A stretch of 64,000 bases of DNA, taken from contig NZ_JAAHGO010000023.1 in assembly GCF_010672455.1 (NCBI RefSeq), positions 1 through 64,000 on the forward strand, in the 5' to 3' direction. Below the pieces are notes generated by a model. It was given only the letters and a program-made list of their open reading frames with translations, was not told the origin of the DNA and did not search any database. Shown here piece by piece: positions 1 through 64,000 of the stretch. The stretch is from Okeania sp. SIO2C9 (lineage in GTDB: Bacteria > Cyanobacteriota > Cyanobacteriia > Cyanobacteriales > Microcoleaceae). The position numbers and the translations under genes were made by a program. Position 1 is the first letter of the stretch. Every line of letters begins with the position of its first letter.

Positions 1-1337
1 CAGTCAGAATCAAAAGGTAATAAAATCCAGACTGGTTTACCTAATGCTCCTGCCAAATGTGCCACTGCTGTATCTATACTAATTACTAAATCTAATTGTT
101 TTATTGCTGCTGCTGTATCAGCTAAATTCTTAAAAGATGAACCATTATTATATACTTTAGTTTGAGAGTTCAGCCATTCTAAATCTGCTGGCAATACTTC
201 CTTTTGTAAAATATAAAAATTAGCTTTACCTATACTGAGAATTTCCTCTAAATATTCAACTGGGCAAGAGCGTTTTTGGCTAGTGTTAATGTTACTCTTT
301 GTTTGCCAACATATGCCGATTTTGAGATTTTTTTCTGGAGCAGGTGGCATCTGAAAGTCAGTAGATTCAGGAACAGATAAATAAGGAATTTCAGCAGGTA
401 TAGTTTCTAAGGTAGTTGCCAAAATTTGAGGTAGACTCATTAATGGAATTTGCAGGTGAAAATCTGGTAAAGTTTCACCTTTAACAAATAATTCATCTAT
501 TCCTGAGACAGTAGTAAATAATAATTTTAGTCCTGCTTGATTACATTCAACAATTACCCGCCCTCCTAGTTTTTTCACTAGAGGAATATAGCGGATAAAT
601 TGAATGGAATCTCCCAAACCTTGTTCAGTATAAACTAACAAAGTTTTGCCCTGAAAATTTGAGCCCTCCCACAAAGTTTGAGAGAAATTACGAGAGCTAA
701 TATCTTTCTTTTGCCAGCGCCATTCATATTCATTAAATCCTTGAATAAAATTTCCTTGTTTCAGCAAGATACTTGCCAGACCAAAGTGAGCATTTGCATG
801 ATTTTTATCTAATTTAAGAGCTTGTTGATAATATTTTTGAGATTCTATAAGCTTTCCTAGCTCTAAAAATATGTTCCCTAAACCGTTATATGCTTCAGCA
901 TAATTTGGCTTAAGTTCAAGGGCTTTTTGATAATATTCAATGGCAGCTTCAAGTTGAGATTCTGTAAGTTTTCCTAGCTCTAAAAATATGTTCCCTAAAC
1001 CGTTATATGCTTCAGCATAATTTGGCTTAAGTTCAACGGCTTTTTGATAATGTTCAATGGCAGCTTCAAGTTGCTGGCTATCCTTCAGTGCTAGACCAAG
1101 ATTACTATGAATTTCGGGATTATTTGGATTTAGTTTCACAGCTTTACTGAGGTAGGAAACTGCTTCTTTTGGTTTCCCTTCTAAACCAGCAATAACCCCT
1201 AATAAATTCAGCAACTGCCAATTTTCTGTATCTCTTTCTAAGATTTGATGGCAGAATTTTTTCGCTAATTTTAAATTTCCTTTTTGATAATTCTTTACTG
1301 CGGACTTAAAAATATTTTCTAATGTCTTATTTTCCAT
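1..1337 (-). CDS. TPR protein with glycosyltransferase-like C-terminal domain (partial)
   Basis: The reading frame runs leftward from an ATG at 1335-1337 and leaves the window without a stop, so the C-terminus is missing. The N-terminal half is a run of TPR units (patterns such as NPEIHSNLGLAL and LKPNYAEAYNGLGNIFLELGK). Two units are almost identical in DNA, with a 117-bp (39-codon) period near 880-1000, which suggests recent unit duplication. From about residue 230 the protein resembles the ADP-heptose:LPS heptosyltransferase (GT9)-like domain that cyanobacteria often fuse to TPRs: LGDSIQFIRYIPLVKKLGG, KIGICWQ, ISIDTAVAHLAGALGKPVW. A role in surface glycan or protein glycosylation is inferred from the family only; donor and acceptor are unknown. 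Confidence 0.85.
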   Translation of the reverse strand, partial: MENKTLENIFKSAVKNYQKGNLKLAKKFCHQILERDTENWQLLNLLGVIAGLEGKPKEAVSYLSKAVKLNPNNPEIHSNLGLALKDSQQLEAAIEHYQKAVELKPNYAEAYNGLGNIFLELGKLTESQLEAAIEYYQKALELKPNYAEAYNGLGNIFLELGKLIESQKYYQQALKLDKNHANAHFGLASILLKQGNFIQGFNEYEWRWQKKDISSRNFSQTLWEGSNFQGKTLLVYTEQGLGDSIQFIRYIPLVKKLGGRVIVECNQAGLKLLFTTVSGIDELFVKGETLPDFHLQIPLMSLPQILATTLETIPAEIPYLSVPESTDFQMPPAPEKNLKIGICWQTKSNINTSQKRSCPVEYLEEILSIGKANFYILQKEVLPADLEWLNSQTKVYNNGSSFKNLADTAAAIKQLDLVISIDTAVAHLAGALGKPVWILLPFDSD

Positions 1338-1682
1338 AAATTTAGCCTACTTATAAAATTGTTGATTCAAATTAGTTAGAGTAGCGGAATTAAATTTTTA
1401 AATTTGTAGCTATTATTATAGTAGTCCTATTTTGGTTATGTAAAAAATAACGTTGAAAAACGCAACAGCTCTGAAAGACAATATACAAACGGAGTAACAG
1501 CTTCAGAGTTTTTATCTATTTTTTGAGTTTTTACAGCCTATTTAGAATTGCTATAGAGTCTTTCCAGATGGACAATTAATAATGTTGATTTAATCAACTA
1601 TCTCCTGTCGTTAAGTTTTGCAGAATTACCCCATACCTAAGAACTATAATTTAAGACTTAAAACCTACTATACTTTAAAAAT
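1338..1682. other. Intergenic spacer
   Basis: This stretch separates the leftward TPR gene from the rightward small membrane ORF and should hold both promoters. It is very AT-rich. No convincing gene, hairpin or repeat was seen, apart from a short GAATTGCTATAG near 1546 that resembles the end of the TATAGCAATCC repeat found at 28.2 kb. Confidence 0.4.
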
Positions 1683-1895
1683 ATGTCGCAACCTACTCAA
1701 GGCATTCCCAATATTCCCGATCTTACTCATCCCCAAGAATTAATTGAATTTGGCAATCACATTCTGAAAGTATCTCTGATATTAATTATTCTCATTGGTT
1801 TCTTTGGTTTAAGTATAGCTATTATCAGTTTTACTCTCCGTAATCAAGAATCAGAAGCAAACATTTTTATTAATGAATTAGTGTCTCAATATTAA
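1683..1895 (+). CDS. Small single-pass membrane protein (hypothetical)
   Basis: A 70-aa ORF starting with ATG. Residues about 28-52 form one hydrophobic segment (KVSLILIILIGFFGLSIAIISFTL) preceded by a polar, proline-rich N-terminus. It lies immediately upstream of, and in the same frame as, the decayed membrane-protein gene beginning at 1911, with one TAA and five codons between them. It could therefore be an independent small gene or a detached N-terminal piece of that pseudogene. No family was recognised and no clear ribosome binding site was seen. Confidence 0.45.
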   Translation: MSQPTQGIPNIPDLTHPQELIEFGNHILKVSLILIILIGFFGLSIAIISFTLRNQESEANIFINELVSQY

Positions 1896-1910
1896 AATTT
1901 ACTTAAAAAG

Positions 1911-3358
1911 TTGCCACATCTAATTCTAGTTTTAATTTTGTTAGTGGGAGGATTTTTTCTTGGTTCAACTCTTAGTAATCGTTATCATCATTGGGAACAA
2001 GCAAAAATCGTAAAAATTGTTGCTGGTGTAGCAGGCGATCGCCTCGAAAAAATGGCTCCAAAAGTTCGTTATATAGTAGAAGAACCATATACATATTATC
2101 AGTAGATTAATAATAAACAGGTGGAACTTCAAAGTACGAGAAATTTCGATAAATATCTCAGAATAAATTCCTCAGAAATTGAAGTAAATATTAACCAAGC
2201 TAAAGACGTTCAAAATCTCAAGGCTATTTATGTTGTAGATTTTTCCGCAGAATATCAAATTACTAACAAACTTCAAGATATCCAGGATTTTTTCTTTGAA
2301 ATTCGTCCTCCTTATGGCTATTCTTTACTTCAAAACTTTCCCCTTGAACAAAACAATCAAAGATTAATTCCTACTAACCCTGGAAATTATAGTTTTCCCT
2401 TTAATTTATCCCCTGAAAAAACCATCAATTTCAAAGTAAACTATCAAGCTCAAGGCAGACCCCGTTGGATTTATAATGCCAATAATCAACTATTATCAAA
2501 CTTCCGATTAACAGCATTAGCAAATTTTCTCAAAGCAGACTTTGCTAGTAGCATTGTTCCCACTGAAACTATCGAATCAATCAAATCAAATTAGGGTCGT
2601 AAATTTACTTGGATATTTGATGATAATGTTTCTGTCAAAAATCCTTTTGGAGTTTTTACCGCCACAGACCCAGTTAAAAATACAGGCATTTTACCCCGTC
2701 TATTAATATTAGCTCCCCTATTATTTTTATGGTGGTTAATTCTCTTATATTTTTCCCTACCTTTGAGTTGATCCAAAAATTGGGTTTAAAGCCTCCCCTT
2801 TTAAGGGGATAATAAATAAAAAATTTCATGATTAGTCAATCCTCTTCTTTTCAAGGAGAGGTAATTCTAAATTCTAAATTCTTAATTCTAAATTCTTGAA
2901 GAGACCTGGCAATATTAGGCGGAATTTTCTTTGCTTGTTTATTGACTTTGACTTACTGTACTCGCTTAATTGATGCAAAATTTGTCTGGAGTTTAATGTC
3001 TCCTATTATTAATTGATAATTGATAATTGATAATTAGGGCTTACCGATCTAATCTAAAAGCATTGACATATAAATACTTTAGCCTTTTTGTGGTCGAAAA
3101 AAGTACCTGGTTTTAAGCTCTTGATGCTCAAAAAATTAGTATTTTAGGCAATAGTTGAGCAGAAAAATCATTCTTACAATTCTTACTCCTACCTACTCTA
3201 CATTCCCCGTTCCTCCTGTCTCCTGTCTCCAGTATAGCTGTCTCCTACCCCACCAATTAGTTTCCTATAGTGGATTAACTTTAAGTATTGCCGGATTACT
3301 TTCTGTTATTTGGTTAGTAACTCGTTATTGGTATCGGTGGGATATAATTAATAATTAA
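1911..3358 (+). pseudogene. Decayed polytopic membrane protein gene (possibly CreD-like)
   Basis: One frame from 1899 to 2768 reads as a single membrane protein: an N-terminal TM segment (HLILVLILLVGGFFLG), a soluble beta-rich middle and a second TM (LPRLLILAPLLFLWWLILLYF). It is broken by in-frame TAG codons at 2103-2105 and 2592-2594. It stops at 2769 beside an intergenic-type repeat (2776-2900). Coding sense resumes at about 2905-3010 (LAILGGIFFACLLTLTYCTRLIDAKFVWSLMSP) and again after MITE copy A at 3256-3358 (LVSYSGLTLSIAGLLSVIWLVTRYWYRW). The topology recalls cyanobacterial CreD-family inner-membrane proteins, but that is a guess. It is clearly dead: two nonsense codons and two insertions. 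Confidence 0.6.
3037..3254 (+). mobile_element. MITE family 1, copy A (right end lost)
   Basis: The left end is TAATTA followed by GGGCTTACCG, and the body is nearly identical to copy B 530 bp downstream. The right terminus is missing: sequence switches at CCACCAA to the host gene fragment. The copy interrupts the C-terminal coding part of the pseudogene at 1911-3358. Confidence 0.75.
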
Positions 3359-3435
3359 TAATTAATAATTAATAATTAATAATTAATAATTAACAATTAA
3401 TAATTAACAATTAACAATTAACAATTAACAATTAC
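3347..3435. repeat. AT heptamer microsatellite
   Basis: About twelve tandem copies of a 7-bp unit (TAATTAA, drifting to TAACAAT). It directly follows the last coding fragment of the pseudogene. A related heptamer, TTGATAA, is tandem at 3012-3035 and 3519-3565, just left of MITE copies A and B. Confidence 0.85.
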
Positions 3436-3566
3436 TTCTTCTTTTTCTTCTTTACCTGTTGAGAATACTCAGCTTTTTCACCCTTAATATAATCTCCGAA
3501 GGCAATGGTTTATTTTATTAATTGATAATTGATAATTGATAATTGATAATTGATAATTGATAATTA

Positions 3567-3816
3567 GGGCTTACCGATCTAATCTAAAAGCATTGACATA
3601 TAAATATTTTAGCCTTTTTATGGTCGAAAAAAGTACCTGGTTTTAAGCTCTTGATGCTCAAAAAATTAGTATTTTAGGCAATAGTTGAGCAGAAAAATCA
3701 TTCTTACAATTCTTACTCCTACCTACTCTACATTCCCCGTTCCTCCTGTCTCCTGTTTCCTGTCTCCAGTATCGCTGTCTCCTACCCCACCAAAAAGACT
3801 TTCCATACGCAAACCC
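3567..3816 (+). mobile_element. MITE family 1, copy B
   Basis: A 250-bp element with left terminus GGGCTTACCG and right terminus CGCAAACCC, flanked on both sides by the direct repeat TAATTA (3561-3566 and 3817-3822). It has no ORF. The body contains the family's TCCTGTC heptamer run. It is nearly identical to copy A, so the two are recent relatives. Confidence 0.85.
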
Positions 3817-3827
3817 TAATTACCTCT

Positions 3828-3981
3828 GGTTAAAACCGTTACCGAATTGAATATAAGGAAATATTATTTCTTCTCTTGGTCGATTGGATATAACTCCGAG
3901 ACCCGCTCTTATCAGAGCCGCTCCGAATGGCGCCATCCATCGACCGCTTTTTTACCCTTAAAAGGATCAGCTTTAAACCAG
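3828..3981. repeat. Dispersed repeat, inverted copy at 26775-26901
   Basis: The sequence begins GGTTAAAACC, passes through TTATTTCTTCTCTTGGTCGAT, and ends CTTTAAACC. An inverted relative lies at 26775-26901, with the same ends and the same central ATCGACC...CGGTCGA arms. The central part is the most divergent. A shorter relative occurs at about 39700-39800. The inverted ends suggest a small non-autonomous element. Confidence 0.65.
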
Positions 3982-4113
3982 AATTATTGAATTATTAATT
4001 ATTCGGTAAACCCAAAGGTTAATATCTACAGGAAATTTAAGTTTTTTCTTGCTTAATAGCCTTTCTCTCTCTTCCCTATTCCCTCTTCCCTCTTCCTTCT
4101 TCCTTCTTTCTTC

Positions 4114-5289
4114 TTACTTTAATTGATAACTAATTCCTGCATCTTTCATTCTTTTTAATGCTGCATAAATCCGTTCTTCTTCCACTGTTAACGCAATACG
4201 AAAAAACCCTTCTCCAGAAGCACCATATCCATTTCCAGGAGGCACGATAATGCCACATTTGTCTAGCAAAAAGTTAACAAATTCTTGAGATGTATAATTT
4301 TTCGGAACCGGAACCCATACATATAAACTTGCTAAATTAGGTTGAATCGGCCACCCTAAAGATTGTAAACCTTCTATTAGAATATCTCTTCGCCTTTGAT
4401 AAACAGCTACTAAACTTTGCAACTCTTCTTCAGTAGTAGAAAAAGCAGCGATCGCCGCTTTTTGAATTGCTTTAAATACTCCAGAATCTACATTAGATTT
4501 AACTTGACTTAATCCCTTAATTCCCAAACTATTTCCTACCACAAAACCAATCCGCCATCCTGTCATATTGTAAGACTTAGATAAACTATGAAATTCAATT
4601 GCTACATCTTTTGCACCAGGAATTTGTAATACACTAGGAGGTTTATAACCGTCATAAGCCATTTCAGAATAAGCATGGTCGTGACATAGTAATATGTCAT
4701 AATGGCGACAAAAATTTACTAATTCCTCAAAAAAATCTAAAGTAGCTGTGGCACCAGTTGGATTATTAGGATAATTCACCCACAATAATTTTGCTTTTTG
4801 AGCCACTTCTTGAGGAATAGTCTTTAAATTTGGCAACCAATTTTCAGTCTGGAGGTGCATTGGATAGGGTTGACCCTCCGCAAAAATTGTTGAGGTGCGA
4901 TAAACTGGATAACCAGGGTCAGGAATTATGGTATAATCCCCTGGATCTACAAAAGCTAGGAAAGTATTGTGAATTGACTCTTTAGAACCTATTGAAGAAA
5001 TTACTTCTGTTTCTGGATTTAAATCTTCAATGGCAAACCGACGTTTCATCCAATCTGCTGCTGCTTGTCTATATTCTTTTATACCTTTGTAGGGAGGATA
5101 ATGATGATTGGTGGAGTCTTTAATTGCCTCATGCATTGCCTGAATAATATGTTTTGGTGTTGGTTGGTCTGGATCTCCTACACCCAAATTGATGATGTCA
5201 ACTCCTCTTTCAATTAATTCATTCCGTTTACGGTCAATTTCGGCAAAGAGATAAGGTGGTATTCGTTCTAACCTTTTGGCAAGCTGCAT
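4114..5289 (-). CDS. dapL: LL-diaminopimelate aminotransferase-like class I/II aminotransferase
   Basis: A 391-aa fold-type I PLP enzyme. The Schiff-base lysine is K238 in SLSKSYNMTGWRIG. Other family marks are NLGVGDPDQPTP near the N-terminus, the NYPNNPTG loop and the C-terminal GEGFFRIAL. The N-terminus (RLERIPPYLFAEIDRKRNELIERG) matches the DapL/DapL2 branch, which converts tetrahydrodipicolinate directly to LL-diaminopimelate in lysine and peptidoglycan synthesis. Related aminotransferases are often annotated only as aspartate aminotransferase, so the substrate is inferred. It stands alone, with no operon partner on its strand. Confidence 0.85.
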   Translation of the reverse strand: MQLAKRLERIPPYLFAEIDRKRNELIERGVDIINLGVGDPDQPTPKHIIQAMHEAIKDSTNHHYPPYKGIKEYRQAAADWMKRRFAIEDLNPETEVISSIGSKESIHNTFLAFVDPGDYTIIPDPGYPVYRTSTIFAEGQPYPMHLQTENWLPNLKTIPQEVAQKAKLLWVNYPNNPTGATATLDFFEELVNFCRHYDILLCHDHAYSEMAYDGYKPPSVLQIPGAKDVAIEFHSLSKSYNMTGWRIGFVVGNSLGIKGLSQVKSNVDSGVFKAIQKAAIAAFSTTEEELQSLVAVYQRRRDILIEGLQSLGWPIQPNLASLYVWVPVPKNYTSQEFVNFLLDKCGIIVPPGNGYGASGEGFFRIALTVEEERIYAALKRMKDAGISYQLK

Positions 5290-5670
5290 AGTAATTTCTA
5301 TAGACTCCTAAACTAAATTAATTTACAATAGCAAAGTGTATCTTATCAAATTAAAAAGGAGTCAGGAGTTTTTCAAAGTCAAAAGTAAAATTTTTTAAAT
5401 GTTCAGATTTTTCCGTTGTAGTTTTAGTTAAAATCCCGGTCTAAAAAATTATTATCTAGTAAAAGCTTTTAGCAATTCAGCATTCAGCATTCAGCATTTT
5501 TTCACAGGATGCTCCCCAAACAACTTATATTTCTTCTACTGAAACCAAGAACAATACAATTTCAAAGAAATGTCTACCCAAGATGTTAGCTGAAAGCTAT
5601 TTAATAGTGAATTATTCTAGTTATTAATATCTTGATAATTTCACTGTAGTTAACGCACTTGCTCTGCCAA
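5290..5670. other. Intergenic spacer upstream of dapL
   Basis: It should contain the dapL promoter near its left end. An AGCATTC heptamer is repeated at about 5477-5497. No gene was seen. Confidence 0.4.
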
Positions 5671-7316
5671 CGCTATATTCACAAACCAAAGAAAAACCAT
5701 CATTTTGTGAAGCTCAAAAAAAACGGCAAGGTATTTCCTCTTGCATCTTCAAAAAGCGAGTGTGTAATTCCGAGGAGACCTCGGAATGAAAGACACACTC
5801 AAGACAAATCGTGATACCATTTAACCATTGGGTGTAACTCGCACCTATGCATGACTTTTTATTCAACCCAAAAACAGCATTTCGCCACTGAATATATATA
5901 GAGATACAGAGATACTCACACCATCAAAGCACCAGAAAATTTTCATCTTGTGAAGCACTCAGATAAACAAGTAGCAGACGCACAATTTACCCGCCCCATC
6001 AACACATTCATATATTTACTCATGTAGAAGCCATCGCTATATTCACAAACCAAAGAAAAACCATCATTTTGTGAAGCTCAAAAAAAACGGCAAGGTATTT
6101 CCTCTTGCATCTTCAAAAAGCGAGTGTGTAATTCCGAGGTCTCCTCGGAATGAAAGACACACTCAAGACAAATCGTGATACCATTTAACCATTGGGTGTA
6201 ACTCGCACCTATGCATGACTTTTTATTCAACCCAAAAACAGCATTTCGCCACTGAATATATATAGAGATACAGAGATACTCACACCATCAAAGCACCAGA
6301 AAATTTTCATCTTGTGAAGCACTCAGATAAACAAGTAGCAGACGCACAATTTACCCGCCCCATCAACACATTCATATATTTACTCATGTAGAAGCCATCG
6401 CTATATTCACAAACCAAAGAAAAACCATCATTTTGTGAAGCTCAAAAAAAACGGCAAGGTATTTCCTCTTGCATCTTCAAAAAGCGAGTGTGTAATTCCG
6501 AGGTCTCCTCGGAATGAAAGACACACTCAAGACAAATCGTGATACCATTTAACCATTGGGTGTAACTCGCCCCTACGCATGACTTTTTATTCAACCCAAA
6601 AACAGCATTTCGCCACTGAATATATATAGAGATACAGAGATACTCACACCATCAAAGCACCAGAAAATTTTCATCCTGTGAAGCACTCAGATAAACAAGT
6701 AGCAGACGCACAATTTACCCGCCCCATCAACACATTCATATATTTACTCATGTAGAAGCCAACGCTATATTCACAAACCAAAGAAAAACCATCATTTTGT
6801 GAAGCTCAAAAAAAACGGCAAGGTATTTCCTCTTGCATCTTCAAAAAGCGAGTGTGTAATTCCGAGGTCTCCTCGGAATGAAAGACACACTCAAGACAAA
6901 TCGTGATACCATTTAACCATTGGGTGTAACTCGCCCCTACGCATGACTTTTTATTCAACCCAAAAACAGCATTTCGCCACTGAATATATATAGAGATACA
7001 GAGATACTCACACCATCAAAGCACCAGAAAATTTTCATCCTGTGAAGCACTCAGATAAACAAGTAGCAGACGCACAATTTACCCGCCCCATCAACACATT
7101 CATATATTTACTCATGTAGAAGCCATCGCTATATTCACAAACCAAAGAAAAGTTATCATTTTGTGAAGCTCAAAAAAAGCGGCAAGGTATTTTCTCTTGC
7201 ATCCTCAAAAAGCGAGTGTGTAATTCCGAGGTCTCCTCGGAATTACACACTCAAGACAAATCGTGATACCATGTAATCATTGGGTATTACTCGCCCCTAC
7301 GCATGACTTTTTATTC
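5671..7316. repeat. 364-bp tandem array (four full units plus a diverged partial fifth)
   Basis: Units start (CGCTATATTCAC) at 5671, 6035, 6399, 6763 and 7127, an exact 364-bp period. The first four are almost identical; the fifth is shorter and more diverged and fades after about 7316. No frame stays open through a unit, so it is not a coding repeat. Each unit holds a strong hairpin with arms GAGTGTGT...ATTCCGAGG and CCTCGGAAT...ACACACTC around a 3-base loop. In the partial fifth unit (about 7214-7252) the arms are a perfect 18-bp stem. In unit 1 the hairpin centre reads GAGAC, in units 2-5 GTCTC, i.e. the centre is inverted. Spacing and unit size exclude CRISPR. Function is unknown; a tandem non-coding RNA is possible. 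Confidence 0.9.
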
Positions 7317-8261
7317 AACTACAGAAAAACTTATATTTTGCGTTGATACTTAATCCAAAAATCATTACCACTCAGCAACGCCCAAATCAATACTTTTGAC
7401 TTTAAAATGCATGACTTTTAACTTCCGCGTAGCAGCACTAGCTATTTGTAGCAAATATTTATCAATTTGCTATAAGAACTCCATAAGCAATTTCCCTTTT
7501 CCTAGATCATGCTGCACAAACAACATAGCTGCCTTCTTCAATGAATTTGACTAAAGTTATCAAAATAACATGGGTCTAAAACCCCGCTTTTAAGGTGAAA
7601 TATTTTTGGAGAGTTGCTCAAATCCCCGTTACAAAAATAACTGTCTTGAGTGTGTCTTACATTCTGAGGGGACCTCAGAATTACACACTCGCTTCTGACT
7701 TCTGACTTCGTTAAAGCACTACACATTAAGGTGTTTGACATGAATAGAAACTGTTTGCGCAGCATTCCGTAGGAAAACCCTTTTGTATTTCCCTGTTGCC
7801 TTGCACGCAGCACTATAAAAGTAATTAAACATTTTAATTAAAACTTATAAAGTTTAGATATTGTGTTAATAATGTAGAAAAGAAAGCCTGAAAAGAATAA
7901 ATAAATAATCAACACTAAAAATCTAAATCTAAACCTAAGAAACTTCACTTGTGCCTCTTAAATTTATCTCCAACCAAATCAAAAAAATCTACTTCAAAAA
8001 TTCTATATCAAATATCAAAGTTATATACAAAACCCAGATTTATGCACCCTAAAAAAATAGATCATTATAATTAAACTTCATCACTAGATTCAGATACAAT
8101 CTCAACTAAATAATTGTACCAATTAATATTCACTTTCCAAAGACCAAAGCTATTTATCAAAAGTTCATATATACTACCAAAAACCAACAATTGATAGATA
8201 TTTAGATATCAGTTAAATATCTGAAATTTTCAACCAAAATAAAGTTAAAACGATTTGCAGT
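7317..8261. other. Intergenic region with dispersed repeats
   Basis: No gene was recognised. Three repeats are visible. About 7379-7440 is one half of the GTAGCGGCACTAG element seen complete at 33339-33638. About 7556-7640 is inverted relative to 22974-23060. A second copy of the array hairpin, in inverse orientation, lies at about 7648-7691 (GAGTGTGT...ACACACTC with a GGACC centre). The rest (7800-8260) is plain AT-rich DNA. A 91-codon leftward ORF over this region is repeat sequence and is not believed. Confidence 0.55.
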
Positions 8262-8456
8262 TTATACACTGGGAACAAGCTGAACTCTGCCTGCATCCAT
8301 CTCCTCCATTAATAATTCTAAAGCTTCATAATCTACATCAGAAATATAGCCAAGTCGTGTCAACTCAAAGTTGATTTGATTTTCGATTTCAGGAGTCAGT
8401 CTGCGAAAATAAAGAGCTTTAGATACAAGTTTCTGAATCATACATTTTGGTTCCAT
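8262..8456 (-). CDS. Small conserved cyanobacterial protein (hypothetical)
   Basis: A 64-aa ORF with core MIQKLVSKALYFRRLTPEIENQINFELTRLGYISDVDYEALELLMEEMDAGRV. Small acidic proteins of this pattern are common in cyanobacterial genomes; no function is known to me. The internal Met at residue 6 (MIQKL) may be the true start. It is isolated, and it diverges from the radical SAM gene across a 400-bp spacer. Confidence 0.7.
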   Translation of the reverse strand: MEPKCMIQKLVSKALYFRRLTPEIENQINFELTRLGYISDVDYEALELLMEEMDAGRVQLVPSV

Positions 8457-8859
8457 TGCTAATAGAAAAACCCTACATAATTAAATTCTCTGCTAAATGC
8501 TTACTCTTGTAGGTGATCCAATCCCAGATAAAAGAGTGATATTAATCAAGTTGGACTATAAATTAGGAGTAACTTGTCGTCGTGAATCAGAATTTCAAAG
8601 TATAAGTTTTTGATGCTATCTTGAAATATGGGCATTGCTGATTTGAGGTACGATATCGTGTCAGGATAAGAGCGCGAGTAAAAAACTTCCTCCTTCTACT
8701 ACTCTGTTTCTTCTTCTTTCTTCCCTCCTGACTCGGTTTTTCCCCTCCTGGGAGGAGTTAGGGGTGGGTTGACTCCTCAGTAATTAAGATTAATATCATA
8801 CACGCGCTTCAGCAACGCCAAAATATGTGTGTCCAGAAAATACAAATTAGGTACAAATA
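8457..8859. other. Spacer between divergent genes
   Basis: It should contain promoters for the small leftward gene and the rightward radical SAM gene. A fragment at about 8632-8655 (GCATTGCTGATTTGAGGTA) belongs to the repeat family at 25781-25909 and 41440-41545. Confidence 0.4.
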
Positions 8860-11571
8860 GTGGTAGTAGCAGCAGAGAATTTACTAACATCAGAAATCTT
8901 AAAACCTGCTCGTTACCTTGGTAATGAGTTGGGAGCTTTCCATAAACCTTGGGACAACCCTCAAGTCCGCTGGGTACTAACCTATCCAGAAGTTTATGAA
9001 GTAGGAGCTTCTAATTTAGGACATATAATTCTTTATAACATCTTAAACTCTCAACCAAGACAACTATGCGATCGCGCATATTTACCAGCTCCAGACTTAG
9101 CACAGAAATTACGAGCTACAGACACCCCACTATTTGCTGTTGAATCAAGGCGACCGCTCACTGACTTTGATATTCTAGGATTTAGCCTCAGTTATGAATT
9201 AGGAGCCACAAATATTTTAGAAATGCTAAGTTTAGCAGGTATTCCCCTAACTTGGCAAGAACGAAAATTAACCTCCCACTCTCCTCAAGCACAACAAACC
9301 TATCCCTTAATTTTTGCAGGAGGCCAAACAGCAACTTCAAACCCAGAACCTTATGCAGACTTTTTTGACTTTATTGCTTTAGGAGATGGAGAAGAGTTAC
9401 TACCAGAAATTGGACTAATCGTCGAACAAGGGAAAACTAATGGACTAACTAGAGAAGAATTACTCTTAGATTTAGCCCAAATTCCAGGGGTGTATGTGCC
9501 ACAATTTTATGAAATGGCTAAAGATGGCTCTGTATTCCCCATTCGTGAGGACGTGCCAAAAAGAATATTGCGCCGAGTGGCCGCACCTATGCCAGCTTAT
9601 TCTATAGGTTTAGTTCCTTATGTAGAAACAGTCCATGACCGACTGGTAATAGAAGTACGACGTGGTTGTACCAGAGGATGTCGCTTTTGTCAACCAGGTA
9701 TGTTGACTCGACCAGCAAGAGATGTAGACCCAGAAGAAATAGTAGATACTATCGAAAAGGGTTTGAGAGTTACCGGACATAATGAGTTTTCTTTACTTTC
9801 CCTAAGTTGTTCTGATTATCTGGCATTACCAGCAGTGGGCACTGAAATTAGAAACCGCCTCAAAGATGAAAATATTTCTCTATCTTTACCCAGTCAAAGA
9901 GTTGATAGATTTGATAAAAATATTGCCAATATTATAGGTGGTACGAGGCAAAGTAGTCTGACCTTTGCTCCAGAAGCAGGCACCCAAAGAATGCGGGACA
10001 TTATTAATAAGGGATTGACAAATGAAGAACTGTTGCGAGGAGTCAAAACCGCTTATGAACAAGGTTGGGATAAAGTTAAGCTCTATTTTATGATTGGTTT
10101 ACCTGGTGAAACTGATGCGGATGTGTTAGGTATTGCAGAAACAGTTAATTGGTTACAACAAGAGTGCAGAGCTAAAGGTCGCAAGAAACTACAGGTGACT
10201 CTGACAATTTCCAACTTTACTCCAAAACCTCATACACCTTTTCAGTGGCATTCTGTCTCAGTAGCTGAATTTGAACGTAAGCAAGAATTACTGAAGACAG
10301 AATTTAGAAGAATGAAAGGTGTAAAGGTAAATTATACCGATGTTCGTATCTCAGCAATGGAAGACTTTCTGGGTAGAGGCGATCGCCGTCTAGCATCTGT
10401 AATTCGCCGTGCTTGGGAACGAGGAGCAGGAATGGACTCTTGGTGGGAAAGTTTGGATAGAGCTTTTGCTGCATGGAGTGAAGCTATTGCAGAATCAGAC
10501 TTAAGTTGGAAATATCGCCAAGTAGAAAATGGTGAGTGGAATGTATTTAAAAATACAGAAAATTCTACTGAAATTAGTTCTGCTCAAAACTTATCATCTC
10601 TACTTGACCAACCTCTACCTTGGGACCATATAGAGACTGGAATTGATAAAAATTGGCTAAAAGAAGATTTGCATAGAGCTTTAGCAGCAATAACTGTTCC
10701 GGACTGCTTTTTTGCAACTTGTTCTCATTGTGGTGTATGTGGTCCAGATTTAGGTCATAATATTGTAGTTCCGCCTTTGCCTATTCCAGAATTTGATGGT
10801 CAGTTTGTGCCAAACCAGAATAAGGTACAACGTCTAAGAGTTTGGCTAGGAAAGTTGGGAGAAATGGCTTTGGTTAGTCATTTAGATTTAGCTCGACTAT
10901 TTGCTCGTGCAGTTCGTCGCAGCTCTATACCCATTGCTTTTACCGGAGGATATCATCCAAGTCCACGAATTATTCCGGCTAGTGCTTTATCTCTTGGAAC
11001 AACTAGCACAGGGGAAATTGTGGATTTTGAGTTGACAGAACCAATGGATGTGGTAGCATTTCAAAATAAACTGGGAGCTGCTTTACCAAAAGATATACCT
11101 ATATATAGGGTTGAAGAAATAGAGGTAAAGAGTCCTTCTGTATCTCAGATATTGGAGAAAGCAGAATATATTCTGAAGGTCCGGAAAATAGCTGAATCTT
11201 CAGAAAATTTAACAGAAGATTTCTACAATCAAAGAACAGAAGAAAAGCTAAATTGGCAAGGTTGGGTAGAGGCAATTAATAATAGTGAATCAATTCTGTG
11301 GGAACAAACCACAAAATCGGGTAAAGTAAAAGTTATTAACTTACGCGATCGCTTATTTGAGTTGGAGTTTATAGAGTACCCAACCACTGATATTTTTTCT
11401 TTAGAAACGAAATGGGATGCTAAAATAGATGGCATTATTCGTTATGTAGGAAGTTATCAGAATGATGGAACTTTACTACGACCACAACATATAATTTATA
11501 TGCTGGAACAAGTAAGCAAACAGGAATTTGAATTACTGCATTCTCACCGGAAAAAGTTATTTTTGAGGTGA
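8860..11571 (+). CDS. TIGR03960-family B12-binding-like radical SAM protein with DUF2344 C-terminus
   Basis: A 903-aa protein starting at GTG (MVVAAENLLTSEILKPARYLGNELG, the usual family N-terminus). The radical SAM 4Fe-4S motif is C270-x3-C274-x2-C277 in RRGCTRGCRFCQPG. The N-terminal third has the B12-binding-like fold pattern. From about residue 656 a DUF2344/TIGR03936 domain begins (RVWLGKLGEMALVSHLDLARLFARAVRRSSIPIAFTGGYHPSPRI). Family members sit next to rne in cyanobacteria, as here, and an RNA-modification role has been suggested from that context. The reaction is unknown. The GTG start fits the conserved N-terminus. Confidence 0.9.
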   Translation: MVVAAENLLTSEILKPARYLGNELGAFHKPWDNPQVRWVLTYPEVYEVGASNLGHIILYNILNSQPRQLCDRAYLPAPDLAQKLRATDTPLFAVESRRPLTDFDILGFSLSYELGATNILEMLSLAGIPLTWQERKLTSHSPQAQQTYPLIFAGGQTATSNPEPYADFFDFIALGDGEELLPEIGLIVEQGKTNGLTREELLLDLAQIPGVYVPQFYEMAKDGSVFPIREDVPKRILRRVAAPMPAYSIGLVPYVETVHDRLVIEVRRGCTRGCRFCQPGMLTRPARDVDPEEIVDTIEKGLRVTGHNEFSLLSLSCSDYLALPAVGTEIRNRLKDENISLSLPSQRVDRFDKNIANIIGGTRQSSLTFAPEAGTQRMRDIINKGLTNEELLRGVKTAYEQGWDKVKLYFMIGLPGETDADVLGIAETVNWLQQECRAKGRKKLQVTLTISNFTPKPHTPFQWHSVSVAEFERKQELLKTEFRRMKGVKVNYTDVRISAMEDFLGRGDRRLASVIRRAWERGAGMDSWWESLDRAFAAWSEAIAESDLSWKYRQVENGEWNVFKNTENSTEISSAQNLSSLLDQPLPWDHIETGIDKNWLKEDLHRALAAITVPDCFFATCSHCGVCGPDLGHNIVVPPLPIPEFDGQFVPNQNKVQRLRVWLGKLGEMALVSHLDLARLFARAVRRSSIPIAFTGGYHPSPRIIPASALSLGTTSTGEIVDFELTEPMDVVAFQNKLGAALPKDIPIYRVEEIEVKSPSVSQILEKAEYILKVRKIAESSENLTEDFYNQRTEEKLNWQGWVEAINNSESILWEQTTKSGKVKVINLRDRLFELEFIEYPTTDIFSLETKWDAKIDGIIRYVGSYQNDGTLLRPQHIIYMLEQVSKQEFELLHSHRKKLFLR

Positions 11572-13010
11572 TGTAAATTAAATAAGAATCTTATAGATAG
11601 GTTTTTGTTTGTAAGTGTCAGATTTGAAAAAATTACTCGAAAAAGGAGGAAAAAAGTCAGAAAGTATAAGCTTGAAAATAAATTTCATAAATAACATCAA
11701 TAAATGGAATTTTGGAAACCTTTACTATCTTACTTTGTACCTCTAAAAAATATTTGTTACCGAGATTAACTAATGAATTTATCTACCCTCCACTGTAGAG
11801 TTGACAGCAAAAATGTACCAGATAATTTATGACTAGCAAAGCTGACATAATGTATTTTTTTTGGTAGTGAAAAGTTCAGAAAGTTAATTCAAATTACAAA
11901 AATGTGAATCGAAAGCAATATAATTTTAGATTAATGTGGAAATGTATCTTCATAAACTTCAATAGTATGTAGATTTCAAAACTTTGACAAAAAAAATGTC
12001 AAATTGTGTCTCAAATAATAATTGATGACGCTGTTCATCTAAGGAAGATTTAAATAAAATAATGTGGAATTTAAATATTACAGCTTGATTAGTTGCAATA
12101 ACCTATCCTGACAATAAAATTTAATTTATCTAGTTCTAAGTAAGTTCCTAAAAAATTAAATATTTTAAACTATAGCGCTATGCGCTAGGGAATAGGGAAC
12201 AGCAAACTGTAAAATGGTTTTAGGATTGAAAAATGTACTGACCAATTCTTGTAGTGCTATATTGAATAGAACAGATCGAAAAATGAAGATTTGTAAAAAA
12301 ATTGGATGATTTTTAGTGTTAAGAATTGAAAATACCGTAATATATAATAATTTGGTGGAACTATTCAAATTGGTAAGGGTAAACTGAAGCTTAACATACT
12401 CCCCGGCGTAAACGCGCGAGGATTCTCCTGAAACCAGGATTCTTAGTTTGCTGACGCAAGGCTACGCCAACAATGAGTCCACTTAAATGAAACACCTTGC
12501 GACATCTAATCCAGAGATGGTTCTCTCCCCAAGGGTTTGCTCTATTCTAAGAACCTGTTCCCCTATGACCTACGGTACAGTTCAAACCTTAAAAAAACTT
12601 TGGTGTTCTGGTACTTGTTGCTTAGAGCAATTCCTAAGTACAAGCATTACTGTACAAAACCCCATAACTCTTCTCTTGGTCAGCATTTCCTTGCGTCTGA
12701 CGGCGACGCGGGGTCTGACCGCAGTTTTCAAGGTTCAAACGCTACAATTTACGTAGCTATAGGTTTTTAGAGCAGTTGAATACCTGATCCGCTTTTTTTA
12801 GCATAGCACAAAGTCCCCCTAAAAGAGGGAGGCTTTAAACCCAATTTTTCGGTAAACTACTCAACACCAGACCAAGCATTATCAAAAAAAAAGAAGAAAA
12901 GTTCACACAAGCATTGTAGTAAATATTCAAGATTACAAATAACCTAAATAACACCAAAGGTGACTTACATCTATAGCGCCACATTTTTATAAAGCAATTG
13001 AGGAAATTGA
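11572..13010. other. 1.4-kb spacer and probable rne leader
   Basis: No protein gene was recognised. The last 200 bases before rne may be a long 5' leader; RNase E genes are commonly autoregulated through such leaders, but no specific structure was proven here. At 12800-12850 lies an inverted copy of the GGGTTTAAAGCCTCCCC repeat also seen at 2776. The IS605-type end at 12398-12780 is listed separately. Two rightward ORFs (12487-12756, 12537-12770) fall inside that remnant. Confidence 0.5.
12398..12780 (-). mobile_element. IS200/IS605-type right-end remnant
   Basis: Read on the minus strand, this region ends in GGAGAATCCTCGCG...CGGGGAGTATG. That is the same stem-loop layout as the sequence directly after the tnpB pseudogene at 32630-32662 (AAGAATCTCCG...CGGGGAGTATC). 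The 340 bp on the transposase-proximal side keep no TnpB frame. It is probably a solo end or a non-autonomous derivative. In TnpB systems the guide RNA derives from this right-end region, so it could still be transcribed; that is inference. Confidence 0.55.
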
Positions 13011-15077
13011 ATGCCAAAGCAAATAATTATTGCCGAGCAACATAGAATTGCTGCGGTATTTTCTGAAGACCAAATACAAGAACTTGTCGTTGCTACAGGT
13101 AGCCATCAAGTTAGTGATATATACCTAGGAGTTGTAGAAAATGTACTACCTGGGATAGATGCAGCATTTGTAAATATTGGAGACCCCGAACGCAACGGAT
13201 TTATTCATGTTAGCGACCTAGGGCCATTAAGATTAAAACGGTCTTCCGGTGCAATAACAGAACTACTGACACCCCAACAAAAAGTCCTAGTGCAAGTGAT
13301 GAAAGAACCCACTGGTACAAAAGGACCACGCTTAACAGGCAACATAACTCTACCAGGCCGCTATTTAGTCCTCATGCCTTATGGACGGGGAGTCAACCTA
13401 TCCCGACGTATTCGTTCTGAAAACGAAAGAAATCGCCTCAGAGCATTAGCGATTTTAATCAAACCAGCAGGTATGGGACTATTAGTCCGTACTGAAGCAG
13501 AAGGAATGGAAGAAGAAGCAATTCTAGAAGATTTAGAACTGTTGCAAAAACAGTGGGAAACAATCCAAATGGAGGGCAACTCCAACAGAGCACCTGCACT
13601 ACTAAATCGTGATAGTGACTTTATTCAAAGAGTGCTGCGAGATATGTATAGCACAGATGTAAATCGGATTGTAGTAGACTCTAGTGAAGCAGTGAAGCGA
13701 GTCAAAAAACACCTGCTTAACTGGAGCGGGGGCAAACCACTACAAGTTTTAATAGACTATCATAGCGATCGTATCCCTATCCTAGAATATTTCCGGGTTA
13801 ATGCAGCCATTCGAGAAGCTCTTAGACCTAGAGTCGACTTACCCTCTGGTGGTTACATTATTATTCAACCGACTGAAGCATTAACCGTGATAGATGTCAA
13901 CTCCGGTTCTTTCACACGCTCCGCTACAGCTAGGGAAACAGTACTTTGGACAAATTGTGAAGCAGCTACAGAAATAGCCCGTCAGCTACGCCTGCGTAAT
14001 ATTGCTGGGGTCATTATTGTGGACTTTATTGATATGGACTCACGGCGAGACCAATTGCAAGTTCTTGAACACTTTAATCAAGTTCTCAAAGCTGATAAAG
14101 CAAGACCTCAAATAGCTCAGTTATCAGAATTGGGGTTAGTTGAGTTGACTCGTAAACGCCAAGGTCAAAATGTATATGAACTTTTTGGTCACACTTGTCC
14201 TAGCTGTAATGGATTGGGACATTTAGTTCGTTTACCAGGCGAATCAGAAATTCCCATGGAGGAAGTTAATTTGCCTGTGGTTAGTCGTACCCCAGAGGTC
14301 GAAGAAACTATGAGACCAACTATTGCTCCTCCAACTTTGGTAACAGCAACTCAAACTTCTACTGGGGAGACTACACAAGGATATCAAGAAGTAGAGTCTA
14401 CTCATCATTCCTCAGATTTAGAATTGTTGAATCACCCTAGTTATCAAGAATCTAACCGACGGCGACGACGGCGACGAGTAGGAGTCGGTGAAACAATGCA
14501 AGATGAATCATTAGAATTGCAAGAAAGAGAAATGGGCACAGAGATGGAATATCCTATGCTTTCAGAAGGATATCCACTAACAACACCCAATAGACGTCCG
14601 GGAAGAGAGATAATTAGACCTATTACTGAACCTCCAGAAATAGTGACAGTAGAAATGACACCTGATGAGCAGGATGTCTATGCTTTGATGGGTATTTCTC
14701 CAATAACTCTTTTAGAAGAGGGAACAGTTAAAAATTCCAAATCAGTCATTATTTCTATTCAGGAACCTGGGGATAATAGTATTAGAGAAACAACAGAAAA
14801 AAAAGAAGATGTTGACCTTGAGTCAGTAGTAGAGTACGAAGAGGAGAATAACGATGAAGATCCACAATTAGAAGATCCACAATTAGAGGAGGTTGACTCA
14901 TCAATGTCTTTAGAGGAAGAGGATCAAATTAATTTTGATAGTGAAGATGAACATGGTCAGTACGAGGCAGAATTGAGTGATTCAGATGTCGATCTAAGTT
15001 CAGATAGCAATGACTCTGATGACTCAGGGCCAATTCGCCGTCGTCGTCGTCGTTCTTCAGCAGCTACAGAAGAATAA
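13011..15077 (+). CDS. rne: Ribonuclease E/G
   Basis: A 688-aa cyanobacterial RNase E, the endonuclease that initiates mRNA decay and rRNA/tRNA processing. The S1 domain lies near residues 37-110 (DIYLGVVENVLPGIDAAFVNIG). Catalytic metal ligands are D295 (VIDVNSGSF) and D338 (VDFIDM). The Zn-link is C396-x2-C399 (CPSCNG). The non-catalytic tail is acidic and carries two arginine runs: RRRRRR near residue 483 and the C-terminal RRRRRRSSA. The latter matches the short cyanobacterial motif reported to bind polynucleotide phosphorylase. It is preceded by the radical SAM gene and followed by rnhB, a conserved cyanobacterial order, although repeats now separate the three. Confidence 0.97.
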   Translation: MPKQIIIAEQHRIAAVFSEDQIQELVVATGSHQVSDIYLGVVENVLPGIDAAFVNIGDPERNGFIHVSDLGPLRLKRSSGAITELLTPQQKVLVQVMKEPTGTKGPRLTGNITLPGRYLVLMPYGRGVNLSRRIRSENERNRLRALAILIKPAGMGLLVRTEAEGMEEEAILEDLELLQKQWETIQMEGNSNRAPALLNRDSDFIQRVLRDMYSTDVNRIVVDSSEAVKRVKKHLLNWSGGKPLQVLIDYHSDRIPILEYFRVNAAIREALRPRVDLPSGGYIIIQPTEALTVIDVNSGSFTRSATARETVLWTNCEAATEIARQLRLRNIAGVIIVDFIDMDSRRDQLQVLEHFNQVLKADKARPQIAQLSELGLVELTRKRQGQNVYELFGHTCPSCNGLGHLVRLPGESEIPMEEVNLPVVSRTPEVEETMRPTIAPPTLVTATQTSTGETTQGYQEVESTHHSSDLELLNHPSYQESNRRRRRRRVGVGETMQDESLELQEREMGTEMEYPMLSEGYPLTTPNRRPGREIIRPITEPPEIVTVEMTPDEQDVYALMGISPITLLEEGTVKNSKSVIISIQEPGDNSIRETTEKKEDVDLESVVEYEEENNDEDPQLEDPQLEEVDSSMSLEEEDQINFDSEDEHGQYEAELSDSDVDLSSDSNDSDDSGPIRRRRRRSSAATEE

Positions 15078-15133
15078 ACAGAATTTATATTCATAGCAGG
15101 TAAAAGGGAACAGTTTTTAACAACTAATAATTA

Positions 15134-15394
15134 GGGTTTGCTTATAGAAAGTATTTTTGCTGGGGTATGGGGTATGGGGTATGGGGTAGGCAGTAGGCAG
15201 TAGTTAGGACGTAGAATAAATGGGAATTACAGAGTCAGTGGCCAAAATGATAGTAAGAGTGATTTTTCGGCTGCGTGCTTCGGTGAAAATCCTCACTTTT
15301 TTAACCTGAGCTTCTCAAAAGCTCATACTTTTTCCAGACATAAATTGCCTAAAAGCAATATCAGTCAATGCTTTGATCTTTAATCAGCAAGCCC
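15134..15394 (-). mobile_element. MITE family 1, copy C (reverse orientation)
   Basis: A 261-bp element with termini GGGTTTGCTT and CAGCAAGCCC, flanked by direct TAATTA repeats (15128-15133, 15395-15400). Relative to the other copies it is inverted. It carries GGGGTAT and GTAGGCA heptamer runs at 15161-15205. It sits 60 bp after the rne stop. Confidence 0.85.
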
Positions 15395-15400
15395 TAATTA

Positions 15401-15736
15401 ATAATTAATAATTACTTCTCCTTGAAAAGAAAAAGATTGACGCAGAGCGTGAAAATTTTTCTCCTTTAAAGGAGAGTAAAATCTTTTCTCTGTCTCAGGT
15501 TCATCATCAATCTCTGTCAAACACCAACTCGTTCCTTGCTATATCTATAACCTCAGTTCTGTAATACCAATGTGAAAAAAAATGCTACGCTTAAGTGAAA
15601 CTTCAATTATTAAGTAATTAACATATAATGAATAATTTTTTGATAATTATTAACCAGTTATTGTTAATTATTCCCATGTTTACTTCTCCCCCACTCCCCT
15701 ACTCCCCCACTCCCCCACTCCCCTAGTCAAGAATAA
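15401..15736. other. Spacer upstream of rnhB
   Basis: It contains a short palindromic repeat around TCTCCTTTAAAGGAGA (about 15460-15475) and a CCCCCACT-type heptamer run at about 15689-15725, immediately before the rnhB start. No gene was seen. Confidence 0.45.
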
Positions 15737-16381
15737 ATGGTATACCCTATAGAGCTAATTAAGTCTACATCTTTACCTCTCACTGCTGGTGTGGATGAAG
15801 TGGGACGTGGAGCATTATTTGGACCTGTAGTGGCAGCAGCAGTAATTTTGCCAGAAAAAGTTTTGGATGACTTGGCATCCCCCCTAGCTTCCCTTAATAA
15901 GGGAGGCGAAATAATAGATAGTAAAAAATTAACACAAAAGCGTCGTTGTCATTTGGCTAGTCAGATTCAAACTATAGCTTTGGACTGTCAAATTGGTATA
16001 GCTTCCGTGCGCGAGATTGACCGTTTGAATATTTTACAAGCTTCTCTATTGGCTATGAAGCGAGCTGTTCTCAGGTTGGAGTATCGGCCAAGTTTGGTTT
16101 TGGTTGATGGGAATCAGCAAATTAAAGATTTATCTATACCTCAGAAGGTCATTGTTAAGGGAGATAGTAAATGTTTGGCGATCGCTGCTGCAAGTATTGT
16201 GGCTAAAGTTTGGCGAGACACATTAATTATACGTCTGGCAAAGAAGTATCCTGTTTATGACTTGACTAATAACAAAGGTTATGGTACAAAAAAGCACAAG
16301 CAAGGAATATTAAATTATGGGCGATCGCCTCAACACCGTATGTCATTTAGTCCTTGCCAGCTTTCCCTATTTACTATTTAG
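15737..16381 (+). CDS. rnhB: Ribonuclease HII
   Basis: A 214-aa RNase HII, which removes ribonucleotides and RNA primers from DNA. The catalytic DE pair is in AGVDEVGRGALFGPVVAAAVIL. The other acidic residues lie in LVDGNQ and the family segment KGDSKCLAIAAASIVAKVWRD. The C-terminus has the GYGTKKH motif followed by HRMSFSPCQ. An insert of about 20 residues after VILPEKV (ASPLASLNKGGEIID) looks like read-through of a short repeat. The stop codon TAG is formed by the last bases of a MITE target duplication plus the first G of MITE copy D. Confidence 0.95.
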   Translation: MVYPIELIKSTSLPLTAGVDEVGRGALFGPVVAAAVILPEKVLDDLASPLASLNKGGEIIDSKKLTQKRRCHLASQIQTIALDCQIGIASVREIDRLNILQASLLAMKRAVLRLEYRPSLVLVDGNQQIKDLSIPQKVIVKGDSKCLAIAAASIVAKVWRDTLIIRLAKKYPVYDLTNNKGYGTKKHKQGILNYGRSPQHRMSFSPCQLSLFTI

Positions 16382-16659
16382 GGTTTGCTGATTAATTCTC
16401 AAAGTATTGATAAATAAAGGCTAAAGCCTTTTTGGGGTTCAAGGGGGTGCCAGCTTTTCGGTGCAAAAAGCTCATGCATGCTAGTATTTTCGGCTGACTA
16501 TGGTAGAAAAATCCCAAATTGACAAAACTTAGCTCCTACCTCCTCGCTCCCAAGCCATTTCTTCTGTCTTCCCCTCCAGGGAGGGGGAGGGGCGAGGGGT
16601 GGGTTGTCTCCTGTCTCCTGTCTCCTACCTCAGTAAAAAGACTTTATGAGCGCAAACCC
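16381..16659 (+). mobile_element. MITE family 1, copy D (abuts rnhB stop)
   Basis: A 279-bp element with termini GGGTTTGCTG and GCGCAAACCC, flanked by direct TATTTA repeats (16375-16380, 16660-16665). TATTTA is not palindromic, so this copy shows that the flanks are true direct target duplications. The uninterrupted site would read ATTTAG too, so insertion preserved the rnhB stop. It contains a TCCTGTC run at 16612-16634. Confidence 0.88.
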
Positions 16660-16665
16660 TATTTA

Positions 16666-17714
16666 GTTCTAGAAATTATACACAACTAAAGCAAACATCA
16701 AGTCCCCCAGCATTTTTCTGGATAAATTTAATTTCACCTTCTTCAATGGCCTTTTGAATAGCTGTAGCTTTTTGAGTTTAATTTCTATTCTGGCAAAGTT
16801 TGAGCATTTTTTCCAAAGCAACATTTAAGAGTGGTTATTCCACTACTAATATAGGTCTTGCTACATTGCCTGATGAAAAATAAATTGTTATCAAGATACA
16901 ATAATCAAGGAGATAGAGTCTTCAAAAATTTAAACAATAACGAACGACAGCAAATAGGAAAAAACCTATTTTAAGGGAATAGCAAATCAAAAAATTCAAG
17001 AAAAGATTAGATTTAAGACTATCACATGGTGGTATTTATTAAGAGTAATAAAGTTGCTCGTTGCATACAAAAAGTAAAGAATAATTGAAAAAATTGGGCA
17101 TTAAAAGGGGATAATGATTTTGAAAATCATATTTACCACGTCAATTTTTTACATAAAAAGTAGCACAAATATCAGTGTGTTATCGGTATTTATAGTCTAT
17201 AAATAATCATAATTTAACTGATACGGAAGCCAAATTAAATTGAATAAATCAAGCATAAATATTTGATGGAGTCAGATAATTAGCCAGGGTGATTCCCTAC
17301 TGACTAATGTACATCGCCAATCCGACTGCTCCCCTAAATGACTACTGACTACTTGCCATTTATACTAAGTTTTGAAGTGCGGAATGTAGGTTAAAAATTT
17401 TAGACAAAATAGATGGTAAAATTTGAATCAAAAAGTCTCAATAAAGTGATGGTTAAAATTCAAAAAAAATTGTAAATAGAGGTAAGTAAAGATACAATAA
17501 AAAGAATTATCAAAAAGCTGAATATGAAATGGAAAATAATTAATATAGGAATAAGTAAGACTCCTAATCAATAGGAATAATCAGAAATAATAACTTTGAA
17601 AAGTTGCTAAAGATTAATGAAATTTCAGGAATCAGGGAAAAAGGGAAGATATGATTTAACGCAAAATAAATAAAGCGCGTCTATACTAAAAATCAGTATC
17701 AAGAAAAGAATACG
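16666..17714. other. 1-kb spacer before the protease gene
   Basis: AT-rich DNA with no recognised gene on either strand and no clear repeat. The protease promoter is presumably in its right part. Confidence 0.4.
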
Positions 17715-19409
17715 ATGATTGGTCCTAGTTCTGATGGTTTCTCTTATTTATTAGATAACAATCCTAATAACTTTACTGTATCCGTAAATTTACTGACTCC
17801 ATACCCAGAAGGTCTACAAGCTCTAGATGGTAATGATACAGTAATAGGCTCATCAAATCCTGAACTAATTAATGGTAATAAAGGCAACGATAACATATTT
17901 GGTGGGGGTGGTTCGGATACTTTACGAGGAGGTAGAGATAATGATTTGATTTATGCTAATCAAGGTAACGATCTAATTTATGGAGAAATTGGTAACGATA
18001 CAATTTATGGAGAAATTGGTAACGATACAATTTTTGGGGGTAAAGAAAACGATCTTTTATTAGGTGAAGATGGTAACGATCTAATATCTGGAGATTTAGG
18101 AAGAGATACATTAATTGGAGGAGCAGGCAATGACACATTTGTGCTACGAGAACCTGAAAATAATAGTATAGATACGGCAGATATTATTGATGATTTTGAT
18201 GCTAATTTTGACAGAATAAAAATACCAGAAAACTTAACAGAAAATGACATCTTATTAACGGCAGATTCTTTATCGGGGGATACATTAATTCAGGTTCAGA
18301 CAAATGGTTTAATTTTAGCAAGAGTTAAAGCAATATCTGACACACAACTTGTTGAAAGTCGTTTAATTTTTGGGAATAGTATAAGTATAAATGGAGTTCC
18401 ACAAACAGCTAGTTCTATACAATCAAGCTTTAACAGTACTTTTGGATATGGTTTAGTTGATGCCTCAGCAGCAGTGGCCAATGCTATTGGAGCTGCCCCT
18501 TTTCCAGATATTCCAGATATTGGCGGAAATCAGTGGGGACTAGATTTAGTCAAAGCACCAGAAGTTTGGAATCAAGGTTTTCAGGGAGAGGGTATTGTAG
18601 TAGCTGTCATTGATAGTGGTGTGGATAATACCCATCCTGAATTAACAGGCCAAATGTGGAGTAATAGTGGTGAGATTCCCAACAATGGTATTGATGATGA
18701 TGATAATGGTTATATAGATGATACCTGGGGTTGGGATTTTGTCAATAATGACAATGACCCAAGGGATGAAGAAAGTCATGGAACTCATATCGCAGGTACA
18801 ATTGCTGCGAAGAGAGATGGAGTAGGAACAACTGGAGTAGCTCCAAATGCTAAAATTATGTCTCTCCGGGTACTAAATGATGAAGGAGTCGGTAGAGTTA
18901 GCGATGGAATATCAGCTATTCTCTATGCTGTTGACAATGGAGCAGATGTAATTAACTTTAGTTCTGGTGGGAGAAATTTAGTTAGGAACGAACTTGATGC
19001 TATTCGTTATGCTGCCGATCAAGGTGTTGTATTTGTTTCTGCGGCAGGTAATGGTGGTTTAAGTAGTCCTGATTATCCAGCAAGATTAGCTAATGAATAT
19101 GGAATTGCAGTTGGGTCAGTAGATCGAAATGCCAGGTTTTCTTCTTTCTCTAATAAAGCTGGAGGTGAACTGGATTATGTCGTAGCCCCAGGAGGAGATG
19201 GTTTTCCTGAAGATGCAGGAGATATTTATGGACCTGTAGTTCCTTCAATAACAGGTAACTTATATAGTTTCTTTGCTGGTACTTCTATGGCAACACCCCA
19301 TGTTGCAGGTGTAGCAGCTTTAATTAAACAAGCTAATCCTAGTTTATCTGCTGAGGCAATTGAGAATATAATTATTGATACTGCTAATTCTACGACTGTT
19401 AGTGTTTGA
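17715..19409 (+). CDS. RTX-repeat subtilisin-like serine protease (secreted)
   Basis: A 564-aa protein. Residues about 38-145 are RTX calcium-binding nonapeptides (GGxGxDxLx type, e.g. GNDTIYGEIGNDTIFGG), typical of type I-secreted proteins, followed by a linker. Residues about 285-560 form an S8 peptidase domain with the full triad: D300 (VIDSGVD), H355 (SHGTHIAGT) and S524 (GTSMATPHVAG). There is no Sec signal peptide, which fits type I export, but RTX repeats usually lie C-terminal. Here they are N-terminal and the protein ends right after the protease domain. It could be a rearranged or C-terminally shortened member. A substrate cannot be inferred. Confidence 0.88.
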   Translation: MIGPSSDGFSYLLDNNPNNFTVSVNLLTPYPEGLQALDGNDTVIGSSNPELINGNKGNDNIFGGGGSDTLRGGRDNDLIYANQGNDLIYGEIGNDTIYGEIGNDTIFGGKENDLLLGEDGNDLISGDLGRDTLIGGAGNDTFVLREPENNSIDTADIIDDFDANFDRIKIPENLTENDILLTADSLSGDTLIQVQTNGLILARVKAISDTQLVESRLIFGNSISINGVPQTASSIQSSFNSTFGYGLVDASAAVANAIGAAPFPDIPDIGGNQWGLDLVKAPEVWNQGFQGEGIVVAVIDSGVDNTHPELTGQMWSNSGEIPNNGIDDDDNGYIDDTWGWDFVNNDNDPRDEESHGTHIAGTIAAKRDGVGTTGVAPNAKIMSLRVLNDEGVGRVSDGISAILYAVDNGADVINFSSGGRNLVRNELDAIRYAADQGVVFVSAAGNGGLSSPDYPARLANEYGIAVGSVDRNARFSSFSNKAGGELDYVVAPGGDGFPEDAGDIYGPVVPSITGNLYSFFAGTSMATPHVAGVAALIKQANPSLSAEAIENIIIDTANSTTVSV

Positions 19410-20283
19410 CCTATGCCAGATGTAGAATATCACACCATAGCACTACGCAAATAGAGCGCGGAGATTCTTCTATTTGCTATAGATACTTTGATATTTTTGA
19501 GGGTAAAAATAGCTCAAACCAATACAGGACAAAGGAAATACATCAATAAGCTCAAAATTGCTCTTTGGGTGGCATGACCGAGGAAAACCTAGATAGATCG
19601 ACAAATAAGCTAATTTTACGTTAAATTCTTGCTACGTAAGCTTTTGAGACTATTTTTCAGATGTTTTTTACTACAGTCTCCCTATTCTCAACTCCCAACT
19701 CCCTGCTCCCTATTGCCTTTTCACTCAAATTTATTGTCCTAACCAAAGAACGTACTGCTATACTTTCATGTTGCAATAGATTGAACTTGAATTTTAACTA
19801 CTGACTATTTATTATTACCGATTGACTGGTGATATTAACTAAGTAGGTATAGTAAATATCTAATATGAAATATAAGAAAGAATGATACGAATAATTTAAC
19901 TGGTTAAAAAACTTTACCCAGAAATGTCGATTTGACTAAAAACAGAGTTTTACTCTAATAAATGATATGTAGGCTATTCCTGGTGACTCATGACTTCTAA
20001 TTTATGCCTCCTGACTCCTTGAAATAGCCTAAGTATTTGTAGCAAAAATTTTAGTATTTCATATAAATATGGGACTATCATAATCCTCATGGTTAATCTT
20101 GAGATTAATACAAATCTTTGATTTGTATTAAATATATGAATAGAGGCACCCAAGTATCCGAAGCGAGAGCCAAATAATTGTCCTTTTCCAAAATTAGTCA
20201 TCTTTTTCGTAACTAAATTTGCCCTCTATTTCGCTATAAGCTTTATGATCAGGACTGTGTGTGGTGTGAAGTGAAGGAGTAAG
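19410..20283. other. Spacer between protease and sugar transferase genes
   Basis: About 19484-19690 is a degenerate relative of the 25070-25250 element (ACTTTGATATTTTTGAGGG). A short ATACAAAT...ATTTGTAT hairpin lies near 20106-20130. No gene was believed; a leftward 75-codon ORF at 19974-20201 has no recognisable content. Confidence 0.45.
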
Positions 20284-21015
20284 ATGACTGCCGATAGCCA
20301 ATTCATCTCTGGCAAGGTAATTAGAGGGTTTACAGGACACGGTTTTCAACCTTTCCTCCCCAGAGATAGACAAAAAAGTCGATTTCTAGGGGGCCTAGAG
20401 GTAGGATTTTATAAACGATTATTTGATATCCTGTTTTCTCTGTCGGTTCTCATATTGTTTGCCCCTGTTTACCTGTTTATAGCTTTACTAATTGTCTTTA
20501 GCTCACCAGGATCTGTTTTTTATGTTCAAGAAAGAGTGGGTAAAAATCGAAAGCTTTTCCGTTGTTTGAAGTTTAGAACTATGGTGAAAAATGCAGATGA
20601 GATGTTAGGAGAAATCATGGAAACATATCCTCATCTGCGCCAAGAATTTCAAGAAAGTTTTAAATTAAAACATGACCCTAGGATTACATGGATAGGTAAA
20701 TTTCTCAGGGTAACGAGTTTAGATGAATTTCCCCAATTTTGGAATGTTTTGAAAGGTGATATGAGCGTCGTAGGACCGAGGCCATTAGTGGTTGAAGAAC
20801 TACCAAAATACGGTCATCACATGGATAAAATTCTGACAATCAGACCGGGAATTACAGGTTTATGGCAAGTTTCTGGTCGAAATGATATTCCCTACCCTAA
20901 GAGAGTTCAAATCGACCTTTTTTATGTAAACTTCAGAAATTTTTGGATAGATATATGGATCATGTTTAAAACAGTTGGTATTGTTGTTTTCCCAAAAAAC
21001 AATGGTGCTTACTAA
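20284..21015 (+). CDS. Polyprenyl-phosphate sugar-1-phosphate transferase (WbaP/RfbP-type)
   Basis: A 243-aa bacterial sugar transferase that loads the first sugar-phosphate onto undecaprenyl phosphate at the inner membrane and so starts exopolysaccharide repeat synthesis. One membrane segment spans residues about 45-72 (FDILFSLSVLILFAPVYLFIALLIVF). Next come the family motifs PGSVFYVQERVGKN, CLKFRTM, TSLDEFPQFWNVLKGDMSVVGPRP and RPGITGLWQVSGR. It is the short form without the N-terminal multi-TM domain. It is followed by gmd and a GDP-fucose synthase gene, which suggests a fucose-containing polymer. Start: ATG after GGAGTAAG. Confidence 0.9.
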   Translation: MTADSQFISGKVIRGFTGHGFQPFLPRDRQKSRFLGGLEVGFYKRLFDILFSLSVLILFAPVYLFIALLIVFSSPGSVFYVQERVGKNRKLFRCLKFRTMVKNADEMLGEIMETYPHLRQEFQESFKLKHDPRITWIGKFLRVTSLDEFPQFWNVLKGDMSVVGPRPLVVEELPKYGHHMDKILTIRPGITGLWQVSGRNDIPYPKRVQIDLFYVNFRNFWIDIWIMFKTVGIVVFPKNNGAY

Positions 21016-21376
21016 GGCTTGCCATTAATGACTAAGTGATTTAAAATTAACTGAAGTTCTTACAGGGTTAGAGGTTGATAGTATTTTTCCAACTATTATC
21101 TTTCTAACCCAAATTGATAAGTTTAAATAAAATCTGTTTTAGTTGCTTCAGAGAAATAGTATTTTTTAAGGAGTCAAGTTGATTAATATTAACTAAAAAC
21201 TCTTGGTTATGAGAACTGTTTTAGGTTAGTCTATAAATCTGGGGATGGTAGAGAGTATAACCCTACTATATAAGCAAAAAAATAAATATATATTTATTGC
21301 TTTTGCACTGTAGCGATTGAACTAATTATTATGGACATTCCCCTGCCAATTTATTACCTTGTAAATATTAACTCCA
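21016..21376. other. Spacer upstream of gmd
   Basis: AT-rich, no gene or repeat recognised. It is long enough for an independent gmd promoter. Confidence 0.35.
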
Positions 21377-22405
21377 ATGACTGAAAAGAAACGAGCACTA
21401 ATTACTGGTATTACAGGTCAAGATGGTTCATACTTGAGCGAACTTTTGTTAGAGAAGGACTATGAGGTTCATGGTATTATTAGACGTAGTTCTAGCTTCA
21501 ATACAAATAGAATAGACCATATATATCAAGACCCTCACAATCCCAATGTTAGTTTATTTCTGCATTATGGAGATTTAACTGATGGAACTACTATACGTCG
21601 CATTCTTGAAGAAGTCAGACCAGTAGAAATATATAATTTGGGTGCCCAGTCCCATGTGAGAGTGAGCTTCGATTCTCCAGAGTATACCGTAGATACTGTA
21701 GCAATGGGTGCTCTACGTTTACTCGAAGCAATTCGAGACTACCAATATCGTACTGGAATAGAAGTCCGTTTCTATCAAGCTGGTTCTTCTGAAATGTTTG
21801 GCAAAGTTCAGGAAGTACCCCAGAAAGAAACTACACCTTTTTATCCTCGTAGTCCTTATTCTTGTGCTAAAGTTTATGCCCATTGGCAAACACTAAATTA
21901 CAGAGAGTCATATAATCTCTTTGCTTGTAATGGCATATTGTTTAACCATGAAAGTCCACGTCGGGGGGAAACTTTTGTAACTCGCAAAATTACTCGTGCT
22001 GTAGCCAGAATTGTAGCGGGTAAACAGAAGAAACTCTATCTTGGTAATCTAGATTCTAAACGAGATTGGGGATATGCAAAGGATTATGTCCGAGCTATGT
22101 GGATGATGCTACAACAGGAGCAACCAGATGATTATGTGATTGCTACTAATGAAACTCATTCTATTAAGGAATTTCTAGAAATAGCATTTACTCATGTTAA
22201 TCTAAATTGGCAAGATTATGTAGAGTTTGACCCTCGTTATTTACGTCCTGCAGAAGTAGATTTATTGATTGGTGATTGTACAAAGGCAAAAGAAAAACTA
22301 GGTTGGCAACCATCAGTTACATTTACAGAGTTAGTACATTTGATGGTTGATTCTGATATTAAAGCTTTGGAAAAATCTAGTATGGTTGGTAGTGGGTTTG
22401 ATTAA
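21377..22405 (+). CDS. gmd: GDP-mannose 4,6-dehydratase
   Basis: A 342-aa extended short-chain dehydrogenase that converts GDP-D-mannose to GDP-4-keto-6-deoxymannose, the first step to GDP-L-fucose or GDP-rhamnose. NADP-binding GxxGxxG is [12 protein letters not shown] at the N-terminus. The catalytic pair is Y161-x3-K165 in [12 protein letters not shown]. Family signatures are [29 protein letters not shown] and [16 protein letters not shown]. Length is normal. The partner gene lies 1.4 kb downstream on the same strand, separated by repeats and two MITEs. Confidence 0.96.
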
Positions 22406-23185
22406 AATTTTTTGCCTAAATCTAAGATTGTAATTACTGTTGAAGTTAATCCTTAATTATTTTGAAGTGATACTTAATTTAGCTAATTTTGTTTGCGCTA
22501 TATAACTAAAAGTTGACAAAAAAATTGAGACTTGAAAATTAGCTGAAAAGTGGAAAAAAATTATGGGGTGTATCTATAAAGTAAGTCTGAGTTAAAGTAG
22601 TTAATAATTATAGATAAACATCCCTAATTTAAGCAATAGGAATGAACTCAAAAGTTGAACTAGCTAATTAATGAGGATGATATAGAATTACATTACTTAG
22701 AATTAATTATTTTGAAGTTGATGTGAAATAAAGCTAGGTATTCGATTTAAGATACTGAATATCCTGTAGGAATTATAGATAGTTTCCTATACCTAAAGAT
22801 TGGAGATGTAATCAACTTGAAAGTTACTAAGAAAATACTGATAAGCTGCAAAAAAATCTCATAAAAATCCTGAATTTTCAGGAAAATATGACAAATTAAA
22901 TTGAACTACTATAAAATGCAAAACGGTTGACAAACTTGAGAATAGAAAATCAGAAAGATTTAACTAAGTCAGAAGTTTTTTTTGTAACGGGGATTTGAGC
23001 AAACCTCCAAAAATATTTCGCCTTAAAAGGCAGGGTTTTAGACTCAATTATTTTGATAATATAAATTACATTCCTCTACGGTCAAATAGAGCAAATAGAG
23101 GATTTTTCTAATTACTTCATATCAGTCTAATTTCTGATAGATAATATTGTATCGCTTGTCTTTCCGAACTGACTGATTCTAATTA
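22406..23185. other. Spacer between gmd and MITE pair
   Basis: Non-coding. About 22974-23060 is an inverted copy of the repeat at 7556-7640 (shared core GGGGATTTGAGCAA and AAAATATTTCGCCTTA). A GTTTCCTATACC-type stretch near 22780 has no clear meaning. Confidence 0.45.
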
Positions 23186-23418
23186 GGGCTTGCTGATTAA
23201 ATCTAAAAGTATTGACATATCAAGACTTTAGCCTTTTTGAACTCGAAAAAAGTGCGCCTATTTCAGTCTAAAATGCTCAAAAATTCAATATTTTAGGCGC
23301 ATAGTTGGGCAGAAAATCTTGGGACAATTCTTGCTCCTACCTCCTCGCTCCCAAGCCATTTATCCTGTCTCCTGTCTCCTGTCTCCTACTCCTACTAATA
23401 GACTTTTTCAGCAAACCC
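23186..23418 (+). mobile_element. MITE family 1, copy E
   Basis: A 233-bp element with termini GGGCTTGCTG and CAGCAAACCC and TAATTA flanks (23180-23185, 23419-23424). Its right target duplication is also the left duplication of copy F, so two elements stand head-to-tail sharing one TAATTA. Confidence 0.88.
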
Positions 23419-23424
23419 TAATTA

Positions 23425-23652
23425 GGGCTTGCTGATTAAATATCAAAGTCTTGATAGGTAAAGGTTTTACCCTTTTCAGGTACTAAGGGAGTACCAGCTT
23501 TTAGGTGGTAATGGTTCAAAAATCTAAGACTTTCGGCATTTCGAGGGGTAGAAAATCACTGTTACGATTCTTCTGACTACTTCTTCTATAATTCCCATTC
23601 CTCCTGACTTCTGGATTCTACCCCCTACCACTCATACTTTTTCAGCAAACCC
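23425..23652 (+). mobile_element. MITE family 1, copy F
   Basis: A 228-bp element with termini GGGCTTGCTG and CAGCAAACCC and TAATTA at 23419-23424 and 23653-23658. The body differs considerably from copy E, so this is not a simple tandem duplication. About 23710-23795 follows as half of the GTAGCGGCACTA element. Confidence 0.88.
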
Positions 23653-23837
23653 TAATTACCTAGTGCAGGATGGGGGAAATAACTTACCAGTTATAAAATC
23701 CTAAAACAATTACAAATCAATACTTTTGACTTTATGTATGGGCGAATGGCCATTTATCCCTACGACTTTTAACTTCCGGGTAGCGGCACTAAACCCTGGA
23801 CTTAATGTCTGATGAATATCAATCTCGGAGATTTTTT

Positions 23838-24782
23838 ATGACTAAATTAGAGTTAGAAAACAAAAAAATTCTGGTGACAGGTGGATCGGGTTTTCTTGGA
23901 CGCCAAGTTTTAGATCAACTTAATCAGGCAGGAGCTAATCCTAATAAGATTACTATACCGCGATCGCGTGATTATGACCTTTGTACCTTAGAAGCTTGCC
24001 AAAAAGTAGTTGATGGACAAGATATTGTAATTCATCTTGCTGCTCATGTAGGTGGTATTGGTTTGAATCAAGAAAAACCTGCTGAGTTATTTTATGACAA
24101 TCTAATGATGGGGGTTCAATTAATTGATTCTGCTTATAAAGCAGGTGTAGAAAAATTTGTTTGTGTGGGTACAATATGCGCTTATCCTAAATTTACTCCC
24201 GTTCCATTTAAAGAAGAAGACCTTTGGATTGGTTATCCAGAAGAAACTAATGCTCCTTATGGTATTGCTAAGAAAGCTCTTTTAGTTCAATTGGAAGCTT
24301 ATCGTCAACAATACGGTTTTAATGGAGTTTATCTATTACCTGTTAACTTGTATGGGCCTGAAGATAATTTTAATCCAAAGAGTTCTCATGTTATTCCTGC
24401 TTTGATTAGGAAAGTGCATGAAGCACAACTTAGAGGAGATAAAAAATTACCTGTTTGGGGTGATGGTAGTCCTAGTCGTGAATTTTTATACTCTACAGAT
24501 GCGGCTAGAGGAATTGTGATGGCAACTCAATTTTACAATGAATCTGAACCTATTAATTTAGGAACTAATTATGAAGTAAAGATTCGTGATTTAGTAGAAT
24601 TAATTTGTGATTTAATGGAATTTCAAGGGGAAATAATTTGGGAAACTGATAAACCAAATGGTCAACCTAGAAGATGTTTGGATACACAAAAAGCAAAAGA
24701 AAAATTTGGTTTTGTTGCTAATGTAGATTTTAAGCAAGGACTGAAGAATACAATTGAATGGTATCGAAAAAATGCTGACTAA
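23838..24782 (+). CDS. fcl: GDP-L-fucose synthase-like NAD-dependent epimerase/dehydratase
   Basis: A protein of about 314 aa that epimerises and reduces GDP-4-keto-6-deoxymannose to GDP-L-fucose, acting after gmd. It has VTGGSGFLGRQV for NADP binding, HLAAHVGGIG, a VGTICAYPK segment where the family has SSCxYPK, and the catalytic Y141-x3-K145 (APYGIAKKA). I chose the ATG at 23838 (MTKLELENKKILVTGG) because CGGAG lies seven bases upstream and homologues start here. An upstream in-frame ATG at 23805 would add eleven unlikely residues. Confidence 0.9.
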   Translation: MTKLELENKKILVTGGSGFLGRQVLDQLNQAGANPNKITIPRSRDYDLCTLEACQKVVDGQDIVIHLAAHVGGIGLNQEKPAELFYDNLMMGVQLIDSAYKAGVEKFVCVGTICAYPKFTPVPFKEEDLWIGYPEETNAPYGIAKKALLVQLEAYRQQYGFNGVYLLPVNLYGPEDNFNPKSSHVIPALIRKVHEAQLRGDKKLPVWGDGSPSREFLYSTDAARGIVMATQFYNESEPINLGTNYEVKIRDLVELICDLMEFQGEIIWETDKPNGQPRRCLDTQKAKEKFGFVANVDFKQGLKNTIEWYRKNAD

Positions 24783-25069
24783 GTTTAAAGAATATAGATT
24801 TTATCTGTGATAATTAATTGACATAAGATAGAGCTGGAAGAAAATTATCTTTCAGCTTTTATATAATTCAAAACTTTTCTGGATAAAATTTACCATAGAG
24901 TTATTAAAAATATCAGGAAGTTATGTTGTAATACCAATTCACTTAAAAAATGTCACAATATAGTTAGTCAGTGATGAAGTCAAATAATAAGCAGAAATTA
25001 CTGTAGAGTAGAGGTTTTAAGTACCTAAAATATCACTTCTGACTTCTGACTTTAGTGAAACTGTATAAC
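24783..25069. other. Spacer after GDP-fucose synthase
   Basis: AT-rich. A short AGCTGGAAGAAAATTATCTTTCAGCT hairpin near 24830-24857 may terminate the upstream gene, though no clear T-run follows. Confidence 0.35.
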
Positions 25070-25250
25070 GGGACTTTGATATTTTTTCTGCTAAAAATGG
25101 CTTCAAACTCAACGATAGCAAGGAAAATACGTTGCTCTGGCTAAAAATGTCTCAAACCTAGATATATCAATAAATAGGCTATTTTGACGTTAAAGCATTA
25201 TATAGCAAGGGTTTAAAACTATTTTTAAGGCATTTTTTGCTAAAGTCCCG
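25070..25250. mobile_element. MITE, CGGGACTTT ends
   Basis: A 181-bp element with ends CGGGACTTT and AAAGTCCCG, flanked by the direct repeat ATAA on both sides. Interior GCTAAAAAT motifs repeat. A degenerate relative lies at 19484-19690. It holds no ORF. Confidence 0.7.
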
Positions 25251-25780
25251 ATAAGCGATCAAGCATCGCTCGAAGCAAAATTAAATCTAGTTTATAGCTT
25301 GGTAGTCCTGCGGAGCGTAGTGGTATACAGCAAACAGAAATACCAGGTACGGGAGCAAGATACTCCCACTGCCGTGCCTCGTAACAAAATTGTCGGACAA
25401 TGCACGACCATTACAATGCAGTACCACCTATAGCTTTTATCAGTTGTATGAGATAAAAAATTGGGATTTAGAGGACAAAAAATAAACAATAAATTGCATA
25501 TGTATCACTCAATAAAACACTGTTTTAAGCACTATACTAAAATAGCAGTTGTTGAATTATACTAAAACACATTTTTGAAAGTTTGATAGTTATGAAGCCA
25601 TAGAATTTTGTAATTCAATAAAGTTATTCATAGCTTGACAAATTTTGATTATATAGGATTACATCAAAGCTAATTACTATCATAATCTATATGATATTCA
25701 CTACAGAATAATTATGAAAAATTAAATATAATCAAAAAAAATTATTCTGAAACAAACCATCATATCTAGTAAATATCCCA
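25251..25780. other. Spacer with mixed repeats
   Basis: About 25290-25440 is unusually GC-rich for the spacer and contains a weak inverted pair (GGTAGT and ACTACC-type ends near 25300 and 25425). No protein family was recognised on either strand. The remainder is AT-rich. Confidence 0.35.
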
Positions 25781-25909
25781 TTGCTGAATCAAGGTATGAA
25801 AATAAAAACTGAATAATCTCAAGTATTTGTCATTTAATAGTTTAGCGTTCGCGGTAGCGATGCAGAGCATTATCGCCAACAAATACAAATCATACCTAGA
25901 CATCAGCAA
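25781..25909 (+). repeat. TTGCTGA...GGTATGA dispersed inverted-end repeat
   Basis: Ends are TTGCTGAATCAAGGTATGA and (reverse) TTGCTGATGTCTAGGTATGA, so the element has imperfect terminal inverted repeats. A second copy, in inverse orientation, is at 41440-41545. Fragments occur near 8632 and 29028. It is probably a small non-autonomous element. Confidence 0.65.
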
Positions 25910-25988
25910 CACCGTAAATATTACATTGAGTAAGTATAGTCGCATAATAAAAAATTTATAATAAAGCATCAGAAATAAGCTGAGAGAA

Positions 25989-26708
25989 ATGGTTAATAAG
26001 AATCTCCTAGAAAAGATTAGTAAACTCCTAGCTCTTGCCAATTCACCTAATGAACATGAAGCTGCATTAGCGGCTGAGAAGGCAGCAGAATTATTAGCTC
26101 AACATAATTTATGTGTAGCAGACTTAGGACAAGAAAAGGATGAAGATATTACTAAGGGTATTATTGATAGAACAGGTCGTTATGTTACCTGGAAAATGTG
26201 GATTTTAGCAGGAATTGCTAATGCTAATGGATGTCAAGCAATGCGTTCTACTTACAGTGGCGAAATGAGACTAGTAGGAACAGAAACTAATATTACAGTT
26301 TCTAAATCACTTTATAAATATTTAACTGCTGTAGTTGACAGTTTAGTAAAACAACATAGGGGTAAAGGAAGAACTTTTATTAATGCTTTTCGAGTTGGTT
26401 GTGCAACTAGATTAAGACAGAGATTAGAGCAAAGACGAAAATACATGGAGGAAAAAGGTATCGCTAGTAGTGACGATCAAAATTCGGCATCTGCTATGGT
26501 TGTACGCTCAATGTTTGAAAAATATTCTTTAGCTATTCAAGTATATTTAAAGCAAGAAGGTGTAAAATGTAAAATTCAGAAATCCACTGCCGTCAATAGT
26601 GATTTAGGTTTTTCTTTTGGATATGTTGCTGGGGAAAAAATAAATTTGAATTATTTAAATCACAATTTATACAAAGGCAAAAATCATCAAACAGTTAACT
26701 ATAAATAA
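25989..26708 (+). CDS. DUF2786 domain protein
   Basis: A 239-aa protein. The N-terminal ~40 residues are a DUF2786 module (LLEKISKLLALANSPNEHEAALAAEKAAELLAQHNL). The rest resembles the C-terminal domain that often follows DUF2786 in phage and bacterial proteins (WKMWILAGIANANGCQA, then FINAFRVGCATRLRQRLEQRR). The function of the family is unknown. The start is an ATG after GAGAG. It is preceded by the inverted-end repeat and followed by dispersed repeats, so no operon is seen. Confidence 0.8.
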   Translation: MVNKNLLEKISKLLALANSPNEHEAALAAEKAAELLAQHNLCVADLGQEKDEDITKGIIDRTGRYVTWKMWILAGIANANGCQAMRSTYSGEMRLVGTETNITVSKSLYKYLTAVVDSLVKQHRGKGRTFINAFRVGCATRLRQRLEQRRKYMEEKGIASSDDQNSASAMVVRSMFEKYSLAIQVYLKQEGVKCKIQKSTAVNSDLGFSFGYVAGEKINLNYLNHNLYKGKNHQTVNYK

Positions 26709-27218
26709 TTAACAATTAACAATTAATAATTAATAATTACCGAATAATTAACTAATTAATAATTAAATAATTATGGTTTAAAGCCTCCCCTTTTAAGGGG
26801 AAAAAAGCGGTCGAGGGATGGCGAGGTCTCCTCGCTGTCCGACCATCGACCAAGAGAAGAAATAATATTTCCTTACATTCAATTCCGTAGCGGTTAAAAC
26901 CCGAGGTAATTATCAATTATCCATTATCAATTATCCATTAATGAACTCTCCTGCAAAATCGATCTTATTGGCGAACATAATTTTTTTGATTTATTTATTA
27001 TTGAAATCGGAGTCTTGAAAACTTAATTATTTGGTAAGTAGTACATCAACTATTAATCATTAGTTTTTTTACATCTTAAAACTGTCTGATTTTAAGGGTT
27101 GGTTGCTCCGCTGAAGTTGAGATTAGATAATATCCTCAAAGAAAACGTTAAATAGGCTTGATATTAGACGACGTAAGTGTTAAAGTTTATGGAAGAATAT
27201 TTTAAGTAGATGGAGAAG
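26709..27218. other. Spacer containing inverted copy of the 3.8-kb repeat
   Basis: TAATTAA heptamers at 26707-26770 are followed by the repeat at 26775-26901 (listed separately). The right part is AT-rich and presumably carries the promoter of the AbrB-like gene. Confidence 0.45.
26775..26901 (-). repeat. Dispersed repeat, inverted copy of 3828-3981
   Basis: It starts GGTTTAAAGCCTCCCC, passes AAGCGGTCGA and CGACCAAGAGAAGAAATAA, and ends GGTTAAAACC. The centre carries GCGAGGTCTCCTCGC, a palindrome related to the hairpin core in the 364-bp array. It is shorter than its partner. Confidence 0.65.
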
Positions 27219-27653
27219 ATGGCTAAAACAACAACAGAAAAATTAAATACTTCAGAACAATCAAATACTCCACTGACTGGTAAAGCATTGTTGAAGAAAG
27301 TTAAAGAACTCTCGCACAAGTCAAAGAAAGATACTGCTATTGCTTGCGGATATTATTCAACTACAAAAGATAAGCAGAAACGAGTAAATCTTGCTAAGTT
27401 CTACGATGCAGTTTTACAGGCAAAGGGGCTAAATTTAGATGATAACAATGTTAAAGATGGAAGAGGACGTGCTGCTACTTACCGTGCTTGTGTTCATAGA
27501 AATGGACAGTTAGTAATAGGCGCTAACTATACACAAGAAATGGGATTAAAACCAGGAGATGAATTTATTATCCAGTTAGGGCATAAACATATTCATCTTA
27601 GGCAGATAAATATAGAAGTAGAAAAAGAAGATGAAAATAATGAGGAAGAATAG
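27219..27653 (+). CDS. AbrB-family (cyAbrB) transcriptional regulator
   Basis: A protein of about 144 aa with the cyanobacterial AbrB layout. The N-terminal region is GKALLKKVKELSHKSKKDTAIACGYYS. The middle segment is RVNLAKFYDAVLQAKGL. The C-terminal AbrB-like DNA-binding part is GRAATYRACVHRNGQLVIGANYTQEMGLKPGDEFIIQLGHKHIHL. Such proteins are abundant global regulators of carbon/nitrogen metabolism in cyanobacteria; the target genes here are unknown. The second ATG (27219) is preferred because GGAGAAG precedes it; the ATG at 27210 adds MEK. Confidence 0.9.
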   Translation: MAKTTTEKLNTSEQSNTPLTGKALLKKVKELSHKSKKDTAIACGYYSTTKDKQKRVNLAKFYDAVLQAKGLNLDDNNVKDGRGRAATYRACVHRNGQLVIGANYTQEMGLKPGDEFIIQLGHKHIHLRQINIEVEKEDENNEEE

Positions 27654-28209
27654 ATAAATTTTGTAGTAATCGTAATGGTCTCTAAAATCTGCGATTATAA
27701 TTATCTAGATATTCCAAAATGCTGCAAAAAACTAGAGTCATCTACAGTATTTGAAACCTAGTTTTTGGCAGCAAATAGACTTTGAAAGACAAGTTGACAA
27801 GTTTGAGTATTTTTCTCTTCAAAAATACCTAAATATGGATGAACCTATTTTTAACTTTGTCAGGTAGAATTTTGATCGGTTTTAAGTAAGTTAAGAGCCA
27901 TTAGAGAAAACATAATTGTCTTAGGATTGAAACTGTTATTTACTCTCAGTTATAAGATAATAATGATGAGATAATCTAATTAAATTAGATGTACAATGCA
28001 AAAAAATTGAGTTTCTTTACATCTATTTAAAAGTTAAGTGGGTAAAAATAACAAAAATAGGGTTGAATTTACTTCGAGATTTAGGTGTAAATATCTGAAA
28101 TAATCCCGAGATGAAGTAGAGGCAATAGTGATAAACTATAGTATTACTTTGGAGAAATGTTATAAGTTACCTTAGATGAAATTGAATAATTATTAAAAAT
28201 AATCATAAA

Positions 28210-28363
28210 TATAGCAATCCTATTTAACTTGTAATATTTTGGTGGTAGGGGCGAATGGCCATTCGCCCCTACAGGATTCAGGAGTCAGGAGTCATAATTT
28301 TAAAAGTTTTCAGTTCAAATTAGCTATTATAAAAATTCTCACAACCAATTTAGGATTGCTATA
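28210..28363. mobile_element. MITE, TATAGCAATCC ends, with 28-bp perfect palindrome
   Basis: Terminal inverted repeats TATAGCAATCC and GGATTGCTATA, about 154 bp apart. At 28245-28272 is a perfect palindrome of two 14-base arms (GTAGGGGCGAATGG and its complement), a motif common in cyanobacterial intergenic repeats. A related but imperfect stretch is at about 23738-23765. No ORF. Confidence 0.7.
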
Positions 28364-28732
28364 GTATCAATATAATTATCTTAAACGAGGTTGCAAATTA
28401 TGGAATAATATTGCCAAAAATTAGTTTAGAGTTTGACTAAAAAAACCTAATATTAATAATACTAGCAATTCTCAAATTCAAAATCCAATTCAATCAAAAA
28501 TCTAAAATAATTCGTCACTGTGCAACGCCATCTTAACCAATGAATAAAAATGGTTATAGTTATTTAAATATAGTTAAGCAAAATCTTATAATACTTCAAA
28601 TTACTAAAAAAGCCTTCCAAACTAAAAATATGTTTTGTAATTATTTAAACTCATAACAAAGATGACAATTATATTGGAATTGTCATATAAAATTACGGCG
28701 TTGGTGAATAAATGTATGATTTGAAGTAGGAG

Positions 28733-28916
28733 TCAGCACTCAGCTATCAGCAGTCAGTTTTTCAAGGTTTTTAATGGGGGATTAAAACCCCAATTAACAC
28801 GCACCACTAATTTTTTCAAATATAATGGGGGGACTTAAACCATCGAATTTTTAGCTGACAACTAAATGCTGGCAAGGGTCGCATTCCGGAACGGAAAAGC
28901 TGATAGCTAGTTAACA
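28733..28916 (+). repeat. AGCTATCAGC inverted-end repeat
   Basis: The sequence begins CAGCTATCAGC and ends GCTGATAGCTAG. An inverse-orientation relative is at 46385-46605, sharing GGCAAGGGTCGCATTCCGGAA and AAATTAGTGGTGC. It is a small element with inverted ends and no ORF. Confidence 0.65.
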
Positions 28917-29129
28917 GGATTCATCAGGAGCGATTCAGTAGATAAAAAGGAGTTTTTCGGAGACTAAATAGGAAGAAATAGGTATAATTTGCAGTATTAT
29001 TTTGGCTGAAAATTTACCTAATGTTGGATTTCATACCTCAAATCAGCAATGCCAAAATTACTTATAATTTGAATGAATATTTAAAAATCAGCAATAAAAT
29101 AATTACGGCAAAAATTAATCAAAAAAATT

Positions 29130-30680
29130 ATGTCCTTAACAGAACAAATTCTCTCGCAAATTCCGGGAACTCCTCTACAAGGTCTGCGGAAAGCTGACCA
29201 GGTTTGGCAAAACCTTCGAGAAGACAATATTTCTATTCCTACTACTGTGAAAAAAGAAACTCAATTATTAAACACTTTAGACTGGGATGTAGTAATTTGT
29301 GGTGGAACTCTGGGTATACTTATTGGAGCAACTTTAGTAAAAAAAGGTTGGCGGGTAGCTTTATTAGAACGAGGTATTCTCAAAGGTAGAAAACAAGAAT
29401 GGAATATATCTCGCAAAGAACTAGAAACATTTATAGAATTAAACCTTCTCTCCTCAGAAGAATTAGAAACAGCGATCGCCACTGAATATAACCCTGCCCG
29501 AATTAGCTTTCCAGAGAGTAAGGATATTTGGGTAAAAGATGTCCTAAATATAGGTGTAGATCCACTTTACCTCCTAGAAACTCTCAAACAGCGTTTCCTT
29601 GAAGCAGGTGGTCAACTATTTGAAAATACAGCTTACGAAGCAGCAACAATTCATCCAGATGGGATAAATATCCAGGTTAGTAATGGCCAATCATTTAAAG
29701 CTCGACTGCTCCTGGATGCAATGGGGCATTTTTCTCCTATTGTAAAACAAGCACGTCAAGGCAAAAAACCTGATGCTGTCTGTCTAGTAGTTGGTACTTG
29801 TGCCACTGGATACCCAAAAAACGACACGGGAGACATTTTTGCCTCGTTCACTCCTATACAAAACCAATGTCAATACTTTTGGGAAGCATTTCCTGCTAGA
29901 GATGGACGAACTACTTATCTATTTACCTATTTAGATGCTCATCCAGATAGAATTTCCTTAGAATCATTCTTTGAAGAATACCTCCGCTTATTGCCTGAAT
30001 ATCAAAAAGTGGAGCTTAGTCAACTTACATTCCAACGTGCGTTATTTGGCTTTTTTCCTTGTTATCGTCAAAGTCCTCTTCAAACTCCTTGGAATCGTAT
30101 TTTGCCAGTAGGAGATAGTAGCGGGAGTCAATCTCCTCTTAGTTTTGGCGGTTTTGGAGCTATGGTACGTCACTTGAAACGTCTAACCGGGGGTATTGAT
30201 GAAGCTCTGCAAACTGACAACCTTTCTTCAAATGCTCTAGCACTTTTGCAACCTTATCAGCCTAGTATATCAGTCACTTGGTTGTTTCAACGTTCTATGA
30301 GTGTAGGGGTAGACCAAAAAGTTGAACCAAATCAAATCAATCAACTATTGGCAGGTGTATTTCAGGTAATGGATCGACTAGGGGAATTTGTACTTACACC
30401 TTTTCTGCAAGATGTCGTGCAGTTTCCTGCTTTAGCACAAACTTTATTTATGACTTCTTTGAAGCAACCAGGTTTAGTCATTAAAATTATTCCTCAAGTT
30501 GGCATTGGAAATTTATTAGATTGGATGAAACATTATTTGAATTTGGGAATTTTTAGTTTATTATCTCCTATAGGAGATAAATTGGGGTTTTTAGTGACAA
30601 AAATTCCTCTGGAGCAAAATTATTATTATCGCCGTTTGATTGAACAATGGCAATATGGTTCTGGTGGGGATTATAGTTGA
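29130..30680 (+). CDS. cruP: Lycopene cyclase-family flavoprotein CruP
   Basis: A 516-aa FAD-dependent protein. The N-terminus (LSQIPGTPLQGLRKADQVWQNLR) and the dinucleotide-binding motif WDVVICGGTLGILIGATLVKKGWRVALLERG are typical of CruP. So are QEWNISRKELETFIELNLL, IATEYNPARISFP and PVGDSSGSQSPLSFGGFGAM. CruP is a paralogue of the CruA lycopene cyclase, conserved in oxygenic phototrophs and linked to carotenoid and reactive-oxygen physiology. Cyclase activity of this member cannot be judged from sequence. Length is normal. It is monocistronic here, with spacers on both sides. Confidence 0.85.
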   Translation: MSLTEQILSQIPGTPLQGLRKADQVWQNLREDNISIPTTVKKETQLLNTLDWDVVICGGTLGILIGATLVKKGWRVALLERGILKGRKQEWNISRKELETFIELNLLSSEELETAIATEYNPARISFPESKDIWVKDVLNIGVDPLYLLETLKQRFLEAGGQLFENTAYEAATIHPDGINIQVSNGQSFKARLLLDAMGHFSPIVKQARQGKKPDAVCLVVGTCATGYPKNDTGDIFASFTPIQNQCQYFWEAFPARDGRTTYLFTYLDAHPDRISLESFFEEYLRLLPEYQKVELSQLTFQRALFGFFPCYRQSPLQTPWNRILPVGDSSGSQSPLSFGGFGAMVRHLKRLTGGIDEALQTDNLSSNALALLQPYQPSISVTWLFQRSMSVGVDQKVEPNQINQLLAGVFQVMDRLGEFVLTPFLQDVVQFPALAQTLFMTSLKQPGLVIKIIPQVGIGNLLDWMKHYLNLGIFSLLSPIGDKLGFLVTKIPLEQNYYYRRLIEQWQYGSGGDYS

Positions 30681-31003
30681 AGTCAGAAGTTAGAGGCTAG
30701 AAGTTACCGAATTAAGTCTGAAATCAAAAATGAAATACTTAAAGAATCCGATAATTTATTCTAAATTCGGTTGCCATACCCCCCTTAATCAATCAAAGAA
30801 AATTCAACCAATGATAATGAGTCAAGTTTCTAATTTCTTCTTTCATTTAACTCAGAACATTACGGAAGAAGGACGAGAGTTTGAAAGCCACGTCTTTTTA
30901 AAGCGTGGATGAAAAATGAACGGGCGATTTTCATCGCCTAAAAAAGTTGTCATTTTTGATCCTTTAATGTTAATTTTATAATAAAAACATAAAAGTGATA
31001 AAG
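30681..31003. other. Spacer and left end of the IS605-type element
   Basis: The left part has no recognised gene. At about 30888-30910 a hairpin (CCACG...CGTGG) precedes GATGAAAAATGAACGG and lies about 100 bp before the tnpB start, which is where an IS200/IS605 left-end hairpin would be expected. No tnpA was found. Confidence 0.4.
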
Positions 31004-31131
31004 ATGTATGGATGTCAGCAAGAGCTAATTAAAAGTTCAGAAAATATCCCGTTTTTAGAATACTTATGTACCACGGTTAACCGACTTATTAATTGTGGGA
31101 TTTATTTGGCTAGACAATGGTATTTTAAGTA

Positions 31132-31376
31132 GGGCTTGCTGATTAAATCTAAAAATATTTACAGATAAAGGTTTTAGCCTTTTTGGGGTCTAAAAAAGTG
31201 CCTGGTTTTCAGCTCTTCATGCTCAAAAAGGAGCGTATTTTAGGCTCATAGTTGGGCAGAAAAATCATTCTTACAGTTCTTACTCCTACCTCCTCGCTCC
31301 CGAACCTTTTCTCCTGTCTCCTGTCTCCTGTATCCTGTCTCCTACCCTCACCCATAAGACTTTTTGCTGCAAACCC
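31132..31376 (+). mobile_element. MITE family 1, copy G (inside tnpB)
   Basis: A 245-bp element with termini GGGCTTGCTG and TGCAAACCC, flanked by direct TAAGTA (31126-31131, 31377-31382). It interrupts the tnpB pseudogene after the YFK codons. Removal of the element plus one TAAGTA joins the two TnpB segments in one frame, apart from a TAG overlapping the target. Confidence 0.9.
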
Positions 31377-31848
31377 TAAGTAGGGATACATCACGGGAAA
31401 ACACGACTTAGAGAAGCAATTAAAGTCAAATCATAATTATCAATTTCTTCATTCTCAAGCAGCACAGCAAACCTTGAGAGGAGTAACAGAGTCTTTTAAG
31501 TCCTACAAGGAGCTTTCCTACAAACACTATCTAGGAAAACTGAAAAATAAACCTCAACTTCCCAAATATCGAAAAAAGGGAGGACTAGGAGTTATAACTT
31601 ATCCAAAACAAGCTTTGAGACTGAAAGGAAACCAGGTGAGAGTACCTCTGGGGAAAAAAGTTAAAGCTGCTTTTAAGATTGATAGTTTTTGGCTAAATTT
31701 TCCCAACAATCTTGAGTTTAAAAAAATTCGAGAAATAAGGATTCTACCTCGTAATGGTTGCTTTTATGTTGAGTGGGTTTATCAGTTAGAAATCGATCAA
31801 CCTGAACTTGACAGGGATAAAGTTCTCGGTATTGACCACGGAGTTGGT

Positions 31849-31972
31849 CATTTCAGTTATCAGTTATCAGTTATCAGTTATCAGTGAACCTCCGACTGAA
31901 GTCGGAGGCTTGAAATACTGAACTAAATATTTTTTTCATCCCCTTAAAAGGGGAGGCACATACCCTCATTTT
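31849..31972. mobile_element. 124-bp insert in tnpB with TTGGT duplication
   Basis: It is flanked by TTGGT at 31844-31848 and 31973-31977. It contains a CAGTTAT heptamer run (31855-31884), a hairpin ACCTCCGAC...GTCGGAGG and the CCCCTTTTAAGGGG-type palindrome. Insert plus duplication is 129 bp, exactly 43 codons, but it introduces stops. Confidence 0.65.
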
Positions 31973-32629
31973 TTGGTAATTGGTTAACTTGCGTTAGCAA
32001 TGTAGGAACAAGCTTGATTGTAGATGGCAAACATTTAAAATCGGTTAACCAGTGGTATAACAAACAAATAGCAACAATTAAAGAGAACAAACCTCAAGGA
32101 TTCTGGTCAAAAAAGTTAGCCAATATAACTGAAAAACGCAACAGACAAATGCGCGATGCTGTGAATAAAGCGGCCAGATTAGTTATAAATAACTGCTTAG
32201 AAAATGGTATTGGTAGGATTGTTTTTGGATGGAATAAGGGGCAAAAAAATGCTATTAACATTGGAGCCAAAAACAATCAAAAATTTGTGCAAATTCCCAC
32301 AGCTAAACTCAAAGAACGAATTAGTCAGTTATGCGAATTGTACGGCATAGAGTTTATTCAAACTGAAGAATCTTACACCTCGCAAGCAAGTTTTTTAGAT
32401 GATGATTTCCTGCCCAACAGGGCGTGAAAAACCCGAGAGGTGGAAGCCGTCAGGAAAACGAGTACAGAGAGGTTTATATCAAACCAAAAACGGTTTGTTA
32501 GTAAATGCTGATGTGAATGGAGCAGCTAATATTCTCAAAAAAGTAGCGACAACTTTGGAGTTTACTCTCGAAGGAGTCAGTAGAGGTAGTTTGATAATGC
32601 CTTTAAGAATCCAGTTTTGGATTGCTTAA

Positions 32630-32662
32630 GAATCTCCGTATCTTTAGAGCGGGGAGTATCAA
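32630..32662 (+). mobile_element. IS200/IS605-type right end
   Basis: Directly after the tnpB remnant: AAGAATCTCCG, a short spacer, then CGGGGAGTATCAA. This is the usual stem-loop terminus downstream of cyanobacterial tnpB genes. The same end, reversed, is at 12398-12440. Confidence 0.7.
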
Positions 32663-32766
32663 TATGAAAAGAGTTTCAGGAATTTCTCATAGTCTGCTCA
32701 GTTGATTAGCTTAAGTTAAAGATATCGATCCTGCAATCCCAAAATCCTTTTGAGAAAAAGTTTAAG

Positions 32767-33327
32767 ATGAAACGTCGATATTTTGTCCTGTCTTCAATTA
32801 GTTTCGGGTTGGTCATAGGGTGTGCCTCCCTACAAACGAAAGATTCCCCTCAGCCATCAGTGGAACTATCCACCGATCCTGTACCACCTGCTGTTGCCGT
32901 ATCGCCCAACAAGACTGATGAATCTCAAATCGCCAATGTCACAGAGCCGATTTTTGCGGAAAACGGAGTTGCCATTCGAGGTACTGACCCAGTTGCGTAT
33001 TTTCAAGTAGGTAAACCTGTCCAAGGAAATAAACAATTTACTCACAACTGGATGGGTGTCAATTGGTGGTTTTCCAGTGCCAAAAATCGCGACTTGTTTG
33101 CAGCAAACCCAGGAAAATATGCTCCCCAGTATGGAGGTTTCTGTGCTTTTGCCGTTGCCAATGGATACACTGCTCCTATCGTTCCAGAAGCCTGGAGCAT
33201 TGTCGAAGGGAGGCTATATCTCAATTTCAGTTTAAGGGTTCGCGATCGCTGGGAACGCGATATTCCAGGCAATATTGCCAGCGCCAATGAAAACTGGCCT
33301 GCTGCAGCCGCCAACTTTCGGGGGTGA
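32767..33327 (+). CDS. YHS-domain lipoprotein
   Basis: A 186-aa protein with an N-terminal type II signal peptide and lipobox LVIGC (lipid-attachment C19), so it is probably anchored to the outer face of the inner membrane or to the outer membrane. After a proline-rich linker, residues about 60-180 form a YHS domain (AIRGTDPVAYFQVGKPVQGNKQFTHNWMGVNWWFSSAKNRDLFAANPGKYAPQYGGFCA). YHS domains occur in metal-related proteins, but the ligand here is unknown. Its base composition is a little richer in GC than its surroundings. It is flanked by a tnpB remnant and a MITE. Confidence 0.88.
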   Translation: MKRRYFVLSSISFGLVIGCASLQTKDSPQPSVELSTDPVPPAVAVSPNKTDESQIANVTEPIFAENGVAIRGTDPVAYFQVGKPVQGNKQFTHNWMGVNWWFSSAKNRDLFAANPGKYAPQYGGFCAFAVANGYTAPIVPEAWSIVEGRLYLNFSLRVRDRWERDIPGNIASANENWPAAAANFRG

Positions 33328-33338
33328 GGGGTGAAGCT

Positions 33339-33638
33339 CTAGTCCCGCTACCCGGAAGTTAAAAGTCATGCATTTAAAAGCGAGTGCTAATTGGCGAGGT
33401 TTCCTACGGCGCGTCTACTGTGCGGAAATAGTTCCGCACACATCGCCTCCAGAATGTAATACCATTTCTCCATGAAGTTGCGCTTAATAAAAGATAACAG
33501 CTATTAGTAAAATTCAAGTATTGGTAAGAATTATTAAGCGCATTGTTACAGAGAAATGGTATAAGACGCACATCTGACAGTCAATCAATACTTCTGACTT
33601 CTGACTTCTGACTTCTGACTTCCGCGTAGCGGCACTAG
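33339..33638. mobile_element. CTAGTnCCGCTAC inverted-end element
   Basis: A 300-bp element with imperfect terminal inverted repeats: left CTAGTCCCGCTACCCGGAAGT, right ACTTCCGCGTAGCGGCACTAG. A TTCTGAC heptamer run is at 33594-33620. Half-copies lie at about 7379-7440 and 23710-23795. A second inverted-end element (33458-33564) is nested inside. Confidence 0.7.
33458..33564. mobile_element. Nested MITE, ATACCATTTCTC ends
   Basis: About 107 bp with terminal inverted repeats ATACCATTTCTC and GAGAAATGGTAT. A second matching inner pair, GCGCTTAATAA and TTATTAAGCGC, follows. It lies within the CTAGT element, so it inserted later or is a derivative part of it. No ORF. Confidence 0.7.
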
Positions 33639-33862
33639 GATATTTATTAGAATTTCCTACGGAATTCTCCGCAAACAGAATCCAGAATTCAGGAGTCAGA
33701 ATGAATGGATTTAATGCCAGTTTTCAGGTCGTAAATTATCTTTTTTGTCAAATATAAATTTCCTACAAAATCTTTTTATTGCACTTATTATTTGTAACAT
33801 TCTTTTTTGAAATTGGTATAAGAATATTATATATTTGTCGTAACCAAAATACAAAAAATAAA

Positions 33863-34699
33863 ATGAATGACTTGCCAAAATTAAATTTTGAACTTTCTTC
33901 ACTTATCTCCGACAAAACACGAATAGAAAATCAGATATGGCATAAAGAAGCAAGCAAAGATACAGTATGGATTAATGAAAATTATTCTGAAAAAAATCAG
34001 AATATAGATCGAGAAATAAATCCTATGAAAGGAGGACTTAATCAGGTTGAGCGAGAAATTGACAGATGTAAAAAACTGATTAAAGAAGCTGAACTTAAAG
34101 AAGAAGAAAAGCGAGAACAAAAAAGGCAAGAGCAAAGGCGAGAACAAACAGAAAGGCGAAAAAAAGAAAGAATAAATAGATTAAATAAAATAACAGAAGA
34201 TAGAAAAATAACCTCAAAAAACCTTACGATAGGCGAAATTTGGGAAAGAATAACGTTAACGATGACTTGGCAAGTAAAAACTTTTTTCATCATTTTACTT
34301 GTTTGTATTCTAACAGGGTTTATTTATGGATTTATGCAATCTCCCGACATCGTAGCTACATTTCCTCGCAGCATTATAAGTCTTTCAGAAAATTTGTTCT
34401 TTATTTCATTGATCTGTTTCTTATTATACCTATTTTATTTTTTCTTCTACTCGGCAATAAATCTAATAAAAGCAGTTGTAGCAACAGTGGTTTTGTATGT
34501 AATATCTTTTTGGGTGTCAATTACATTATTAGTACCACTAGATTCAATAAATTCTTCAGTTCTTAATTTATTGGGTAATAACCCTCAAATATTCTCTCAA
34601 AGGATTATAACTGGAATAATTTTTATTAGCGTAACAAGATTTTTTTATATTCTAGGAAAAAATAAAAACACAAGAAATAGCAGATTTTTTGGGCTATAG
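33863..34699 (+). CDS. Coiled-coil, multi-pass membrane protein (hypothetical)
   Basis: About 278 aa from the ATG at 33863 (MNDLPKLNFELSSL); the longer frame needs a TTG at 33779 and is less likely. The N-terminal ~120 residues are polar and strongly coiled-coil (QVEREIDRCKKLIKEAELKEEEKREQKRQEQRREQTERRKKER). Four hydrophobic segments follow (TFFIILLVCILTGFIYGF, LFFISLICFLLYLFYFFFY, AVVATVVLYVISFWVSI, IITGIIFISVTRFFYI). No family was recognised. A second small membrane ORF follows 14 bp later and may be translationally coupled. Confidence 0.65.
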   Translation: MNDLPKLNFELSSLISDKTRIENQIWHKEASKDTVWINENYSEKNQNIDREINPMKGGLNQVEREIDRCKKLIKEAELKEEEKREQKRQEQRREQTERRKKERINRLNKITEDRKITSKNLTIGEIWERITLTMTWQVKTFFIILLVCILTGFIYGFMQSPDIVATFPRSIISLSENLFFISLICFLLYLFYFFFYSAINLIKAVVATVVLYVISFWVSITLLVPLDSINSSVLNLLGNNPQIFSQRIITGIIFISVTRFFYILGKNKNTRNSRFFGL

Positions 34700-34713
34700 T
34701 TACACATATACCT

Positions 34714-35049
34714 ATGATTTTGATAATGTGTTGCTTTACGGGTATTTACAGCTCTTTTTACCAAGAAGAAAGTTCTGCTGATGTTCTTTCTATGCTTCAC
34801 ATGGCAATATTTATCTATTATTTTCACATCAACACGATAACTTTTGTCATGTGTTACTTCGATAACTATTCTATTTTTGATATTCCAGAAGATATTTTAC
34901 GTTTTCATACCATAATTGGAGGTTCTTATGGTATTGCAGTTGCAATGTCAAATATAAATTACAAAAAATATGACGACGCATTCAAACGAATTTACACAAT
35001 AATTGTCGTCATACAAGTGTTATTTCTGATAATGTTTTATCTTATATAA
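34714..35049 (+). CDS. Small membrane protein (hypothetical)
   Basis: A 111-aa ORF directly downstream of the coiled-coil membrane protein. It has two or three hydrophobic stretches (HMAIFIYYFHINTITFVMCYF, TIIGGSYGIAVAMSNI, IYTIIVVIQVLFLIMFYLI). No clear ribosome binding site was seen, and no family was recognised. It may be a partner subunit, or the displaced tail of a longer membrane protein. Confidence 0.5.
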   Translation: MILIMCCFTGIYSSFYQEESSADVLSMLHMAIFIYYFHINTITFVMCYFDNYSIFDIPEDILRFHTIIGGSYGIAVAMSNINYKKYDDAFKRIYTIIVVIQVLFLIMFYLI

Positions 35050-35068
35050 TTGCTTTGCTTCTTAAGTA

Positions 35069-35310
35069 GGGTTTGCTGAATAAATATCAAATTATTGACT
35101 GATATTAGTTTGAGCAATTTTAGGTATGGGAAAAGTACCAGCTTTTCGATGGAAACAGCTGCAAAAAGCTAGTATTTTGGAATAATTATGACATAAAAAT
35201 TGAGGGACAATTCTTACTTCTACCTCCTCGCTCATTCCCCATTTATCCTGTATCCTGTCTCCTGTATAGCTGTCTCCTACCCTCACCCATCAGACTTTTT
35301 CAGCAAACCC
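35069..35310 (+). mobile_element. MITE family 1, copy H
   Basis: A 242-bp element with termini GGGTTTGCTG and CAGCAAACCC, flanked by direct TAAGTA (35063-35068, 35311-35316). It starts 19 bp after the stop of the small membrane ORF. Confidence 0.9.
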
Positions 35311-35316
35311 TAAGTA

Positions 35317-35715
35317 GACCTCTCCAAAAATTACAAATTTGCTACCCTGGAATCAAGGTTTGATAACGTTTTCTGAAGAGGTCTAGTTCATAACAGAGAA
35401 TTTAATACCAGTTTAATGAAGTTAAGGAAAATATGGATTTAATATTGCAGGGTATTTCATATTAGTAAAATACATCCGTGACAGGCAAAATACCTGTGCT
35501 ACAAAGTTTCATATTTAATAAAGTTCAGTACAAATATGGATTTAATATTGCAGGGTTTTTAATACTTAGGAGCCGTGTAATAATAACCTGAACAGTTTTG
35601 TTAATGGAAGCTAGATTTCACAATCTATTTCAGATAAAATTTGTACAACTTATTTTTACAGGGCTACTTAGTAAGATACAACTGTGACAGGCAAGATGCC
35701 TGTGCTATAAATACA
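35317..35715. other. Repeat-bearing spacer downstream of murF
   Basis: Two direct copies of ATATGGATTTAATATTGCAGGG (near 35433 and 35535) and two copies of a short palindrome GACAGGCAARATRCCTGTGC (near 35479 and 35682). The second palindrome lies just past the murF stop and may act as its terminator. No gene. Confidence 0.45.
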
Positions 35716-37125
35716 CTACTTATTAATTAAAATCTCAACAACTTTATTAAGTGCCACAGAATGAGAAGCCTTAAAAAGAACACAATCGCCTGGTTGTAAA
35801 AACTCCTGCAAATGTGTTGCTAATTTCTGATGAACATCATTAGAAGTAATATTTTCTACCTCTATAAACTGCAAACCAGCAGCACCAATAGCCATTGCTT
35901 GTGCTTCTTCAAAATCTGCCAAAATAAATAAACCATCAATATTCAAATCTCGCACAACATTACCAACTTGTTGATGAAACAAAACTGATTTATCTCCTAA
36001 CTCTTTCATAGTTCCTAACACAGCAACATGACGTTTTCCCGGAGTTTCAACTAACAAATTTAGAGCAGCAATCATCGACTCTAATCCAGCATTATAAGTT
36101 TCATCTAAAATTACAATATCATTATCTAAATTGTATCTTTTTGCCCTACCTTCAGGCAATTCAATCGATAAATTATTAATCAAAGGTTGGAAGAGATTTT
36201 TAGTAGAAATACTTCTACCATTAATTACCTTAAAAACAGCCAATGCTGCCAAATAATTAGAAGCATTATGAAGTCCCGGCAAAGGCAAAGCTAAATCCAC
36301 ACCTGCAACATTTATAGTCTGAGAATCAATTAATCTTCCTTGTAAATCACCTCCCTGTAAACCATAAGTAAAAGTTTCTCCCGACCAAAACTTAGCAGCA
36401 GTTTCCATTAAGCGTCGGTTATCATAATTCAAAATAGCAATACTATTAGAAGACATTTCTGCAAGTAATTCACACTTAGCTCGAGCGATCGCTTCAACAG
36501 AACCCAAACGACCAATATGAGCAGTACCAACATTAGTAATTAAGCCAATTGTCGGATTGGCAATATGTGTTAATTCTGCTATCTCCCCTGGTCCTCGCAT
36601 TGCCATTTCCACCACAGCATAATTATCATCAGAGGAAAGTCCTAGTAGAGTTTTAGGCACACCTATTTCATTATTATAGTTAGCTTCAGTTTTCAGAACT
36701 TGACCCTGAGTAGTCAAGACTTGAGCAATTAATTCCTTAGTAGTAGTTTTACCCACTGAACCTGTTACCGCAATTACAGGAATAGCAAACCGATCTCGCC
36801 ACCAACGAGCAATTTTTTGGTAAGCTTCTAAAGTATTTTCTACTTGTAATATAGTTACGCTATTTGACTCTTGTGTAACTCTATTCTTTAAGGTATATTC
36901 TTCCTCAACAATGATACAAGAAGCCCCTTTTTCCATTGCCTGTTTCACAAATTTATGGCCATCAAACTTTTCACCTCGTAATGCCACAAATCCTTCACCA
37001 GATTGTAAGTTACGAGTGTCTGTATTTATGCCTATAATTAATTTTTTTTCAGGAATCTGAAAATTTGTAAGTGTTGTAGCAGCTAAGATTTCAATTAATT
37101 GAGATAAGGTAATGTGACAGACCAT
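35716..37125 (-). CDS. murF: UDP-N-acetylmuramoyl-tripeptide--D-alanyl-D-alanine ligase
   Basis: A 469-aa Mur ligase that adds D-Ala-D-Ala to the cytoplasmic peptidoglycan precursor. The N-terminal UDP-binding part has NTDTRNLQSGEGFVALRGEKFDGHKFV. The ATP-binding P-loop is TGSVGKTTTK (residues 121-130). Then come the central ligase motif TEANYNNEIGVPKTLL, ANPTIGLITNVGTAHIGRLGS and the C-terminal ILDETYNAGLESMIAALNLL. Length is normal. It is monocistronic here; the nearest same-strand genes are far away. Confidence 0.97.
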   Translation of the reverse strand: MVCHITLSQLIEILAATTLTNFQIPEKKLIIGINTDTRNLQSGEGFVALRGEKFDGHKFVKQAMEKGASCIIVEEEYTLKNRVTQESNSVTILQVENTLEAYQKIARWWRDRFAIPVIAVTGSVGKTTTKELIAQVLTTQGQVLKTEANYNNEIGVPKTLLGLSSDDNYAVVEMAMRGPGEIAELTHIANPTIGLITNVGTAHIGRLGSVEAIARAKCELLAEMSSNSIAILNYDNRRLMETAAKFWSGETFTYGLQGGDLQGRLIDSQTINVAGVDLALPLPGLHNASNYLAALAVFKVINGRSISTKNLFQPLINNLSIELPEGRAKRYNLDNDIVILDETYNAGLESMIAALNLLVETPGKRHVAVLGTMKELGDKSVLFHQQVGNVVRDLNIDGLFILADFEEAQAMAIGAAGLQFIEVENITSNDVHQKLATHLQEFLQPGDCVLFKASHSVALNKVVEILINK

Positions 37126-37754
37126 AACGATTGGCAGTCCTACTCAAATATATGTAATAATTATATTAGAGTATTTGTTATTGTTGAAGTCAATTTATTT
37201 TCTGAGAGTTAACTGAGTAACCAGGAAAAAATAAAAAGTGTAAATAATTCTCAAGATCAAAAAAAAATTTTTTGAAGTTTGGTAAACTTTGTCATAACTC
37301 AGAACTGACATAAGAAAAAATAACTAAAACCTTTTGCACAAAAATTAAAAAAATTTAGACTATCTTTATCTTAATGTATATGACAATCAGTGGCGAAAAA
37401 CTTGTACGGATTTGGAAGTAGATGCTACCGATAAATTAGTCAAATCAAAATTGTCCAATGAAGGAGAGTTTTTAATAAAGCAAAATCTTTACTGAAACTT
37501 CACACAAATTCAGTAAATTTTTAAGATAATGAAAATTATGGGTTTTAGTCAACTGTAGAATACCGATGTTAGGTATACCATATCTAAGTAGTCTTAATAC
37601 TGAGTTATAAATACAAATTATATTTACTTTACCACAGTAAATATCAACCTAATTTGGAATTAAATATACAGTTTTATAAAAACTAGAGATGCTAATTAAT
37701 CGTAAGACTAGCTCTGGAATATAAAAATCTTAAAGCAAGTGGGAAAGATGCCAA
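37126..37754. other. Spacer upstream of murF and the 441-aa gene
   Basis: A 630-bp divergent spacer, AT-rich, which should hold both promoters. No gene, strong hairpin or dispersed repeat was seen. Confidence 0.4.
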
Positions 37755-39080
37755 ATGAAAAATCTTATGGACGAATATAATAAATACAAATCTCAAGATG
37801 AACAAGATATCTATAACCATTTTATCCAATTGATAGACCTAGAGTCTTCAACAGAAGTAATTGAAAGATTTAGAATTTTATTTATTAATGGTTCGGGATA
37901 TCCTGACAGAGAAATATCTCAAGCACTAGACAGAATTACAGCATTGCCAGAAATTGAAGAAGATTTTAATTTTATCTTAAATCGCTGCTGTCATATAGTT
38001 ATCAATAGAAAACAACCCTATAACTATAAAAAGGATGTTTTAGTAGAATTAATGAAGCTTTTCGAGCGAGTCGAAAATAAACAAGCACGCCGCCACTACT
38101 ACGGTTCTCGTAATAGTAAGAAATTATTGGAACTGGTTCAAGGGTTCACAACAAGTGAGCAATATCTCTCCTTAAAACGCTTAACAGAATTAATCAACCA
38201 AGAAACAGGAAGTTACAAAAACACTAATAGTGCTCTAGCTCAACCTTTAAGAACTCTAATTCCACGCTATCCTTACCTATACCAACATTGTTTAGTTACC
38301 CCAGATAGTAGTTATGAACACCAACAAGTTATCAGAAAAATTCAACGACAGAAACAGAGAAAATTTGAAATAGACTTATCCAAATATGTAACTCATAAAA
38401 TTAGACAGAGAGTAGTAAGCACTGCCTCTGAAAGAGGAGCTACGCTTTCAAACTTGACAGTAGCTCGTTGGGAAGGCACCAACAATATTCAAAATCCTAC
38501 TCTTTTAAGCGATCGGGAAGTATTATCAGCAATTAAACTATTTGTAGGTAAAGTTGAAAATGGTAATAACTATCGAGATAATGCAAAAAGTTTCCTAACC
38601 CATGTCAGACAACCTCAATCCTATCATTCTTTTAAAGAAAGTTTCTATGAATATTTAAGTACATCTTTTGATGTAGATTCCAAATCTATTAAGCATCAGT
38701 TTCAAGATAAACTATATAAGCAGCTAAAAAATACTATGTCTCACAGTAATGACAAACAGTTTAACGACTTTTTGCTGATGAGAACTTGTAATCAAATGTT
38801 AGGATTTCTAATTGTAGAAAGCACCCAAAAACCACAACACTTTATATTTCTTAATCTAATGGCCAACCTGGGTCCAATCAAAACAATTGGCCTTTTACTG
38901 AAAATAGTTTTGGTCTGCTATAGAGTCAAACCATACCTAGAAAAACGATTTTCTATACTATTTAACCATTACGAATCACATACTAGAGAAACAGTTATGT
39001 GGTTAGTGAAAGCTCTAGAAAATATGCACGTTGCTTTAAGTACTAACTTTGGTAGAGTTGATTTATCCTTCATTCGTTAG
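37755..39080 (+). CDS. Conserved hypothetical protein, 441 aa
   Basis: The frame has cyanobacterial codon use and a plausible GGGAAAG ribosome binding site 8 bases before the ATG. The protein is soluble, largely helical and basic, rich in R/K/Q (QVIRKIQRQKQRKFEIDLSKYVTHKIRQRVV). The C-terminal part is more hydrophobic (FIFLNLMANLGPIKTIGLLLKIVLVCYRVKPYL), perhaps one amphipathic or membrane-touching segment. No motif for catalysis was recognised. It precedes rpsU by 295 bp on the same strand, but the spacing argues against one operon. Confidence 0.75.
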   Translation: MKNLMDEYNKYKSQDEQDIYNHFIQLIDLESSTEVIERFRILFINGSGYPDREISQALDRITALPEIEEDFNFILNRCCHIVINRKQPYNYKKDVLVELMKLFERVENKQARRHYYGSRNSKKLLELVQGFTTSEQYLSLKRLTELINQETGSYKNTNSALAQPLRTLIPRYPYLYQHCLVTPDSSYEHQQVIRKIQRQKQRKFEIDLSKYVTHKIRQRVVSTASERGATLSNLTVARWEGTNNIQNPTLLSDREVLSAIKLFVGKVENGNNYRDNAKSFLTHVRQPQSYHSFKESFYEYLSTSFDVDSKSIKHQFQDKLYKQLKNTMSHSNDKQFNDFLLMRTCNQMLGFLIVESTQKPQHFIFLNLMANLGPIKTIGLLLKIVLVCYRVKPYLEKRFSILFNHYESHTRETVMWLVKALENMHVALSTNFGRVDLSFIR

Positions 39081-39375
39081 AATATTTTCAAGCTTCCCAA
39101 ATCTAGAATAAGCTAAGTTAACATCAGGAATAATATTGCAATGTTAAAATAAAGCTCAGAGTAAAGTTTTCAAGTATCATTTACATGATGGACTTATAGT
39201 TAATCTACATATATAAAAAAATCAATAAAAAATACGGTAAACATTAAAAGATTAAATATGTTGCCTAATTTAGCTATCGTATTATAAATAATAAATAATT
39301 AGATAACCCCTTAGCTTGTAGCTGTGGGTAGTTAAACACTAAGCATAGGTTAAGTAAAGACAAGAATAAAAAGTA

Positions 39376-39555
39376 ATGACCCAAGTGTTACTAGGTGAAA
39401 ACGAAGGTATAGAGTCGGCCCTCCGGCGATTCAAACGTCAAGTTTCTAGAGCAGGTATCCTTGCAGATGTGAAAAAACGTCGGTACTTTGAAACTTCTCA
39501 GGAAAAACGAAAGAGAAAGGCAGTAGCAGCACGACGTCAAAAACGATTTTATTAA
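39376..39555 (+). CDS. rpsU: 30S ribosomal protein S21
   Basis: A 59-aa [23 protein letters not shown] followed by [20 protein letters not shown] and a basic tail [15 protein letters not shown]. This is the S21 pattern (GENE[11 protein letters not shown]...G...R.yE). S21 sits on the small subunit near the mRNA entry and helps initiation. The ORF is only 59 codons, so simple length cut-offs would miss it. No neighbouring ribosomal gene is present. Confidence 0.95.
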
Positions 39556-39951
39556 AGCAAAAAATTTACTTCATAGGCTAATTTATAGTTCAGATAATTT
39601 AGTACAGGAGTTTTGTAGCTATCTTCAACAATTAATAATTAATAATTAATAATTAATAATTAACAATTACCTCTCCTTGAAAATAAGAGGATTGACACTT
39701 AAGGAAAATTTTTTCTTCTCTTACTCGATTGGAGGCCAGCGAGGAGACCTTACCATCCCACCCTACGGGAAACTACGCTAACGACCCCTTTCTTCTCCTT
39801 TAAATAAAGGAGAGGATTTATATCATGTTCGGATAATCAGTTATAAAAAACTTTATCCCTTTTACCCTTTTCTTCCCTTCTGCCTTCTTCAATGAAGTTG
39901 AAATGAAAAACTAGAATAGAGTATTAGTTATTAAATGAAAACCATCCAAAC
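39556..39951. other. Spacer with heptamers and a dispersed repeat
   Basis: TAATTAA heptamers at 39628-39668. Then a relative of the 3828-3981 repeat (TTTCTTCTCTTACTCGATTGGAGG, CAGCGAGGAGACC) runs to about 39800, ending in TCTCCTTTAAATAAAGGAGA. No gene. Confidence 0.5.
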
Positions 39952-41391
39952 ATGAATCTAGATCGAGAACTAGACAATACAATATTAAGCTTTGCAGATA
40001 TTCAAGCAGAACTTAACATTCGCAACGCTAAAGATGTTTTAAAAGAAATCGTAGATAATATAGATTTAACTCCCGAAGAAAGAACAGGATTAGACTCAGA
40101 AATTTCTGGTTTAGAATCAATGTTAGAAAAACTGGAAAAAGCTTCTATACATATTGCCGTATTTGGTATGGTAGGAAGAGGTAAATCTTCAGTTCTCAAT
40201 GCTTTGTTAGGTGAAAAAGTATTTGAAACAGGTCCAATTCACGGTGTGACTAAAATTACAGAAATCAAGCAATGGCAATTAGGGACAGATAACTTAGAAG
40301 AAACAGAATCCTCATCTGATACCTCTCTAGTTTCTTACAGAATATCCCAAATTGAACTTATCGATACTCCCGGTATTGATGAAGTAGACGGAGAAACTCG
40401 CGAACTAATGGCCCGACAGGTGGCAAAGCAAGCAGACTTACTCTTATTTATTGTGGCAGGAGATATTACCCAAGTAGAATATGAAGCTCTTTCCCAATTA
40501 CGAGATGCTGGTAAACCGATGTTGTTGGTATTTAATAAAATAGACCAGTATCCAGAAGCAGATAGACTAGCTATATACAATAAAATTCGAGATGAGCGAG
40601 TCCGTGAGCTACTATCTCCCAACGAAATAGTCATGGCAGCAGCTTACCCACTTGTAGCTAAGGCATTACGACAACCCGACGGTAATATTACCGTAAAGAT
40701 GGAGCGGGGAGAACCCCAGATAGAAGATTTAAAGCTAAAAATATTAGAAATATTAGACCAAGAAGGTAAATCTCTGGTAGCTCTCAATAGTATGCTCTAC
40801 GCTGATAATGTCAATGAGCAGTTGGTGCGCCGGAAAATAGAAATTCGCGAACAAAGTGCTAATCAAGTAATCTGGAAAGCTGTAATGGCCAAGGCAATGG
40901 CGATCGCTCTTAATCCTGTTACTGTGGTAGATATTCTCAGTGGAGCTGTAATTGATGTAGCTATGATATTGACTTTATCAAAATTGTATGGAATTCAAAT
41001 GAGCCAAAGTGGAGCAATAGATTTACTACAAAAGATAGCCATTAGTATGGGTGGCATTACAGCTAGTGAATTAGTGGCAAATCTGGGACTAAGTTCTGTG
41101 AAAGGATTATTGGGTTTAGCTGCACCTGCTACTGGTGGGTTATCTCTAGCGCCTTATTTGTCCGTAGCAGTGACTCAAGCAGCAGTAGGAGGTTTATCAT
41201 CTTATGGAATTGGACAAGTAACCAAAACTTATCTTGCTAATGGTGCATCTTGGGGAGAAGAAGGTCCAAAAGCTGTAGTGAGTCATATTTTAGAATCTTT
41301 GGATGAAACTTCAATTATTAGTCGTATTAAGGAAGAGTTAATTAATAAGTTGAAAATCAAAAATTTCAGTTTAGAAAAAGACAACAGGTAA
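39952..41391 (+). CDS. Dynamin/Era-like GTPase with C-terminal membrane domain (DUF697-like)
   Basis: A 479-aa protein. A helical N-terminus is followed by a GTPase domain: G1 P-loop GMVGRGKSS (residues 72-80), G3 IDTPGIDE near residue 138 and G4 NKID. Residues about 290-440 are alanine/glycine-rich and hydrophobic (MAIALNPVTVVDILSGAVIDVAMILTLSKLYGI, LGLAAPATGGLSLAPYLSVAVTQAAVGGLSSYGIG), as in DUF697 proteins that sit on membranes. Such GTPases are common in cyanobacteria and are thought to act in membrane remodelling or envelope functions; the target here is unknown. No same-strand partner; the following genes are on the opposite strand. Confidence 0.88.
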   Translation: MNLDRELDNTILSFADIQAELNIRNAKDVLKEIVDNIDLTPEERTGLDSEISGLESMLEKLEKASIHIAVFGMVGRGKSSVLNALLGEKVFETGPIHGVTKITEIKQWQLGTDNLEETESSSDTSLVSYRISQIELIDTPGIDEVDGETRELMARQVAKQADLLLFIVAGDITQVEYEALSQLRDAGKPMLLVFNKIDQYPEADRLAIYNKIRDERVRELLSPNEIVMAAAYPLVAKALRQPDGNITVKMERGEPQIEDLKLKILEILDQEGKSLVALNSMLYADNVNEQLVRRKIEIREQSANQVIWKAVMAKAMAIALNPVTVVDILSGAVIDVAMILTLSKLYGIQMSQSGAIDLLQKIAISMGGITASELVANLGLSSVKGLLGLAAPATGGLSLAPYLSVAVTQAAVGGLSSYGIGQVTKTYLANGASWGEEGPKAVVSHILESLDETSIISRIKEELINKLKIKNFSLEKDNR

Positions 41392-41439
41392 GACTTAGAT
41401 TGAGCATAATGGTCATTAATGGTACTCAAATGTTTGGTC

Positions 41440-41545
41440 TTGCTGATGCGTGGGTATGATTTGTATTTGTTGGCAATTGCTAAACTATTGAATAACAAAT
41501 ATTTGAAATTGTTCAGTTTTTATTTTCATACCTTGATTCAGAAAT
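41440..41545 (-). repeat. TTGCTGA...GGTATGA repeat, second copy
   Basis: Inverse-orientation relative of 25781-25909. It starts TTGCTGATGCGTGGGTATGA and ends TCATACCTTGATTCAGAAA. The interior AAATACAAAT/TTTGTTGGCAATTGC is shared. It lies between the convergent GTPase gene and the split ORF. Confidence 0.65.
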
Positions 41546-41555
41546 GCCAAATTTT

Positions 41556-42563
<1,008 letters not shown>

Positions 42564-42733
42564 GGAAGTTAAAGGTGTTTTTCTGGTTATTAAACTTCTA
42601 ATAAATTAGTAATTCGCAAAAGTATGTAGTAATCCTATATGATTTGTAAATTTTCTCCATAAATATCCTTCTGACCAACAAAGTAACCAATAATCAGAAC
42701 TACAACAGCAGCAAAGATTTTAGGAACAATAGG

Positions 42734-43306
42734 CTAAGATTTTTTCTTTGATTTTATCGAAAACTTATTCTGAGAATGCTTTTGATCTTTTTCTTTCCTC
42801 TTCCTTTGAAACTTTTGCCTCTGCTCGATAACTTCCGGAGGCGGACCGTAATCTCCTCTTGAAAAATAAATTCGTTCTACTTGATGTTGTGGCTCAACCT
42901 CAATCCACAGACGAGCCCCGCCTGCCTGATTTCTGTTTGGCTGATGTGGCTGATAAACGATTTGGCAAGGTCCGTTAATTTTTAGGGCGTGGCAATAATT
43001 TTTTTTATCTCCCACTTTTACAGCAATTGCGGGATGAGAAGTTTTATTGTCTCGGTTATAGTCAATAGTCTTTCGTAAAACATGAATAAAGGTATTGCCT
43101 GTACGTTCAGCCTTATTCCAAGTTCCTTCAGGACCTCGACGACCAGGTGTAATTTCTGGTACTCCTCGGTTGTTGAGGGGAATCATCCATAATCTTTTAA
43201 CTTTGTAGGCTCCTACTACTCTATTTTGTTGTAGTAGTATCCGCAGTCTACCTGTTGATATATTGAGTAAAAATGCTGCTTCTGTTGTACGAACTTCTGT
43301 AGTCAT
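42734..43306 (-). CDS. Helix-turn-helix protein (hypothetical)
   Basis: A 190-aa protein. The N-terminus resembles MerR/excisionase-type helix-turn-helix domains (TTEAAFLLNISTGRLRILLQQNRVVGAYKVKRLWMIPL). The middle has conserved-looking KTSHPAIAVKVGDKKNYCHALKINGPCQIVYQPH. The C-terminus is a very basic, low-complexity tail (QRQKFQRKRKEKDQKHSQNKFSIKSKKKS). It probably binds DNA; the target is unknown. It is divergent from the 43347 ORF with a 40-bp gap, so the two may share a regulatory region. Confidence 0.7.
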   Translation of the reverse strand: MTTEVRTTEAAFLLNISTGRLRILLQQNRVVGAYKVKRLWMIPLNNRGVPEITPGRRGPEGTWNKAERTGNTFIHVLRKTIDYNRDNKTSHPAIAVKVGDKKNYCHALKINGPCQIVYQPHQPNRNQAGGARLWIEVEPQHQVERIYFSRGDYGPPPEVIEQRQKFQRKRKEKDQKHSQNKFSIKSKKKS

Positions 43307-43346
43307 AAAAACTAGATCGTTTTAGTAATAGGATAAAAAATATCTT

Positions 43347-43625
43347 GTGAGGACGCAACTTGAAAAGTACCTCAAAAATATCATATCATACGAAATCCGA
43401 TTACGAAATGGTCTATTATTTTATAATCAAATGGCCGAATTAGTAGATGCTTTAAGATATGCCGAATCTATTAAGTCATATAGTGAATGTAACGAGGCAG
43501 TATTGCGGGAAAATCTTCAAGGAGCAATTAATAGTGGAGAAAGCCTTCTAAATATTCGTCCAACTCCACGAACTCCTCCTCCTGAAATCTATGTCGTGCC
43601 TTGTTGTAGGGGAAGCAGGAAATAG
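43347..43625 (+). CDS. Small hypothetical protein
   Basis: A 92-aa ORF starting at GTG (43347), or 64 aa from the ATG at 43431 (MAELVDALRYAESIKSYSEC). The sequence is mostly helical, ending in a proline-rich and Cys-containing tail (RPTPRTPPPEIYVVPCCRGSRK). No family was recognised. It is supported mainly by its open frame and its head-to-head position with the HTH gene. Confidence 0.4.
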   Translation: MRTQLEKYLKNIISYEIRLRNGLLFYNQMAELVDALRYAESIKSYSECNEAVLRENLQGAINSGESLLNIRPTPRTPPPEIYVVPCCRGSRK

Positions 43626-43823
43626 TAACAGGAAATAGTAAAGAGTCTACAGAATAAGTTATACAAGCCGATCAGTTATCTGTGAATTTTTGAGATAAAT
43701 CCTTAAATGTTTTTGTGACTTTGTAGATATAGTTCAACTTTAAACTTAGGGAGAACGGGTTATAGAATTTTTGAATTTCCCATTCTCCCAAATCAAGAAT
43801 TTTGGTAAAACTCTGATTGAATA

Positions 43824-45491
43824 TTAATTCTTATTTTTGAACTGCTCTAACCATTCTTGAATTTTAGAAGAAGCAATATCTCGTCCTCCTAAACCAAAAG
43901 CTAAAGCAATAGCTACTGCCATTGCTCCCATGAAAAGTCCGAAAGCTAGATTCACAATGCTAGGAGCAATTCCCATTTGTTGCAAGGCCATAGCTGAGAC
44001 TAATACAATAATCCCAATTCGAGCTAGCTGGCCCAAAAGTCGAGCTTGAGCATTACCAGAGCTGGTGATTAAATTATAAGCAACATTAGCCAAGTATAGA
44101 CCTATAGCCAATACTACTAAACCATAAAGAACCCGACCACCAATAAAAATTACAACATTGACAATTAAGGTCAGAGCTTCCAACTCCATAACTTGGGTAG
44201 CTGAAACTGTGGCAAAAAGAATAATGCCCACAAAAGCTACAATACCAGCAATTTCTGAAGGGGTCCGCGCAGTAGGTTTAGTTCCAGGAGTATCGGTTTC
44301 ACCTTGAATTACAGTGGCATTTGGATCGGAAGCTGGCCGTGTAGATGGGGGGGTTGAACTCAAACCAAGCCAATTGAACAGGTTATTGAAACCAATGCTA
44401 GTCAGAAGGTTGGTAATTAAATCGCTAACAAATCTACCAACAAAATAAGCAACTACTAAAATCACAGTAGCAGCAAAGATTTTCGGGATAAACGTCAGAA
44501 TATCATTGAGCATCGCCACTGCTGGAGTAGTAATGGCCTCAATATCCAGAGCGCTTAGAGCAGCGATCGCTACAGGAATCAAAATCAATACATAAACTAC
44601 TGTACCAATAATTGAAGAAAGATTTTGACTGCCAGTGGTTTGACTCATACCAAACCTACTACCCATTTGGTCTACACCTGTAGCAGCTAGAAGATTAGTA
44701 ACAACTTTCTTCACCACAGTAGCAAGTAACCAACCTACTCCAGCTAGAATAACAGCCTTGAGAATTCTGGGAAGAGATTGCAAGATTTGGTCAACCATGT
44801 TCTGAACAGGTTGTAGAGCAATCTGTAGTTGCAAAGCTTCCAGAATTACAGGCAAGAATAGCAAGAAAATCAACCAATAGATAGCATTAGCAATAGTATC
44901 GCTAATTTCTACTTGATTTTCTGTTTGTCCATCACTAACTTCCTGGTTGAGACGGTCATCTAAGCCAAATGTCTTCAGCCCTCTGCCAACTGCTAATTTA
45001 GCTATAGTTGCTGCTAACCAGGCAATACCTAGCCAAATTAGGGCAGCCGCTATACTAGGCAAGAAGCTAGTTATTTCTGTGAGGAAGGCATTGAGAGGTT
45101 CAGAAACTGCCGTGAGGTTGAGCTTATCGAAGAAAGCTATCAGAACAAAGATCATGATGATCCAAAAAATCAAAGAGGAGATCCATTTCTCCACTGGTAA
45201 TTTCTGAGCTTGTTCCTCACTACCTGTTACCCAACCAGCAATTTTGTTATCAATATTGGTCTTCTTGAATAGTCCTCCAAGGAAGCTGGAGATAATCGAA
45301 GCCACTATCCAGCCTACAACTAGAATTGCAATTGCTGTTACTATGTCCAAAATTAAGATTTTGTTAAAATTTTGGGACACTATATCTACAGGATTTGCTT
45401 CAGTTTGTGCCAAAATATTTGAGGCTAACATTAAATTAGCCTGAATTGGCTCACTAATTGATTGTGTAATAATTTGCCAAGTGCCATTCAT
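43824..45491 (-). CDS. TM-helix-repeat membrane protein (mechanosensitive channel-like)
   Basis: A 555-aa multi-pass protein. It contains several copies of the conserved TM helix repeat seen in cyanobacterial MscS-like proteins: SIAAALIWLGIAWLAATIAKLAVGRGLKTFGLDDRL, PRILKAVILAGVGWLLATVVKKVVTNLLAATGVD, PKIFAATVILVVAYFVGRFVSDLITNLLTSIGFNN. The C-terminus ends in LAFGLGGRDIASSKIQEWLEQFKNK, which resembles the start of the MscS pore region, but the large soluble MscS domain is absent. It probably sits in the inner membrane; channel activity is not proven. Start: ATG at 45491, with a following TM segment near residue 45. Confidence 0.85.
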   Translation of the reverse strand: MNGTWQIITQSISEPIQANLMLASNILAQTEANPVDIVSQNFNKILILDIVTAIAILVVGWIVASIISSFLGGLFKKTNIDNKIAGWVTGSEEQAQKLPVEKWISSLIFWIIMIFVLIAFFDKLNLTAVSEPLNAFLTEITSFLPSIAAALIWLGIAWLAATIAKLAVGRGLKTFGLDDRLNQEVSDGQTENQVEISDTIANAIYWLIFLLFLPVILEALQLQIALQPVQNMVDQILQSLPRILKAVILAGVGWLLATVVKKVVTNLLAATGVDQMGSRFGMSQTTGSQNLSSIIGTVVYVLILIPVAIAALSALDIEAITTPAVAMLNDILTFIPKIFAATVILVVAYFVGRFVSDLITNLLTSIGFNNLFNWLGLSSTPPSTRPASDPNATVIQGETDTPGTKPTARTPSEIAGIVAFVGIILFATVSATQVMELEALTLIVNVVIFIGGRVLYGLVVLAIGLYLANVAYNLITSSGNAQARLLGQLARIGIIVLVSAMALQQMGIAPSIVNLAFGLFMGAMAVAIALAFGLGGRDIASSKIQEWLEQFKNKN

Positions 45492-45582
45492 GGTTTTCTT
45501 GGGTTAATGTGACCTTTACTTTTACTTTAAATTAGCAACCTAATGAGATTACCAATATATGCCTTATAGCTTGAAGGTAACT

Positions 45583-46041
45583 ATGTCATTTAGTCAAGTT
45601 TTTGAGCAATCTATTTTAATTCGTGCCAGTGCCACTATTGTAGAGGATTGTATTACTAATAACATTCTCATGCACAAGTGGTTAAATCCAATGTTACGTT
45701 GTGAACCTGTGGGCAAATGGGATACATTTGTGGGAAGTCGTAGTAGATTTATCATAAATATTCCCTTTTTATATCCATCTTTAGATAGTGTTGTGGCAGA
45801 ACGAGAACCTGGTTTAATTGTCTGGGAGTTTAAGGGCTTTTTTCGAGGTCGAGATCGCTGGGAATGTCAACCAGAAGCTGAAGGTACTTGTTTATTAAAT
45901 CGTTTTGAATTTGAGATACCGAATCCTGTAATTCAATTCGGTTTTAATAAGTTTGCTGCCTCATGGACAAAAGCAGATATGGAAGCTCAACTGCGACGTT
46001 TGAAGAGAGTAGCAGAAGAACAATACTATCATAAATGTTGA
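45583..46041 (+). CDS. SRPBCC (START-like) superfamily protein
   Basis: About 152 aa from the ATG at 45583 (MSFSQVFEQSILIRASATIVEDCITN). The frame also has an ATG at 45559 that adds eight residues. The pattern is that of polyketide cyclase/START-like proteins: an N-terminal strand with ILIRASATIVEDCITN, MLRCEPVGKWDTFVGSRSRF, VVAEREPGLIVWEFKGFFRGRDRWEC and a C-terminal long helix (FAASWTKADMEAQLRRLKRVAEEQ). Members bind hydrophobic ligands; no ligand can be inferred. It is divergent from the TM-helix-repeat gene. Confidence 0.82.
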   Translation: MSFSQVFEQSILIRASATIVEDCITNNILMHKWLNPMLRCEPVGKWDTFVGSRSRFIINIPFLYPSLDSVVAEREPGLIVWEFKGFFRGRDRWECQPEAEGTCLLNRFEFEIPNPVIQFGFNKFAASWTKADMEAQLRRLKRVAEEQYYHKC

Positions 46042-46384
46042 AATGGGACTCCAGTTATAATCGCTCTTATTTAACTGTGAGACGAGGCCTATAAACGGAG
46101 CGGGAAACCCACACAGACAGCCCCTAATAAATTTCAACCAGAAAAATAATTGAACAATACGGGCGCACATTTTTAGCGTTATAATGGTATTAATAGCCGT
46201 GGGACACATGGCCCGATAAAAACGCACCGCCTGCCCTGAGGTTTTCGAGGGCGTAAAGACGGAGCAAGAAAGTTTGTGGAGATGGTAGTAGCGGGAGTGG
46301 AACTGAGTTTATTTGATTTGTTGCCTAGTTAAGAATCTATCTTTAGCTGGCGCACAACTTTCCTAAGGTCATGCTACCGCAAAC
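46042..46384. other. Spacer with possible transposase C-terminal remnant
   Basis: Between about 46170 and 46330 plus-strand frames carry VGHMAR and then CPEVFEGVKTEQESLWRW. This resembles the decayed C-terminal tail of an IS605-family TnpB (usual pattern TVGHTG...ACGE...KQE). It has stops and frameshifts, and no catalytic part. Confidence is low. Confidence 0.3.
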
Positions 46385-46605
46385 GTTAACTAGCTATCAG
46401 CTTGGAGGTTCCGGAATGCGACCCTTGCCAGTATTTAGCTGGAGCGCTAAAAATTCGAGGGTAATAGTCCCCCACGCTTATTTGAAAAAATTAGTGGTGC
46501 TCCTTTTCTGGGGGTTTGTAGACGCGGAGCGGCTTCTATTGAGTATCCCCCATTATACACCTTGAAAAGCTAACTGCTCATAGCTGAGTGCTGACTGCTA
46601 CTTCA
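46385..46605 (-). repeat. AGCTATCAGC inverted-end repeat, second copy
   Basis: Inverse-orientation relative of 28733-28916. It begins GTTAACTAGCTATCAGC and ends CTCATAGCTGAGTGCTGACTGC. It shares TTCCGGAATGCGACCCTTGCC and AAAAAATTAGTGGTGC with the first copy. A rightward ORF (46371-46565) over it is repeat sequence. Confidence 0.65.
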
Positions 46606-46885
46606 ACGCTCCGCGACATATTTGCGCAGCATTCCGCACCGAAAACGCGTAGTGTTGCGCCAGCAAAACAAGAATCTCACGTTATAATCGCGAGATTTAA
46701 CGGTGAGAGTGTCAAAAATAGATAATTTAGGTGCAGGTACTTCTTATTTTTTATCTCCACTTGAGTAATTCATTCAAGCAGTTAAAATAAAAAAAGTACC
46801 ACCTTAAGTTACTTATATTTGTGTTTCAGATCTTGGGATTTTATACAACAAAAGGAAAAATAAGAAAGAATACAAAGTAAACTCC

Positions 46886-47537
46886 CTCACGGGGTGACAA
46901 GCGCCTCAAAAGTATTGTTGGATAACTATTTCAAGGACTATACCTCTGTATAAAATCAAGATTTTTCCTGTTTGATAATGATCATCATTTTTAGACAAGG
47001 GGTTGGTTTACAAAGCAAACCAACCCCTTGTCCTTAATTTTAGTTGATTTTTATCTCAATTATTGATAGTAGACATCAGTCACATTTTATGGTCAAAAAA
47101 ATTGGTCCACTTATATCAATAGACCGACCCAAATGCAATTTTTGGGTACGTATGTATGGTGATCTGTGGGGGATTGCTGGGGATTATTTAGTTGATATTG
47201 TTAACAGATAATTAACCTGAATCCTCAAAAAAAGTTCTGATGATCACAGGGGATTAAAAGCTCTGTCAATCTTAGATAATATTTAACTATTTACACCCAA
47301 CGTCTTACCTTTCATATGATGATTAAACAATTTTAAATTAACTTACATAAATGTTCTAGGATGCATTTGGTTGAACAATGAACCAATGTAATTTGTGGTA
47401 TGGATTCACGATCGCGAACCCACACCCTCACTAATAATGATGATCCCACTCCCATAAAAACCCTCAATTTTTGACAGAGTGGATATCCTGGAAACCCTGA
47501 TCAAACAATAGTTTTGAAGTGCTTGTCACCCCTTGAG
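46886..47537. mobile_element. 652-bp element with 38-bp inverted ends and 9-bp duplication
   Basis: Left end CTCACGGGGTGACAAGCGCC and right end (reverse) CTCAAGGGGTGACAAGCACT are imperfect inverted repeats over about 38 bp (33 identical). Both flanks carry the direct repeat GTAAACTCC (46877-46885, 47538-47546), a 9-bp target duplication. No transposase frame was found on either strand. An internal hairpin at about 46997-47035 has arms GACAAGGGGTTGGTTT and AAACCAACCCCTTGTC. It is probably a deletion derivative of a larger IS, or a MITE. Confidence 0.8.
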
Positions 47538-47546
47538 GTAAACTCC

Positions 47547-47838
47547 TTATTTTCAATTTTATCTTCTTACTTTCTGCGCATAACTCGGGTGAAATTTCTC
47601 AAAAATTCTGACAACAAATTGGTTTTCAACAATTAATAATTATACTAGTCACCATGACTGTATTTGACATATCAAAAGCTTAAAATTCAGACAACGAAAA
47701 TTTTGATTTCTGCCTTCTGCTTTCTTAAAAGAAGAGGCTTTCAACCTTAATTATTCAGTGAAAAATATTAATTTTAGCTGAAATAATTTAGAATTAACCT
47801 TCTTCTTTCTTGCTTTTTTTACCTTCCTAACCTGTAGA
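47547..47838. other. Spacer downstream of DUF1400 gene
   Basis: AT-rich; no gene or strong terminator seen. Confidence 0.35.
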
Positions 47839-48501
47839 CTACTCACAGAATAATTTTTGTACCTGTGGCTGGGATTTTAGAAAATCTAGTCCTCTTTTAG
47901 CAAAATCAATAGTCTCTACAAAAAATGTTTCAATACCTTTAGCATCAATCACAATTTTATCTGTCCATTTAAACTCTTGCACCATTTCTAAAAATGATAT
48001 TTCTCCATCACTAATCATTCGATTAACTGTATCAATAATATCGTTAGTTACTTGAGATACGTTACTATCTGGAGAAAAATAACGACTAAATTCTTCCACA
48101 CCAAGTTTGCCATAACGCGATTCTAATAATGTATTTACAAAATCAGCTTCAACTTCTAATTTATAATTTAAAATTTCCCGAACTGTATCAATATTTTCCT
48201 GAGTAGCATTTGCAGTTAAAAACAGTGATTTTAATTGCTCGGACTGTTCTCCTGTCTCAGCAAAAGTTACTAGGTCGGCAATAGCTATAGGTATATTCAA
48301 ACCGTCATAGGTAATTTTAATTTCATCTATAGCATCTGCTGGTTGAGCAGTAAAGATTAAAACACTACTAATAATTGCTAAAAACCCGGCAAAAAAAAGG
48401 TAGAAAAACTTTGATATTCCTTGCCTAAAATCACCAAACTTTTTGGATTTATTGTTCGACTCCCCTGAATTTAAAATATTTTTCATTCTGCTATTCCTCA
48501 A
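47839..48501 (-). CDS. DUF1400-only exported protein
   Basis: A 220-aa protein with an N-terminal hydrophobic signal or anchor (FFYLFFAGFLAIISSVLIFTAQPADA). The rest is a DUF1400 domain (ADEIKITYDGLNIPIAIADLVTFAETGEQSEQLKSLF...). DUF1400 usually lies at the N-terminus of cyanobacterial alpha/beta hydrolases. Here the protein ends after DUF1400 with no hydrolase domain and no lid or catalytic Ser motif. It may act as a free accessory domain or be a truncated relic. The start may be the ATG at 48501 or the internal one at 48486. Confidence 0.8.
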   Translation of the reverse strand: MRNSRMKNILNSGESNNKSKKFGDFRQGISKFFYLFFAGFLAIISSVLIFTAQPADAIDEIKITYDGLNIPIAIADLVTFAETGEQSEQLKSLFLTANATQENIDTVREILNYKLEVEADFVNTLLESRYGKLGVEEFSRYFSPDSNVSQVTNDIIDTVNRMISDGEISFLEMVQEFKWTDKIVIDAKGIETFFVETIDFAKRGLDFLKSQPQVQKLFCE

Positions 48502-48594
48502 AAATTAATAACTACATTTATTCAATGTATTTTCACTCTTGTATATAAGGTCTGAAATATGAGAGATGGGGTTCCCCAAATTTGCCATATTCAG

Positions 48595-49419
48595 TTATAA
48601 ATCTTGACTCATCCTAGCCAGTAATTGTCTAATTATATCTGCATCCTCTGCTTGAGGAAGATTTACTAGATAACTCTCTAAATCTTGACGAGCTTCTGCC
48701 CAATAATTTAACTGATAATATAATACGCCTCGGTCTCGCTTTTCTACAATTGCATCAGGAAATAATAATAAAATTCGGTCGATAGCTGCAATAGCTTTTA
48801 ACCCCTCATTTCGGTTCAAATAAATTCCTTTAAGATTTGTCAACATTCGTGCTAAAAATTGTTTTTTACTTACCTTTGCCAAAAACTGAGGTTGTAGCTC
48901 TACTGCTCGACCATAAATACTGGCCAATCTTTCTTGACAATCTTGAGGAAAAAGAATTTCACCTCGATTAAAAGCATCTACATATATGCCAGCTTCTTCA
49001 AAATCAGGTCGAATTAAAAAATGTCCTGGCATTCCAATACCAACCATCGGAAAATTAATTCTATTAGCAATTTCTAGATAAACTAGGGATAAAGTAATTG
49101 GAATGCCAGTGCGTCTTTCTATTACTTGATTCAGAAAACTATTCCGTGGATCGTAATAGTCAATTGTATTTCCAGCAAAACCTAAATCATCATAGAGATA
49201 GTTATTAATACCTTTAATAATTTGTAGAGGGTAAAGTGTTTCTGGTAGTTTTTCTCGAACTTCATCTGCCATGGTATCTAGAGCATTTAGATATTCATAG
49301 GGGTCAAATTTTGGTTCGTATTCTAAAGCTAAAAAAAGAGCAGCTTTAGCTAAATCTATTTTTTCATCAGGTTGATTAATTACTGAATAAAATAACTGTT
49401 GATATTGGGAATAATTCAT
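48595..49419 (-). CDS. SirB1-family transglutaminase-like/TPR protein
   Basis: A 274-aa protein. The N-terminal ~190 residues match the SirB1 (transglutaminase-like) domain: YLYDDLGFAGNTIDYYDPRNSFLNQVIERRTGIPITLSLVYLEIANRINFPMVGIGMPGHFLIRPDF. The C-terminal TPR-like part is GLKAIAAIDRILLLFPDAIVEKRDRGVLYYQLNYWAEARQDLESYL. The papain-like Cys of true transglutaminases is not evident, so it may not be enzymatic. It is divergent from the DUF1963 gene and followed by the DUF1400 gene on the same strand with a 94-bp gap. Confidence 0.88.
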   Translation of the reverse strand: MNYSQYQQLFYSVINQPDEKIDLAKAALFLALEYEPKFDPYEYLNALDTMADEVREKLPETLYPLQIIKGINNYLYDDLGFAGNTIDYYDPRNSFLNQVIERRTGIPITLSLVYLEIANRINFPMVGIGMPGHFLIRPDFEEAGIYVDAFNRGEILFPQDCQERLASIYGRAVELQPQFLAKVSKKQFLARMLTNLKGIYLNRNEGLKAIAAIDRILLLFPDAIVEKRDRGVLYYQLNYWAEARQDLESYLVNLPQAEDADIIRQLLARMSQDL

Positions 49420-49507
49420 ATTAGACCTAATTATAATTAAAATTATTTTTGACTTGGAAATGTAGGTTATAATTTTATCACTACATCATCTATAGGACGA
49501 CATAATT

Positions 49508-50320
49508 ATGAAATCGTCACTTGATATCAACTTACCTGAAGAATTAGAACCTTACCATGAAGCGATCGCTAATAGCATTAAACCTTATTTAAAAATTGAT
49601 ATTAAACCTAATTCTACCCAATGGTGGGAAAGTAAATTTGGAGGACTTCCCTATTTACCTCGAACAATTGATTATCCCACTAATAAAAATGGTGAATATT
49701 TAAAGTTATTAGCCCAACTTAACTTTTCAGAAATGCCTAGGTTAGAGAATTTTCCTGCTCAAGGAATTTTACAATTTTATATAGATGCTAATCACGATAT
49801 ATATGGTTTAGATTATGATGATCAAACTAATCAAGATGGCTTCAGAATTATATATTTTGATCTAATTGTCGAAAACGTTAATAATTTAGTAACAGATTTT
49901 GATTTTTTAGAAGAGCATCAGGGAACTACTTTTTATAGTCCTATAGAGGGTGAATTTAGCTTAAGTTTTATCCATTCGTATGCACCAATATATTGGTTGG
50001 ATGGAGCTTTCGATCAGCATTTTCCTAATTTTAATCGTGATTTCCTAGATATTTACGACGAATGGTATTGTCAGTGTTTGTTGATTGATGAAAGTGTGCA
50101 TCAGGTAGGGGGTAATCCTTATTTTATTCAAGGAGATCCTCGTTATTTCTATCCTGAACATGAGGATTATATTTTGTTATTACAAATTGATTCAGATTAT
50201 GATGATGAAATACATAATATCTGTTGGGGAGATGTAGGAATTGGTAATTTTTTCATTAAACCGTCTCAATTAAAAGTGTTAGATTTTTCTCAAGTTCTTT
50301 ATAATTGGGGTTGTCATTAA
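49508..50320 (+). CDS. YwqG/DUF1963-family protein
   Basis: A 270-aa soluble protein with the DUF1963 pattern: STQWWESKFGGLPYLPRTIDYPTNKNGEYLKLLAQLNFSEM, then LPAQGILQFYIDANHD, HQVGGNPYFIQGDPR, LLLQIDSD and WGDVGIGNFFIKPSQLKVLDFSQVLYNWGCH. The biochemical function of the family is unknown. The start is an ATG with GGACGA upstream. It is transcribed away from the SirB1-like gene. Confidence 0.9.
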   Translation: MKSSLDINLPEELEPYHEAIANSIKPYLKIDIKPNSTQWWESKFGGLPYLPRTIDYPTNKNGEYLKLLAQLNFSEMPRLENFPAQGILQFYIDANHDIYGLDYDDQTNQDGFRIIYFDLIVENVNNLVTDFDFLEEHQGTTFYSPIEGEFSLSFIHSYAPIYWLDGAFDQHFPNFNRDFLDIYDEWYCQCLLIDESVHQVGGNPYFIQGDPRYFYPEHEDYILLLQIDSDYDDEIHNICWGDVGIGNFFIKPSQLKVLDFSQVLYNWGCH

Positions 50321-50502
50321 AAACGAAGAAAAAAGAAGGAATAAGGAAAAATAAATAAAGAAAATAGATGAATCTATAGACAGTTAAATATTTTTTTGTG
50401 GCAGTTCTGTAAATTACAATTTCTTGCTTTGGATTTGGAAACCAAACGCCTACGAAAAATATTAAAACTTCCTTCTTCCTTTGATTTTGGAAACCAAAAT
50501 TC
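50321..50502. other. Spacer before the 117-bp array
   Basis: AT-rich, containing two copies of TTGGAAACCAAA (50434 and 50487), each beside CCTTCTTCC runs. It seems related to the array that follows. No gene. Confidence 0.4.
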
Positions 50503-50855
50503 TACAAAAAAATATTACAAATTTATGATTTATTCTGCGCTATTGCGGTGGGTTGGGAAGGTAAACCCCTAGGATAAAATGTTCCTTATTTCTTTCCTTT
50601 TTCCTTCTTCCTTAATTCTACGAAAAAAATATTACAAATTTATGATTTATTCTGCGCTATTGCGGTGGGTTGGGAAGGTAAACCCCTAGGATAAAATGTT
50701 CCTTATTTCTTTCCTTTTTCCTTCTTCCTTAATTCTAGAAAAAAATATTACAAATTTCTGATTTATTTTGCGCTATTGCGGTGGATTGGGAAAGCAAACC
50801 CCTAGGATAAAATGTTCCTTATTTCTTTCCTTCTTCCTTCTTCCCTCTTCCTTCT
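50503..50855. repeat. 117-bp tandem repeat, three copies
   Basis: The marker ATTACAAATT recurs at 50514, 50631 and 50747 (periods 117 and 116). Each unit contains GCGCTATTGCGGTGG, a GGTAAACCCCTAGG stretch and a CCTTCTTCC heptamer run. The first two units are nearly identical, the third diverges. The array ends 5 bp before the mutL stop. Confidence 0.85.
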
Positions 50856-50859
50856 TCCT

Positions 50860-52617
50860 TCAAATACCATGACTTTTTCCAATTACCCAATGTCGGCGAA
50901 AGAAACGAGCTAAAGCTGATTCTTCTAAAGATAAATAAATTGGTCTGCCATGAGGACAAGTACGAGGGTTACGAGTAAGTTGCCATTGATTTAATAAATT
51001 TTGCATTTCTGGCAAGCTTAAAGGAGTTCCATTTCTAATAGCACTACGACAAGAAGTAGCTACTTTAGCAGATTCTAAATCACCACCATTACTCAGTTCA
51101 ATTAAAGCTTCAGCACAGTCATTTCTTTTAGCTAAAATTGCCGGAGCACTACGAGCTGCCCAAAGAAAATCTCCAAAAGTTTCTACTTCTATATTTAAGC
51201 GTTGAAGTTGTTCTATTTGACCATAAGATAAATTATGTAAAATAATTGGTGGCTCTAAAGAAATTATTTCCCAAGCATCACATAATTTTTCATATAAAAC
51301 TCTTTCATGGGCAATATGTTGCTCGATCAACCAAATGCCACTCGGATGTTCAGCCACTATATAAGTATTATGTAATTGAGCGATCGCTTTGAGTTCTATC
51401 AATCCAAATTCTTGATTTTTTTCTGCTGTATTATCTGGAGAAACTTGTATCGACCGACGAGTTTGATAATTCCCTGTATTTTCAGATACTTTTAATATTT
51501 TTTCTACCCTTTCTGATAAAGGAAATTCTGGCATTACTTCCATACTAAATTGTAATGCCTTAGCAATTGCTAACTCGATTTGTTGTTGCCAAAAACTCAG
51601 GTTATGAAGATAAACTTCTGTTTTTGCCGGATGACGATTCCAATTTATTTGATGAGGAAAAATTTGGAAATGAATAAAACATATAGGATAGCGATCGCGA
51701 GGGCAAGTCCGCGCCAAAGAACTAATAATTTTTTGTTCTAATTCTGGCACTTTTACCACTCTTCCATTAATAGCAACTTTCACCCAATCTGGTCGTCTCC
51801 GATGACATCTATCTGGCAAACCTAAGACTAATTCTAATGATTGTCTATCCAAAAATTGAGAATCTTGATATTGGGAAAAATTTGATATATTTAATTTTTC
51901 CGCTTCTTGTTCATCAATTTCTTGTTGAATATACTGTAAATCGCCCAATCTTACCGTCGATAAAATTTGAGGTAACATTTGTTTTGCCGTAGCGCCAGGA
52001 CTAATTTGTATCCATAACTTACTACCCTGCCAAACTTGCCAAGTAACATCAGGATAACAAAGCGCTATTTGCTGAATAACTAATTGTATACCTCGCATTT
52101 GTTGTGCCGAAGAAGGCATTCCTTGACGGCGTACAGGCCATTTTCCAAAAAGATTAGAAACCTTAACAATAGTACCAGGAGCAACAGCAACTCTTTCAAC
52201 TTCAACAGCTTTTCCTTGCTCGTTATAAACAACACGCCAACCTTCATTTTCATTCTCTAAAAGAGGCGACTTAGGGCGACTTAATATTTCTAAATTTGAG
52301 AGATTAGCTAAACTATGAAGTGCCTCTCCACGAAATCCCAAACTGGTAATTTTTGTTAGGTCTTGAAAATTAGTAATTTTGCTCGTACTATGAGGATTAG
52401 CTGCTTGTTTTAAATTAGCTAAATTCATACCCATTCCATTGTCAGAAATTTGTACTCGCCACTGTTCAGAAATGATAGAAATTATGATGCGAGTTGCACC
52501 AGCATCCAGAGAATTTTCTACTAATTCTCGTACTACTGCCGCTAAAGAATCAATCACTTCTCCAGCAGCAATTAAATTGACAACTTCTTTAGGTAAGGTT
52601 TGAATTTTAGATTGCAT
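50860..52617 (-). CDS. mutL: DNA mismatch repair protein MutL
   Basis: A 585-aa MutL. The N-terminal GHKL ATPase has the ATP-lid motifs VVNLIAAGEVIDSLAAVVRELVENSLDAGA, ISDNGMGM and TSLGFRGEAL, and DRYPICFIHFQIFPHQINWNRHPAKTEVYL follows. The C-terminal dimerisation/endonuclease part starts near residue 410 (AIAQLHNTYIVAEHPSGIWLIEQHIAHERVLYEKL). The endonuclease metal motif, usually DQHAxxE, reads EQHIAHE here. It also has SCRSAIRNG and CPHGRP. It directs repair after MutS mismatch recognition. It is divergent from xisH with a 68-bp gap. Confidence 0.95.
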   Translation of the reverse strand: MQSKIQTLPKEVVNLIAAGEVIDSLAAVVRELVENSLDAGATRIIISIISEQWRVQISDNGMGMNLANLKQAANPHSTSKITNFQDLTKITSLGFRGEALHSLANLSNLEILSRPKSPLLENENEGWRVVYNEQGKAVEVERVAVAPGTIVKVSNLFGKWPVRRQGMPSSAQQMRGIQLVIQQIALCYPDVTWQVWQGSKLWIQISPGATAKQMLPQILSTVRLGDLQYIQQEIDEQEAEKLNISNFSQYQDSQFLDRQSLELVLGLPDRCHRRRPDWVKVAINGRVVKVPELEQKIISSLARTCPRDRYPICFIHFQIFPHQINWNRHPAKTEVYLHNLSFWQQQIELAIAKALQFSMEVMPEFPLSERVEKILKVSENTGNYQTRRSIQVSPDNTAEKNQEFGLIELKAIAQLHNTYIVAEHPSGIWLIEQHIAHERVLYEKLCDAWEIISLEPPIILHNLSYGQIEQLQRLNIEVETFGDFLWAARSAPAILAKRNDCAEALIELSNGGDLESAKVATSCRSAIRNGTPLSLPEMQNLLNQWQLTRNPRTCPHGRPIYLSLEESALARFFRRHWVIGKSHGI

Positions 52618-52685
52618 TTATATAAAAGCAGTAACAAATAGCTATAATTAATCATAGCTAAGGACTTTTAAGGAAAATAGTCATA

Positions 52686-53105
52686 ATGTCAGCTCGCGAT
52701 TATTATCATAATACTGTCAAAGCTGCTATTCAAAAAGACGGATGGACAATCACTCACGATCCATATCGTCTTAAACTAGCGAGGGGCAAAAATTTATTTG
52801 TTGATTTAGGTGCAGAACGTCTAATTGCGGCAGAAAAAGGACTAGAAAAAATTGCTATTGAAGTCAAAAGCTTTCGGAGTGCTTCAGAAATGAAAGATTT
52901 AGAACAAGCTCTTGGTCAATTTGTATTGTATGAACATATTTTAAATCGTTACGAACCTGAGCGAAAATTATACTTAGCTATTCCTGAATAAGTACGTCAA
53001 TCAGTGTTTGAAGAAGAAGCGGGAATAATATTAATAGAAGATCGAATATTACGTCTTGTTAGCTTTAATCCCACTAAAGAGGTAATTGTCAAATGGATAC
53101 CCTAA
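52686..53105 (+). pseudogene. xisH: xisH with in-frame nonsense codon
   Basis: The frame encodes a 139-codon XisH (fdxN-element excision controlling factor family) but has TAA at 52989-52991, codon 102. Residues 1-101 contain a PD-(D/E)xK-like core: D40 and E59-x-K61 (LFVDLG, AIEVKSF). The frame continues in phase after the stop (VRQSVFEEEAGIILIEDRILRLVSFNPTKEVIVKW) to 53105, overlapping xisI by 13 bp. That is the usual XisH C-terminus, so the lesion is a point mutation and looks recent. A 101-aa product could still be made; whether it works is unknown. No fdxN element or nif gene is nearby. Confidence 0.85.
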
Positions 53106-53431
53106 ATATTGAACTCAAGCAAGCAATTATTAAGGTTTTACAAGAGTATATTGAATATCTCGGAAATGACCCAGAAACTCAATGTCAATTAGTCATAGAT
53201 GAAACTGGAAACCATTACTTACTTATAGAAATAGGTTGGCAAAATAGTAGACGAATTTATGGAACTCTGATTCATCTCGACATTATCAATCAAAAAATTT
53301 GGATACAACATGATGGCACAGAGGAGGGTATTGCCAATGAACTTGTTAATTTAGGTATACCTCATCAGCAAATTGTACTTGCTTTCAAAACAGTTGAGCG
53401 ACGTAAAATTACTGATTTTGCTGTTTATTAA
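53093..53431 (+). CDS. xisI: XisI family protein
   Basis: A 112-aa XisI, the usual partner of XisH. The pattern is AIIKVLQEYIEYLGNDPETQCQLVIDETGNHYLLIEIGWQNSRRIYGTLIHLDIINQKIWIQHDGTEEGIANELVNLGIP. XisH/XisI were named for a requirement in fdxN-element excision in heterocyst-forming Anabaena, but many copies occur scattered in cyanobacterial genomes and their general role is unsettled. Start ATG 53093 lies inside the original xisH end, so translation is probably coupled. Confidence 0.92.
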   Translation: MDTLNIELKQAIIKVLQEYIEYLGNDPETQCQLVIDETGNHYLLIEIGWQNSRRIYGTLIHLDIINQKIWIQHDGTEEGIANELVNLGIPHQQIVLAFKTVERRKITDFAVY

Positions 53432-53601
53432 TAGATATTCGATAATCTACTTGAAACTACTATAAAAAAATTGTTAAATCTTATTCTGAAATGGCTACAA
53501 AGTAAGAGTTTAGAGAACTCTTAACTAAGAGTGATAACTTTGCTATATTTACCTAAAATAAAGTAAATTTACTACCTTAGCAAAACAATCTTTAAGTTAA
53601 T
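53432..53601. other. Spacer downstream of xisI
   Basis: AT-rich; a GTAAGAGTT/AACTCTTAACT-type weak stem near 53503-53530 might be a terminator. It leads into the 91-bp MITE. Confidence 0.35.
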
Positions 53602-53692
53602 CAGGACTTACGCAGTACCGCCACATTTAGTGTATAAATTGGTCATTTTTGCGGATATAACTACTATAATTAGCGCCGTTGCGTAAGTCCTG
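53602..53692. mobile_element. 91-bp MITE, CAGGACTTACGCA ends
   Basis: Terminal inverted repeats CAGGACTTACGCA and TGCGTAAGTCCTG (the latter as GCGTAAGTCCTG), 91 bp in total, with the direct repeat TTAAT on both sides (53597-53601, 53693-53697). A single such end is also found at 58795, inside the IS1182-like element. Confidence 0.8.
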
Positions 53693-53749
53693 TTAATATT
53701 AAAATTATAGGGTCTTGCAAGTCGGCAAACTATCAAGACCTGAAACTTA

Positions 53750-54328
53750 CTACTTCTCGTCGTTAGCTTCTTTTAGCTTGCGACCATCAACAGTGACTTC
53801 CCCGGTCACTGCTTTATCTTTAGCCTCCATTTTCAAATTAATCTTGCCTTGATAGTTGAAAATTATCGCAAGGCAAGAAGCTAAAACCACAATTGCTCCC
53901 ACTCCTACAAAAATTTGAACATCAGGGCGATTAAAAAATAATGTCAAAGGTGGTAAAACCTTTAGCGCTAAATCAGACGTTTTCAGATTAAATCGAGGTT
54001 CATAATCTGGCGGTCTCTCCTTGTGGGGAACTAAATCCAGAACATTAATCTCAAGAATTTGTCTCCCAAGGAAGTTTCGACTTTCTTGACGGTGGAAAAC
54101 TCCATTCCAATCATCATCAACCTGGAAGGAGAAAAGACAATTACCTATCAGAAGTTTCTCATCTTTTAAGTAACCATCTTTCCCCAATTTATCAATACAC
54201 CTGTCAAAAGATGAACGAGATTTAAAGGAAATCTCTTCAAAACGCTGGTGAACCAATTTGTTAATAAGAATCTTCTTTCTCATATCTTTATAAGCCATGT
54301 GATTGCAATATAAATAGGACAAACTCAC
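53750..54328 (-). CDS. Single-pass membrane protein (hypothetical)
   Basis: A 192-aa ORF; MAYKDMRKKILINKLVHQRFEEISF at the internal ATG (codon 11) may be the true start. The N-terminal ~100 residues are soluble and charged (FKSRSSFDRCIDKLGKDGYLKDEKLLIGNCLFSFQVDDDW). One TM segment lies near residue 140 (VQIFVGVGAIVVLASCLAIIF) and is followed by a short lysine-rich tail. No family was recognised. It is the only gene in a repeat-rich stretch and may be accessory. Confidence 0.55.
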   Translation of the reverse strand: MSLSYLYCNHMAYKDMRKKILINKLVHQRFEEISFKSRSSFDRCIDKLGKDGYLKDEKLLIGNCLFSFQVDDDWNGVFHRQESRNFLGRQILEINVLDLVPHKERPPDYEPRFNLKTSDLALKVLPPLTLFFNRPDVQIFVGVGAIVVLASCLAIIFNYQGKINLKMEAKDKAVTGEVTVDGRKLKEANDEK

Positions 54329-54370
54329 GAAAAAATCAGGCTTTCAGACACGGCGATCGCTAGTTTGTAC
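54329..54370. promoter_or_regulatory. Upstream region of the membrane protein gene
   Basis: A short spacer with one HIP1-like GGCGATCGCTAG. It presumably contains the start region of the leftward gene. No promoter box was certain. Confidence 0.25.
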
Positions 54371-54854
54371 ATTATTTATGATCTGTTCTTCACCCAAACA
54401 TTCTTGAAGGTAGCGTCGATCATTTGCTTATCCCAAGCCGTTTTCACCCTTAGAGCATGTTTTCAAACTCGTTGTATCCTAATTGCCCCTGATGACAGCT
54501 TCGCCAGTTCAACCCCAATATAACAATCAACTCAAAGGGGAAATTGTCAGAAAAAATTTGTAGAGCTGGACTCCCCAAATTAAAAATGTCCTTTCAATAG
54601 GTTTTAGAAAAGGTATAATATAAAGTTTGACAAAAAAATTGTCAATAAAAGTATATTAATGATAATAGGTAGTAAAATCCAGGTCAGTGCCCAAACACAA
54701 ATCCAGTTGCAGGTAACCCTAGCCCGGAATGATCCTTATTGCTGGTCGGAGAGGATCTTATTACTAGCCGCTACAATTATGACCTGATTTCACCGCAATC
54801 TTCTTGAAGGTAACCTCGATCATTTGCTTATTCCAAGTCGTTTTCACCTTTAGT
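54371..54854. repeat. Diverged direct repeats (54371-54452 and 54772-54854)
   Basis: Two ~82-bp direct copies share TTCTTGAAGGTA, TCGATCATTTGCTTAT and CGTTTTCACC. On the minus strand both keep the same reading: VKTAWDKQMIDATFKN and VKTTWNKQMIEVTFKK. They may therefore be remnants of one duplicated protein fragment. No complete gene lies between them (54453-54771). Confidence 0.6.
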
Positions 54855-55032
54855 TTAGCCACCTTACGTCATACAGGTTAAAGGTTTCAGCTAGCAACTA
54901 TCTAAAAAGATGGTGAACCACAATCACTAGAAAAATGGAGAAAAATGGAATAAGATTACGAAAGAGTAAGGTTTCAATGTAAGGTGATTACTTATAGATG
55001 CGTTAATAGACCTGTCAAAAGGAGATCGAACT
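54855..55032. other. Spacer upstream of the HTH-kinase gene
   Basis: AT-rich, with AAAAGGAG at 55016-55023 as the ribosome binding site of the next gene. GAAAAATGGAGAAAAATGG is a short direct repeat near 54931-54950. Confidence 0.4.
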
Positions 55033-56547
55033 ATGCAAAAACTTAGTCAAAAAGGAATTAATGTAATTGAAGAAACTATCAAAGAAAAAAAAATAACTTA
55101 CAAAGAACTTGCCAGATATATGTTTTTGGAAGAAAGACAGCTACGAAGATACTTAAAGGGAGAAAATAATATTGATATTGATCGTCTTGTACATCTTTTG
55201 CAAAGACTAGACTTATTGAACAAGTATACTCCTCTCAATATTCACTCAATAATCACTGATAATTATCAAAAAAAAGATAGTGACTTAATACCAGATAATT
55301 TTGAGTTGATTACAGAATGGATTGCTGTCAACCATAGTAAATATGAGATCATGCTTAATAAGGTTGATGAGCTAACTGAAGCAGTAATTAAGACTCATGT
55401 TTGTGAATTTAAGCCTAATTCCTTAGAGTTAGGTGATTCTGAATTAGAGACAATATCTAGAATCGACGAAGAAAGTGGGACATTAAATTTTAAGTTATGT
55501 TTTTTTTCTAATCAATATTCTAAAAATACTTATCTTCTTCTAAGATATCATAAACGTATAAAAGATGAGGCTACTCTTAGAGTTCTTCAGTATATAAATA
55601 AATATATTTACGATGAAAAAGTTTTTGCTGATTCTGATTTAGCAGAGTGTCTTTGTCCAATAGAAATATCACCATCACAAGTATCAGGATTAGCTACTTA
55701 TTGTAAAATAAACAGCCTTGAGGATAAAGGTACACTTATTGAATATTATAAATTTGCCTTAGACGTATCTCATTATACAGGTGAAACAGTTCAAGAGCTT
55801 ATTAGCTTTGCATATCAATATGGTAAGCTTCAGAAGTCTATTTCTTCTTTACCACAAGATTTGGATATAACTGAATTAAGCAGAAATCGTCCTGCCATAA
55901 CTTTTCATAAACAAAGAATTGAAGCTAAAGTCAAAAGCTTGCTTGAACGCATAAAAGAAATCCGTGATGATGATATTATGATGAATAAACCATCAATAAA
56001 AATAAGTCAAAATGATGAATCTTTTTTCATATTTATCTGGAATGAAATTAAAGAATATATTGAAAAACGTCCGATAAATAATATTCCATTACTTCATGAT
56101 TGCCATCCCCATAATACTTTTTTTAGAAATGGTCAGTGTCTTTTAATATATGATTATGAGGCTGTATCAACAACATGGAGTCCACTGGAAGCTATAGCAT
56201 TTGTCATGCACAGATTTATTCGTGAGTTTTATGTCAAAAAATTTATGAACGGAGAAAATGTTTACCCTTTACGTGAAGAAATTTATAATTATGCAGAAAA
56301 ATTTCTTCAAGAATATCAGAAAGGGGAAGGACCAATACCTGTAGATTTTACAAATAATGATAATTTACTTAAAAATATTCATTTAGGAATCAAGCTAACA
56401 AACTTTTCCAAGCTTGTTTCTATTATGAGATATCTAATCACAGACATAAAAGATCCGGCTGGACGACCTTCAAATATGCTAAAAAATGAGTATCGTAAAT
56501 TTTGCATTTTTCTTAGAGAAGCTGATCGGTATTTTAAGTTTATATAG
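55033..56547 (+). CDS. HTH–aminoglycoside phosphotransferase-like kinase fusion
   Basis: A 504-aa protein preceded by a good AAGGAG. Residues about 1-70 look like a Cro/C1-type helix-turn-helix (KEKKITYKELARYMFLEERQLRRYLKGENNIDIDRLVHLLQRLDLL). After a long middle region, the C-terminal half is APH/choline-kinase-like. The catalytic-loop equivalent is LLHDCHPHN (D356, N361) and the DFG-like acid is D374 in LIYDYEAVSTTWSPLEAIAF. A small-molecule or protein kinase activity is inferred; the HTH may be structural. No antibiotic-resistance function should be assumed. Flanking DNA is transposon-rich, suggesting accessory origin. Confidence 0.7.
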   Translation: MQKLSQKGINVIEETIKEKKITYKELARYMFLEERQLRRYLKGENNIDIDRLVHLLQRLDLLNKYTPLNIHSIITDNYQKKDSDLIPDNFELITEWIAVNHSKYEIMLNKVDELTEAVIKTHVCEFKPNSLELGDSELETISRIDEESGTLNFKLCFFSNQYSKNTYLLLRYHKRIKDEATLRVLQYINKYIYDEKVFADSDLAECLCPIEISPSQVSGLATYCKINSLEDKGTLIEYYKFALDVSHYTGETVQELISFAYQYGKLQKSISSLPQDLDITELSRNRPAITFHKQRIEAKVKSLLERIKEIRDDDIMMNKPSIKISQNDESFFIFIWNEIKEYIEKRPINNIPLLHDCHPHNTFFRNGQCLLIYDYEAVSTTWSPLEAIAFVMHRFIREFYVKKFMNGENVYPLREEIYNYAEKFLQEYQKGEGPIPVDFTNNDNLLKNIHLGIKLTNFSKLVSIMRYLITDIKDPAGRPSNMLKNEYRKFCIFLREADRYFKFI

Positions 56548-56820
56548 CAAGATGCTAATCCCGCAAAACACATATTTTATTCTTCGGGGGAGTAGCAATT
56601 GTGCAAGAAACCCCGTTAAAGTATTTGTGATCGCTGTACTAATTAAGTCTCTCTGACAAAAGAAGTCTGAAACCCTTGATTTATCGTTCTAAATTTCTGT
56701 ACCAAATAAACTAAAGTTAGATTGGTACACTTATTAATATACAAAAACCTCACAAATGCTGAAGCCTATAACTCATTCATAGTGAGTATTTCAGCCTTAG
56801 CGTGGTTTTCTGTACAGTTG
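56548..56820. other. Spacer between kinase gene and IS1182-like element
   Basis: No gene was believed; a rightward 82-codon frame from 56722 runs across the element boundary at 56821 and has no family match. The element inserts within TTG here. Confidence 0.4.
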
Positions 56821-56854
56821 CTGATACTGTTGATGAACTTAACAAAAGAGATGT

Positions 56855-56877
56855 ATTCGCGATTTATCTTCGCGAAT
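56855..56877. repeat. Palindromic site 1, ATTCGCGA-N7-TCGCGAAT
   Basis: Arms ATTCGCGA and TCGCGAAT around the spacer TTTATCT. The exact identity of the 42-bp terminal repeat stops at the edge of this spacer. Confidence 0.85.
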
Positions 56878-57127
56878 CTAGCTCTTCACTCCGATCTCTT
56901 TCACGGTGACAAAAACTCCGTTCTCTATCTACTTTCAAGATTGATTATTAAGTCAATTATTGAAACATGATTTCATTATTGGCTCTGCCTCTAATAATCG
57001 CTAGTACCAAGCTCCGAAATCTATGCTATGACTATAAAAATGGGCGATTAACTGAAAATTATTATTCATTCTATTTGCTTATTGTCACCACCTTTGATGG
57101 TGTGTTGTCACCCTTTGATATCGCTCG

Positions 57128-58780
57128 CTAATCAGGAGCTAACTGGGCAAAAGAAGAAACACGAGTTTGAGCCAATGGTACACCTTGAAACCAAGCTTCG
57201 AGGCGAATCATATTCATTGCAGTTGCGGTCAATATATGTTGTAAATGAACTTTCTCCAAACCTACATAACGGCATTTGCGCAAACCTAAACCACGAACAC
57301 CTTGAGAAATTGTACCTTCGACTCCGGCACGTTGATTGTACTGTTTTAACCATCTTTTGTTTGTTTGCTGTTTTCGTCTTTTGACAATAGCCAGATGTTC
57401 CTCTTTTGGACGCAGAGTAATTTCTCTAGGCTCGGTTGCCGAGCGTGTACATAGATGACGAAATAGGCATTCTCGACAAGCCTTTCTGGGAAATTTAACT
57501 CCAATAACTGTATTATCCCATTGATCTTTGTGAACACTCCATTTCTTGGTACTTTTTACTCCTTGAGGACAAGTAACCTGCTGCGTTTTCCAATTGATTT
57601 TGAATTGATTAATATCGTAAGCATTTTTGTCTTTTGATTGCCAACTTACATTCTCACGAACTGGTCCGATTAGTTCCAGCTCATGTTTTTGCTGACTCTC
57701 AACCAACAAAGTAGCATCTACATAACCTGCATCAACTAAGTGTTGTTTAGGTAATAATTCTTTGTCAGCTAAAGATTGATGAATCTCTTCTGTTTGGTCT
57801 ACATCAGATAGATGAGCTTGGGTAGTCTCGATATTAGTAATAAGATGAATTTGATTTTTGTCACAAGTTTCCGTCAGATGTACCTTGTAGCCTATCCAAG
57901 TGGTATGACGCTTGCTACCATAACGAGCTTCTGTGTCATAAGGAGAGTTGCTTCTTAACCCAGAAGGAGGTAAGTCTTGATGATTGCGCCAATGAAGTTC
58001 ACCATTATCTATCCAATATTGGTGTATCCAAGTAATTCGCAGAGTTTCTATTGCGGGAATTTCCCATAACCATAAAGGTGTATTTGGGTTGTCGTAAATT
58101 TCTTCTAAAATTCTCATTCCGTCGCACCCGATAGTGAGTGCCATGATTGTACGAGCTTCAGTTCCTCTAGGAAGACGGGATTCTTCCACTGGTCTGCTGT
58201 AGCGGTCAAACCAATCTTTTTCTACTACATTTGACAACCAATTTGGAGCTACTATAGCTAAAGCATTTAAAGCTGCTCTTAAAGTTTCTCCTACACATTC
58301 GAGTCGGTTGAGATTACGAATTGCAGCTAAGATATGAGTGGAATCAGTTCGAGCTTTTCCCTTGGCCTTGAGGAATCCTAGTTCTTGGCAGCGTTCTAAA
58401 AGTTTGTCTAGTAAGAGCTGTTCTTTACTTCCACTGAGTAATCGAGAGCGAAATAAACTTAAAACAGAAAAGTCAAAACCAGGGTCGGTTAGTTCTAGCC
58501 CTAAAGCGTACTTCCAGTCAATACGGCCTGCTACTGCTTCGGCAGCACCTCTATCGGATAAATTAGCCATATACTGCATCACACATACTAATGCTAAATT
58601 CCCAGGATGCAAGGCTGGTTGTCCTTCAATTGAATAGAGTTCTGCAAAATCGGTATCCTGATAAAATATACCTAATTCATCTCGAATGGTCATGTAGAGA
58701 TTCCCTTTGGGAAAAGCTTGGTGTGCTATTTCTTTTGTTAAGGGTGGAACAGGTTTCATCGATTGAGGATGTAGAGCCAT
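57128..58780 (-). CDS. IS1182-family transposase
   Basis: A 550-aa DDE transposase. The N-terminal region (LHPGNLALVCVMQYMANLSDRGAAEAVAGRIDWKYALGLELTDPGFDFSVLSLFRSRLL) is the family's DUF772-type domain. The catalytic acids are in KARTDSTHI (D146), HLVDAGYVDA and RAGVEGTISQGVRGLGLRKCRYVG. A Cys-rich stretch (CRECLFRHLC) precedes the last motif. The frame is intact and of normal length, so the element may still be active. Confidence 0.95.
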   Translation of the reverse strand: MALHPQSMKPVPPLTKEIAHQAFPKGNLYMTIRDELGIFYQDTDFAELYSIEGQPALHPGNLALVCVMQYMANLSDRGAAEAVAGRIDWKYALGLELTDPGFDFSVLSLFRSRLLSGSKEQLLLDKLLERCQELGFLKAKGKARTDSTHILAAIRNLNRLECVGETLRAALNALAIVAPNWLSNVVEKDWFDRYSRPVEESRLPRGTEARTIMALTIGCDGMRILEEIYDNPNTPLWLWEIPAIETLRITWIHQYWIDNGELHWRNHQDLPPSGLRSNSPYDTEARYGSKRHTTWIGYKVHLTETCDKNQIHLITNIETTQAHLSDVDQTEEIHQSLADKELLPKQHLVDAGYVDATLLVESQQKHELELIGPVRENVSWQSKDKNAYDINQFKINWKTQQVTCPQGVKSTKKWSVHKDQWDNTVIGVKFPRKACRECLFRHLCTRSATEPREITLRPKEEHLAIVKRRKQQTNKRWLKQYNQRAGVEGTISQGVRGLGLRKCRYVGLEKVHLQHILTATAMNMIRLEAWFQGVPLAQTRVSSFAQLAPD

Positions 58781-58833
58781 AATCTTTATCAGGACTTACG
58801 CAATCTTTCAACATTTGTTAAACTTAGTTTATA

Positions 58834-58856
58834 CTTCGCGAATATAAATCGCGAAT
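58834..58856. repeat. Palindromic site 2, CTTCGCGA-N7-TCGCGAAT
   Basis: Arms CTTCGCGA and TCGCGAAT around the spacer ATATAAA, 32 bp before the passenger gene and 54 bp beyond the transposase start. On the reverse strand its spacer (TTTATAT) differs from site 1 at one base. Confidence 0.85.
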
Positions 58857-58887
58857 AATCTTCCCCTTTTCTTAATGTTTCTCCTGT

Positions 58888-59289
58888 ATGAATCAAAAAC
58901 AAGCATCATCAGACCAAATTGAACGAATTGATCGTATCACATCCGCGATCGCTACTCTTGAGAACCAAAAAAAACAAATTATTGCTCAAGGTGAAGTTGC
59001 TCCTCCAGGGACAGTAGTTTCTCGCTATCAAGTACGACAGCAGCAAAACATTTATTGGTACTACAAACTTCAAGCACAAGAGCCAATTTTTCCTAAAGCC
59101 AATGAGACTAGGAGTTTTAGTAAATATAAGCATTTAGGAAAACCTGGTAGTCAAGCTCATATTACCGCAGTAATGCAGGTGGTCAGACGTTCTCAAATTG
59201 ATGAAATTCAACGTACTATTGATACTTTGTCACAAAATTTATTGGACATTGGTTTTGACGAGCAACCAAAACAAAAATCAAATAATTAA
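58888..59289 (+). CDS. Small passenger protein (DUF6788-like)
   Basis: A 133-aa ORF. The N-terminus is helical (SSDQIERIDRITSAIATLENQKKQIIAQGEVAPPGTVV). The middle, RYQVRQQQNIYWYYKLQAQEPIFPKANETRSFSKYKHLGKPGSQAHITAV, has the tyrosine-rich YWYYKL...KYKHLGK pattern of DUF6788-type proteins often found in or near mobile elements. The C-terminus is again helical. It lies inside the IS1182-like element, opposite the transposase, between palindromic sites 2 and 3. It may be a transposition accessory or a hitch-hiking gene. Function is unknown. Confidence 0.7.
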   Translation: MNQKQASSDQIERIDRITSAIATLENQKKQIIAQGEVAPPGTVVSRYQVRQQQNIYWYYKLQAQEPIFPKANETRSFSKYKHLGKPGSQAHITAVMQVVRRSQIDEIQRTIDTLSQNLLDIGFDEQPKQKSNN

Positions 59290-59297
59290 CTGGACAT

Positions 59298-59320
59298 ATT
59301 CGCGGATAATATTCGCGAAT
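59298..59320. repeat. Palindromic site 3, ATTCGCGG-N7-TCGCGAAT
   Basis: Arms ATTCGCGG and TCGCGAAT around the spacer ATAATAT, 8 bp after the passenger gene stop. It could also fold as a terminator hairpin, followed by ACATCTCTTTTG. The right 42-bp terminal repeat begins at its second arm. Confidence 0.85.
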
Positions 59321-59390
59321 ACATCTCTTTTGTTAAGTTCATCAACAGTATCAGTTGCTACTCAAACCCCAGAACGTAAATTCACGAATT

Positions 59391-61106
59391 ATGATTACTA
59401 AAAAGAATCAAAAAATTAAATATCTGAGCATTTATCTCTTAATGCTGTTAACTGCTTGTGCAACACCAGACAATACCAATACCACAAAAAACAATCAAGG
59501 TCTGGAAATTAAACTATTAATGGGAAGTGCTTTGGGAGACTTTTGTGAACAAGCAGCAGAACGTTTCAATCAACAACAACCAAAACTGAATGATGGTACT
59601 TCTTACTATATAAGTTGTGATGCTAAAGGTAGTGGGGATGTAGTAACCACAGTCATGTCTTTTGCAGAACAATTTCAAACCGGAATATTATCTGCTGATG
59701 CACCTGAATTTCCCACAATTATTTCTGTGGATGGTGAGATATATCATGCTCAATTGAAGTATCGAATGGAACAATTATTTCCTGGGCAAAACTATATTCC
59801 AGAAATTACAGATGCACCAATGTTAACAAATAGTCCGATGGTTTTTATGGCACAAGAAGACATTGCCAATGCTATAGAAAATGTTGATGATTTATTTAAA
59901 CCTCTAGTGACAGCAAAAATCCATCGCGACATCAACTCTTCTGCACCACCAACTCCTATTTATTACGTTCACACCGCCCCCACTCGCTCCAATTCAGGTT
60001 TACAAACTCTTGTATCTCAATTTGCATCAGTATCTGGCAAGCGACCAGAAAATATGACAGTGGCAGATGTAACGCGCTATCAAAATCAGGTACAACAAAT
60101 TCAAAGTAAAATTACTCGCTACGGTAAGTCAACCAGTTCCCTAGCGAAATCAATGGTCAAAAATGGGCCGTTTTGGGCATCTATTGGTTCGGTTTATGAG
60201 TCTTCGGTAATTGCTGCTAATACCCATCGGCAACCAGGACAACCAAAATACAGGGCAGTTTATCCTCAAGCAACTTTTACTTCTAATATGAGAGCAATTG
60301 TAGCTAATGCGCCATGGGTAAGCGAGGTAGAAAAAGCTGCTGCTACAGAAATTATTGCATATTTGCGATCGCCAGAAGTCCAAAAAATTGCTACTGATTT
60401 AGGATTACGGCCTGCTGTACCTGGTATTCCCCTCGGTACGAAGATTAGTCCGGCTTTTGGAGTTGACCCCAATGCTAAATATGACTCCTACCGCCCACCA
60501 AAACCAGAGGTAGTAGAGGCGATGTTAAAATCTTGGCAGGTGTATGCCAAAAAGCCTTCATTAGTCGTAGTATTAGTTGATTCATCAGGTTCGATGCAGG
60601 GGGCGAAATTACCTGCTGTTCAGAATACTTTACAAACTTATATTAATAGTCTAGGGCCTAATAACCAAATTGCTCTGATTGATTTTGATAATATGATTCG
60701 GCCTCCAGTAGTAGTTGATGGAACTCCAGAGGGACGCGATCGCGGTCTACAATTTATTAGTAATTTGAAAGCTGAAGGTGGCACAATGTTATATGATGCT
60801 ACCCTTTATGCTCGTAACTGGTTACAGCAAAATCTCAGAAATCAGGCTATTAATGCCATATTAATTTTAACTGATGGGGAAGATTCTGGTTCTCAAATTA
60901 AGTTAAATCAGTTAAAAAATGAATTACAAAAAAGTGGTTTTAATTCTGACCAGAGAATTGCTTTATTCACAGTTGGATATGGTAAAGAAGGAGAGTTTAA
61001 TCCTGATGTTTTGGAAAAAATTGCGGAATTAAATGCTGGTTATTATCGCAAGGGCAACCCAGAAACTATTTCTAAATTAATGTTAGATTTACAAGTAGAG
61101 TTTTAA
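59391..61106 (+). CDS. Lipoprotein with substrate-binding and von Willebrand A domains
   Basis: 571 aa from the ATG at 59391 (MITKKNQKIKYLSIYL); a longer TTG frame begins at the IS boundary and is rejected. Lipobox LLTAC, with C23. Residues about 40-350 resemble a periplasmic extracellular solute-binding domain (IKLLMGSALGDFCEQAAERFNQQQPKL, PTRSNSGLQTLVSQF, AIIAYLRSPEVQKIATDLGLRPAVPG). Residues about 390-565 are a vWA domain with a complete MIDAS: DSSGS (D397), MLYDATL and LTDGEDSG. It is probably exposed on the periplasmic face, binding a protein or polymer through Mg. It is first of three same-strand genes. Confidence 0.88.
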   Translation: MITKKNQKIKYLSIYLLMLLTACATPDNTNTTKNNQGLEIKLLMGSALGDFCEQAAERFNQQQPKLNDGTSYYISCDAKGSGDVVTTVMSFAEQFQTGILSADAPEFPTIISVDGEIYHAQLKYRMEQLFPGQNYIPEITDAPMLTNSPMVFMAQEDIANAIENVDDLFKPLVTAKIHRDINSSAPPTPIYYVHTAPTRSNSGLQTLVSQFASVSGKRPENMTVADVTRYQNQVQQIQSKITRYGKSTSSLAKSMVKNGPFWASIGSVYESSVIAANTHRQPGQPKYRAVYPQATFTSNMRAIVANAPWVSEVEKAAATEIIAYLRSPEVQKIATDLGLRPAVPGIPLGTKISPAFGVDPNAKYDSYRPPKPEVVEAMLKSWQVYAKKPSLVVVLVDSSGSMQGAKLPAVQNTLQTYINSLGPNNQIALIDFDNMIRPPVVVDGTPEGRDRGLQFISNLKAEGGTMLYDATLYARNWLQQNLRNQAINAILILTDGEDSGSQIKLNQLKNELQKSGFNSDQRIALFTVGYGKEGEFNPDVLEKIAELNAGYYRKGNPETISKLMLDLQVEF

Positions 61107-61109
61107 AAG

Positions 61110-61203
61110 AAGGAAGAAGGAAGAAGGAAGAAGGAAGAAGGAAAGAAGGAAGAAGGGAGAAGGGAGAAGGGAGAAGGGAGAAGGGAGAAGGGAGAAGGGA
61201 GAA
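61110..61203. repeat. GAAGGAA / GAAGGGA heptamer run
   Basis: About four copies of GAAGGAA then seven of GAAGGGA, starting 4 bp after the stop of the vWA gene. Similar purine repeats continue to about 61280 at longer spacing. The run separates the first two genes of the cluster. Confidence 0.9.
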
Positions 61204-61300
61204 GTAAAAATCAAGGAATCAAATAAGGAAGGAATCAAATAAGGAAGGAAGAAGGAAAAAGGCAGAAGAAAGGAAGAAGTAAAAATCAAGGAATTAAATT

Positions 61301-62023
61301 ATGAAATTAGTCAACCCACTTTATCATCCCCTTACCATTTTAATTGGTGGCATTACTTTAATTGTAGGAGTCAGATTTGTAGGTTTACCTAGCATAATTA
61401 TGTTACCAACCGCAGCCCTAATTTCCACGGCTGGAGCAACATTATTAAATTCCTCAAAATCTGAATCCATACAACTAAAAAATCCAGCTTTAGTCAAAGA
61501 AATAGAATCTGTTAAACAGCAGGCAAATTTATTAGCAGAAAAAGCCAATAATCTTCGCCAAGAAGCTGGAAAACTTCTGACTGGAACTCCAGAAATGGAA
61601 CTCTTAGGATTTGTACAATATGCTTGCGATCGCTCCTATGAACTTCCGATAAAAATTGACAAAATGGTAAAACGTTTACAAGGAGATGATTCTTTATTAT
61701 CCACTTCTGAACTCCAGCGACAATTAAATGAAGTTGAAGCAAAAATGTCTAGTAGTAGAGGTATTGCCAGAGAACAATTAACTAAATTAGCAACAAGTTT
61801 GCAGCGAAATATTCAACTAGCAAATCAAGGGCAAGATGCTAGACAAGCACAAGTTATTAGTCTTTCTACTATGATTCAAGAGTCGGCTGGGGTTTTACAA
61901 CAAATGCAAAATAAACTGAGAATGGCTGATTTAAGTAATTATCAACAACAACAAGAATTGCAGGCACTATCTCAAGAACTTCGCAGTTTTCAAGAAAATA
62001 TTGATTTCTTAACTAGCTATTAG
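61301..62023 (+). CDS. Membrane-anchored coiled-coil protein
   Basis: A 240-aa protein. Two N-terminal hydrophobic segments (PLTILIGGITLIVGVRFVGL and IIMLPTAALISTAGATLL) form a membrane hairpin or anchor. The remainder is strongly helical and coiled-coil (VKEIESVKQQANLLAEKANNLRQEAGKLL, ...QLNEVEAKMSSSRGIAREQLTKLATSLQRNIQLANQGQDARQAQ, NYQQQQELQALSQELRSFQENIDFL). There is no catalytic motif. It lies between two substrate-binding-domain genes and is probably a scaffold for them. Confidence 0.82.
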   Translation: MKLVNPLYHPLTILIGGITLIVGVRFVGLPSIIMLPTAALISTAGATLLNSSKSESIQLKNPALVKEIESVKQQANLLAEKANNLRQEAGKLLTGTPEMELLGFVQYACDRSYELPIKIDKMVKRLQGDDSLLSTSELQRQLNEVEAKMSSSRGIAREQLTKLATSLQRNIQLANQGQDARQAQVISLSTMIQESAGVLQQMQNKLRMADLSNYQQQQELQALSQELRSFQENIDFLTSY

Positions 62024-62300
62024 CTTTTAGCATTTCCTGACGGAATGCTCCGCAAACAGCTAGCCTCTTGCAGAGGAACTGCGTTAACAGCTAGCAGCTC
62101 TGGATTTAAGCCCCCTAAATCCCCCAATTTTGGGGGACTTTTAGAAGCAAATAGACTCTTGTTCCCCCCAAAGTTGGGGGGCCAGGGGGGCAAAATTCAG
62201 TATCAAAAAACTTTTCAGATATCCTCTAAACGTTTACTGCTGACCGCTTTTTTAATATGCTTCATTGACCTAAAAAATTCTATAATCAAACTAAAAAACT
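62024..62300. repeat. Repeat spacer with two C/G hairpins
   Basis: CCCCCAATTTTGGGGG (about 62121-62136) and CCCCCCAAAGTTGGGGGG (about 62164-62180) are two hairpins of a repeat common in cyanobacterial genomes. An AACAGCTAGC pair flanks them on the left. The hairpins could cause partial termination between the second and third cluster genes. The leftover 89-codon rightward frame is repeat sequence. Confidence 0.65.
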
Positions 62301-63413
62301 ATGAAACCTACTAACAAGAAAAAATCTCTAATTACATCTTTAGCAATTATTTTAGCATCCCTGGGTTTAACATATATTCCACTCCCAGAAATCTCAAAAA
62401 ATATTGTAGTTGTTAGTGGCACTGAACTACAAGAAATTCTGCCTGAATTAGAAACTAAATTTGAACAAAAATATCCTCAGATTAATTTAGAGCTCAAATA
62501 TCAAGGCTCCCAAGATATTATTAATAAATATGTTGATGACCAAAATGATTTTACTCCCACAGTTTTAATTCCTGCTAATAGAGAAATTTTAGAAGAGTTA
62601 GAAACAAGATGGAAGGCACAAAATAATAGTGAACCTTTTTATGACAAACCACAACCAATTGCCAAAACAATATTAGTAGCGATCGCTTGGCCGGAACGCG
62701 GTCAAGTTTTATTTCCTAATAATCAATTTAGTTGGCGAAAAATTGCTCAAGCAATGCAAGTTGGAAATTGGGAAAAAATTGGAGGTAAACCACAGTGGGG
62801 TAGCTTTGATTTTCTCACTACTAATCCTACTCGCTCCAATAGTGGTCAATTAACATTAAGTTTATGGGCAAAATCAGAAATTGGAGGAGCAACTTTCACC
62901 AGTCAAAGTTTAAATAATTCCTCAGTCAAATCTTTATTTAGTTTAGTCAAGCGTTCAGTTTATTTGCCTCCACGTTCGACTGATATTTTGTTACAAGAAT
63001 TTATTGCCAAAGGTGAAAATGATGCGGATATAGCAACAGTATATGAAAGTATTGCCTTGCATCGATGGGAACAGTCTCGCACTACCCAAGGGCAACCATA
63101 TCAAATTTATTATCTCAATCCTACCATTGAAACAGTTTCCACAGCAGCGATCGCTAGGCGTGATGTTAGTAGTGGTATGGTTGACGCAGCCAGAAAATTT
63201 ATTGATTTTCTCAGACAACCAGAACAGCAGAAACTATTTGTACAGTATGGTTTTCGTCCTGTAGACCAGAGTTTTGATTTGCAGAGTGTACCAAATAGTC
63301 CCTGGAGTCAAAATATCCCTGGAGTCAAAATGAATCCTGGGGTGCAAACTATGTCCACTCCTAACGCGGAGGTGTTGACAGAAATTAAGCGTTTGTGGGA
63401 GAGGGTAAATTAG
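62301..63413 (+). CDS. Extracellular solute-binding-like protein
   Basis: A 370-aa protein with an N-terminal hydrophobic signal/anchor (SLITSLAIILASLGLTYIPLP) but no lipobox Cys. The body resembles the substrate-binding half of the vWA lipoprotein at 59391: VVVSGTELQEILPELETKFEQKYPQINLELKYQGSQDIINKYVD, NPTRSNSGQLTLSLWAKSE, DIATVYESIALHRWEQSR, RKFIDFLRQPEQQKLFVQYGFRPVDQ. The shared PTRSNSGxxTL and YxxFRP-type motifs suggest the two arose from one ancestor. No ABC transporter permease or ATPase is nearby, so it is unlikely to be a simple uptake receptor. It is third in the cluster. Confidence 0.85.
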   Translation: MKPTNKKKSLITSLAIILASLGLTYIPLPEISKNIVVVSGTELQEILPELETKFEQKYPQINLELKYQGSQDIINKYVDDQNDFTPTVLIPANREILEELETRWKAQNNSEPFYDKPQPIAKTILVAIAWPERGQVLFPNNQFSWRKIAQAMQVGNWEKIGGKPQWGSFDFLTTNPTRSNSGQLTLSLWAKSEIGGATFTSQSLNNSSVKSLFSLVKRSVYLPPRSTDILLQEFIAKGENDADIATVYESIALHRWEQSRTTQGQPYQIYYLNPTIETVSTAAIARRDVSSGMVDAARKFIDFLRQPEQQKLFVQYGFRPVDQSFDLQSVPNSPWSQNIPGVKMNPGVQTMSTPNAEVLTEIKRLWERVN

Positions 63414-64000
63414 GGAGGGGTGAGCAATTAATAATTACAGCAGTTATCGAATTGATGAGGTACAAAGTTTTATTGCTTTAGGCCACAGGCCACAGGCCAC
63501 AGGCCACAGGCCACAGGGAATAGAGTTGTCGCTAAATAGATAGAAAAAATCGCTCAAATTAAGACACAGTAGTAATTCCAGACGTTTTTATCTAAAAATG
63601 GCGAAAATTCTTACATGATAAGGGTTTACCAGTTTTTTATAGTTATAAAGCGACAAGTCTAATATAGGAATAAATAGTCTTATAACTGTACCTCACTATC
63701 TTCAAAAGTGCTGTAATAATTAATAATTAATAATTAATAATTACTGGAGTTTAGACTAAATTGTCTTGAGAGTACAAAGTTCCTCTGAAAAAAATTTCTT
63801 TGACTTTCTCAAGAGTAATCCTCCTATATAGTTTCTAAACCCAGTTTTTTGAGATGAGTGTCTTTAATACATCGTTAAAGCGATTTGCTTACGCAACGCT
63901 ACCGCGAACGCACCATCGATGGAAACAAGAGGGCATGGCCACTGAAGTTGTTTCTTTGATCAAACTTACCCCCGGCCAGTAATTAACGTAAAATATATAC
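63414..64000. other. Terminal spacer with heptamers
   Basis: GGCCACA is repeated about five times at 63481-63516 and TAATTAA at 63717-63745. A 42-codon frame at 63854-63982 (MSVFNTSLKRFAYATLPRTHHRWKQEGMATEVVSLI) is GC-richer than its surroundings but no family was recognised. It may be a gene remnant. The window ends within non-coding DNA. Confidence 0.45.

Follow-up and report, generated by a model that had tools for sequence, protein, structure and literature searches.

What does a second gene do inside the terminal repeats of an insertion sequence (IS), and where does such an element end? Both questions arise at a locus in 64,000 nucleotides of Okeania sp. SIO2C9 DNA (contig NZ_JAAHGO010000023.1; this whole stretch is called the window below), where an earlier note made from the sequence alone had described an IS1182-like element with long inverted ends and a passenger gene. 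We found the element to be real, and it appears to be one case of something wider, namely a portable accessory gene found, together with palindromic sites of its own, across several unrelated cyanobacterial IS families. The features of the locus are listed below by position in the window.

56587..56821, no strand: main part of MITE-A, a short repeat; the left limit is approximate, inferred from the similarity of its left and right ends
56817..56821, no strand: left copy of the target duplication, GTTGC
56822..59353, no strand: IS1182-family element with accessory module, 2,532 bp, with 41-bp perfect inverted ends, a 5-bp direct repeat outside and a transposase matching NF033551
56822..56862, plus strand: left terminal inverted repeat, 41 bp, with the motif TGATACTGTTG common to the ends of related IS1182 elements
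56855..56877, no strand: palindrome P1 at the transposase-side end, core 35 nt from the terminus
57128..58780, minus strand: IS1182 transposase, 550 aa, open frame
58834..58856, no strand: palindrome P2 between the divergent genes, in their common upstream region, with its core 53 nt before the passenger ATG
58888..59289, plus strand: passenger (accessory) gene, 133 aa, of a family without a Pfam model
59298..59320, no strand: palindrome P3 at the passenger-side end, core 35 nt from the terminus
59313..59353, minus strand: right terminal inverted repeat, 41 bp, from inverted-repeat comparison
59354..59358, no strand: right copy of the target duplication, GTTGC, from the direct repeat
59354..59370, no strand: terminal piece of MITE-A; congeneric genomes are collinear from 59373

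The 42-bp arms at 56821-56862 and 59313-59354 proved exactly complementary, as had been claimed, and their inverted similarity extends into the palindromes (57 nt at 91%); by a rough estimate, about 3e-15 exact 42-mer inverted pairs would be expected by chance in 64 kb. The outer boundary placed earlier at 56821/59354 was borne out to within 1 bp, our best reading being 56822-59353, while the alternative boundary at 56855/58856 could not be maintained, as related IS1182 elements end instead at the outer TGATACTGTTG motif. In the relatives from other genera (L129-L133 and others), the ends begin TGATACTG(T/C)TG. A direct TTG does stand outside each arm, as previously noted, but the flanks are better parsed as the 5-bp direct repeat GTTGC around 41-bp arms, and we rejected TTG as the full target duplication. 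The GTTGC arrangement is also found in L120/L148 (G179), with an ATTGC counterpart in L122 (G234), and in the window, L120/L148 and L122 alike the interior of MITE-A lies on one side of the IS and its terminus on the other. Upon joining the flanks of the window element, we obtained a match over 42 nt to an uninterrupted MITE-A copy in another genome (L057). Collinearity of the congeners G041 and G042 with the window starts only at 59373, as expected if the inserted DNA stops near 59370; none of the four congeners searched had an orthologue of the left flank, and in G041 and G042 repetitive sequence precedes the site. On the best reading, the locus contains an intact insertion sequence of the IS1182 family with an accessory module, lying within the end of a different short repeat.

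Alternatively, the right IS end might lie 16-17 bp further out, at 59370, within an inverted repeat starting GGGGTTTGAGTAGCAAC, the left end having lost that piece. A longer true inverted repeat is conceivable because the MITE-A terminus flanks both ends, or nearly so, in the passenger-less L130-L133, with GGGGTTTGAGTAGCA(A) outside TGATACTG; some other single ends look likewise, and the ends of L071 are similarly extended. We demoted this reading to a rival, and consider it unlikely, because the passenger-bearing L129 and L134 have unrelated sequence at that place at both ends and because of the exact 5-bp direct repeats in the window, L120/L148 and L122; the split of repeat interior and terminus at these three places and the uninterrupted copy L057 also speak against it. 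Taking the element to end at 59353, the IS1182 insertion contexts comprise the end of a short inverted-repeat element (window), symmetric repeat arms (L130-L133) and other sequence (L129, L134), and, as a point against that end, no target duplication is present around the passenger-bearing L129, which is intact, or L134. MITE-A itself is a short inverted-repeat element with ends GGGGTTTGAGTAGCAACTGTRCAG that recurs in several genera (L057, L087, L088, L090, L093) and in which members of this IS1182 group have landed repeatedly. Its terminus flanks passenger-less IS1182 relatives or single ends (L130-L133, L139-L145, L147, L148), and around L130-L133 it is found on both sides, or almost, as if the repeat interior had been replaced. 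IS1272, a staphylococcal member of the IS1182 family, reportedly replaces inverted-repeat targets and leaves no duplication (PMC5678879). The window element has inverted ends like IS1272 and may resemble it in a target linked to an inverted-repeat structure; it differs from IS1272 in its accessory gene, its subterminal dyads and its 5-bp target duplication (IS1272: none).

Membership of the transposase in the IS1182 family, proposed earlier, was confirmed by NF033551 (333.5 bits vs. a cut-off of 270). The protein carries the Pfam domains DDE_Tnp_1_6 and DUF772, and family-type terminal inverted repeats with the TGATACTG(T/C)TG motif, homologous to the ends of relatives, are present. The second gene is open on the opposite strand, as described, lies inside the terminal repeats and has been retained by the element in two further genera: L129 (G174) has the same layout, ends and palindromes, with a transposase 82% and a passenger 72% identical to those of the window, and L134 (G311) has a passenger 70% identical, with a transposase match that covers residues 326-550 only. 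Comparing the window with L129, we obtained a dN of 0.11 and a dS of 0.91 for the transposase, and, as a sign of selection on it, 0.18 and 0.65 for the passenger. The search for further copies suggested in the earlier note found none in the window's own genome (10.9 Mb in 317 contigs). Truncated or decayed copies of the element are present in the Okeania contigs L033, L034 and L035, all with passenger sequence, the gene being broken in L034 and L035. As to whether the passenger is always present, it is not: the close IS1182 relatives L130-L133, with transposases 64-78% identical, lack both the passenger and the palindromes, and the transposase tree mixes three passenger-bearing and three passenger-less elements in one set of six (100/100). 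A further IS1182 relative at 59% identity (L071 685-3248, in G008) has a different extra frame of ~185 aa (722-1276, minus strand) inside its inverted ends.

The passenger protein matched no Pfam or NCBIfam family above cut-off. Its tentative assignment to DUF6788 was rejected, as none of 25 passenger relatives matched that family at E <= 0.1 (17 families listed), nor did the window protein at E <= 1. No recombinase, resolvase or nuclease family was among its Pfam and NCBIfam matches, and no solved structure matched it (best E 0.049). A structure model from two sequences was poor (pLDDT 66.6, middle below 50), with two confident helices at about residues 2-33 and 89-120 around an unreliable middle, and no known DNA-binding fold was seen in it.

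The facing pair of palindromes reported beside the transposase corresponds to P1 and P2 (the latter with one mismatch), and beyond this pair we found a third, P3, after the passenger gene and likewise with one mismatch. All are 23-nt dyads of the form TTCGCG-n9-CGCGAA or variants thereof. Across 72 distinct passenger-adjacent sites, TT at positions 2-3, C at 6, G at 18 and AA at 21-22 were invariant, a constancy partly built into the search pattern, and the middle was A+T rich and free in sequence. For the positional analysis, 69 distinct passenger places yielded 50 intact genes and 47 distinct proteins, a sample in which many genomes were represented by their top match, with selected multi-copy cases and a number of plasmid records added. 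A dyad followed the passenger stop within 0-140 nt in 41 of the 47 (observed at 7-88 nt; shuffle expectation 0.65) and preceded the ATG by 10-120 nt in 38 (core 28-76 nt upstream; shuffle expectation 0.5), with dyads on both sides in 37. Within these limits P3 was absent in 6 and P2 in 9 passengers, so that ten were without one or both; both were absent in L023, L028, L009, L017 and L196, of which L028 has only 38 nt of upstream sequence present. In L169 (G326), where no transposase was recognised near the passenger, a dyad lies ~220 nt upstream of P2; this locus may be a transposase-less derivative.

Dyads also mark the ends of the elements. Among 15 elements with estimated limits (12 of them from copy comparison; those of G336 and G300 are doubtful), 11 had a dyad inside both IS ends, three inside one end only and one (L195) inside neither. 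In 9 of these 11 elements the two end-to-dyad distances were within 7 nt of each other, for instance 35/35 in the window, 34/34 in L129, 36/36 in L134, 37/37 in G355 and 51/51 in G315. Furthermore, the dyads come and go with the passenger. We compared 72 control loci from three transposase families (30 ISKra4, 30 IS4_1 and 12 IS1182; the best matches of two transposase searches plus earlier IS1182 finds) and found at least two strict dyads at 11/11 loci with the passenger vs. 1/61 without it (Fisher 4e-12, a value that overstates independence, several passenger-positive loci being from motif-discovery genomes and some being near copies). By family, these were 5/5 for ISKra4, 3/3 for IS4_1 and 3/3 for IS1182 with the passenger, vs. 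0/25, 1/27 and 0/9 without. At least one strict dyad was present at 11/11 loci with and 5/61 without the passenger, the latter all being IS4_1 (5/27, four carrying one and one carrying two; ISKra4 0/25, IS1182 0/9). In the simple IS1182 elements L072 (2336-2362) and L074 (1233-1259), a different palindrome (TGTCTGAGGGGT...ACCCCTCAGACA) directly adjoins just one of the terminal repeats. The transposase gene of ISKra4 elements lies upstream and is co-directional, with P2 in the short gap before the passenger, where in the window it lies between divergent genes. Several ISKra4 P2 sites have TATAAT in their middle, and TATAAT-like words showed a weak excess in P2 over P3 sites (12/31 vs. 5/37, p 0.02); promoter-like matches around the window P2 showed no excess (2 vs. 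2.4 in shuffles).

How widely is the passenger distributed, and with which transposases? Relatives were found in 60/388 genomes of the order (E <= 1e-15), in 11/61 genomes of the family (E <= 0.001) and in 40 plasmid records, all cyanobacterial by name; phage records gave no match, and none of 22 pattern matches in IMG/VR was confirmed. In the 12 genomes with more than one passenger copy that we compared, the copy pairs were repeats of ~1.5-2.9 kb containing the passenger, and in other species passenger-bearing elements are multi-copy with near-identical copies (99-100%). The partner transposases exceeded NCBIfam cut-offs for IS1182, ISKra4, IS4 NF033592, IS4 NF033590 and NF041680 (IS701-like); two less firm types are DUF6399 (Pfam, above cut-off) and DDE_5 (weak, below cut-off). 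On a tree of the 47 passenger proteins, the transposase label changed 11 times, compared with a minimum of 7 and a shuffled mean of 31.6 (0/200 shuffles as low), and seven rows without a recognised transposase cause much of the excess over the minimum. So few changes indicate that the association between passenger and transposase is stable and that exchanges are few. The form of the dyad follows the passenger: the passengers of IS1182 and ISKra4 are neighbours on this tree (97/94), and both have TTCGCG arms although their IS ends differ, while 10 of the 12 distinct IS4_1 sites have one off-dyad base in common. Our best reading is that the passenger and its dyads form a portable module, and this protein family with sites of this kind occurs in ISs with at least five curated DDE transposase types.

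From the gene, its sites and their positions, their joint presence and absence, and the conservation of the gene with the element, we infer that the passenger most likely binds DNA in a sequence-specific manner, probably as a dimer, and would read TTCGCG-n9-CGCGAA. An auto-regulated end-binding protein would need the three-site layout seen here, with one site in front of the gene and another just within either end. Occupancy of P2, before the passenger gene and, in the window, the divergent transposase gene, would limit expression, and at ISKra4 P2 sites with a TATAAT middle the bound protein would cover a -10 element. Occupancy of P1 and P3, just inside the IS ends, may shape or gate the complex of transposase and ends. 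DNA binding by the passenger and its autoregulation both seem likely, and a role at the IS ends is probable; between help and restraint of transposition we lean toward both, a self-limited expression and an architectural role at the ends. The best explanation, which we regard as fairly probable, would be a portable module in which an accessory protein that binds DNA regulates itself and acts at the IS ends through its three sites. The suggestion of the earlier note that the passenger might assist or regulate transposition is strengthened by the linked palindromes, while it continues to be a deduction from sequence.

Could the palindromes instead work as hairpins? They might insulate the element as RNA or DNA structures (end terminators, read-through blocks), with the passenger as unrelated cargo. 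The window P3 is indeed terminator-like, with 11 pairs and a T-rich tail (1 found, 0.5 expected), perfect 8-bp dyads occur at 19 of the 72 distinct sites, and the different palindrome of the simple elements L072 and L074 also lies beside an end. Against this, the dyads track the passenger and not the transposase (11/11 vs. 1/61), P2 lies upstream of a start codon, a senseless place for a terminator, and the other 53 of the 72 sites are imperfect, with the same unpaired off-dyad base in 10 of the 12 distinct IS4_1 sites, as for a protein site, which argues against a pure hairpin. We consider the hairpin explanation quite unlikely. Still slightly less credible, and in our view very improbable, is that P2, gene and P3 form a cassette that parasitizes ISs, the passenger acting on the palindromes to move it from element to element. 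Such a cassette, with both flanking dyads, is found in ISs of several unrelated transposase types, and its presence varies among close IS1182 relatives. However, the far, transposase-side end also has a dyad at a matching distance, for which a cassette has no need, the strong clustering of transposase types on the passenger tree indicates that moves are rare, and the Pfam and NCBIfam scans matched no recombinase or nuclease family.

A closer competitor in content would make the passenger a selfish brake, whose binding at the ends represses transposition or gives immunity to further copies without any role in the reaction. The placement of P2 fits autorepression, binding at the ends could occlude the transposase, and end-binding repressors such as IS1 InsA are known, whereas the many near-identical passenger-bearing copies in some genomes indicate that transposition is not shut down. 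We find a pure brake doubtful, although sequence cannot separate it from the portable, self-regulated module acting at IS ends.

That module has partial counterparts among known systems. Transposon regulators that bind element ends include IS1 InsA, Tn3 TnpR and the phage Mu repressor with its operator. If our reading holds, the passenger would resemble them as one small protein that binds both a promoter site and the element ends; it differs in that no similarity to them appeared in the Pfam and NCBIfam scans and in that the passenger and its sites are common to unrelated transposase families. TnpB, the accessory gene of IS200/IS605 and IS607, encodes an RNA-guided nuclease of known fold. Like TnpB, the passenger accompanies unrelated transposase families; unlike it, the passenger family, of 130 aa, has DNA sites of its own and no known fold. 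IS families are usually treated as each having their own ends and their own control. ISKra4-group elements with extra genes have been published, and some cyanobacterial ISKra4 elements analysed here carry the passenger family and its dyads; the accessible part of that published text describes neither a gene common to several IS families nor linked palindromes. Across titles and abstract openings, a scope that leaves subscription journals and ISfinder aside, we found no report of this passenger across these IS families with linked palindromes. We tentatively suggest, as possible rather than probable, that a self-regulated end-recognition module, one protein family with its layout of three sites, was added to five or more, perhaps seven, unrelated cyanobacterial DDE transposase families and became part of their transposition machinery, with one control protein common to unrelated ISs. 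If so, transposition control would be exchangeable as a part between unrelated IS families, cross-talk between unrelated ISs in one cell would be possible, the module would provide a ready-made handle on transposition in cyanobacteria, and a conserved family that matches no Pfam model here would gain a function.

The window holds other repeats besides this element and MITE-A. A tandem array at 5666-7319 has a 364-bp unit in 4.6 copies with 98% matches, and tandem repeats with 117-bp units, different in sequence, lie at 837-1073 and 50498-50844 (2 and 3 copies, 96%). Many heptamer repeat arrays are present as well, among them those at 3344-3434 and 61107-61204.
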